Of a DNA stretch of 39,225 bases, positions 1 through 39,225 are shown in pieces. This DNA is from Catenulispora sp. (lineage in GTDB: Bacteria; Actinomycetota; Actinomycetes; Streptomycetales; Catenulisporaceae), in contig JABFXP010000567.1 in assembly GCA_013361685.1 (NCBI GenBank), positions 1-39,225 of the forward strand, given 5' to 3'. How positions within the stretch are numbered: position 1 is the stretch's first letter; each line of letters begins with the position of its first letter. The notes under the pieces were generated by a model, which saw nothing but the letters and a program-made list of their open reading frames with translations, made no database searches and had not been told where the DNA came from. Position numbers and translations under genes: made by a program.

Positions 1-1
1 G

Positions 2-349
2 CAGCAGCAGCAGTTCCAGCAGAACTTCCTGTGCGTCACCACCAACGACATCCCGGGCTTCCGGATCGACGTGGTGTACGGCGAGGTCTTCGGCCTGACC
101 GTCCGCAGCCGCAACGCCTTCAGCCAGATGGGGGCCGGCCTGAAGTCGATGTTCGGCGGGGAGCTGAAGGGCATGACCAAGGCGCTGATGGACAGCCGCA
201 ACGAGGTCATGCAGCGGATGATCCAGGAGGCGCTGAACCGCGGCGCCAACGCGATCGTCGGCATGCGCTTCGACACCTCGGAGATGGGCGACGTCTGGAC
301 CGAGATCTGCGCGTACGGCACCGCGGTGAGCATCAGCCGCCAGGGCTGA
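2..349 (+). CDS. YbjQ/UPF0145 family protein, 5' end missing
   Basis: The open frame runs in from the window edge, so the true start is not visible. The visible 115 residues contain a Gln-rich stretch, then the YbjQ-type core: TTNDIPGF, then GEVFGLTVRSRN, a helix-rich middle, and the signature EALNRGANAIVGMRFDTSE. YbjQ-family proteins are small and form ring-like pentamers; their biochemical role is not settled. A strong GC hairpin follows 22 bases after the stop, so this is probably the last gene of its transcript. Family assignment is fairly sure; function is not. Confidence 0.8.
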   Translation, partial: QQQQFQQNFLCVTTNDIPGFRIDVVYGEVFGLTVRSRNAFSQMGAGLKSMFGGELKGMTKALMDSRNEVMQRMIQEALNRGANAIVGMRFDTSEMGDVWTEICAYGTAVSISRQG

Positions 350-371
350 TCCGGCGCGGCGCGGCGCCAGC

Positions 372-400
372 GGGCGCGGACCCTGCGGGGGTCCGCGCCC
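372..400 (+). terminator. GC-rich hairpin after the YbjQ-family gene
   Basis: A perfect 12-bp stem (372-383 with 389-400) closes a 5-base loop, tgcgg. It lies 22 bases after the stop codon. There is no real T-tract, only a TTT at 408-410, so it is terminator-like in the actinobacterial style rather than a textbook intrinsic terminator. Confidence 0.6.
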
Positions 401-657
401 GCCGCCGTTTGCGGGGGTGGTGTCGGGCGCCGCGACGGTGGCGGTGCGGCACTGGTGCGGCTCCGCTACGGCGCCAGTGCGGCGTCGTTGCGGTGCCGTT
501 ACAGAGCCGTCATGCCGCCGTCGCGGAGCCGTTGCCGAACCGTCGAGGTGCTGCTGCGGCGTCGTTGCGGCGCCGTTGCGGAGCCATCACGCGACCGCTC
601 CGTCGCCGATCCGTCAGGTTTCGGGCGCTTCGGCGCCGATCCGGATATCGTGACCCG
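401..657. other. Gene-free spacer with imperfect direct repeats
   Basis: Together with the hairpin before it, this makes a 308-base stretch without a convincing gene. Open frames here encode Arg/Ala/Cys-rich strings with no coding bias. The sequence is built from variants of GCGGCGTCGTTGCGG and GCGGAGCCGTTGC. The clearest pair is about 37 bases long, at 478-514 and 555-591 (offset 77). I see no RNA gene or clear promoter. Confidence 0.5.
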
Positions 658-978
658 GTGATCCGACGCGCCCTGACCGCGCTGGCGGCGGCCGCCGTGG
701 CGGAGTTGTGCTGCGCCGCCGGCAGCCTGCTGCACATGGTGCGGCTGGTCGCGCGCGTGGACCGGGTGTCGGCGTGGACCGTCCTGTCCTCGCGCCGGAA
801 CCTGACCTTCAGCGCCTGGCGGGCCTCGCTGACCGTCGGCGACCGGCTGCTGTTCGGCGGCGTCGGGGTGGCCGCGGCGGCCGGCGTGCTGGCCGCGCCG
901 TACCTGCGACCCGCCCTGGCCTCGGCGGCGGCCAAGATCCGTGCCGCACTCGCAGCGCGCACCGCCGGTAGGGGATAA
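658..978 (+). CDS. Small membrane protein of unknown function
   Basis: A 106-residue frame with strongly G/C-biased third positions, so it is probably real despite an unclear start; GTG at 658 is preferred because upstream codons fall in the repeat spacer. Two hydrophobic segments are visible. One is near the N-terminus (ALTALAAAAVAELCCAAG) and one is at about residues 60-80 (LLFGGVGVAAAAGVLAAPYL). The loop between them is basic and the C-terminus is Ala/Arg-rich. It ends 9 bases before thymidine kinase and may be cotranscribed with it. I recognise no family. Confidence 0.55.
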   Translation: MIRRALTALAAAAVAELCCAAGSLLHMVRLVARVDRVSAWTVLSSRRNLTFSAWRASLTVGDRLLFGGVGVAAAAGVLAAPYLRPALASAAAKIRAALAARTAGRG

Positions 979-987
979 TCACCGTCC

Positions 988-1635
988 ATGGCCGAGCTCG
1001 TCTTCTTCACCGGAACCATGGACAGCGGCAAGTCGACCCTCGCCTTGCAGCTCGACCACAACCACAACGCACGCGGCCGCACCGGCCTGATCTTCACCCG
1101 CGACGACCGCGCCGGCAGCGCCACCATCTCCAGCCGGCTGGGCCTGAAGGCCGCCGCGGTCGAGGTCGAGGACGGCACCGACCTGCTGAACCACGTGGTG
1201 CAGATGATGTCGGCCGGCGGCAAGGTGGACTACGTCGTGGCCGACGAGGCGCAGTTCTACACCGAGGACCACATCGAGCAGCTGGCCCGCATGGTCGACG
1301 AGCTGTCCATCGACGTCTACGCCTTCGGCATCACCACCGACTTCCGCACCCGGCTGTTCCCCGGCAGCAAGCGCCTGATCGAACTCGCCGACCGCATCGA
1401 GGTGCTCCAGGTGCAGACCCTGTGCTGGTGCGGCGCCCGGGCCACCCACAACGCCCGCACCCTGCGCGGCGAGATGGTCCTGGAAGGCGAGCAGGTGGTG
1501 GTCGGCGACACCGCGGTCGAGGACGAGATCGGCTACGAGGTGCTGTGCCGCCGGCACCACCGCCGCAGGCTCACCGCGGCCCGCTCCGGCGCCGCCGCAC
1601 TGAGCCCGGACACGCTTCCGTTCGGCGCCTCCTGA
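988..1635 (+). CDS. tdk: Thymidine kinase (type II, TK1-like)
   Basis: Phosphorylates thymidine with ATP to dTMP in the pyrimidine salvage pathway, in the cytoplasm. The 215-residue length fits bacterial TK1-type enzymes. Visible motifs are the P-loop GTMDSGKST (residues 9-17), the DEAQF motif (86-90) with the probable catalytic Glu87, and zinc-ligand cysteines: CWC at 146-148 and a late Cys in LCRRHH. The lasso segment follows the zinc region. The sequence GATAAT at 974-979 lies about 9 bases before the ATG and could serve as a -10 box for a leaderless transcript. Otherwise the gene would be read through from the small membrane protein 9 bases upstream. Confidence 0.93.
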   Translation: MAELVFFTGTMDSGKSTLALQLDHNHNARGRTGLIFTRDDRAGSATISSRLGLKAAAVEVEDGTDLLNHVVQMMSAGGKVDYVVADEAQFYTEDHIEQLARMVDELSIDVYAFGITTDFRTRLFPGSKRLIELADRIEVLQVQTLCWCGARATHNARTLRGEMVLEGEQVVVGDTAVEDEIGYEVLCRRHHRRRLTAARSGAAALSPDTLPFGAS

Positions 1636-1697
1636 CCCCGCACCGGCCGGCCGGTTTGTGAGAGACTGCTGCCTCAACGGGCGCCCACAGTGCCCGA

Positions 1698-1782
1698 GGA
1701 GGATTTGCCTAGCGGCCGAAGGCGTTGGTCTTGAAAACCAAAGTGGCGAGAGTCACCGTGGGTTCGAATCCCACATCCTCCG
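1698..1782 (+). tRNA. tRNA-Ser (anticodon UGA)
   Basis: The acceptor arms GGAGGAT (1698-1704) and ATCCTCC (1775-1781) pair fully. The anticodon stem TTGGT/ACCAA holds the loop CTTGAAA, giving anticodon TGA at 1732-1734. The T-arm GTGGG-TTCGAAT-CCCAC is perfect, and a long variable arm (GTGGCGAGAGTCAC) identifies a class II tRNA. The CCA end is not encoded: the discriminator G1782 is followed by CCG. Confidence 0.96.
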
Positions 1783-1840
1783 CCGTCGACAGGTTTTCGA
1801 CCTGCACTCTTACCGCGCGTGAGAGCGGCTTTCGCCGCAC

Positions 1841-1858
1841 GGGCCCGATTCTCGGCCC
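1841..1858. terminator. Short hairpin between tRNA-Ser and the convergent operon
   Basis: GGGCC at 1841-1845 pairs with GGCCC at 1854-1858. It sits in the 125-base gap between the rightward tRNA and the leftward protease gene. The stem is only 5 bp and there is no T-tract, so the role is uncertain. Confidence 0.25.
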
Positions 1859-1907
1859 TGGCAGGATGCGCCGGTGGGGCCGGCTCCCACCTCCCGCGGG
1901 ATGATGA

Positions 1908-2936
1908 TCACCGCTGTCGTACCACGGGAACCGCGAGGCAACCGCGTTCGCGGGCGTCCTTGCGGGCCAGGCCCGGCGCGGATCCGACGCCCACGACCCG
2001 GTCGCCGTCGATCGCCATCCAGTCCCCGGCGCTCACCCACTCGGGAATCGCGACCGCCAACGCGGCGCTGACCGCCGGTGCCGGACCCGTCGGGCGTGCC
2101 GGTGCGGCAGTCTGCGAGCGCCATTCCACCACCCGCCGTTCCCGTGCCACGGAGCGTCGCCGGACCACGTACTGCGTGACGATCACCGGTCCGAGAACGG
2201 TCAACAGCGGCAGGCTCGAATCGGCGGCGCCGGCCACGAACAACATGCCGACGCCCGCGCACACCGCCACACCCGTCGCGGCGGCCGCGATTCCCGCGCG
2301 ACGGCCGAAGGCCTTGTCCATCGCCAGCGGAAACACCGCCAGCATCACCAGGTCTCCCAAGCCTATGGACACCGGGGTGTGTCCGCCGGCCAGCTCGAAG
2401 ACCGGGGCGAACGGCAGTCCTTGCACGTGGGCGGCGAAGCGATGCGTGACGTCTGTCATGGTCGTGGCGATCAGGTCGTATCCGGTCAGGACCGAGGAGA
2501 ACGCGGCCACCTGTCCGGCCCGCAGCCCGCCCTGCACCCACAGGTTCCCGACACCGACCACCGCGATCGCCAGCACGGCGTCGCTGAAGACCCGGGTCGG
2601 CAGGCTGTGGCCCGAGGCCCACGCCGCGAACGTCCCAGCGCACAGCGCCGTGGCGGCCAGCAACCCCGCGCGGCCGCCCATGACGGGCGCGAGGGTCGCC
2701 TGCACCGCGACGAGGCCGACCAGGCCGAACACCGCCGCCACGAACGTCCCTGGCAGATGCAGGTACAGCAGTGGCGCCGCGACGACCATGACCGTCATGA
2801 ACACCAAATCGGAGCTCCGGAACACGCCGATCGGCGGCCGGGGGACGGTCCAGCGACGGCCATAGGCGAAGGCCGCGGCGATGAGCAGGCTGATGCAGCC
2901 TGTCATGACCGCCCACCAGCCCCATCCCAACGTCAT
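1908..2936 (-). CDS. Predicted presenilin/SPP-like GxGD intramembrane aspartyl protease
   Basis: A 342-residue polytopic protein. I count nine hydrophobic segments, at about 8-26, 42-60, 63-83, 88-107, 117-135, 140-162, 188-206, 214-236 and 241-258, followed by a soluble tail of about 84 residues. Segment 6 carries GYD (Asp154), segment 7 carries GLGD (192-195, Asp195), and segment 9 begins with SLPLL (241-245) in the position of the PAL motif. Presenilin and signal peptide peptidase (peptidase family A22) have nine helices, YD in helix 6, GxGD in helix 7 and PAL in helix 9, so number, order and spacing all fit. These enzymes cut transmembrane helices inside the membrane. The start overlaps the stop of the upstream ligase gene (ATGA), implying translational coupling. 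The obvious candidate substrate is the 22-residue hydrophobic peptide encoded first in the operon. The alternative is an unrelated transporter with chance GxGD. The family call rests on motifs only. Confidence 0.7.
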   Translation of the reverse strand: MTLGWGWWAVMTGCISLLIAAAFAYGRRWTVPRPPIGVFRSSDLVFMTVMVVAAPLLYLHLPGTFVAAVFGLVGLVAVQATLAPVMGGRAGLLAATALCAGTFAAWASGHSLPTRVFSDAVLAIAVVGVGNLWVQGGLRAGQVAAFSSVLTGYDLIATTMTDVTHRFAAHVQGLPFAPVFELAGGHTPVSIGLGDLVMLAVFPLAMDKAFGRRAGIAAAATGVAVCAGVGMLFVAGAADSSLPLLTVLGPVIVTQYVVRRRSVARERRVVEWRSQTAAPARPTGPAPAVSAALAVAIPEWVSAGDWMAIDGDRVVGVGSAPGLARKDARERGCLAVPVVRQR

Positions 2937-4399
2937 ACCCCGACTCCGATCGGCTCGGTGTGCCGCCCGCCGCGCTCGAAGCTCCGCTCCCGCAGATCGG
3001 CGCGCACCGGCACGACGGACGGCAGATCCTCGGCGTCGTCGTGCAGGACGATGCCTGCCAACCGCGGCGCCAGCCGGGCGGCGCGCTCCTCCAGCCGCGA
3101 CAGGGCGGCCGCGTTGTTGTGCCGCACCACAACATGCAGCAACGGCCCGGCAGCCGTGTCGACGAGGCAGTACCGGGCTGGAAGCGGCACCCCGCGGTCG
3201 CCTTCGAGGACTTCCAAGACCGATCTCGCGGGCGCGGCCAAGCTCACCGGACCGTCGTATCGGCCCAGGATGTCGGACGAGGCGGTGATCCCGGCCATTT
3301 CACACGTCGGCGCCTCGACGGGCAGCCGCACCAGATCCGCGGTCACGTAGCGCAGCAGGACGGTGCATTCCCGGAAGAAGGAGAAGGGCGTGGCGACGAC
3401 CGTGGCCAGTCCGCCCGGCTCGGCCGGCTGCAACGTCACCGGATCCAGCAGCTCCACATGTCCGAACTCCGACGGGAAGTGCAGATGCCCCTGGCTGCAA
3501 CGGCCGGCTCCGACCGGGGCGATCTCGGTCGCCATGTAGTTGCTGGAGATCCGCTCGACGCCGAACACCTCCCGGATCCGCTCGGTGAGGGCCTCGGTGA
3601 GGATCTCTCCACCGCTCTGCACGGACAGCAACCCGAAGTCAGCAGCCTGCCAACCGCCTTGCTCGGCGGCCTCGACCAGGGCGGCCAGGTAACTCGCGGC
3701 GCCGTTGAGGTGCGTGGGCTGGGCCGCCTTGCGCGGCAGGTCCAGCGGGGCCGCCAGCCGCTCCAGGGCCAAGGCCGGCTCGATCGTCCCGATCTGCAGG
3801 AATCCCGCCCCGATCCGGCGGACGGCCTCGTTGACGCTCAGCAGCGCCATGGTTCCGCGCGACGACGACGTGTGCGCCATGACGTGCTCGGGCCGCAGCT
3901 TCTCGGTGATGCACAGCGCCAGGGTGTTGATGGCCACGAGGGCGTCGACCTCACCGGCGGAGAACCACACCCGGGTGGGTGTGCCCGTGGTCCCGGTCGT
4001 GGTGGCGAGCACGACCGGAGCTGAGCGCGAGGACACGAACATCGAGGGCATGCCCCGCAGTGCCGCCTTCGGCGTCACGGGAACACGCGCCCACGTCTGG
4101 GGATCCAGGCTCGACGCGTCGATCCCGGATGCGGCGAGCACCTGCTGGTAGTAGGCGGTGTGCGCGGTGGCGTACGCAGCGGTGCGGCGCAGGTTCCTGA
4201 CGAGCATCGCCGCCGCGGCCTCGGGGTCTGCCGCGGCTCCCTGCCCGGGCAGCAGAGCCGAGTCCTCGCCGGGGGCGCCGAACTCGGCGACGGTGGCGAC
4301 GACGTCGTCGGCGATCCGGCTGAGCATCGCCGGGTTCATCCGCCCTCTGAGGATCCCAGCGGCGTATCGGAGTTGCGTGACCGCGCTGTCGAACACCAT
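2933..4399 (-). CDS. PaaK/LuxE-like AMP-forming adenylating enzyme
   Basis: A 488-residue member of the phenylacetate-CoA ligase/acyl-protein synthetase branch of the ANL superfamily. Such enzymes activate a carboxylate as an acyl-adenylate and pass it to CoA or to a cysteine. Motifs in order: the phosphate-binding loop TTTGTTGTPTRVWFS (133-147), YMATE (288-292, A5-like), YVTAD (351-355, with the ribose-binding Asp) and GRYD (379-382, hinge). The last lysine is K224. The C-terminal half has none, so the usual A10 lysine is absent; GGRHTE near 478-482 may occupy its place. It sits between the short peptide gene and the GxGD protease and overlaps the latter by 4 bases. A Shine-Dalgarno (AGTGAAGGG) lies about 5 bases before the ATG. 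The substrate is unknown; modification of the peptide is my inference. Confidence 0.8.
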   Translation of the reverse strand: MVFDSAVTQLRYAAGILRGRMNPAMLSRIADDVVATVAEFGAPGEDSALLPGQGAAADPEAAAAMLVRNLRRTAAYATAHTAYYQQVLAASGIDASSLDPQTWARVPVTPKAALRGMPSMFVSSRSAPVVLATTTGTTGTPTRVWFSAGEVDALVAINTLALCITEKLRPEHVMAHTSSSRGTMALLSVNEAVRRIGAGFLQIGTIEPALALERLAAPLDLPRKAAQPTHLNGAASYLAALVEAAEQGGWQAADFGLLSVQSGGEILTEALTERIREVFGVERISSNYMATEIAPVGAGRCSQGHLHFPSEFGHVELLDPVTLQPAEPGGLATVVATPFSFFRECTVLLRYVTADLVRLPVEAPTCEMAGITASSDILGRYDGPVSLAAPARSVLEVLEGDRGVPLPARYCLVDTAAGPLLHVVVRHNNAAALSRLEERAARLAPRLAGIVLHDDAEDLPSVVPVRADLRERSFERGGRHTEPIGVGV

Positions 4400-4406
4400 G
4401 CCTGCC

Positions 4407-4520
4407 CTTCACTTCCGCGGGACGCCCCGGGCCGGTTTCGGGGCCCGGCCCGGGGCACCAGGCGTGCTCTTCACTTCCAGGGGATGCCCCGGGCCGGTTA
4501 CGGGGGGCCCGGCCCGGGGC
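4407..4520 (-). repeat. Tandem duplicated hairpin element between peptide and ligase genes
   Basis: Two copies (4407-4456 and 4469-4520, offset 62) share CTTCACTTCC followed by a 12-bp GC stem, GCCCCGGGCCGG with CCGGCCCGGGGC. Stem arms are 4424-4435/4445-4456 and 4486-4497/4509-4520, with loops of 9 and 11 bases. On the coding (minus) strand each hairpin precedes GGAAGTGAAG; the ligase-proximal copy supplies the ligase ribosome-binding site. The stems may attenuate read-through, stabilise the peptide mRNA, or both. Confidence 0.75.
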
Positions 4521-4530
4521 CGTTCATGGG

Positions 4531-4599
4531 TCAGTAATTCTGCGCGAACATCGCGGCGCCGATCGTCGAGACCGCCAACTTCACATACTGCTTGAGCAT
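4531..4599 (-). CDS. 22-residue hydrophobic peptide, candidate signal precursor
   Basis: A very short gene that starts MLKQYVK, continues with a hydrophobic core LAVSTIGAAMFA, and ends in QNY. It is supported by the best ribosome-binding site in the window, 5 bases before the ATG, and by its place as first gene of an operon with a ligase and a predicted intramembrane protease. The basic N-terminus plus apolar core resembles streptococcal SHP pheromone precursors (about 20-23 residues) in layout only. It has no Cys, so it is not a lanthipeptide. The regulator with TPR repeats is divergent, 140 bases away. The alternative is an attenuation leader peptide acting on the hairpins that begin 10 bases after its stop, but it lacks a run of one amino acid. 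No known peptide family is recognised. Confidence 0.65.
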   Translation of the reverse strand: MLKQYVKLAVSTIGAAMFAQNY

Positions 4600-4604
4600 C
4601 AAAA

Positions 4605-4612
4605 TCACCTCC
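4605..4612 (-). promoter_or_regulatory. Near-perfect Shine-Dalgarno of the 22-residue peptide gene
   Basis: On the minus strand the sequence reads GGGAGGTGATTTTG before ATG. GGAGGTGA matches the 16S rRNA 3' end over eight bases with a 5-base gap. No other gene in the window has such a site. It is the main evidence that this short frame is translated, and efficiently. Confidence 0.85.
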
Positions 4613-4631
4613 CGCCTGCGAACCGTGACGA

Positions 4632-4695
4632 CCACTGTGTCCGCCCGGCGAGCCGGTGGCACGATTCCCACGCAAGTCCACACACCCTCTAGGAT
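4632..4695. promoter_or_regulatory. Divergent promoter/operator region between peptide operon and regulator
   Basis: The 140-base gap 4600-4739 must hold both promoters. TAGGAT at 4690-4695 is a possible -10 for the regulator; no convincing -35 is seen. A nested dyad, CCAC (4632-4635) with GTGG (4656-4659) around CCGGC-GA-GCCGG (4645-4656), lies upstream of the peptide gene and is a candidate regulator site. All of this is weak. Confidence 0.3.
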
Positions 4696-4739
4696 CAGAA
4701 CCCTTGCAGCGGCGATCACCTCGGGGGTGCGCATCCGTC

Positions 4740-7055
4740 ATGTCTGCCGCGAGTGGCGCCAGTGGGCCGGACCCCGGCCGGGCGGCGGATCTCACCGAGT
4801 TCATCGACCTGCTCGGCGAGCTGCGCACCTGGGCCGGCCAGCCCTCCTACCGGATCCTGGCCAGACGGGTCGGACCGCTGCTGAGACCGCCGCAGCCGGT
4901 GTCCGCCTCGACGGTCATCGACGCCTTCAAGCCGAACCGCCGCCGCCTGAACCTCGACCTGGTGGTCGCGATCGTGCGCGCGCTCGGTCTGGACGAGGCC
5001 GCCGTGAACCGCTGGCGGCAGTCCTGCCTCCGGGTCCACGCGGCGGTGAAGACCGGCGGCCCCTCTGGTGTGCTCCACCAGCTGCCCGCCGTCCTGCCGA
5101 CCTTCTCCGGGCGCGAGGCGCAGCTGGCCCGGCTGCGGCAGATCGCCGCCCCGGCGGGATCGCCGAGGCCGCGGACCGTCGTCATCTCGGCCATCGAGGG
5201 TATGGCCGGCGTCGGGAAGACCCAGCTGGCGGTGCGCGTCGCGCACGAGCTTGTCCGGTCTGGACGATTCACCGATGTCCAGCTCTTCGCCAACCTGCAC
5301 GGGTTCGATCCGGAATGGCCACCGGCCGATCCGGCCGAGGTCCTGGGAGCCTTCCTGCGGCAGCTGGGGGTGGCGGCGAACCAGCTTCCCGACACCCTGC
5401 CGGAGCGGGCGGCGATGTTCCGGGACCGACTGGACGGCATGGCCGCGTTGATCATCCTGGACAACGCCGCCGACACCCGTCAGATACGGGACCTGATCCC
5501 GGCCTCGCCGTCCTGCCTGACTCTGGTCACCAGCAGACGCAGCCTGGCTGATCTGGACGGGGCGGCGCTTCACCAGCTCGACGTCTTCGAACTGTCGGAG
5601 GCGTTGTCGCTGCTGTCCCGAATCGTCGGCGAGGAGCGGGTGGGCGCCGAGCCGGCCGCCGCCGAGCGGATCGTCCATGCCTGTGGACTGCTTCCCTTGG
5701 CCGTGTCGGTGGCGGGAGCGAAACTTCGTTCCCGTCCAGCTTGGAGCTTGGCGGATCTCGCCCGCACCTTGGAACGCGGTGCGGTGGCGACCAGGGGCCG
5801 GGAGCTCCGGGGCGTGTTCGATGTCTCCTATCGCGCGTTGCCCGAGGCGGCACGCGACGTCTACAGACTGCTGGGTCTGCATCCGGGCGCGGACTTCAGC
5901 GCCGACGCGGTCGCGGCGCTGACCGGCCTGCCCGGCAGCCAGACCAAGGCGATCCTGGAGCTTCTGCTCGACGAACACCTGCTGACCCAGCGCGTCGCGG
6001 ACCGTTATGAGATGCACGACCTACTTCGCGCTTATGCCCGCGAGCTTGCCGCAAACCTGTCGCCCGCTGTGTCCCAGGCAGCCATCCACCGGCTGACCGC
6101 CTGGCAACTGCACAGCGCGGTGAACGCGGGCCAGGCGATGGGGAACAAGGACCGCCCGGTCATCCCGCCCGATCCGCCCAAGACGGGAATCCGTCCGCAG
6201 ACCTTTGCCACCTACGACCAGGCCTCTTCCTGGCTGGACGCAGAACGCGCCAACCTCCGGCTCGGTCAGCAGGCGGCTGCGGCCGAAGGTCTCGACGAGA
6301 TCGTCTACAAGACCGCGTTCGCGCTGCGCAGCTACTACCTACTGCGCCGTCACTTGGAGGACTGGAACGCCTGCTACGACCTCGCTCTGGATGCGGCCCG
6401 CAGAGCCGATGACGCGGAAGCCCAAGCCCGTGCCCTCAACGGCGGTTGCAGCGCCCGCCGCCACAGTGGCCGCCTCGAAGAGGCCGCCGACTACGCACGC
6501 CAAGCACGCGCCATCTACCACCGGCTCGGCGACGGTGTCGGCGAGTCGATAGCCTTGAACAACCTCGGTATCGCCTTGGACGGACTCGGCCGCTTCCGGG
6601 AGTCCGCGGACGTGTACGGGCAGGCCGTCGCTCTCAGCAGGGACGTCGGTGATGCCACGAACGAGGGCATCGCGCTGATGAACGCCGTGGAAGCCCACCT
6701 GCGTCTGGGCAACCGCGAGCGAGGCATCGAGGCCGCCCTGCGGGCTCAGACGATCCTGCGAGCCGCCGGGCACCGGCAGGCCGAGGCCCAGCTGCAGGAG
6801 ACGCTGGGGCAGCTCTACCACACAGACGGTCGCCTCGCCGAGGCCCAGGCCGCCTATCGCCACAGCGCGGCCTTGGCGGCGGAAATCGGAGACGCCCACC
6901 TCGAAGCCTGCGCTCTGCACGCGCTCGGCGACGTCTTCGCCGACGCCGGTTCGCGACGGGAAGCCGAGGCAGCCTGGTCGGAAGCCAGGAAGCTGTATGA
7001 GTCCCTGGACGACCCGAGAGCAGCGGTCGTCGAGACGCTCCTGAACCGGGGATAA
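4740..7055 (+). CDS. HTH-NB-ARC-TPR (STAND) transcriptional regulator
   Basis: A 771-residue STAND protein. Residues about 15-100 form a helical XRE-like region with the basic segment FKPNRRR. The NTPase follows: Walker A GMAGVGKT (154-161), Walker B near LIILDNA, a GLPL-like LLPLAVSVAG, and an MHD motif (425-427) typical of NB-ARC domains. From about 560 to the end, TPR-like repeats appear (AEAQARALN, ESIALNNLGIALDGLGRF, EGIALMNAVEAHLRLG). There is no SARP/BTAD domain, so it is not AfsR. STAND proteins bind a ligand through their repeats and switch state with nucleotide. Here the divergent peptide operon suggests that the mature peptide could be the ligand and the operon the target. ATG at 4740 is preferred; a GTG at 4656 in the same frame would add 28 residues of poor coding character. 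Confidence 0.85.
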   Translation: MSAASGASGPDPGRAADLTEFIDLLGELRTWAGQPSYRILARRVGPLLRPPQPVSASTVIDAFKPNRRRLNLDLVVAIVRALGLDEAAVNRWRQSCLRVHAAVKTGGPSGVLHQLPAVLPTFSGREAQLARLRQIAAPAGSPRPRTVVISAIEGMAGVGKTQLAVRVAHELVRSGRFTDVQLFANLHGFDPEWPPADPAEVLGAFLRQLGVAANQLPDTLPERAAMFRDRLDGMAALIILDNAADTRQIRDLIPASPSCLTLVTSRRSLADLDGAALHQLDVFELSEALSLLSRIVGEERVGAEPAAAERIVHACGLLPLAVSVAGAKLRSRPAWSLADLARTLERGAVATRGRELRGVFDVSYRALPEAARDVYRLLGLHPGADFSADAVAALTGLPGSQTKAILELLLDEHLLTQRVADRYEMHDLLRAYARELAANLSPAVSQAAIHRLTAWQLHSAVNAGQAMGNKDRPVIPPDPPKTGIRPQTFATYDQASSWLDAERANLRLGQQAAAAEGLDEIVYKTAFALRSYYLLRRHLEDWNACYDLALDAARRADDAEAQARALNGGCSARRHSGRLEEAADYARQARAIYHRLGDGVGESIALNNLGIALDGLGRFRESADVYGQAVALSRDVGDATNEGIALMNAVEAHLRLGNRERGIEAALRAQTILRAAGHRQAEAQLQETLGQLYHTDGRLAEAQAAYRHSAALAAEIGDAHLEACALHALGDVFADAGSRREAEAAWSEARKLYESLDDPRAAVVETLLNRG

Positions 7056-7080
7056 CTAAATCGCACCGGAGCAGACGCAC

Positions 7081-7992
7081 CTACACCGGTTCTCCGAGCG
7101 GCCCGTTCGCCACCTCCAGGTTGTCCGTCCAGTGGGCGGCCCAGTCCGGCTGGGATCCGTCGGAATCGGTGAAGCCGTATTCCTTGTACAGGTCCCAGGT
7201 GGCCAGGGCTTGTCCGGACTTCGCGGAGACTGCCGGGTCGGCGGCCAGGGCGGCGACGGCTCTGCCGAGGTAGGCGGGGGTCTCGGAGGCTGCGAAGTTC
7301 GGGTCCTTCGCCGCTCCCTCGCGCCAGGTCGCCTCCGTGACGCCGAAACCTTCCAACATGGCCTCCGAGCGCAGGAAGCCGGGGGTGATGGCGACGGCGG
7401 TCACGCCGTGCGGTTCCAGTTCCGCGGCTTGGGCGAAGGCGAGGCGGATGACGGTGGATTTGGCGAGGTCGTAGAAGAAGGAGCCCCGGTAGCGCGCTGT
7501 GTTGCCGTCGGTGACTTCGACGACGAGTCCGCTCTTGCGGGTGACCATCAAGGGCAGGGCGAGGCGGCTGGTGATGATGTGGGTCTCCACCGCCTGGCGG
7601 AGCAGCCGGAGTCCCATCTCAAGGTTCTGCTCCCACAGGGGAGGCCCCCACTGCGTCAGCGGATCTCCGCCCCAGACACAGTTGACGAGGATGTCGAGGC
7701 GTCCGTTTTGTTCGGCGGCGATCCGGTCCACCAGCGCTTGGACTTCTTCAGCGCGGCTGTGATCGGTGTGTACGGGTATCGCGGTGCCGCCGGCGGCAGA
7801 TATGAGGTCGGCGGTCTCCTCGACGGTTTCGGGGCGATCCATGGCGGAGCGTCTGCTCGCGCTGCTTCGGCCGGTGACGTACACGGTGGCGCCGGCTGCC
7901 GCGAGTTCTACGGCGATGCCTCGGCCGCCGCCCCGGGTGGCCCCCGCTACGAGGGCGATGCGTCCGGCGAGCGGTTTCACTTCGGTGGTCAT
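7081..7992 (-). CDS. SDR-family NAD(P)-dependent oxidoreductase
   Basis: A 303-residue classical-type short-chain dehydrogenase. The dinucleotide-binding loop GATRGGGRGI is near residue 17, with a basic GRSS after the second strand that suggests NADP(H). A variant of the NNAG region is present as LVNCVWGG, and the catalytic YDLAK (YxxxK) follows at about residue 175. The sequence resembles the DHRS1-like subgroup. Its start overlaps the stop of the TetR gene by 4 bases, so the two are cotranscribed and probably share the palindromic operator. The substrate is unknown; a xenobiotic or antibiotic carbonyl is typical of TetR-SDR pairs. Confidence 0.88.
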   Translation of the reverse strand: MTTEVKPLAGRIALVAGATRGGGRGIAVELAAAGATVYVTGRSSASRRSAMDRPETVEETADLISAAGGTAIPVHTDHSRAEEVQALVDRIAAEQNGRLDILVNCVWGGDPLTQWGPPLWEQNLEMGLRLLRQAVETHIITSRLALPLMVTRKSGLVVEVTDGNTARYRGSFFYDLAKSTVIRLAFAQAAELEPHGVTAVAITPGFLRSEAMLEGFGVTEATWREGAAKDPNFAASETPAYLGRAVAALAADPAVSAKSGQALATWDLYKEYGFTDSDGSQPDWAAHWTDNLEVANGPLGEPV

Positions 7993-8603
7993 GGCTGCTC
8001 CGCGGGTTGTGAGTCGGGGGCGAGATGGGGCACCAGGAGTGCGTCGAGGGCCTGGCGGAGTCGGTCGGGAAGTGCGCCGTCACGGTCCAGGGCCCAGTTC
8101 AGTCCGGTGCCGGTGAGTACCGCCTGAACGAGTGCTGTCAGCTGCGTGGTGTCAGTCCCCGCCTTGAGCTCGCCTTCTTCGACGGCCTCGGTCAGGAGCG
8201 CGTTGACGGCGCTCGATCGGGAGCGATGGATGGCGAGCGCGTACTCGTGCAGTTCGGGATCGGTGAGGTCCAGGCACAGGAACGCGAGGTGGTTGGCGAA
8301 GGTCTCCGGCGTGGTCAGGGGTGCCATCGCGCCCACCACCAGGGCCGCCAGCGCGGCCAGCGGGGACGAGTGCCCGGCCCGCAGCCGCTCGTGGTGCCCG
8401 TCGACGGCTTCCGCCGAGGTCCTGGCCAGCGCGACGAGGAGCCCGCGTTTGGAACCGAAGCGCTGGATCAGCGTGCCGGGTACCAGCCCGACCTCGCTCG
8501 CGACGGCGGCCAACGTCAACCGCGCCGGCCCGACCCGGCCGATGACGTCAGCCGCCGCCCGCAGGATCACCTCGTCCTCCTGGCCCCGGGGGCGTCCCGC
8601 CAC
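7989..8603 (-). CDS. TetR-family transcriptional regulator
   Basis: A 204-residue regulator. The N-terminal helix-turn-helix is clear: LTLAAVASEVGLVPGTLIQRFGSK in pieces from about residue 29. The divergent C-terminal ligand domain is helical and contains HLAFLCLDLTDPELHEYAL. The start is GTG at 8603, supported by AAGGAGGA just upstream on the minus strand. A 26-base palindrome overlaps the promoter/leader immediately upstream, pointing to autorepression. The SDR gene follows with an ATGA overlap, so repression would cover both genes. Confidence 0.9.
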   Translation of the reverse strand: MAGRPRGQEDEVILRAAADVIGRVGPARLTLAAVASEVGLVPGTLIQRFGSKRGLLVALARTSAEAVDGHHERLRAGHSSPLAALAALVVGAMAPLTTPETFANHLAFLCLDLTDPELHEYALAIHRSRSSAVNALLTEAVEEGELKAGTDTTQLTALVQAVLTGTGLNWALDRDGALPDRLRQALDALLVPHLAPDSQPAEQP

Positions 8604-8612
8604 GGCTCCTCC

Positions 8613-8638
8613 TTAATAACTGAACGTTCATTTATTAA
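8613..8638. promoter_or_regulatory. Palindromic TetR operator
   Basis: The centre TGAACGTTCA (8621-8630) is a perfect palindrome. It is flanked by TTAATAA (8613-8619) and TTATTAA (8632-8638), which also pair. Only the C8620/T8631 pair fails across 26 bases. It sits 10 bases before the GTG start of the TetR gene, overlapping its ribosome-binding site region. Confidence 0.8.
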
Positions 8639-8718
8639 AGCGGACCGCGACCGCCACGGCAACCCGCGATGACGACAAGGGGTTACCTCAACAATCCCCG
8701 GGACCGCTCCTGCCGCCA

Positions 8719-8727
8719 TGTTACGGT
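8719..8727 (+). promoter_or_regulatory. Possible extended -10 promoter for the ABC-F leader
   Basis: TGT followed by TACGGT (8722-8727) fits an extended -10 element (TGn plus TAnnnT). Transcription would begin near 8734, upstream of the leader ORF at 8758. No good -35 is visible. Confidence 0.35.
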
Positions 8728-8757
8728 TGTAGACGTTCCCGTCTTCAGGAGTGCGAC

Positions 8758-8787
8758 ATGTTGGGTGACGACGACATCTCCGGCTGA
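8758..8787 (+). CDS. Nine-codon leader ORF upstream of the ABC-F gene
   Basis: Encodes MLGDDDISG and stops. It has its own good Shine-Dalgarno, AGGAG at 8747-8751, six bases before the ATG. It is followed by a 74-base stretch and then an intrinsic terminator just before the ABC-F start. Short leader ORFs of this kind sense ribosome stalling by antibiotics and control downstream resistance ABC-F genes. Whether this one does so is inferred from layout. Confidence 0.6.
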   Translation: MLGDDDISG

Positions 8788-8861
8788 GCCGCCGGTTTCC
8801 GAGCTGGGCTGGATCGTTGATCCGCCGCTCGCGTCTGTCTGTTCGTTCCCCCGCTGATCTC

Positions 8862-8895
8862 CCCGCATCGAGCGTCTGCTCTGCGGGCTCCTTTT
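8862..8895 (+). terminator. Attenuator: intrinsic terminator before the ABC-F start codon
   Basis: CCCGCA (8862-8867) pairs with TGCGGG (8882-8887), and GAGC (8870-8873) with GCTC (8878-8881) around the loop GTCT, leaving a 2-base bulge. CTCCTTTT follows. A terminator 14 bases before the ATG of the main gene makes sense only as a conditional attenuator. An antiterminator partner is not clear by eye; GCTCG at 8827-8831 could pair with CGAGC at 8869-8873. Confidence 0.7.
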
Positions 8896-8908
8896 GAGGG
8901 CTCCCACC

Positions 8909-10531
8909 ATGTCTGTCTCTCCCATCGTGGTCACCGATCTGTCCTTCTCCTGGCCGGACGACGTGCCGGTGTTCCAGGACCTCACCTTCAACGTCGACGC
9001 CGAGCGCGTCGGGCTGGTCGCCCCCAACGGCGCGGGCAAGAGCACGCTGCTGCGGCTGATCGCCGGGGAGCTCACGCCGCGGTCCGGGTCGGTCTCGGTC
9101 GCGGGCGTCCTGGGGTATCTGCCGCAGGACCTGCCGCTGGTCGCCGAGCGGAGTGTGGCCGAGGTGCTCGGGGTGGCCGAGATCATCGCGGCGCTGGACG
9201 CCATCGAGGCCGGGGACACCGACGAGCGGCACTTCACCGTGATCGGGGACGACTGGGACGTCGAGGACCGGGCCCGGGTCGAGCTGGACCGGCTGGGTCT
9301 GGGGCAGGTGTCGCTGCGCGATCCGCTCAGTGCGCTGTCCGGCGGCCAGGCGATCTCCCTCGGGCTGGCCGCGCAGCTGGTGCGGCGGCCGGACGTGCTG
9401 CTGCTGGACGAGCCGACCAACAATCTGGACGGTGCGGCCCGGCAGCGGCTGTACGAGGTGCTGGAGAAGTGGCGCGGCTGCCTGCTGGTGGTCAGCCACG
9501 ACCGGGAGCTGCTGGAGCGGATGGACCGGATCGCAGAGCTCGACGACAGCCGGATCCGCTTCTACGGCGGCAACTTCAGCGCGTATCAGGAGGCTGTCGA
9601 GAACGAGCGGGAGTCGGCGGAGCGGCGGCTGCGCAACGCCGAGCAGGAGCTGAAGCGCGAGAAGCGGGAGTTGCAGCAGGCCCGGGAGCGGGCCGAGCGG
9701 CGGGCCGGGAACGCGGCCCGGAACCTGGACAACGCCGGGCTGGCGCGGATCGTCGCCGGCGGGCTCAAGCGCAGCGCGGAGAACGCGGCCGGCAGCGCGC
9801 GGCAGATGCACGCCTCCCGGGTGCAGGACGCGAAGGAGCGGGTCGACGACGCCGCCCGGGCGGTGCGCTCGGACCAGCAGATCGCGCTGGAGCTGCCGGC
9901 GACCCGGGTCCCGGCCGGACGCACCCTGTTCGTCGGTGAGCACCTGCGCAAGCGCTTCGGCGACCGCGAGCTGTTCGCCGGGGACGGCGCGGACCTGACG
10001 GTGCGCGGGCCCGAGCGGATCGCCCTGACCGGTGCCAACGGCGCGGGCAAGAGCACCCTGCTGCGGCTGATCAGCGGCGACCTGACCCCGGACGCCGGCA
10101 CGGTCCAGCACGCCGAGGGCCGCACCGCCTACCTGTCGCAGCGGCTTGACCTGCTGGACGGGGACCGCACCGTCGCCGAGAACCTGGCCGCCGCGGCGCC
10201 GGCGCTGCCCGACGCCGAACGGCTGCACCTGCTGGCCCGCTTCCTGTTCCGGGGCCAGCGCATCCACCTCCCGGTCCGTGCGCTGTCCGGCGGCGAGCGG
10301 CTGCGCGCGACGCTGGCGTGCGTGCTGTACGCCGAGCCGGCGCCGCAGCTGCTGCTGCTCGACGAGCCGACGAACAACCTGGACCTGGTCAGCGTCGGGC
10401 AGCTGGAGAGCGCGCTGAACGCGTATCAGGGCGCGTTCATCGTGATCAGCCACGACGAACGGTTCCTTGCGGAGATCAAGGTGGAGCGGCGGTTGGCGCT
10501 GGTGGACGGGCGGCTGGTCGAGGGCCGGTGA
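8909..10531 (+). CDS. ABC-F family ATPase (ribosome-protection type)
   Basis: A 540-residue protein with two ABC domains and no membrane segment. First domain: Walker A APNGAGKST, signature LSGGQ, Walker B VLLLDEPTNNLD. Second domain: GANGAGKST, LSGGE, LLLLDEPTNNLD. A long charged Arg/Glu-rich linker lies between them, as in ABC-F proteins. These act on the ribosome, and many give resistance to macrolides, lincosamides, streptogramins or pleuromutilins. ATG at 8909 is chosen over an upstream TTG because GAGGG lies 8 bases before it. The leader ORF plus terminator upstream supports an antibiotic-inducible resistance role. The drug class cannot be told from sequence. Confidence 0.92.
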   Translation: MSVSPIVVTDLSFSWPDDVPVFQDLTFNVDAERVGLVAPNGAGKSTLLRLIAGELTPRSGSVSVAGVLGYLPQDLPLVAERSVAEVLGVAEIIAALDAIEAGDTDERHFTVIGDDWDVEDRARVELDRLGLGQVSLRDPLSALSGGQAISLGLAAQLVRRPDVLLLDEPTNNLDGAARQRLYEVLEKWRGCLLVVSHDRELLERMDRIAELDDSRIRFYGGNFSAYQEAVENERESAERRLRNAEQELKREKRELQQARERAERRAGNAARNLDNAGLARIVAGGLKRSAENAAGSARQMHASRVQDAKERVDDAARAVRSDQQIALELPATRVPAGRTLFVGEHLRKRFGDRELFAGDGADLTVRGPERIALTGANGAGKSTLLRLISGDLTPDAGTVQHAEGRTAYLSQRLDLLDGDRTVAENLAAAAPALPDAERLHLLARFLFRGQRIHLPVRALSGGERLRATLACVLYAEPAPQLLLLDEPTNNLDLVSVGQLESALNAYQGAFIVISHDERFLAEIKVERRLALVDGRLVEGR

Positions 10532-10607
10532 GCCAGGCCCTCCGAGGCGGTGCACGGCGGTGGCCGGCGCGCCCCGGAGGGGGAGCCGGAGGCCGGATCC
10601 CAGCGGT

Positions 10608-12131
10608 TCAGCTGTAGTGCACCAGCGTGGGCCACAACCGGGACCAGGGCTGGTGCGGCCCCGAGCACACCCAGATCGGGACGCCCTGCTCCTGGTTGTC
10701 GGCCTTCAGGCCGTTGTCGACCACGCCGGCCTGGACACAGCCGGTGAGGAAGTCAGGGGCTTGATCCCCGCGGAAGCCGACGGCCACCACCGGTCCGTCC
10801 TGGGCGTCGGTGGGGACGCCGAAGCGCTGGTAGCCGTCGTGGGGGGCGTAGGCGAAGGGCAGGCCGGCGCCGGGGCCGAAGTGGGCCAGGGCGCCGGCGT
10901 CGCCGTAGTTCTCGGCGAGGATCACGGCGCGGGGGCGCTGCTGCGGGGGGATGGTGGCGTAGGCGCCGGCGGTGGTGGCGACCAGGCTCGGCCAGCCGAT
11001 GGTCTCGCCGTTCTCCTTGTTGATGTTGATGAAGCCCCACGCCACGAAGGTCCGCACCGGCAGCGCCGGGGTGACAAGCAGGGCGGTCGTCACCGCCGTC
11101 AAGGCCACCGAGGCCCACAGCCACGCCGCGCGCACCCGCTCCCGCCCTCGGCGCAGCCAGTCCACGACGGCCACCGACCCGGCGCCGAACAGCAACGGCA
11201 GGAAGCCGTCGGGGTAGTAGCGCTTGCCACCGGTGATCGCGAGCAGGGCCAGCAGCAGCGGGTAGGCCCAGGCGAGCATGCGGTAGGGCCGGGTCTGCGC
11301 GCCGCGCAGAAGGCGCCACAGGCCGGCGATCCAGATCGGGGTGGCGCCGGTGGCGGCTTCCAGTTGGAACGGCAGCAGGTTCGCGCGTTCGTCGCTCTGC
11401 CCGGATATGTGGCCCATCATCTTGGCCTCGGGCCAGCCGTGCTGCCCCTGCCAGATGAGATAGGGCAGCCACAGCAGCACCGCGATCGCGGCCGCCGACC
11501 ACACCCACCGGTTCGCGAACAGCTCGCGCGGCCCTGAGATCAGAGCCCCGATGACCAGGATCGCGGCCAGGCCGGCCACGAGGTTGTTGTTCAGCAGCCC
11601 CAGCCCCGCGACCGCGCCGATCACCGGCCACAGCCGGTCCTGGCGGGTCCGCAGCCAGCGCAGCACCAGCCACAGGATCACCGACCACACCAGGAAGTCC
11701 ACGGTCGCGGTGACGAAGATGTGGCCCAGGAACAATGCCATCGGCGTCGCGGCGGTGGCCGCCGCCGCGATCACCTGGGCGGCCCGGGTCCCCCGCAACT
11801 CGCGCGCGCACGCCGCGGCCAGGTACACCATCCCGAGCGAGCACAGCAGCGGCACGATCCGCACCGCCGCCACCGCCGTCCCGAACAGCGCGGTCTCCCC
11901 GCGCATCAACAGCGGGGTCAGCGGCGGCTGGTCGTCGTAGCCCCAGGCCAGGTGCCGCCCGGCTTCGAGGAAGTAGAGCTCGTCGCGGTGGTAGCCGTAC
12001 CGCGCCGAGGTGGCGAGGAGGTAGGCGGCGGTCAGCGCGGCCACTGCCGTCACCGGCCGCCAGGCGAAGGCCGGGAGGCGGGCGGAGAGTGTAGCGGGAT
12101 CAGGGTTCTGCGGAGCCTGAACGCTCACCAT
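10608..12131 (-). CDS. GT39-like membrane glycosyltransferase
   Basis: A 507-residue polytopic protein of the dolichyl-phosphate-mannose/ArnT-like GT-C superfamily. The first extracytoplasmic loop carries the acidic signature HRDELYF, followed by DDQPPLTPLL, typical of GT-C catalytic loops. About ten or more hydrophobic segments follow, then a soluble C-terminal domain from about residue 370 that may bind an acceptor. Such enzymes move sugars from a polyprenyl-phosphate donor to proteins or cell-wall polymers outside the membrane. The gene stands alone and is convergent with the ABC-F gene. Donor and acceptor are not predictable. Confidence 0.85.
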   Translation of the reverse strand: MVSVQAPQNPDPATLSARLPAFAWRPVTAVAALTAAYLLATSARYGYHRDELYFLEAGRHLAWGYDDQPPLTPLLMRGETALFGTAVAAVRIVPLLCSLGMVYLAAACARELRGTRAAQVIAAAATAATPMALFLGHIFVTATVDFLVWSVILWLVLRWLRTRQDRLWPVIGAVAGLGLLNNNLVAGLAAILVIGALISGPRELFANRWVWSAAAIAVLLWLPYLIWQGQHGWPEAKMMGHISGQSDERANLLPFQLEAATGATPIWIAGLWRLLRGAQTRPYRMLAWAYPLLLALLAITGGKRYYPDGFLPLLFGAGSVAVVDWLRRGRERVRAAWLWASVALTAVTTALLVTPALPVRTFVAWGFININKENGETIGWPSLVATTAGAYATIPPQQRPRAVILAENYGDAGALAHFGPGAGLPFAYAPHDGYQRFGVPTDAQDGPVVAVGFRGDQAPDFLTGCVQAGVVDNGLKADNQEQGVPIWVCSGPHQPWSRLWPTLVHYS

Positions 12132-12229
12132 GGATGGATGGTAGCGCCGGACAAGTCAATGCACGATGGGTCGAGCCCGGCCGGTCCGAGTCCGCCGGGC
12201 CACGGCGCCGCCGGGCCACCGCGCCACCC

Positions 12230-12931
12230 TCAGCCGACGACCGCCGCGACCTCGCCCTTGACCGTCGCGAGGTCCTTGGTCACCGTCGCGGCCGCCGCGT
12301 CCAGGTCCGCCTGGGCGACGGCGCCCTGTTGATACTGCGCCGCCGTGGCCACCCAGCTGCCCAGGTCCTCTTTCATCGTCTCCATGTCGCGCGACCACTG
12401 GTTCAGCGCCGAGGAATGCTTGCCGTACGCCTGCCGGGCCCTTTCGGCCGCGGCCAGGTAGGTCGTGTCGGCCTCAGGGTTCGGAGATATCCGGAACTTG
12501 GCGAGCGCCGCGGCCGGCGACGCCGGGTCGGCGTAAGCCTTGCTGTAGGCCACGGGGTCCGGGTAGCGAGTGGTGCCCACGATCTTCTGGCCTGTGGCGA
12601 ACAGGTCCGTGTAGTGCTGCACGGAGTCCAGCAGCAGTTTCGACGCCTTGGCCGAGCCCTTGAGCCCGTCGGCCCCGCTCCCGCCGGCGTCGCCGGCCGC
12701 GCCGTCCGCGCCGCCGGCCGCCTGATCGGCGTTCGTGGTCGTCCGGCCGCCGTCGCCGGCCGAACCCGCTTCGTCGTCGAACGCGCCGCAGGAGCTGGCC
12801 AGGGCGAGCAGCACCATCACGACGGCCAGGCCGGACAGGATCAGCAGGCCCTGCCGCTGGCCCATCCCCAGCACCCGGCGCAGCGGTCGGCCCCGGCGGC
12901 CCAGTCCCGGCGTCCAGTCAATCTTCGGCAC
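12230..12931 (-). CDS. Membrane-anchored protein of unknown function
   Basis: A 233-residue protein with a basic N-terminal stretch and one hydrophobic segment at about 29-47 (LLILSGLAVVMVLLALAS) ending in SSCGAF. That end resembles a weak lipobox but lacks the usual leucine at -3. A Gly/Ala/Asp-rich linker (about 50-90) follows, and then a helical domain with regularly spaced Ala and Gln. The GTG start lies 6 bases after TAGTTT on its strand, so the mRNA may be leaderless. It is divergent from the efflux operon and the two share a 135-base regulatory region. I recognise no family. Confidence 0.6.
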   Translation of the reverse strand: MPKIDWTPGLGRRGRPLRRVLGMGQRQGLLILSGLAVVMVLLALASSCGAFDDEAGSAGDGGRTTTNADQAAGGADGAAGDAGGSGADGLKGSAKASKLLLDSVQHYTDLFATGQKIVGTTRYPDPVAYSKAYADPASPAAALAKFRISPNPEADTTYLAAAERARQAYGKHSSALNQWSRDMETMKEDLGSWVATAAQYQQGAVAQADLDAAAATVTKDLATVKGEVAAVVG

Positions 12932-13013
12932 CCGGTGAAACTATCGGGGACCGGGGTCTGTTCACCAGGGTGTCGAATAACGAGATGCGCGGTGCGGACG
13001 GGCCGGCGCGGAC

Positions 13014-13042
13014 CTGAAGGTCACCCTTCACCTTCGCTTCAG
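13014..13042. promoter_or_regulatory. Candidate response-regulator site upstream of the efflux operon
   Basis: CTGAAG (13014-13019) and CTTCAG (13037-13042) form an inverted repeat. In between lie spaced TTC steps (CCTTCA, CCTTCG, CTTCAG) of the kind bound by OmpR-type regulators. It lies 25 bases before the start of the fusion-protein gene and within the divergent promoter region. The operon encodes its own OmpR-type regulator. Confidence 0.4.
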
Positions 13043-13066
13043 CCGGACACGGAAACCTCTGGCGCC

Positions 13067-14688
13067 ATGACCGATAGCCCGCGACTCCCTAAGGGAGTCT
13101 GGATCAACACCTCGCTCGCCGTGGTCGTGGCCGCCGGCGGTGCGGGCGCCTGGGCCCTGCTCGGCTCCGACTCCACCGGCAAGGCCGCCTCCAGCAGCCG
13201 CACCGTCGCGGTGCAACGCGGAGACGTGACCGCCCAGGTCTCGGCCTCGGGCAACGTCACCCTGCCGACGCAGGACTCGCTCGCGTTCACCGCCTCGGGC
13301 ACGGTGACCGAGGTCGACGTGAAGGTCGGGGACCAGGTGAAGGCCGGACAGGTGCTGGCCAAGGTGGACCCGACCGATGCCGACCAGCAGCTGACCGCCG
13401 CCAAGGCCCAGCTGGCCACGGCGCAGGCCCAGCTGACCAAGCTGCAGCAGGGGCAGACCCCGGAGCAGCAGGCACTGAGCGCCCAGCAGCTGAAGTCGGC
13501 CGGCGACAGCCTGGCCGCGGCCAAGACCTCGTACTCGGACGCGCAGAACTCCATAGCCTTGGACGCCGCCAATCTGGCGAGCGCCGTCACCACGGCGAAG
13601 AACAACCTGGCGACGGACCAGGCGACGCAGGCCGCGGACTGTGCGGCGCCGGCCAAGCCCTCGTGTTCCGCCGACACCAACAAGGTGGCGCAGGACCAGA
13701 ACGCGGTGACGCAGGCCGAGAGCGCGCAGAAGACCGGGGCGCAGAAGAACACCCAGTCGCTGCACCAGGCACAGAACTCGCTGAACCAGGCGCAGAACTC
13801 CTACAACACGACCGTGGCGCAGCAGGCCGTCTCCGCGGCGCCGGCCACGCCGGACCAGCTGGCGCAGGCCAACCAGTCGGTGGTGAGCGCGCAGAACGCG
13901 GTCACCACCGCGCAGAAAGCGGTGGCCGGCACCACGATCACCGCGCCGGCGGCCGGCACGGTGCTGTCGGTGGGCGGCGCGGTCGGGGACACGGTGAGCG
14001 CCGGGACCTCGAGTTCGTCGAGCGCGGCGAGTTCGTCCTCGTCCTCCGCCTCCGGGGCCGCCGGGGCGTCGGGCGCGTCGGGGTCGTCGAGTGCCTCCTC
14101 CACCAGCGCCGCCAAGTCCGGCAGCGGCTTCGTCGTGCTCGGCGACATGTCGCAGCTGACGGTGCGCGCGCAGTTCGCCGAGACCGACGCCTCGAAGCTG
14201 AAGGCCGGCGAGACCGCGCAGATCTCGATCAACGCGATCCCGGGGTCGGCGCTGACCGCGACCGTGCAGTCCGTCGACCCGACCGCGACCGTGGTGTCGA
14301 ACGTCGTCGAGTACGGCGTCACGCTGCAGTTCACCGCCGGGCAGCAGGATCTGGCTTCGCTGAAGCCGGGACAGACGGCCTCGGTCTCGGTGGTCACCGA
14401 CAAGGTGACGAACGTGCTCTACGTGCCCTCGTCCTCGGTGACGACGATCGGCGGCCAGAGCCTGGTGACGGTGGTCAGCGGCAAGACCCAGACGCCGACG
14501 CCGGTGCAGGTGGGCGTGGTCGGGGACGCGACGACCGAGATCGCCTCCGGGCTGAACGAGGGTGATCAGGTGCTGCTGTCCTCGCGCACCACGAGCGGCT
14601 CCTCCACGAGCAACCGCGGCGGGTTCACCGGCGGCGGCACCGGCGGGCTCGGCGGCGCGGTCGGCGGCGGCCGGGGCGGATTCGGGGG

Positions 14689-14692
<4 letters not shown>
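13067..14692 (+). CDS. MacA/HlyD-type membrane fusion protein
   Basis: A 541-residue periplasmic-adaptor-like protein. An N-terminal membrane anchor (about 12-31) is followed by a biotinyl-lipoyl half (VQRGDVTAQVSASGNV, then GTVTEVDVKVGDQVKAGQVL). Next come a long Gln/Ala-rich coiled-coil hairpin (about 110-280), a second lipoyl half (TTITAPAAGTVLSVGGAVGD), a Ser/Ala/Gly linker of about 40 residues and a beta-barrel domain with RAQFAETDASKLKAGE. A Gly-rich tail ends the protein. In Gram-positive bacteria such proteins assist MacB-like permeases outside the membrane. The ATPase gene begins in its stop codon (GTGA), so ATPase, permease and adaptor form one unit. Coiled coil and linker are longer than usual. 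Confidence 0.9.
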
Positions 14693-15512
<820 letters not shown>

Positions 15513-15516
<4 letters not shown>

Positions 15517-16742
15517 GAATCCGCGAAGTCTTCCGCTTCGCCCTGGCCGGCCTGCGCGCGAACAAGCTGCGCTCGGCGCTGACCACGCTGGGCATCCTGA
15601 TCGGCGTCGGCGCGGTGATCCTGCTGGTGGCCGTGGGCAAGGGCTCCGGCGCCCAGGTGCAGGCCAACATCAACAAGCTGGGCACGAACCTGCTGACGGT
15701 GTCGCGGCAGGCCGGCGGCTTCGGCCAGCGCGCGTCCCGCAACACCGGGACCCAGAGCTCGGTCGCGTCGCTGACCACGGCCGACGCCCAGGCGCTGCTC
15801 GACCCGACCAACGCCCCGGACGTGCTGTCGTCCTCGCCGGTGGTCACCGCGAGCCCGACCGCCACCTTCTCCGGCGCCACACACCAGATCGCGCAGCTGG
15901 TGGGCAGCGTGCCGACCTACTTCTCGGCCACCAACTGGGAACTGGCCGAGGGCTCGCTGATCTCCGACGACGACGTGACCCAGGCCCGCAAGGTGATCGT
16001 GATCGGCCAGACCGTCGCCACCGACCTGTTCGGGACCACGGACCCGGTCGGGCGGCAGCTGCAGATCAACAGCGTGCCGTACACCGTCGAGGGCGTGCTG
16101 AAGGCCAAGGGCTCCACCGGGCTGAACGACGCCGACGACTTCGCGGTGGCGCCGCTGACCACGGTGCAGAACTCGCTGACCGGCTTCGGCTCGCTGAACC
16201 AGATCGTGGTGGAGGCCAAGTCGGCCGCGGCGACCACCCCGGCGCAGGACGAGATCACCTCGATCCTCACCGCGCGGCACCACCTGGCGGCCACCGCCTC
16301 CCCGGACTTCCGGGTGCTGAACCAGCAGTCGCTGCTGGCCACCTCGGACTCCACCACCCACACCTTCACCGTGCTGCTCGGTGCGGTCGCCGCCATCTCG
16401 CTGGTGGTCGGCGGCATCGGGATCACCAACATCATGCTGGTGACGGTGACCGAGCGGACCCGGGAGATCGGCATCCGCAAGGCCCTGGGCGCACCGCGCG
16501 CGGCGATCCTGGGCCAGTTCCTCATCGAGGCGGTGCTGCTGTCGCTGATCGGCGGGGCGCTGGGGGTGATCGCCGGACTGGTCGGCACCCGGTTCACGGT
16601 GGCCGGGGTGAAGCCGGTGATCGTGCCGGCCTCGATCGCGCTGGCCTTCGCGGTGTCGGCGCTGATCGGGCTGTTCTTCGGGTCGTTCCCGGCCAACCGC
16701 GCGGCCAAGCTGCATCCGATCCAGGCGCTCCGTCACGAGTGA
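15513..16742 (+). CDS. MacB/FtsX-type ABC transporter permease
   Basis: A 409-residue permease with the standard layout: a first helix at about 22-42 (ALTTLGILIGVGAVILLVAV), an extracytoplasmic MacB-PCD domain to about residue 285, and then three C-terminal helices. The FtsX signature VTERTREIGIRKALGA lies in the loop after helix 2, and the end reads FPANRAAKLHPIQALRHE. With the ATPase and adaptor it should form a MacAB-like mechanotransmission or efflux complex. The substrate is unknown. Confidence 0.92.
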
Positions 16743-16798
16743 GCCGCCCCGGGCAAGCCGCCCACGAACACGCAACCACGAGCGGGAGTAGTCAGAAA

Positions 16799-17446
16799 AT
16801 GTCTGAGAACCAGGGCAGCAGCAGCCAGGACACCGGCAACGGCGGCACCGGCGGGAACGAGGATTTCGAGCTCCTGTCCGCACCCCCCACCGCGCCGGAC
16901 ATCGCCGGGCAGCTCAAGGCCCGCAGCGGCGGCGGACTGCCGAAGGTGACGCTGGCGCTGATCGGCGTGGTGCTGGCGGTCGGCGGGTTCGTCGGCGGCA
17001 TCGCGGTCGGCAAGTCCAACGCCGACTCGACCAAGAGCACGAACACCAACGCCAACGCCGCCGCCGGGGGCGCCCGGACCCGCGGCGGCTTCACCGGCGG
17101 GCAGAACGGCGGCACCGGCGGCCAGAACGGACAGTTCAACCGCGGCGGCACCGTCACCGGCACGGTGGCCGCGGTGAACGGCACCAAGCTGACGGTCACC
17201 GACTCCACCGGCAAGCAGGTGACCGTCGACACCAACGCCCAGACCACGGTGACCATCGGCAAGACCGGGGCGCTGACCGACCTGGCGAACGGGTCGGAGG
17301 TGACCGTGATCGGGACGCCGGACAGTAGCGGGACGATCACGGCGCGTTCGGTGCTCAGCGGGATCTCCAACTTCGGCTTCCCCGGCGGGCGCGGGAACCG
17401 CACCCCCTCGCCCGGCGCGTCTTCGCCGAGTGGGTCAAACGGGTGA
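16799..17446 (+). CDS. Membrane-anchored DUF5666-like protein
   Basis: A 215-residue protein with a cytoplasmic N-terminus, one transmembrane helix at about 50-70 (TLALIGVVLAVGGFVGGIAV), and an Asn/Gly-rich linker. A small beta domain follows (TVTGTVAAVNGTKLTVTDSTGKQVTV, in pieces), matching the DUF5666 pattern of a short OB-like fold. The tail is Pro/Ser/Gly-rich. It lies between the efflux genes and the two-component genes; GGGAG precedes the ATG. Its role is unknown; a sensor or accessory subunit for the transporter is plausible. Confidence 0.75.
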   Translation: MSENQGSSSQDTGNGGTGGNEDFELLSAPPTAPDIAGQLKARSGGGLPKVTLALIGVVLAVGGFVGGIAVGKSNADSTKSTNTNANAAAGGARTRGGFTGGQNGGTGGQNGQFNRGGTVTGTVAAVNGTKLTVTDSTGKQVTVDTNAQTTVTIGKTGALTDLANGSEVTVIGTPDSSGTITARSVLSGISNFGFPGGRGNRTPSPGASSPSGSNG

Positions 17447-17457
17447 TACTGGACGGG

Positions 17458-18159
17458 ATGGACAGCCGAGAATCCCGCAGCCTGCTGGTCGTCGACGACG
17501 ACACCGAGATCCGCGACGCGGTCGCCCGGGCCTTCCGCCTGCAGGGCTACCGCGTGCGCACCGCCGCCGGGGGCCTGGCGGCGCTGGAGCAGATCGCCGC
17601 CGAGGCCCCGGACGCGATCGTGCTGGACGTGATGATGCCCGAGCTGGACGGGGTGGAGGTGTGCCGGCGCCTGCGCGGCGTCGGCGACCACACCCCGATC
17701 CTGCTGCTGACCGCGCGCGACGCGGTCGGCGACCGGGTCGCCGGGCTCGACGCCGGCGCGGACGACTACCTGGTGAAGCCGTTCGCGCTGGCCGAGCTGC
17801 ACGCCCGGATGCGGGCGCTGCTGCGGCGGGCCGAGTACGAACCGCTGCCGGAGTCCGAGCGGCTGGTGTTCGAGGACCTGGAGCTGGACCCGGAGTCCCG
17901 GCTGGCGTACCGGCGCGGCCGCTCGATCGAGCTGACCCGCACCGAGTTCGCGCTGCTGGAGCTCCTGATGCGCAACTCCGGCCGGGTGCTGCCGCGCGAG
18001 GTGATCTCCGACCGGATCTGGGGCTACGAGCTGGGGCCGGAGTCGAACTCGCTGGAGGTCTTCGTCTCGTGCATCCGCCGCAAGACCGAGGCCGGCGGCG
18101 AGCCGAGGCTGCTGCAGACCGTGCGCGGGTTCGGGTACACGCTGCGGGCCCCGGCGTGA
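17458..18159 (+). CDS. OmpR-family response regulator
   Basis: A 233-residue regulator. Receiver domain: acidic pocket DDD (13-15), phosphoacceptor Asp57 in VLDVMMPE, and Lys in VKPF. The C-terminal winged helix has RTEFALLELLMRNSGRVLPRE and ends VRGFGYTLR. It resembles MprA/TcrA-type regulators. ATG at 17458 is preferred because the receiver begins right after it; GTG at 17443 would overlap the previous stop. The kinase gene starts in its stop codon. Confidence 0.93.
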   Translation: MDSRESRSLLVVDDDTEIRDAVARAFRLQGYRVRTAAGGLAALEQIAAEAPDAIVLDVMMPELDGVEVCRRLRGVGDHTPILLLTARDAVGDRVAGLDAGADDYLVKPFALAELHARMRALLRRAEYEPLPESERLVFEDLELDPESRLAYRRGRSIELTRTEFALLELLMRNSGRVLPREVISDRIWGYELGPESNSLEVFVSCIRRKTEAGGEPRLLQTVRGFGYTLRAPA

Positions 18160-19976
18160 TCCGGGGATTGCTGCGGCGGGCCCGGCGGACGGTGGCCGGC
18201 AGCGGGGTGGGCGTCGGGGTCGGCGGGGTCGGCGGGGCGCAGGCCGTTGCGGGAACCGGTGCCGGGTTCGGAGCCGGTACCGCGTTCGGCGGCGGAATCG
18301 TCCCCGGAAGCGGGCAGACCGCCGAGTTCAGCGGCGGAGTCGACACCGGCGGCAGCGCCGCCGGTGCGGGCGTCGGCCCGGGCGTCGTCGTCGGCACCGC
18401 CCCGGTCAACTGGGCCGGCGGCATGCCGCCGTACGCCGTGCGGACTCCGGCCCCCGCTCCCACCACCGCGGCCGACGCCGGCGCTGACACCGATCCGGCC
18501 TCGGACCCGGGCGAAGGCCGCGATCGCGAACGCAAGCGCCGCCGTTTCCCCTTCTCGCTGTTCTCCTCGCTGTTCACGTTCTGGCGCACCATGCCGTTGC
18601 GCGCCCGCCTGGCCCTGGCCGCCACCGTCGCGGTGGTCGCCGGCGTCGGCGGCGGCGTCACAGTCGGGTACCTCGCGGTGCGGCACGAACTGATGCAGCA
18701 CGTCGACGAGGGCCTGTACAACCAGGCCCGGCGCATGCAGGCCCAGTTGCTGCTCAACCGGCTGCGCTCGTTCCCCGACCGGTCCCCGCTGTTCGGCGAG
18801 ACCCAGGGCAACTGGCAGCTGATCGCCGCGGACGGCACGCCGCTGGCCGTCTACGCGCGCCCGGACCGCATCGCCGTGGTGGTCCCGACCACCCAGCGCG
18901 TCATCCCGGTCTCCCCCCAGGACGCCGAAGTGGCCGCCGAGACCCGGGACGACAACCTGTACTCGACGCACATGGACCAGACGCACATCCGGGTGCTGAC
19001 CCTGCCGGCCGGCAACGGCCACGCGGTGCAGATCTCGATGTCGCTGGCCGGCGTGGACCGGCAGCTGTCCACCCTGGGCTGGCAGCTGTTCGGCGCCGGG
19101 ATGGCCGGCATCGTGCTGGCCGCGGGCCTGGGCTGGCTGGTCGCCCGCACGGCGCTGCGGCCGGTGGCCGAGCTGACCGGCACCGCCGAGCGCATCACCG
19201 CCACCCACGACCTGGCACACCGCATCCCGGTGGCGCCCGGCGCCCGCGACGAACTCGGCCGGCTGGCCGCGAGCTTCAACTCGATGCTGGACGCCGTGCA
19301 GGAGGCCACCGACCGGCAGCGGCAGCTGGTCGCCGACGCCTCGCACGAGCTGCGCACCCCGCTCACCTCGCTGCGCACCAACGTGGAGGTGCTGGCCGAC
19401 GCCCAACGCCTGGATCCGGAGGACCGCCGGGCGCTGGTGGCCGGGATCATGAGCGGGCTGGACGACCTGACCGCGCTGGTCACCGACACCGTGGAGCTGG
19501 CGCGCGGCGAGGAGCAGGCCGACCACTTCGAGGAAGTGCGCCTGGACCTGCTGGTGCGGCGCTGCGTGGACCGCGCCGCCGCGCACTGGCCGAAGGCGGT
19601 GTTCCAGGCCGACCTGGCGGAGTGCGAAGTGGTCGGGGTCTCCGACCGGCTCGCCAAGGCGGTGCGCAACCTGCTGGACAACGCCGCGAAGTTCTCCCCG
19701 GACGGCGGCCTGGTCGAGGTGCGGGTTTCGGCGGTGGCCGGGCAGGTCACACTTAGCGTCCGCGACCACGGGCCGGGCATCCCGGAGGCCGACCTGCCGC
19801 ACGTGTTCGACCGGTTCTACCGCGCGGCGAGCGCCCGCGACCTGCCCGGGTCCGGGCTGGGCCTGGCGATCGTGGCGCAGGTGGCCGCCGGACACGGCGG
19901 CGGAGTGAACGTGCGCGCGGCCGACGGCGGCGGCGCGGAGTTCCGGCTGACGCTGCCGATGGCGCCGGCGGTGTGA
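18156..19976 (+). CDS. Sensor histidine kinase with unusual Gly-rich N-terminal extension
   Basis: A 606-residue HisKA kinase. Helix 1 is at about 148-172, an extracytoplasmic sensor of about 130 residues follows, and helix 2 is at about 308-328. Then come HAMP, the H-box DASHELRTPLTSL (His near 398), the N-box NLLDNAAKF, G1 DHGPGIPEAD and G2 GSGLGLAIV. The first 145 residues are odd: a short basic start, then a Gly/Val/Ala-rich low-complexity stretch and a Pro-rich part ending in RKRRRFPFS. MprB-type kinases normally start near the first helix. The GTG start overlaps the regulator stop. A later start near ATG 18592 would remove the extension, but GC bias continues across it. Confidence 0.88.
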   Translation: MIRGLLRRARRTVAGSGVGVGVGGVGGAQAVAGTGAGFGAGTAFGGGIVPGSGQTAEFSGGVDTGGSAAGAGVGPGVVVGTAPVNWAGGMPPYAVRTPAPAPTTAADAGADTDPASDPGEGRDRERKRRRFPFSLFSSLFTFWRTMPLRARLALAATVAVVAGVGGGVTVGYLAVRHELMQHVDEGLYNQARRMQAQLLLNRLRSFPDRSPLFGETQGNWQLIAADGTPLAVYARPDRIAVVVPTTQRVIPVSPQDAEVAAETRDDNLYSTHMDQTHIRVLTLPAGNGHAVQISMSLAGVDRQLSTLGWQLFGAGMAGIVLAAGLGWLVARTALRPVAELTGTAERITATHDLAHRIPVAPGARDELGRLAASFNSMLDAVQEATDRQRQLVADASHELRTPLTSLRTNVEVLADAQRLDPEDRRALVAGIMSGLDDLTALVTDTVELARGEEQADHFEEVRLDLLVRRCVDRAAAHWPKAVFQADLAECEVVGVSDRLAKAVRNLLDNAAKFSPDGGLVEVRVSAVAGQVTLSVRDHGPGIPEADLPHVFDRFYRAASARDLPGSGLGLAIVAQVAAGHGGGVNVRAADGGGAEFRLTLPMAPAV

Positions 19977-19988
19977 GCGATGACCGGC

Positions 19989-20137
19989 GCGGCTTCACTG
20001 CGAGCCGCCGAAGCTTCGTAGACCGTTTCCCGTCTGGTGCGCGTCCACACAGTGGGTGTCACCGGTAGGTGTGTGCGGCTTCACCGCGAGCCGTCGAGCC
20101 TTTCGTAGACCGTCTCCCGTCCCGTTCGCGTCCACAC
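19989..20137. repeat. Duplicated 3' end of the acyl-CoA synthetase-like gene
   Basis: Copies of about 62 bases lie at 20075-20137 (inside the gene) and 19989-20050 (just after it), offset about 86. They share blocks such as GCGGCTTCAC, TTCGTAGACCGT and GCGTCCACAC and differ at roughly one base in six. The stop codon is included in both (20081-20083 and 19995-19997). The outer copy is no longer in one frame with the gene. Confidence 0.75.
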
Positions 20138-21745
20138 CGCGTCGTCGCCGACCTCCCACCAGCCTTGATCCCGCAGGGCATAGCGGGAGATCTTCTCGGT
20201 CGCCGTGGTGGCGAGCTTCGCGGTGACGCGGATGAAGCGCGGCGCCATCTTGGTGCCCAGATCCGCTTGTGCGGTGAGGAACTTCGCGAACGCGTCGGGG
20301 TCGAACACAGAGCCCTGTCTCAGCACCAGGGCGCACATCACCGCGTCTCCCGTGACCTCGTCGGGCACCGCGTAGGCCGCGACCCCCTCGACCGGCTCCC
20401 AGCGCGCCAGGATGGCTTCCAGCAGCGCCACGGAGATGTTCTCGCCGTCCACGCGCATGCGGTCGGCCTTGCGGGCGGCGAAATACAGCCAGCCGTCGCT
20501 GTCGGCGTAGAACAGGTCGCCGCTGCGATATCGGCCGTCGGCGTAGCGCTCGGCGTCGGCGTCAGGGTTCTTCCAATAGCCGGTGAAGCCGCCGGGGCCG
20601 GTGCCGACGAGTTCGCCGATCGCCTCGGCGCCGTTCAGCAGGCGGCCGGCGGCGTCGAAGACGCCGGGCGGGCAGGGCTCGCCGGTCTCCAGGTCCAGGA
20701 TCGCCAGGCCGGCGTGGGCACGGCCGACCGCCGCGCCGCGGGCCCGCACCGCCTCCGGAAAGCTGCGCGGGGCGACGACGGTGATACCGCCCTCGGAGGC
20801 GCCGTAGCCCTCCGAGAGGTGGCAGCCGAAGCGGCGCTCGAAGTACTCCCGGTCCGCCGCATCGGCCTCGGTGCCGAACCCCGCACGCAGGCTGTTGGCC
20901 GCGTCATCGGCGTCTTCGGGGGTGGCGAGGATGTAGGAGATCGCCCGTCCGACATAGGTGAAGTACGTGGCCTGATAGGCGCGGACGTCGGGCAGGAACC
21001 CGGAGGCGGAGAACCGGTCCCGCAGGGCCACCGCCGCTCCGGCGACCAGCGCCGGGCCCCAGTTCGCCAGGATCGCGTTGCCGTGGAACATCGGCATCGG
21101 GATGTAGCAGACGTCTGACGTCGACAGGGCGAACCGCTCGGCCATCGCCGCGCCGGAGGCCGCCAGGCGGCCCTGAACGCAGGTCACGGCTTTCGGCGCG
21201 CCGGTGGAGCCGGAGGTGAAGTACAGCAGCATCCGGGTGTCCTCGGTCACCGGCGCCACCGGTTCGACGTCCCGGGGTCCGAGCCCCTGGAACGGCGCGA
21301 GCGCTTCGGCATAGCCGGGTTCGTCCACCACCAGCAGCGGGATCGGACTCTCGTCGAGCCCTGATCCGCCGCCCGGTCCGTGCTCCGGGCCGAGCCCGAT
21401 CCCGGCCAGCAGCGGCAGGTGGGAGCGCGAGGTGACCAGGAGCTCGCAGTCGGCGTGCCGGATGTCCCGCGCCAGCTCCGCACCGCGCCGCGTCGGGTTC
21501 ACGCCGACCAGCGCCGCCCCGGCGAGCGCGGCGGCTTCGAGCCAGAACACGAACTCGTCGGTGTTGTCCGAAAGGATCCCTATATGCGGCTCCATACCGC
21601 GCCGATGCCGCCCCCGGAACAGCGCCGCCCTGGCCGCGGCGTGCGCCGCGATCTCCGCATGCTGATACCGCATCCCGCCCGGACCGAGCAGTCCGACCCC
21701 GGCGCGCCGCGTCTGCGCGCCGACCAGCTCCGCGACCGTCGTCAT
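20081..21745 (-). CDS. FadD-like AMP-dependent acyl-CoA synthetase
   Basis: A 554-residue ANL-superfamily ligase. Phosphate loop YFTSGSTGAPKAV, A5 region EGYGASEGG, A7 YRSGDLFY, and hinge RKADRMRVDGENI. The A10 lysine is present in TATEKISR. This pattern suits fatty-acyl-CoA or crotonobetaine/carnitine-CoA-type ligases (CaiC-like). The start is MTTVAELVGAQ at 21745; 25 upstream in-frame residues lack coding character. It stands alone. The acyl substrate cannot be named. Confidence 0.9.
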   Translation of the reverse strand: MTTVAELVGAQTRRAGVGLLGPGGMRYQHAEIAAHAAARAALFRGRHRRGMEPHIGILSDNTDEFVFWLEAAALAGAALVGVNPTRRGAELARDIRHADCELLVTSRSHLPLLAGIGLGPEHGPGGGSGLDESPIPLLVVDEPGYAEALAPFQGLGPRDVEPVAPVTEDTRMLLYFTSGSTGAPKAVTCVQGRLAASGAAMAERFALSTSDVCYIPMPMFHGNAILANWGPALVAGAAVALRDRFSASGFLPDVRAYQATYFTYVGRAISYILATPEDADDAANSLRAGFGTEADAADREYFERRFGCHLSEGYGASEGGITVVAPRSFPEAVRARGAAVGRAHAGLAILDLETGEPCPPGVFDAAGRLLNGAEAIGELVGTGPGGFTGYWKNPDADAERYADGRYRSGDLFYADSDGWLYFAARKADRMRVDGENISVALLEAILARWEPVEGVAAYAVPDEVTGDAVMCALVLRQGSVFDPDAFAKFLTAQADLGTKMAPRFIRVTAKLATTATEKISRYALRDQGWWEVGDDAVWTRTGRETVYERLDGSR

Positions 21746-21798
21746 GCGGCGTATAGAAGGCCATCCCGCATGAGGCCGCAAGAGGTTACGCTGAGTAC

Positions 21799-22035
21799 GT
21801 GGACGTGAACGTATCGGCAACGGTCAAAGTCCGAGTGACAGTGGATGCCGACAGGTGGGCGGCCGCCAGCGGCGTGGAGTCCGTCCAGGCCAGCGCCTCC
21901 CTGGCCACCGCGCTCAGCGCGGCGCTGGAGCGGTTCGCCGACCTGGTGCCGGAGCTCGACGCGGCCGGCGGCGAGACGAAGGTGGAGAAGCTGACGTGGA
22001 CGGCGTCGACGACGAACACCGCGCTCCCCTCGTGA
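21799..22035 (+). CDS. Small acidic protein of unknown function
   Basis: A 78-residue frame starting at GTG 21799 or GTG 21805. TACGCT at 21787-21792 lies about 7 bases upstream and could be a -10 for a leaderless transcript. The sequence begins VNVSATVKVRVTVDADRWA and continues with an Ala-rich helix. I recognise no family. Third positions are GC-biased, and it fills the divergent gap next to the acyl-CoA synthetase gene. Confidence 0.5.
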   Translation: MDVNVSATVKVRVTVDADRWAAASGVESVQASASLATALSAALERFADLVPELDAAGGETKVEKLTWTASTTNTALPS

Positions 22036-22145
22036 CCCGCGAAGCGCCGTCGAGCCGATCGAGCTCGCCGATCCCGCCGATCCTTCCGGGTCCTGCGGGC
22101 CGCCCGGCGTTCATGGTAGGGATAACCGGGGGTTGAAGTTCCCAG

Positions 22146-22165
22146 GTCGCACCATGGGATGCGAC
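22146..22165. promoter_or_regulatory. Inverted repeat upstream of the first NarL-type system
   Basis: GTCGCA (22146-22151) and TGCGAC (22160-22165) are perfect inverted arms around eight bases. It lies 26 bases before the kinase start. A TTGAAG at 22133-22138 with TGGGAT at 22155-22160 (16 apart) may be the promoter, so the dyad would overlap the -10. Confidence 0.35.
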
Positions 22166-22191
22166 GTGATGATCGGCAAGACTCTCCTACT

Positions 22192-23499
22192 ATGAAGCAC
22201 TTCCTGTTGAGCCCGGTATCCGCGCGGACCGGCCGCCAGTACCTCTACGCGCTCGTGTCCGCGCCGCTGGGCATCGCGGGATTCGTCTTCGTCGTGGTCA
22301 CCATGGCCGTCGGCGGCGCGCTGAGCTTCACGTTCGTGGGGCTGCCGCTGATCGCCACCGCGATCTTCCTGTCCCGGCAGTACGCCAGGCTCCAGCGCGC
22401 GATGGCCGGCCGGCTGCTGGGCACCGAGATCGAGGCGCCGCCGCCGAACCAGCGCTGGGCGGCCGCGCACGGCGTGCTGGCCAAGCTCGGCGCGGCGCTG
22501 GGCGACCTGCCGGGCTGGCGGGCGCACGCCTACCTGCTGGTGCGCTTCCCGCTGGCCATCGCCTACATCTTCGCTCTGGGCCTCGGGGTGCTCGAGGGCG
22601 TCTTCACGACCCTGTACCCGCTGTGGTGGTGGGTCTTCGACCCGACCAACAAGGACAGCAAGGGCGTGGTCCACCACTCCGGGCTCCAGCTCGGCGACGG
22701 CTTCTACTTCGACAGCTGGCCGCGCGCCTTCCTGGTGACGCTGGCGGGCCTGGTGTGGGTGACGGCGGCCGTGTGGATCCTGAAGGGCCTGCTCTGGCTG
22801 GACACCGTGCTGATGACCGCGCTGCTCGGCCCGACCCGGGGGGAGCGCCGGGTCGAGGAGCTGACGGTGAGCCGCGCGCACGCCGTCGACGACTCGGCGG
22901 CCGCGCTGCGCCGCATCGAACGCGATCTGCACGACGGGGCGCAGGCGCAACTGGTGGCGCTGGCGATGCAGCTCGGCGAGGCGAAGGAGAACCTGGACGC
23001 CTCCGGAGCCCGGGGCACGGACCTGGACCTGACCGAGACCCGCGCGCTGATCGACAACGCGCACCGCAACGCCAAGCAGGCCATCAACGAGCTGCGGGAC
23101 CTGGCGCGCGGCATCCACCCGGCGGCGCTGGACAACGGCCTGGGCGACGCGCTGGGCACGCTGGCGGCCCGGTCGGCGATGCCGGTGACGGTGTCGGTGG
23201 CGCTGGGCGAGCGGCCGTCGGGGGCGATCGAGACCATCGCCTACTTCTGCGCGGCGGAGCTGCTGACCAACGCCGCCAAGCACGCCGCGCCCACCCGCGC
23301 GGCGCTGTCGGTGGTGCAGGAGTCGGGCAAGCTGGTGCTGGTGGTCGAGGACGACGGGCGCGGCGGGGCGCGGGTCGGGTACGCCGGCGGACTGGCCGGG
23401 CTGTACGACCGGGTCCGGACGGTGGACGGGTCGCTGGCGGTGGACAGCCCCGAAGGCGGGCCGACGCGGGTGGTGGTGACGCTGCCGATGCGGGTCTGA
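22192..23499 (+). CDS. Sensor histidine kinase (HisKA_3, NarL-type), copy 1
   Basis: A 435-residue kinase with an N-terminal four-helix membrane sensor: helices at about 22-45, 45-60, 115-135 and 175-200, with an extracytoplasmic loop containing YPLWWWVFDPTNK. The DHp domain carries RRIERDLHDGAQAQL (phospho-His in DLHDG), followed by ELRDLARGIHP. The ATPase domain has ELLTNAAKHA, EDDGRGGA and GGLAGLYDRV. The Sensor-type membrane domain plus HisKA_3 is a common actinobacterial arrangement. ATG at 22192 (MKHFLLSP) is chosen over an upstream GTG/ATG. It is paralogous to the kinase at 27322. Confidence 0.9.
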   Translation: MKHFLLSPVSARTGRQYLYALVSAPLGIAGFVFVVVTMAVGGALSFTFVGLPLIATAIFLSRQYARLQRAMAGRLLGTEIEAPPPNQRWAAAHGVLAKLGAALGDLPGWRAHAYLLVRFPLAIAYIFALGLGVLEGVFTTLYPLWWWVFDPTNKDSKGVVHHSGLQLGDGFYFDSWPRAFLVTLAGLVWVTAAVWILKGLLWLDTVLMTALLGPTRGERRVEELTVSRAHAVDDSAAALRRIERDLHDGAQAQLVALAMQLGEAKENLDASGARGTDLDLTETRALIDNAHRNAKQAINELRDLARGIHPAALDNGLGDALGTLAARSAMPVTVSVALGERPSGAIETIAYFCAAELLTNAAKHAAPTRAALSVVQESGKLVLVVEDDGRGGARVGYAGGLAGLYDRVRTVDGSLAVDSPEGGPTRVVVTLPMRV

Positions 23500-23514
23500 G
23501 CCCCGGGCGTCCGC

Positions 23515-23546
23515 GACGGCGGCCGGCCCTCCCGGGCCGGGCCGTC
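23515..23546 (+). terminator. Strong hairpin between kinase and regulator genes (copy 1)
   Basis: GACGGC and CCGGCCC (23515-23529) pair with GGGCCGG and GCCGTC (23534-23546), leaving two unpaired G. There is no T-tract. It could terminate or attenuate the kinase transcript, letting the regulator be expressed separately. Confidence 0.5.
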
Positions 23547-23582
23547 GTCACGGTGTGTTCCAGCACGCTGCGCTGAGGGACA

Positions 23583-24224
23583 ATGGAGCCCGTGCGCATC
23601 ATGATCGCGGAAGACTCAATCATCCTGCGGGACGGACTCGTCCAGATCCTGACCAAGCGCGGGCACGAGGTGCCGACCGCTGTTCCGGACGCCGACGCGC
23701 TGCTGACCGCGGTCGCCGCCGAGCCGCCGGACGCGGTGGTCATGGACATCCGCATGCCGCCCACGCACACCGACGAGGGCCTGCGGGCGGCGCTGAAGCT
23801 GCGCAAGAGCCACCCGAAGGTGGGCGTGCTGTTGTTCTCCCAATATGTGGAGACGCGCTATGCCCGGGACCTGTTCTCCGGGAACGCCTCGGGCGTCGGG
23901 TATCTGCTCAAGGAGCGGGTCGCCGACGTCAGCGACTTCGTGCGGGCCCTGGCGACGGTCGCCGAGGGCGGCACGGTGCTCGATCCCGAGGTGGTGGTGC
24001 AGCTGCTCGGGTCGCATCCGACCGACGCGCTCACCGCGCGGGAGCGCGAGGTGCTGGGGCTGATGGCCGAGGGCCGGTCGAACGCCGCGATCGGCAAGAA
24101 GCTGGTGCTGGCCGACAGCTCGGTGGAGAAGCACATCAGCAACATCTTCACGAAGCTCGGGCTGCCGCCGGCCGACGAGGACCACCGCCGGGTGCTGGCG
24201 GTGTTGAAGTACCTGGGCGTCTGA
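23583..24224 (+). CDS. NarL/LuxR-family response regulator, copy 1
   Basis: A 213-residue regulator. The receiver has the acidic pair ED (10-11), phospho-Asp55 in VMDIRMPP, and Lys in YLLKERV. The C-terminal LuxR helix-turn-helix reads LTAREREVLGLMAEGRSNAAIGKKL and SVEKHISNIFTKLGL. It lies 83 bases after the kinase, beyond a strong hairpin. Its receiver closely matches the copy at 28656 (MPPT.TDEGLRAA, YLLKERVA). Start ATG 23583; GTG 23592 is possible. Confidence 0.92.
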   Translation: MEPVRIMIAEDSIILRDGLVQILTKRGHEVPTAVPDADALLTAVAAEPPDAVVMDIRMPPTHTDEGLRAALKLRKSHPKVGVLLFSQYVETRYARDLFSGNASGVGYLLKERVADVSDFVRALATVAEGGTVLDPEVVVQLLGSHPTDALTAREREVLGLMAEGRSNAAIGKKLVLADSSVEKHISNIFTKLGLPPADEDHRRVLAVLKYLGV

Positions 24225-24229
24225 GCCGG

Positions 24230-24913
24230 TCAGCGCTTCGGGCTCGACGGCGGTTTCCGGGCCGGGCCCGGCGTCGAACTCTGCGCGGTGGGACCGGCGG
24301 CCGGCGGGCTGGTCGCGGCGGACGTCACCGAGCCCCACAGCTGTGCGTACCAGGCCGCCGAACCGCCGCTGCGCGTGTCGGCCGGGTTCGGGACGCCGGA
24401 GGCGGCGTCGCCGGAGCCGAGCAGGCGCAGGCCGGTCTCGCCGGGCAGCACGTAGTGCAGGCGGCTGCGCGCCTGGATGCGGATGTAGTCCGGGTCCTGC
24501 CAGCGCTCCAGTTCCTGCCGGAGCCGGTCGACCTCGGCGCGCTTCTCCGAGTTCTGCCGCTTGAGCTTGTCGATCTGCGAGTTCTGCGAGACGTACTGCT
24601 GGAGCGGGTAGGCCAGGGCCAGGACCAGGGCGCAGAACACCAGCAGGAGCACCGCGGCGCGGGCCGTGTAGCGGGTGCGGCGTTTCAGCGGCGGGCGCGG
24701 GCCGGAACCCGAGCCCGAACCTGGGCGTGAACCTGAGCCTGAGCCGGAGCCCGAACCTGAGCCAGAGCCCTTGCTGTCAGCGGCGTCGACGCCCTCTTCG
24801 GAGTCCTCGGCGGCGTCGCCCGAACGCGCGGATCCCGACGCGGCGGCAGGCCGCTGCGTCGGGACCGCGCTCAAGCGCCGGGGCCGCCCGGGCCCCGGGC
24901 TCGCCGATCTCAT
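24230..24913 (-). CDS. FtsB/DivIC-like septum formation initiator with Ser-Gly N-terminus
   Basis: A 227-residue bitopic protein. A long cytoplasmic N-terminus with alternating Ser-Gly (about residues 49-72) precedes a basic patch and one helix at about 86-106 (AAVLLLVFCALVLALAYPL). A short leucine-zipper coiled coil (SQIDKLKRQNSEKRAEVDRL) follows, then the FtsB-typical DPDYIRIQARSRLHYVLPGE. FtsB links the divisome FtsL/FtsQ at the septum. It follows enolase by 28 bases, as in many actinobacteria. The Ser-Gly run comes from a six-base repeat at about 24711-24770. Confidence 0.9.
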   Translation of the reverse strand: MRSASPGPGRPRRLSAVPTQRPAAASGSARSGDAAEDSEEGVDAADSKGSGSGSGSGSGSGSRPGSGSGSGPRPPLKRRTRYTARAAVLLLVFCALVLALAYPLQQYVSQNSQIDKLKRQNSEKRAEVDRLRQELERWQDPDYIRIQARSRLHYVLPGETGLRLLGSGDAASGVPNPADTRSGGSAAWYAQLWGSVTSAATSPPAAGPTAQSSTPGPARKPPSSPKR

Positions 24914-24941
24914 GACTGACGACGATACCGCGCCCGGCGCG

Positions 24942-27175
<2,234 letters not shown>

Positions 27176-27178
27176 GCG

Positions 27179-27221
27179 TCAATGATGGGTTGACGCCACC
27201 CGGTCGTCAAGGGGTCATTGA
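27179..27221. promoter_or_regulatory. Nested inverted repeat upstream of the Clp-N/HTH gene
   Basis: TCAATGA (27179-27185) and TCATTGA (27215-27221) are perfect outer arms. TTGACG (27190-27195) and CGTCAA (27205-27210) are perfect inner arms, separated from the outer by four mismatched bases on each side. It starts 4 bases before the ATG of the leftward gene, the expected place for an autoregulatory operator. Confidence 0.6.
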
Positions 27222-27296
27222 CGATCGTCGGCCGACGGAGCGGTGCCCCGCCGGTTCCGGGCCGGCGAAAAGTAGGGCCACCCCCATCGGAATCCC

Positions 27297-27326
27297 CTGA
27301 CCGATCGCGCATCCTGGACCTATGAT
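27297..27326 (+). promoter_or_regulatory. Promoter of the second NarL-type system, probably leaderless
   Basis: CTGACC (27297-27302) and TATGAT (27321-27326) are 18 bases apart. Transcription would start near 27333, at the ATG at 27334. TATGAT is close to consensus. Confidence 0.55.
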
Positions 27327-27333
27327 CACGACT

Positions 27334-28680
27334 ATGGGGACCAGGGCTGCCGGCGGCCGCGAGCACGGCGCCGCACCCGAGGTCGGGGCGGGCATCCTGC
27401 TCCGGGGCCCGTTCACCGGGCGGGCGTTGCGGCAGCAGGCGTACCTGGTGTCCTCCTTCTTCGGCGGCTTCGTCCTGCTGCTGTGGATGATCGTGGCCCT
27501 CACCGTCGGCTCGACGCTGGCCCTGTTCGTCGCCGGCCTGCCGCTGCTGATGCTGGCGATGGTCTCGCTGCGGGCGTTCAGCCAGCGGGAACGCCGGCGC
27601 ATCCTGAACCTGACCGGCGAGCGGGTGCCCGCGCCCTATCGCGACCCCCGCCCCTCCGGGAAGTGGTCGGCCCGGCTGCTCGCCTACGTCTCCGAGGCGG
27701 CGACCTGGCGGGACCTGGTGCACCTGGGCATCGCGACCACGCTCGGCCTGGGCTGGTTCATCACCATCGTGACGATGTGGGGGATCGCGCTCGGGGCCGT
27801 CTCGGTGCCGTTCTGGTACTCCTACCTGCCGCACCATCGCATCCCGCTGATGCACGTGAACGGCAGCGAGTACTACGTCAGCACCACGACCGGGATCCTC
27901 ACCTTCGCCTCCGCCGGCTTCCTGTTCATGTGGTTCACCAGCCCGGCGCTGCTGGAGCTGGCGACCCGCGCGCAGACCGGCCTGGGCCGCGGCCTGCTCG
28001 GCCTGAGCCGGCCCGAACTGGACCGCCGGGAGGAGGCGCTGCGCGCCACCCGCAGCCAGGCGGTCAGCGCCGCCGAGGCGGAGCGGCGGCGCATCGAGCG
28101 GGACCTGCACGACGGCGCGCAGCAGCGGCTGGTGGCGCTGGCCATGGACCTGGGCCGGGCCAAGTCCAAGCTGAAGTCGGGCTCGGAGGAGGACTCCGAG
28201 GCGGCGGCGAAGCTGGTCGCCGAGGCGCACGAGGGCGTGAAGCTGGCCCTGAGCGAACTGCGGGACCTGGCCCGGGGCATCCACCCGGCGGTGCTCACCG
28301 ACCGCGGGCTGGACGCCGCGCTGTCCGCGCTCGCCGGCCGCTCCCCGATCCCGGTGGAGGTGGACAGCGCGCTGCCCGGGCGGCCGAGCCCGGAGGTGGA
28401 GTCGGCGGCGTACTTCGTGGCCTCGGAGGCGCTGGCCAACATGGCCAAGCACGCGCAGGCCTCGCGCGCCTGGATCGACCTGGACTACCGCGGGGGCTGT
28501 CTGCGGATGAGCGTCGGCGACGACGGCGTCGGGGGGGCCGAGGCCAAGGCCGGGGGCGGCCTGGCCGGGCTCGGCGACCGGATCGCGCCGCTGGATGGCA
28601 TCCTGTCGGTGAGCAGCCCCATCGGCGGGCCGACCCAAATCATCATGGAGATTCCGTGCGAGATCCCATCCGTGTCCTGA
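27334..28680 (+). CDS. Sensor histidine kinase (HisKA_3, NarL-type), copy 2
   Basis: A 448-residue kinase from ATG 27334. ATG 27322 is also in frame but lies inside the probable -10 box TATGAT, so the later start is preferred. A four-helix membrane sensor (LVSSFFGGFVLLLWMIV, LALFVAGLPLLMLAMV, a segment around GLGWFITIVTMWGIAL, and ILTFASAGFLFMWF) is followed by RRIERDLHDGAQQRL with the phospho-His. Next come ELRDLARGIHP, EALANMAKHA, and the ATP-lid GLAGLGDRI. It shares layout and motif sequence with the copy at 22192. The regulator gene begins 25 bases before its stop. Confidence 0.9.
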   Translation: MGTRAAGGREHGAAPEVGAGILLRGPFTGRALRQQAYLVSSFFGGFVLLLWMIVALTVGSTLALFVAGLPLLMLAMVSLRAFSQRERRRILNLTGERVPAPYRDPRPSGKWSARLLAYVSEAATWRDLVHLGIATTLGLGWFITIVTMWGIALGAVSVPFWYSYLPHHRIPLMHVNGSEYYVSTTTGILTFASAGFLFMWFTSPALLELATRAQTGLGRGLLGLSRPELDRREEALRATRSQAVSAAEAERRRIERDLHDGAQQRLVALAMDLGRAKSKLKSGSEEDSEAAAKLVAEAHEGVKLALSELRDLARGIHPAVLTDRGLDAALSALAGRSPIPVEVDSALPGRPSPEVESAAYFVASEALANMAKHAQASRAWIDLDYRGGCLRMSVGDDGVGGAEAKAGGGLAGLGDRIAPLDGILSVSSPIGGPTQIIMEIPCEIPSVS

Positions 28681-29312
28681 TCGCCGAAGACGCGGTCCTG
28701 CTGCGCGAGGGCCTGGCCCGGCTGCTGGCGGACTCGGGGTTCGACGTCGTGGCCAAGGTCGACGACGGCAAGGGCATGGTGGCCGCGGCCGAGGCGTACC
28801 GGCCGGACGTCGTCGTCGCCGACGTGCGCATGCCGCCGACCTTCACCGACGAGGGCCTGCGAGCCGCGGTAGAAGTGCGCGCCAAGTTCCCGGACATGGC
28901 GATCCTGGTCTTCAGCCAGGCCGTGGAGGCCGCCTACGCGCAGGAGCTGTTCTCCAGCAGCGCCAACGGCCTGGGCTATCTGCTCAAGGAGCGGGTGGCC
29001 GAGGTCGAGGAGTTCGTCGACGCGCTGAAGCGGGTGGCGGCCGGCGGGACCGCGCTGGACCCGGAGGTCGTGGCGCAGCTGCTGGGACGCCGCAAGAAGA
29101 ACGACCCGCTGGAGACGCTGACACCGCGCGAGCGCGAAGTGCTGTCGCTGATGGCGGAGGGCCGGTCGAACTCGGCCATCGCGGCCTCGCTGTTCGTCAC
29201 CGAGAAGGCGGTGGAGAAGCACACGTCGAGCATCTTCACCAAGCTGGACCTGACGCCCGCGGCGGAGGACCACCGCCGGGTGATGGCGGTCCTCCGCTAC
29301 ATGAACGCCTAG
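28656..29312 (+). CDS. NarL/LuxR-family response regulator, copy 2
   Basis: A 218-residue regulator starting at GTG 28656, inside the end of the kinase gene. The receiver has ED (11-12), phospho-Asp56 in VVADVRMPP, and Lys in YLLKERVAEVEEF. The LuxR domain reads LTPREREVLSLMAEGRSNSAIAASL and VEKHTSSIFTKLDL. The 25-base overlap implies tight coupling with the kinase. It ends 13 bases from the convergent DUF885 gene. Confidence 0.93.
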   Translation: MRDPIRVLIAEDAVLLREGLARLLADSGFDVVAKVDDGKGMVAAAEAYRPDVVVADVRMPPTFTDEGLRAAVEVRAKFPDMAILVFSQAVEAAYAQELFSSSANGLGYLLKERVAEVEEFVDALKRVAAGGTALDPEVVAQLLGRRKKNDPLETLTPREREVLSLMAEGRSNSAIAASLFVTEKAVEKHTSSIFTKLDLTPAAEDHRRVMAVLRYMNA

Positions 29313-29325
29313 GTCCGGGCCGGCT

Positions 29326-31014
29326 TCAGACCTCCAGCAGCTCCCTGAGATACCGCACGGCCGGCGAGCCGTGGGCCAGCACCATGTCGTGCACCCGCTT
29401 CTCCGGCCAGTCGGGGTGGGCCGCGCGCAGATCGCGGACCAGGTCCGCGACCTCGGTGTAGCCGACGTAGTAGGTGGACAGCTGCGCGCTGCTCAGCAGA
29501 GCGCGGCGCCACTTGCCCGCCGCCTCTCCTTCCTCCTGGAAGCCGCGCTCCATCATCAGCGTCATGGCCTCGTCCTCGGTCATGCCGTGGCCGTGGACCC
29601 GGCCGTCCAGGATGGTGTTGATGATCATCCGCAGCTGCATCTTCAGCTGCTGCATCCGCACCCCCGCCGGGTTCCCGTAGCCGGGGTAGCCGTGGCGGAC
29701 CATCGCCTCCTCGGCGTAGACGGCCCAGCCCTCGACGAACGAGCCGGACCACATGGCGGCGCGGACCGTCGTGGGCGCCTGGAAGCGCTGCGAGTGCTGC
29801 AACTGGAGCAGGTGGCCCGGCATCGCCTCGTGGACCATCAGGTTGTGCACCATGTGCAGGTTGTACTCGCGGAAGAACGAGTCGACGCGCTCGGCGGTCC
29901 AGTCGTCCGGCGTCGGCGAGATCGCGAGGATGGTCTGCACCTCGGCGGTCTCCAGCGGCCCCGGCGGGTCGCAGTACGCGACGGCCACGCCGCGGTTGAT
30001 CTCCGGCATGGCGACCACCTCGTAGGGGTCGTCGTACACCGTCACCAAGTCGTGCTCGCGGACGAACGCGAACTGCCCGAGCAGCGCGGTGCGGGCGACC
30101 TCCAGGATGGTGTCGCTGTCCGGCGCCGCCTCGGCCAGCCGGTTCAGGACCCCGCGGACCAGAGCCGACCGGTCGGCGGCGGAGGCCGGCAGGTCTACGC
30201 CCTCGTAGTCGGCCGCCGCCTGTCCGATCTCCGCGGTGACCCGCTCGAGGTCGGCCTCGGCCCGGGCCAGGATCGCCGCGGCGTCCGACTCGGCGTTCAG
30301 AGTCAGCGACAGCTTGCGCGCGAACAGGTCGGCGCCGATGCGCGGATCCCGGAACTGCTCCTCGCCGGCGTCGCCGGCCGCCAGCCGCTCCTTGAGCCAC
30401 GCTATGTGCTCCTGGAGCGCCTCCAGCGCGGCGGGCCGGACCGCGTCGATCGCCGGCCTCGCCCCGGGCGCGTCCGCCAGCGCCGCGTCGAGCTCTCCGC
30501 GCAGCAGATCGACCGTGCCCTCGAACTGTCCGACCGCGAGCTCGAGGTGGATCCGCGACAACGGCTTGCCCGCCAGCAGATCCCGGTTCGCGGCGAGCGC
30601 CGCCGGCACCGCCGCAAGCCGGCCTGCGAAGGACGCGAGCCGGTCGGCCGCCGGGGCGTAGTCGCGCGCCAGCAGCGTGTACAGCGCCATCCCCGGGTTG
30701 GCCTCGGCGGGGTTCCACTCGTGCTCGCGCAGCTCGTCGAGCTGGAAGCGCATCGAGGCCAGCTCGGTGGCCAGGATCGCGGCGTCCACGCGGTTCTGCG
30801 CGGACAGCCCGGCGGTGTCGATCCCGGCGAGGTCGGCGGCTCGCCGGGCCAGCCACGCGGACTCCGCCGCCAGGCCGGCCGCCGAGCCGTCGGGCAGTTC
30901 GGCGTCGTGCTCGTGCAGGCCGAGGACCGTCGCGGTGTCGGGGTGGCGCTGCCACATCTCGTCGAGGATGTCAGCGGCTAGACGCTCGAAGGTGATGTCT
31001 GGGGTATCGGCCAT
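29326..31014 (-). CDS. DUF885 family metallohydrolase-like protein
   Basis: A 562-residue mostly helical protein. The zinc-peptidase-like motif HEAMPGH sits near residue 395 and is followed by the FVEGWAVYAEE segment, which carries the likely third ligand Glu. Both are hallmarks of DUF885 proteins (M3/M32-like fold). There is no signal peptide, so it should be cytoplasmic. Substrates are generally unknown, with peptide hydrolysis presumed. It is a single gene, divergent from the proline-rich protein. Confidence 0.88.
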   Translation of the reverse strand: MADTPDITFERLAADILDEMWQRHPDTATVLGLHEHDAELPDGSAAGLAAESAWLARRAADLAGIDTAGLSAQNRVDAAILATELASMRFQLDELREHEWNPAEANPGMALYTLLARDYAPAADRLASFAGRLAAVPAALAANRDLLAGKPLSRIHLELAVGQFEGTVDLLRGELDAALADAPGARPAIDAVRPAALEALQEHIAWLKERLAAGDAGEEQFRDPRIGADLFARKLSLTLNAESDAAAILARAEADLERVTAEIGQAAADYEGVDLPASAADRSALVRGVLNRLAEAAPDSDTILEVARTALLGQFAFVREHDLVTVYDDPYEVVAMPEINRGVAVAYCDPPGPLETAEVQTILAISPTPDDWTAERVDSFFREYNLHMVHNLMVHEAMPGHLLQLQHSQRFQAPTTVRAAMWSGSFVEGWAVYAEEAMVRHGYPGYGNPAGVRMQQLKMQLRMIINTILDGRVHGHGMTEDEAMTLMMERGFQEEGEAAGKWRRALLSSAQLSTYYVGYTEVADLVRDLRAAHPDWPEKRVHDMVLAHGSPAVRYLRELLEV

Positions 31015-31098
31015 CCTCCGACCTTAGACGAGTCTGTTGAAGGCTGATCGGCACAGGACGGGTGGGAGGGGACTCCACGTGGGAGAGGTGAACTCCCT

Positions 31099-32205
31099 AT
31101 GCTGTCGGCTATGTCGGAGCAGCCGCCTTGGGAGACCCATATACAGCCCGGGTGGGGGACACCCCAGCCCCCGCCCCAAGACCAGCCGCCGCAGCAGCAG
31201 CCGCAGCAGCCGCAGGGTGGGGGTTGGAACCAGGGTCCTTACGCGCCGCCGCCGCAGCCGCAGTACCCGCCGCCGCCGGTGCAGGACGCACGGCCGGGGC
31301 AGTTCCCGCCCCCGGGGCCCCCGCCCTCCGCCAGCGGCTTCGGTCCTTACTCCGGCTACAACCCGCAGCCTCCGCCGCCCCAGTTCACGCCTCCGCAGAT
31401 GCCCGGCCAGGGCATGCCGAGCACTCCGCCGCCGGCCAAGGGCAACGGCCGGAACATCGTGTTCATCGTGGTCGGTGTGGTGGCGATCGCGGCCGCCGCG
31501 GCCGGGATCTACTTCTTCACCAAGGGCAAGGACGACAAGAGCTCCTCGCCGCAGACCAACGCCAGCACCCAGAAGACCGCGGCGAGTACGCCGACGACCA
31601 CGGGCTCCTTCCCGGACAACAGCTACACCAGTTCCGCGGGCGCACCGTCGTCGCCGGCCGCGGCGCCGACCGGCGGAGCAGCCCTGGACCGGGACACGAC
31701 TGACAAGACGCCCTTCACCCAGGCCGGCATGGTGGCCACCACCTTCACCGACAGCAAGAACATCGTCTACACGCTCAAGGCCGCCGGGCCGAAGCCGTGT
31801 GACAAGGTCGGTGACGCGTTGGTGGAGCCGATCGTGAAGTCCGCCAAGTGCACCGACTTCATGGCCGCGTCGTGGACCGATCCGCAGAACCAGATCATCG
31901 TGAGCGCGATGATCATCCCCTACCCGGACGCGGACACGGCGCAGAAGGTGTACCAGAAGCTGTCCGTCGCGCACACCGGCGACTACAACCAGTGGTGCCC
32001 GCCGGCCGGGCAGCCCGGCGCCGACGCCTGCCCCAAGCTGACCAAGACCCCCGCCGTCACGCGGGAGGGCAAGTTCGGCAGCTTCCACCGCTACTTGCTG
32101 ATCACCACCGCGGTATACGCGGATCTGCGTAACGACGACAAGGTGAAGGACGCGCTGAACGCCGCGGCCGACGGCGCGTTCCAGAACACGCTGCCGGGCC
32201 AGTGA
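31099..32205 (+). CDS. Proline/glutamine-rich membrane-anchored protein
   Basis: A 368-residue protein. The first 110 residues are a disordered Pro/Gln/Gly tail. A single helix at about 118-140 (FIVVGVVAIAAAAAGIYFF) follows, then a Ser/Thr/Ala linker, and an extracellular domain from about 195. That domain has cysteines in KPCDKVG, AKCTDF, QWCPP and DACPK that could form two disulfides. ATG 31099 is preferred because GAGAGGTG lies 8 bases before it; ATG 31111 is also possible. The architecture is common for actinobacterial surface proteins. Function is unknown. Confidence 0.75.
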   Translation: MLSAMSEQPPWETHIQPGWGTPQPPPQDQPPQQQPQQPQGGGWNQGPYAPPPQPQYPPPPVQDARPGQFPPPGPPPSASGFGPYSGYNPQPPPPQFTPPQMPGQGMPSTPPPAKGNGRNIVFIVVGVVAIAAAAAGIYFFTKGKDDKSSSPQTNASTQKTAASTPTTTGSFPDNSYTSSAGAPSSPAAAPTGGAALDRDTTDKTPFTQAGMVATTFTDSKNIVYTLKAAGPKPCDKVGDALVEPIVKSAKCTDFMAASWTDPQNQIIVSAMIIPYPDADTAQKVYQKLSVAHTGDYNQWCPPAGQPGADACPKLTKTPAVTREGKFGSFHRYLLITTAVYADLRNDDKVKDALNAAADGAFQNTLPGQ

Positions 32206-32209
32206 CGAC

Positions 32210-32241
32210 GATGAGGCGGTCCCGGAAGGGACCGCCTCATC
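32210..32241 (+). terminator. Perfect 14-bp terminator hairpin
   Basis: GATGAGGCGGTCCC (32210-32223) pairs fully with 32228-32241 around a GGAA loop. It begins 4 bases after the stop of the proline-rich protein gene. There is no T-tract, but stem length and position make termination likely. Confidence 0.8.
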
Positions 32242-32311
32242 GCTGATCTCACAACGAAGCCCGCGGCAGATCTCGCGGCGTTCTCAGCGCGGATCGCGCA
32301 GCGACACCGAA

Positions 32312-32338
32312 GGGCCTCACGCTGAGTGCGGGAGGCCC
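32312..32338. terminator. Hairpin in the convergent gap before tatA
   Basis: GGGCCTC (32312-32318) pairs with GAGGCCC (32332-32338), with an inner CGC/GCG pairing. It lies after the stop of leftward tatA and can serve that gene. The rest of the 176-base gap shows nothing further. Confidence 0.55.
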
Positions 32339-32381
32339 CGATGTCTCATCTCACGGTCGGCGAACGCGAGCGGTGGACCGC

Positions 32382-32645
32382 TCAGCTCGCGTTGTGCTCC
32401 TTCTGCACGGCGTCGGTGACCTTCGCGGTCGTGGAGTTCTCCACGGCGGGGGTCACGGTCGCGGCCTCGCGGGCCTGCTTGGCGACCTCCTCAGTCTCCT
32501 TCGCGCCCTGACGCATCTCGGACTTGAAGATGCGCAGCGACTGGCCGACGGAGCGGGCCATGTCCGGCATCTTCTTGGCCCCGAAGAGCAAGAACAGCAC
32601 AACGAGGATAACGATCAGGTGCCACGGCTGGAGTTCGCCAATCAT
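32382..32645 (-). CDS. tatA: Sec-independent translocase subunit TatA
   Basis: An 87-residue protein: a short N-terminus, a transmembrane helix at about 7-24 ([15 protein letters not shown]), the TatA hinge [23 protein letters not shown], and an amphipathic helix followed by a charged tail. Together with TatC (not in the window) it exports folded proteins. ATG 32645 ([10 protein letters not shown]) is chosen; the in-frame upstream extension of 23 residues is not TatA-like. It is a single gene here, not next to tatC. Confidence 0.92.
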
Positions 32646-32735
32646 GGTGGTTCTCTTCTCCCAAGTCAGGAACGAGTCATGAGGAGAAGTCGGCCGGTCC
32701 GCTTCGCCTACCACGCTCAGAGTAACCCGGACCCC

Positions 32736-33803
32736 CTACCCCCTGGCTAGCTCCTCCTCGGCCGTAATGATCCGGTTACGGTACCTTCGTGCGGCGGCCC
32801 GCAGCGCTTCCTCCGGATCCCAGCCGGCCACCGCGGCCGCGGCCGCCAGGGCCAGCAGGTGTTCGCCCAGTTCATCGGGGGTCTCCGGAAGATCGGGCGC
32901 GGGTCCGGCGGAAACCGCCAGCCCCGCCTTGCGGGCCTTCGACGTCAGCTTCGCCGCCAGCGCCAGCGCCGGATACCTCATCGGCACGCCCTCGGTCACC
33001 GAGTCGCGCTTCTTCTCCTGCGCCTTGATGACGTCCCAGTTCGCCGCGACGTGCTCGGCGGTGGGCGCGTCCACGTCGGCGAAGACGTGCGGGTGCCGGC
33101 GGATCAGCTTGGCGACGATGCCGTCGGCCACGTCGTCGATCGAGAACGGGTCCTCGTCGTGCTCCTCGGCGATCCGGGAGTGGAACATCACCTGGAGCAG
33201 CACGTCGCCGAGTTCCTCGCGCAGCGCGTCGCGTCCGGGGCCGGGCGTCATCGGATCGCCGTCCTCGATCGTCTCCACGGTCTCGTAGGCCTCTTCGAGC
33301 AGGTACTCCACCAGCGAGGCGTGCGTCTGCTCGGCGTCCCACGGGCAGCCGCCGGGCGAGCGCAGCCGGTTCATCACGTCCACCAGGTCCAGCAGCCGCG
33401 CGCCGGGCAGATCGTAGGAGCCGGGCAGCACCTCGATCTCCGGCAGCGGCGAGATCTGCGTGCCCACCAACCGGTTCCCGAGGGCCACGGCGAGTTCGCC
33501 GTCGTATTCCTCATCCTCGGTGAGCCAGACGACGGTGCGCGCGGGCGTGGCGGCCTCCAGGAGGCGTTCGGCGGCCATCGCCGGGCTGTGGTCCGGCAGG
33601 GTCACCACCGCGCCGGTGGCCTGTTCCACATAGGGGATGTGCGGGTGGCCGCCGTCGCCGGCGAAGACGACGTCCGCGCCGCGCAGCGTCTCCCACGCCG
33701 GCCAGGACAACAGTCCCAGGGCGACGCGCGGGGAGGTGGCGAGGAACACGATGCGGGCGTCAGGTTGGGGATCGACGGCGGCCGGCGACGGGGCTTCGGT
33801 CAT
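32736..33803 (-). CDS. mazG: MazG nucleoside triphosphate pyrophosphohydrolase
   Basis: A 355-residue protein. The N-terminal ~120 residues are a variable domain starting with ARIVFLATSPRVALGLL. The MazG core follows: GGCPWDAEQTHASL, LLEEAYETVETIEDGD and LREELGDVLLQVMFHSRIAEE. These give the EExxE and ExxD Mg-binding pattern. A second, degenerate MazG half follows. It hydrolyses non-canonical NTPs to NMP and pyrophosphate. Its start overlaps the TetR stop by 4 bases, an unusual coupling for a housekeeping enzyme. Confidence 0.93.
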   Translation of the reverse strand: MTEAPSPAAVDPQPDARIVFLATSPRVALGLLSWPAWETLRGADVVFAGDGGHPHIPYVEQATGAVVTLPDHSPAMAAERLLEAATPARTVVWLTEDEEYDGELAVALGNRLVGTQISPLPEIEVLPGSYDLPGARLLDLVDVMNRLRSPGGCPWDAEQTHASLVEYLLEEAYETVETIEDGDPMTPGPGRDALREELGDVLLQVMFHSRIAEEHDEDPFSIDDVADGIVAKLIRRHPHVFADVDAPTAEHVAANWDVIKAQEKKRDSVTEGVPMRYPALALAAKLTSKARKAGLAVSAGPAPDLPETPDELGEHLLALAAAAAVAGWDPEEALRAAARRYRNRIITAEEELARG

Positions 33804-34456
33804 GGGGTAGATCGTAGGCGGGGCCGGGGATCGAAGCCGCTGAGGTCGGCGGCCAGCAGGTCGAAGGCGCGGCGGGCGGCGCGGCCGAGGGCGTCGGCGA
33901 GGTCGGCCGGCGGCAGGCCGTCCAGCAGCATGCGGCGGGCCGTGAAGTACAAGACGCGGTAGGCGCCGGCGATCTGGGCCGCGACGATCCGCGCGGTCAG
34001 CTCCTCTTCGGGCCGGGCCTGGCGGACCAGAGTCTCGGCGAGCGCCTCCTCGCGCTGGTCCTGGATCTGCCGCTCCCGGGCCGCGAGCGCCGGGCTGGCC
34101 TGGACCAGCTGGGCGAAGCGGACGCCGAGGTGGCCGAGGGTGGGGTCGCCGGCGGCCAGGCTCTCGGCGTGGAACCGGCGCGCGGCGGCCAGGACCGGTT
34201 CGCCGGCGGGCCGTTCGGCGACCGCGTCCGGAAGACCGCGGATGATGTGGTCCGCGCGGTCGAAGACCAGGTCCTCCTTGAGCGGGAAGTGGTTGGTGAC
34301 GGTCATCTTGGCCACCCCGGCGGCCGCGGCGACGTCGGCGATCGTCACCTGCTCGAAGCCGCGCTCGGTGAACAGGCGGGTGGCCACCGCTGAGATCTCC
34401 TCGCGGGTCTGCCGCTTCTTGCGCTCCCGCAGGCCGGCCGGGTTCGTGGTCTCCAT
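33800..34456 (-). CDS. TetR-family regulator divergent from a membrane protein
   Basis: A 218-residue regulator. The N-terminal helix-turn-helix has TREEISAVATRLFTERGFEQ, VTIADVAAAAGVAKMTVTNHF and PLKEDL. The C-terminal part is a helical ligand domain. The ATG is supported by its distance from a multi-site operator, about 10 bases upstream. The divergent membrane-protein gene is the likely target, along with mazG, which is coupled downstream. Confidence 0.92.
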   Translation of the reverse strand: METTNPAGLRERKKRQTREEISAVATRLFTERGFEQVTIADVAAAAGVAKMTVTNHFPLKEDLVFDRADHIIRGLPDAVAERPAGEPVLAAARRFHAESLAAGDPTLGHLGVRFAQLVQASPALAARERQIQDQREEALAETLVRQARPEEELTARIVAAQIAGAYRVLYFTARRMLLDGLPPADLADALGRAARRAFDLLAADLSGFDPRPRLRSTP

Positions 34457-34466
34457 ACCGCCAATC

Positions 34467-34516
34467 TTAGGCTTGACCCAATGACTTGGTCCAACCTAAA
34501 GTTAGGTCCAACCTAA
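34467..34516. promoter_or_regulatory. Multi-site operator between TetR and VC0807-like genes
   Basis: Two TTAGG arms and two ACCTAA arms are visible. TTAGGCTTGACC (34467-34478) mirrors GGTCCAACCTAA (34488-34499) at 10 of 12 positions. TTAGGT-CCA-ACCTAA (34502-34516) is a perfect 15-base palindrome. GGTCCAACCTAA occurs twice. This suits a TetR dimer pair controlling both divergent genes. Confidence 0.7.
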
Positions 34517-34543
34517 GCAAGTCGCCTTCGGGGAGGACCCGCC

Positions 34544-35329
34544 ATGACCGCCGCCACCGCCACCACTGCTGCTGACACCGCCGCTGCCGGCCTCGTCGCC
34601 ACCACGGCCGACGTCGACGCTGCCGCCGCCGCGGAGCCGAGCGCTCTGAAGCAGACCCTGACCCCGCTGGCCGTCGACATCGCGCTCCCCCTCGGCGGCT
34701 ACTACCTGCTGCACAGCGGGTTCGGCGTCGGCACCGCCGCGGCCCTGGCGCTGACCAGCGTGGTGCCCGCGGCCCGCGCGATCGCGAGCCTCGCGGTCAA
34801 GCGCGAGGCGAACACCCTCGCCACGCTGATGCTCACGGTGAACCTGGCGGCGATCGCGCTCACCTTCGTCTCGGGCAGCGCGCGGCTGATGACGGCCAAG
34901 GACTCGGCGGTCAGCAGCGTCATCGCGCTGGGGATCCTGTGGTCGGTGCGGGCCGGCAAGCCGGCGATGACCGCGGGCCTGAAGCCGTTCGTCACCAAGG
35001 GGAACGCGCAGCGCATCGCCGCCTGGGACGCCGCCCAGGGGGACGCGGCGTTCCGGGCCAAGGAGAACCTCTACAGCCTGATCTGGGGCGGCGCGCTGCT
35101 CACCGAGTGCCTGGCGCGGCTGGTCGGCGCGTTCACGCTGGCACCCTCGACGATGGCGTGGCTGGGCACGGTGCTGCTGCTGGCGGCGATCGGCGGGGCG
35201 TGCGTGCTCGGCGGCGCGGCGGTGGAGCCGATCGAGAAGCTGATCGAGGCGCGGCTCGCGGACGCCACGGCCGGCACCACCGCCGAGGCTGCCGCCTCCG
35301 GCATCCAGGCCGGACTCACAGACCACTGA
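34544..35329 (+). CDS. VC0807-like integral membrane protein
   Basis: A 261-residue protein. An Ala/Thr-rich N-terminus (about 35 residues) is followed by several hydrophobic segments: VDIALPLGGYYLLHSGFGVG, ALALTSVVPAARAI, TLMLTVNLAAIALTFVSG, NLYSLIWGGALLTECLARLVGAF and MAWLGTVLLLAAIGGACVLGG. The motif SVVPAARAIASLA plus a later SGSARLMTAKDS fits the VC0807-like group. The function of that group is unknown. GGGGAGGA lies 7 bases before the ATG. It is the probable target of the divergent TetR. Confidence 0.7.
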   Translation: MTAATATTAADTAAAGLVATTADVDAAAAAEPSALKQTLTPLAVDIALPLGGYYLLHSGFGVGTAAALALTSVVPAARAIASLAVKREANTLATLMLTVNLAAIALTFVSGSARLMTAKDSAVSSVIALGILWSVRAGKPAMTAGLKPFVTKGNAQRIAAWDAAQGDAAFRAKENLYSLIWGGALLTECLARLVGAFTLAPSTMAWLGTVLLLAAIGGACVLGGAAVEPIEKLIEARLADATAGTTAEAAASGIQAGLTDH

Positions 35330-35330
35330 T

Positions 35331-35342
35331 ACGATATATCGT
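35331..35342. promoter_or_regulatory. Perfect palindrome upstream of the glycosidase-like gene
   Basis: ACGATATATCGT is a 12-base perfect palindrome directly after the previous stop codon and 48 bases before the next start. Flanking GA and TC extend the symmetry after one mismatch. It is AT-rich against a GC-rich background. It resembles PadR/GntR-type operators, but no such regulator is encoded nearby. It may also overlap a -10 (GATATA or TATATC). Confidence 0.55.
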
Positions 35343-35390
35343 TTCCGAAGGTCCAGCTGGCCACCTCACGCGGACACCACGGAGGACATC

Positions 35391-36395
35391 ATGCGCGGCA
35401 AGGGCATCAACTACGACACCGGCTTCTTCCCCGGCGGCACCGACTCCCGCCCGGACTTCGCACCGGAGACCGCCCGCAAGGAACTCCGGATCATCGCCGA
35501 GGACCTGCACTGCACGGCGGTCCGGATCTCCGGCGCGGTCCCGGAGCGTCTGGAGGCCGCCGCCCGCGCCGCCGCCGACGCCGGGCTGGAGGTGTGGTTC
35601 GCCCCCTTCCCCTGCGAGCTGACGCGCGAGGAGCTGCTCGAGTACCTCGTCGACTGCGCGCGGCGCGCCGAGCAGATCCGCGCGACCGGGGCCGAGGTGG
35701 TCTTCGTCGCGGGCTGCGAGACCTCGCTGTTCTGCCCCGGCTACTTCGACGGCGACGACACCTACGCGCGGATCAGCACTCTTACCAACGGCGGCCCGGC
35801 GCTGTGGAGCGACTTCCCGCAGATCCTGGGCCGGCTGAGCAACTACCTGGCCGAGGCCGCCGCGGCGGTCCGCGAGCACTTCCACGGCAAGGTCACGTAC
35901 GCCGCCGGGCCGTGGGAGTCCATCGACTGGGAGCCGTTCGACTTCGTCGCCGTGGACGCCTACCGCGACGTGAACAACCGGGACAGTTACCGGGAGCACG
36001 TCGCGGATTTCTTCAAGCACGGCAAGCCCGTGGTGGCCACCGAGTACGGCTGCACGACGTTCGTCGGCGCGGGCGACCGCGGCGGGCTGGGCTGGGCGAT
36101 CCTGGACCACTCGCAGGAGCCGCCGATGGTCGCCGGGGACTATCTGCGCAGCGAGGACGAGCAGGTCTCGTACTTCACGGAGCTCTTCGACGTGTTCGAG
36201 CAGACCGGTTTCGACAGCGCCTTCTGGTTCACCTTCGCCACCTACCTGGCCCGCCACGACGAGGGGGACCCGCGCAAGGACCTGGACCTCGCGGCGTACG
36301 GGGCGGTGAAGATGACCGGGCCCGACACGCCGGAGCTGAACTGGAAGCCGAAGAAGGTCTTCCACGCGATCGCGGAGCGCTACGCGAAGCCCTGA
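35391..36395 (+). CDS. Glycosidase-like TIM-barrel protein
   Basis: A 334-residue protein without a signal peptide. The pattern suggests a clan-A glycoside-hydrolase fold: KGINYDTGF at strand 1, CTAVRISG, LEVWFAPFP, and VVFVAGCETSLF. YAAGPWESIDW could carry the acid/base Glu, and VVATEYGC the nucleophile Glu. Proteins of this type are, as I recall, often labelled abortive phage infection proteins in actinobacteria, without evidence visible here. It follows the membrane-protein gene by 61 bases but has its own palindrome, so it may be regulated separately. Confidence 0.65.
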   Translation: MRGKGINYDTGFFPGGTDSRPDFAPETARKELRIIAEDLHCTAVRISGAVPERLEAAARAAADAGLEVWFAPFPCELTREELLEYLVDCARRAEQIRATGAEVVFVAGCETSLFCPGYFDGDDTYARISTLTNGGPALWSDFPQILGRLSNYLAEAAAAVREHFHGKVTYAAGPWESIDWEPFDFVAVDAYRDVNNRDSYREHVADFFKHGKPVVATEYGCTTFVGAGDRGGLGWAILDHSQEPPMVAGDYLRSEDEQVSYFTELFDVFEQTGFDSAFWFTFATYLARHDEGDPRKDLDLAAYGAVKMTGPDTPELNWKPKKVFHAIAERYAKP

Positions 36396-36412
36396 GACTG
36401 CGGAGACGACAA

Positions 36413-36445
36413 AGCGCGCCGGTCCCGACCCGGGATCGGCGCGCT
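36413..36445. terminator. Bidirectional terminator between convergent genes
   Basis: AGCGCGCCG (36413-36421) pairs with CGGCGCGCT (36437-36445), and TCCC with GGGA inside. The loop is GACCC and one G-T pair is needed. Flanked by AAA on the left and CTT on the right, it can serve both convergent genes. Confidence 0.75.
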
Positions 36446-36462
36446 CTTCGCGTCCGGCGGGC

Positions 36463-37218
36463 TTACTGCGGCTGCTGCTGCATCTGCTGCAGGGCGTTGT
36501 CGATCTGCGCCTTGCCGGGCCGGATCCAGGAGTCGGTGGTGGCGACGACCGCGAGCTGCTGGAGGTCGAAGGCGCCGTAGCGGGGCGCGATCTTGACGTC
36601 GATCTCCTTGTCCGCCTGGGTCAGCACCCGCATCACCCCGGCGCCCAGGACCTGACCGGTGGTCGGGTCCTGCAGGTTCGGCGACACCTTGAGCTTGGCC
36701 GCCTCGGCGGAGACGACCGCCTCGACCAGCACCTGCTGCCGCACGAACATCGGCACCGTGGCGGGGCTCAGCAGCGTGTCGTGGTACTGCTGCGACTTGG
36801 CGAACGCCAGGGCCACCGCCTCGTTGTCGCTGCCGTGGAAGGTCGGGCCGAGCGCGGACCGGGTCTCCTCGACCAGCGTGGCGGTGAGCTTGGCGTCGGC
36901 GTCCGGGCCCACGGTCAGCCCGAGGTCGTCGGCGGCTTTCTGCCACAGCGCCTGCTGCACCCGCAGACCGATCTGGGCCTTGGCGGTGTTCGCCCGCTCC
37001 TGGTCGGTGGTGCCGCCGGGCTGCACGAGCTTGTTGGCCTCGCTCATGGTGATGTAGGAGGCGACCTCGCTTTGCACATCCCGGTCAGAGGTGCGCTGGC
37101 CCTGCACCACCACCGCGGCCCCGGCCTGCATCGGACCGCCGCAGGCGGTGGTGGCCAGCGCCGCGGCGCCGCCGAGGACGATGACGGTGGCGAGACGGAC
37201 GGAGCGGGCGTGGATCAC
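36463..37218 (-). CDS. SurA-N-domain-like lipoprotein
   Basis: A 251-residue exported protein. The N-terminal signal (ARSVRLATVIVLGGAAALATTAC) ends in a weak lipobox, TTAC, giving a possible lipid-modified Cys near residue 26. The domain after it begins GAAVVVQGQRTSDRDVQSEV, like the SurA N-terminal chaperone domain, and is helical to the Gln-rich C-terminus. No PPIase domain is present. GTG 37218 is chosen because AGGAAGG lies about 9 bases before it; a further start 33 bases upstream would delay the signal. A periplasm-like folding helper is likely. Confidence 0.78.
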   Translation of the reverse strand: MIHARSVRLATVIVLGGAAALATTACGGPMQAGAAVVVQGQRTSDRDVQSEVASYITMSEANKLVQPGGTTDQERANTAKAQIGLRVQQALWQKAADDLGLTVGPDADAKLTATLVEETRSALGPTFHGSDNEAVALAFAKSQQYHDTLLSPATVPMFVRQQVLVEAVVSAEAAKLKVSPNLQDPTTGQVLGAGVMRVLTQADKEIDVKIAPRYGAFDLQQLAVVATTDSWIRPGKAQIDNALQQMQQQPQ

Positions 37219-37262
37219 GGTGCTGAACCTTCCTGGCGGCACTTCAGGCACATCAGATCAAC

Positions 37263-38597
37263 TCAGATCGACACCGCATCGTAGCGTTCCGCCACCGCGT
37301 TTGTGGAGTGGATCACAGCAAGATCACCGGCGCCCGCGAGCACCCGCTTGAGCAATCGGGGCTGCACGCCCGCCATGACCCCGCACGACGCGGCGGTCGC
37401 GCCCCACAACAGCGCGGGCCCCGACGCGCCGATCAGCCACGCGGCGGCCAGCGGGGCCAGCACCGTGGCGACGCCCCAGCTGAGGCCGTAGACCGCGAGA
37501 TACCGCGCCGAGGCCGCGGCCGGTGCCAGCTCGCTGACCGCTGCGAAGGAACGACCCATCACCAGGACGTTGCCCAGGCTGTAGAGGGCGGTCGGGAGGA
37601 CGAGAGTGGGCAGCGTGTGGGCGAGCGCGTAGCCGAGCAGGCCGGTGCCCATGAGCAGGTAGCCGAGGACGAAGGTGGCCGAGTGCGAGAGGGCGGTGAC
37701 CGGGGCCGCGCGCAGGATCGGCCGGGTGAGGACGAGCGTCGCGGTGGAGGCTGCCATGAGCAGGCCGGCGTCGGCCGGTTGGAGGCCGACCTCGGCGAGG
37801 GAGAGGGGGAGCGCGACCAGGAACAGCATCGAGATCAGGGCGAAGACGGTGCCGGAGGCGGTGAGAGTGAGCAGTGCGCGGTCGTGCCAGGGGGAGATGG
37901 AGATCTTGGGGTTCGGGGAGATCTTGGAGGCCGCAGAGGTCGCAGGGGCCGCGGAGGTCGCAGGGGGTGCGGCCGACGGCTCAGGCGCGACATCTGTCGT
38001 TCTCCTGGACCGGTTCCCGGCCAGGGGCAGCAGCCTGCCTCTCCCATCCGGCGCCAAAGCCAGCAGCATTATGGCCGCGCACGCGATGCCGGTCGCCGCG
38101 TCGACGACGAACAGCCACCGCAGGCTCCAGCGCCCCACGACGTCGGCGATCAGCCCGGCGCCGAGGCTGCCGACGGCGATCGCGGTGGTGAGCAGCCCGA
38201 AGGCGCAGGCCCGGTCGGCGGCGGGCACCGCGTCCGCGATCAGGGACTGGCTCGGCGGCTCGAAGAGTTCGAAGGCCAGGCCCAGCAGGATCGCGCAGAC
38301 CGTCGCGGTCGCCAGGTCCGGCGCCGCCGCCAGCCCGAGCTGGGCCGCCGCGCAGCCCAGCAGACCGGCGACAATCGTGCGCCGCCGGCCCCAGCTGTCG
38401 GCCAGCCGGCCGCCGAGCAGCCGGCTGGGGATGGTCGCCGCGCCGAAAACGGCCGAGACGACACCCGCGAGCGCCAGCCCGGCGCCGAAACCGTCAGCCA
38501 GCAGCACCGTCAGGAACGCCAGCGAGAAGCCGCCGAGCTGGTTCACCGCGCGAGCCAGGACCAGCACCCGCACCGACGTCGGCAGTCGCCCCGCCAT
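37263..38597 (-). CDS. MFS transporter
   Basis: A 444-residue major facilitator with about twelve helices in two halves. The loop 2-3 signature is GGRLADSWGRRR, and the N-half also contains FELFEPPSQSLIADAVP. A central Ala/Pro/Ser loop (about 200-240) separates the halves. The subgroup resembles drug:H+ antiporters. It is divergent from the CGNR regulator with 65 bases to its nearest plausible start, so regulation by it is plausible. The substrate is unknown. Confidence 0.9.
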   Translation of the reverse strand: MAGRLPTSVRVLVLARAVNQLGGFSLAFLTVLLADGFGAGLALAGVVSAVFGAATIPSRLLGGRLADSWGRRRTIVAGLLGCAAAQLGLAAAPDLATATVCAILLGLAFELFEPPSQSLIADAVPAADRACAFGLLTTAIAVGSLGAGLIADVVGRWSLRWLFVVDAATGIACAAIMLLALAPDGRGRLLPLAGNRSRRTTDVAPEPSAAPPATSAAPATSAASKISPNPKISISPWHDRALLTLTASGTVFALISMLFLVALPLSLAEVGLQPADAGLLMAASTATLVLTRPILRAAPVTALSHSATFVLGYLLMGTGLLGYALAHTLPTLVLPTALYSLGNVLVMGRSFAAVSELAPAAASARYLAVYGLSWGVATVLAPLAAAWLIGASGPALLWGATAASCGVMAGVQPRLLKRVLAGAGDLAVIHSTNAVAERYDAVSI

Positions 38598-38662
38598 GGC
38601 GCCCTCCCCGCGTGACCGATGAATCCACTATCGTTGGTCACATCACCGTAGGCCCACAGGAA

Positions 38663-39225
38663 GTGACCGGTCAAGTGCTGTTCGACAGTCACGTAGAACT
38701 GCTGCTGGACGCCGCCGTCTCCTTCGTGAACGACCTCACCGACGGCGAGCGCCGCGGCCGGCCCTTCACCGCGCCGCGCGGCCCGGAGCTGCCCGCCGCC
38801 GCCCGCCGCGCCGTCCCGGAGACCGCACGCAAGCTGCCCGACGTCCTGCCGGTCGACGACGCCGAACACCTCTCCCACGCCGCCGCGGTGATGCGCGGCG
38901 TATTCGAGGCGATGGAGGAGGGCCGCGCCGACGACGCCGCCGCCGCGGTGAACCGCCTCCTGCTGGAAACCGGCGCCCGGCCCCAGCTGGACCGCGTCCC
39001 CGGCGAGCCGTGGGCCGTCCACTTCCATGGCTCCGACGACTCTTACGGCATCGGCTGGACCGCCGGCTGCGCCACCGCCCTTGCGCTGGCCGTGGGCAGC
39101 GAACTGGCCGGCCGTCTCGGCGTGTGCCGGGCTCCGCACTGCGACCGCGTCTACGTCGACATGTCGAAGAACTCGGTCCGCCAGTTCTGCTCAGCCGCCT
39201 GCCAGAGCCGCGTGAAGGCGGCGGC
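38663..39225 (+). CDS. CGNR zinc-finger / ABATE-domain regulator, 3' end cut off
   Basis: The visible 187 residues include an N-terminal ABATE-like domain (LLLDAAVSFVNDLTDGERRG). The C-terminal CGNR zinc-finger pattern is CRAPHCDRVYVDMSKNSVRQFCSAAC, given here as CxxxxC, YVDMSKN and FCSAAC. The window ends inside the finger's last helix. These are putative stress-related DNA-binding regulators. The start is unsure: GTG at 38612, 38663 or 38675 are all in frame. TATCGT at 38629-38634 could be the -10, which argues against 38612. Confidence 0.8.
   Translation, partial: MTGQVLFDSHVELLLDAAVSFVNDLTDGERRGRPFTAPRGPELPAAARRAVPETARKLPDVLPVDDAEHLSHAAAVMRGVFEAMEEGRADDAAAAVNRLLLETGARPQLDRVPGEPWAVHFHGSDDSYGIGWTAGCATALALAVGSELAGRLGVCRAPHCDRVYVDMSKNSVRQFCSAACQSRVKAA

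Follow-up and report, generated by a model that had tools for sequence, protein, structure and literature searches.

Gene organization and distribution

The window analysed here, a 39,225-nucleotide stretch from Catenulispora sp., carries on its minus strand a peptide ORF, a PaaK-like ligase gene and a membrane-protein gene, transcribed in that order, with an NB-ARC-TPR gene diverging from them (Table 1). The ligase and membrane genes overlap by four bases (ATGA). The original prediction had described this arrangement, and its hydrophobic 22-codon ORF, its PaaK-like gene (AMP-binding PF00501 match, E 4.9e-8) and its nine-helix GxGD protein gene overlapping the ligase gene were all recovered. 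For the divergent gene it had claimed an HTH-NB-ARC-TPR product encoded 140 bases away; the NB-ARC and TPR parts held, as did the spacing for translation from the ATG at 4740 (a GTG start at 4656 would leave 56 bases), but the N-terminal HTH had no Pfam match. As a whole, that earlier interpretation is partly supported.

Table 1. Features of the cassette locus, in coordinates of the window
Feature	Position	Strand	Details
Precursor peptide gene	4531..4599	-	MLKQYVKLAVSTIGAAMFAQNY, 22 codons plus stop
Shine-Dalgarno-like sequence, 5' of the peptide start	4605..4613	-	GGGAGGTGA
GC-rich intercistronic hairpin region between peptide and ligase genes	4400..4530	-	Nearly duplicated in the window; 15-pair stem
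Gene for PaaK/ANL-superfamily adenylate-forming enzyme (putative activity)	2933..4399	-	488 aa
Gene for nine-helix GxGD membrane protein	1908..2936	-	342 aa; predicted presenilin/signal-peptide-peptidase fold
NB-ARC-TPR (STAND) gene, divergent	4656..7055	+	Neighbour, not a conserved part of the cassette

Among 391 genomes of the order, the window ligase (E<=1e-40) and the window membrane protein (E<=1e-8) matched exactly the same 19, and a 40-row ligase profile (E<=1e-60) returned these 19 plus one fragment in genome G376. The two genes were adjacent with the four-base overlap in all 19, and a family peptide lay just upstream in every one of them, the window and G286 included. In G376 a mid-ligase fragment runs directly into the end of the membrane gene, and no peptide motif was found in the 7.5 kb examined; the ligase and membrane genes decayed together. 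Genome G004 retains a short membrane-gene relic, with GLGG replacing GLGD, beside a STAND-family gene.

A scan with the membrane-protein profile over one genome per species, which used one sequence pattern and was not exhaustive, gave 39 loci, in Streptomyces, Actinacidiphila, Kitasatospora, Actinomadura, Actinoallomurus, Solihabitans, three Chloroflexota bins and one Thermomicrobiales bin. The ligase gene was immediately upstream of the membrane gene at 39 of these 39 named loci, with an exact four-base overlap at 33, a count that leans towards overlap since the membrane-gene start was taken as the in-frame start nearest to it. The named loci share records with the genomes of the order-wide search, so the two sets of counts should not be summed. 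Distances between ligases and between membrane proteins were closely correlated (r 0.971 over 40 rows). The cassette, carried by some soil bacteria, occurs in Actinomycetota, Chloroflexota and Thermomicrobiota. It is rare: in a phylum-wide sample the membrane gene was present in 1 of 396 genomes, the window's own. Two Streptomyces plasmids and an Embleya replicon of 3.1 Mb also have it, peptide included. In the one annotated plasmid record the two large genes are labelled 'phenylacetate--CoA ligase family protein' and 'hypothetical protein'. Its gene table in PLSDB, which is incomplete, lists no peptide gene; such products may therefore have been overlooked.

When the genes around 42 loci (the named loci plus the window, G009 and G278) were clustered, the family found most often after the cassette genes, which looks ABC-ATPase-like by eye, was near 12; an IclR regulator was near nine, all of one clade, a SARP/STAND family was near eight, and no exporter or receptor gene was a regular neighbour. 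A phage or viral origin was considered and rejected, no relative being found in viral contigs, in phage records (searched with one Chloroflexota query) or, for the window proteins, in PHROGs. So was a defence system, the PADLOC match being confined to the TPR region of the regulator.

The peptide family and the intercistronic hairpin

The peptides form a family of 22-29 residues with a basic N end, a [KR]Y motif (KL in the window peptide), a short hydrophobic stretch, an invariant Phe and a variable tail of three to six residues. In an alignment of 26 peptides this Phe never changes, and at least 90% retain the Tyr, which is replaced by Leu in the window peptide. With pN/pS values of 0.43 (11 loci plus the window), 0.41 (15 loci) and 0.21 (6 loci), the ORF is under purifying selection at the amino-acid level. 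The original prediction had named a lack of such conservation in relatives as grounds for abandoning its proposal, and the opposite was found. Conservation of a hydrophobic precursor of 20-30 residues is also what SHP/Rgg-type signalling would lead one to expect.

At 37 of the 39 named loci, an ORF that has the family motif and a sequence resembling a ribosome-binding site is present no more than 500 nt from the cassette. This figure is partly obtained by construction, as the pattern was derived from peptides already found, and the informative control is the near-absence of the motif elsewhere: one further match in 457,880 bases, both strands, which is the second peptide copy of L063. The original prediction would also have fallen had the three genes not usually been neighbours, and they proved to be usual neighbours. 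We consider both the gene linkage and the conservation of the peptide well supported by computation. No peptide was found at L066 and L070, where only 569 and 125 bases precede the ligase gene. The Nonomuraea record L098, in which the ligase match begins only at residue 266, likewise gave no peptide by the pattern used. The position of the peptide gene is not fixed: it lies 3' of the membrane gene in L071 and downstream on the opposite strand in L063, and two copies are present in each of L063 and L067. Of the four loci from Chloroflexota and Thermomicrobiota, two have a pair of peptides.

Variation is concentrated in the tail. The mean number of distinct residues per position after and before the invariant Phe was 2.75 and 1.41, 3.00 and 1.73, and 2.00 and 1.09 in three groups, a comparison in which one clade B28 peptide was split one Phe too late. 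The last residue is nonetheless fixed in two sets, as Ser in 13 listed clade B peptides and as Asn or Gln in five peptides from Chloroflexota and Thermomicrobiota. All 29 listed peptides have a net charge of +2 to +5 before the tail; that of the tail is 0 in 26 and +1 in three. The best 14-residue mean hydrophobicity ranges from 0.76 to 2.29, and because the stretch is short and moderately hydrophobic, insertion of the peptide into the membrane is not certain.

The region separating the peptide stop from the ligase start was tested at 38 loci. In 30 it contains an uninterrupted stem longer than expected from dinucleotide shuffles (p<=0.05, 100 shuffles each), shuffled sequence being the sole control in these GC-rich genomes; by the same test such a stem is absent in eight. 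The median fold z is -3.1, and the stem sequences differ between clades. No T-run terminator was found between the two genes in the window. Attenuating hairpins occur behind other precursor-peptide genes, and the cassette hairpin resembles them; it would raise the ratio of peptide to enzymes.

The membrane protein and the ligase

The model of the membrane protein has nine long helices (mean pLDDT 91) in the arrangement of the presenilin fold, with YD at residues 153-154 on helix 140-159 and GLGD at 192-195, at helix 193-210. Placement of YD and GxGD on adjacent transmembrane helices is expected of the presenilin/SPP family, and Y153, D154, G192, G194 and D195 are invariant in 40 of 40 sequences. 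The charge distribution indicates an N-out/C-in topology. Foldseek E-values were 1.2e-3 to 0.13, none below 0.001, and the structural alignment that followed, with VIA-align, covered the families on Foldseek's own list. The closest structural match was 9k93, which contains bound L-685,458. At the sequence level, a weak profile match to presenilin-1 (E 0.7) pairs GLGD with GLGD, the Pfam SPP model PF06550 has no match in the window's own genome, and searches for a known family gave sub-threshold matches in Pfam and none in NCBIfam. The third motif of the family, PAL near the C end, is degenerate: Pro243 is invariant (40/40) and lies in PAQ in clade B and in a PLL-like sequence in clade A, while a literal PAL is absent. 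The active archaeal homologue MCMJR1 also has no obvious PAL, according to the available part of its description (PMC2947513). The predicted fold backs the earlier call of a presenilin-like protein, and the prediction of a presenilin/SPP-type fold is a confident one.

The ligase shows the features of the ANL/PaaK fold, namely a Thr/Gly-rich ATP loop (TTGT[TS]G), the TE motif and the Asp motif (D355), all of them kept, and C301, H305, H307 and C366 are invariant. Identity to its 39 cassette relatives is 34-55%, and 17-19% to PaaK1 (2y27), NatL2 (6tm4) and ClxA (9s45) by structural alignment. ANL enzymes usually carry a C-terminal catalytic lysine (A10 Lys). None of the 40 rows has a Lys inside the C-terminal R-x-[DL]-L-x-E stretch, a position judged by eye; in the printed segment one follows shortly after the stretch in L066, L081 and L088 and precedes it in L067. 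We therefore class the ligase as a divergent PaaK-like protein of putative activity.

A candidate peptide-maturation cassette, its alternatives and known systems

Processing of the peptide by the cassette enzymes is the most economical reading, and we lean slightly towards a self-contained three-gene peptide-maturation cassette as the whole explanation. Computation shows the peptide family, the co-occurrence of the genes, the hairpin, the predicted fold, the invariant aspartates and the topology by charge. A peptide of 22-29 residues would be made, probably in larger amounts than the enzymes, given the strong hairpin that usually stands between its gene and theirs. Its basic N end would stay inside, its short hydrophobic stretch would enter the membrane and its tail would lie outside, an arrangement like that of a very small type II signal anchor. 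The SPP-type aspartyl protease, of matching N-out/C-in topology, might then cut it in the membrane close to the invariant Phe, which would free the tail of three to six residues and/or leave an N-terminal fragment with a new carboxylate. With ATP, the PaaK-like enzyme could activate a carboxylate, either that of the peptide C end (original or new) or that of a small acid to be joined to the peptide. These events, from hairpin function and membrane entry to cleavage and activation, are inferred. The product may act outside the cell, and we speculate that it is most likely a signal or another small bioactive peptide; signalling is one of two or three roles that could be guessed at. That the cassette represents a new bacterial class, in which a presenilin/SPP protease has a co-encoded substrate, a PaaK-like ligase caps or activates the peptide and a secreted signal bears a clade-specific tail, is a possibility we advance tentatively.

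Some small membrane proteins are known to join larger complexes, and the peptide might likewise stay uncut and serve the protease or the ligase as a small subunit in the membrane or as a regulator. A short, conserved, hydrophobic peptide accompanied by the same two enzymes fits such a role, and the invariant Phe and [KR]Y would suit a binding face; yet the tail beside that Phe is the most varied part, two peptide copies occur in L063 and L067, and the hairpin suggests unequal amounts of peptide and enzymes, so we find this rather unlikely. The same enzymes could instead make a RiPP-like, perhaps antimicrobial, natural product acting on competitors, as the sporadic, accessory occurrence in 19 of 391 genomes and on plasmids and the Embleya replicon, and a precursor gene with a downstream hairpin, might suggest. 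This too seems improbable, given that no immunity gene was recognised, that at most 12 of the 42 loci have any one transporter family nearby, and that the core and the C-terminal residue, both conserved within clades, point to narrow constraint. A RiPP-like product would keep the first four steps of the maturation scheme. Strongly disfavoured, to the point of near exclusion, is a transcription-attenuation leader peptide acting on the ligase gene through the hairpin. Its appeal is the order of small ORF, stem-loop and enzyme gene. An attenuator would be conserved in its control codons and its RNA rather than in its peptide, whereas here the amino acids are under purifying selection, the printed sequences show no run of one control codon, no T-run terminator was found at the hairpin of the window and the peptide gene may be downstream, inverted or duplicated with its motif kept.

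The full scheme of the original prediction, in which the divergent TPR regulator senses the peptide as a pheromone, is in our view very unlikely. In its favour, a divergent STAND, SARP or LuxR/AAA_16 gene comes next upstream of the peptide in the window, its congener G009 and L064, L074, L077 and L087, and in L061 such a gene is the nearest upstream, 1.1 kb away. The five named loci in this list are, however, the only such cases among the 34 whose next upstream gene was examined (of 35 with an upstream peptide; L061, L064, L074, L076 and L077 were scanned with Pfam). The regulator types differ, being SARP (BTAD) in three Actinomadura (L074 and L077 scanned, L087 by BLAST), LuxR-type AAA_16 in Solihabitans L064 and NB-ARC in L061; the window has a STAND gene and G009 a SARP gene. 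At the other 29 loci the next upstream gene has no match to the window STAND or the G009 SARP: it is of IclR type in nine related Streptomyces (one scanned), and other genes occupy the place in the remaining 20. Moreover, searching the window's own genome with its STAND at E<=1e-60 gives 18 matches, one of them the gene itself; in congeners the number reaches 30. We therefore rejected the regulator as a conserved part of the cassette. A conserved cytoplasmic peptide-binding regulator beside the peptide gene, as in SHP/Rgg systems, was not found; the SARP/STAND/LuxR-AAA association is recurrent but minor, and the maturation cassette does not need the window regulator.

The closest relatives of the cassette protease in architecture are SPP/SPPL and presenilin, with which it shares the predicted fold and nine helices, two neighbouring ones of which bear YD and GxGD. 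SPP is oriented N-out/C-in, as the cassette protease is by charge. According to the available part of one report, SPP cuts type II membrane signal peptides (PMC1654158). The cassette protein differs from SPP and presenilin in being bacterial, in its degenerate PAL, in having no Pfam SPP match in the window's genome and in being co-encoded with a candidate substrate and a ligase. To the archaeal presenilin homologue MCMJR1, which we take to be the PSH of the PDB, it is 16% identical by structural alignment. A dedicated substrate gene is not mentioned in the available part of the MCMJR1 study (PMC2947513). Streptococcal SHP/Rgg, as far as the accessible part of its description goes, resembles the cassette in its hydrophobic precursor of some 20 residues and in the idea of a membrane protease; in contrast, the cassette has no conserved regulator and has a predicted ATP-dependent ligase. 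The membrane protease of SHP/Rgg, Eep, is a metalloprotease. In AgrB/AgrD and in microcin C with MccB, as proposed here, a short precursor is cut and/or activated at its C end by co-encoded enzymes, whose folds are not known to be related to those of the cassette. PaaK-type CoA ligases and PaaK-family AMP-ligases differ from the cassette ligase, which has no Lys in its C-terminal stretch and has fixed partner genes. Among the literature matches listed (full text, with few subscription papers and no preprints), the cassette, a bacterial presenilin operon and the peptide sequence were undescribed, and within the literature searched we found no natural role for a bacterial presenilin/SPP-type protein with a gene-linked candidate substrate. 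The cassette is a case of known folds in an unknown system: it would give work on intramembrane proteolysis a minimal candidate pair of enzyme and substrate that is genetically tractable, and in Streptomyces it possibly yields small-peptide signals or products of a new type.

Structure around the window cassette

Between the peptide and ligase genes, ahead of the ligase start, window positions 4400-4530 contain a near-duplication of a hairpin plus GGAAGTGAAG stretch. In clade A, the membrane protein carries an additional C-terminal strand-helix part that lies outside the presenilin fold; DUF5678 was matched only below threshold, in 2 of 19 members. A tRNA-Ser (TGA) gene is found immediately past the 3' end of the window cassette, and upstream of it is an ordinary thymidine kinase gene.

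Features located in the window and at related loci
Feature	Location	Position	Strand	Pfam
Thymidine kinase gene	window	988-1635	+	PF00265
tRNA-Ser (TGA) gene	window	1698-1784	+	
Extra C-terminal part of membrane protein (residues about 287-342)	window	1911-2078	-	
Membrane-gene relic, short	L051 (genome G004)	1372-1500	-	
Joint ligase and membrane-gene relic	L105 (genome G376)	3266-3824	-	
Family peptide pair	L063	4631 and 5150	both -	
Family peptide pair	L067	3998 and 4115	both +	

Decayed and duplicated cassette genes

In the membrane-gene relic of G004, GLGD is replaced by GLGG, and the relic adjoins a STAND-family gene in a convergent arrangement, as in the congener G009. In the G376 relic, a central piece of the ligase gene runs straight into the terminal part of the membrane gene, and the peptide motif was not found in the 7.5 kb examined. 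Two loci, L063 and L067, from one Chloroflexota and one Thermomicrobiales bin, each encode two family peptides, the tails of which differ.
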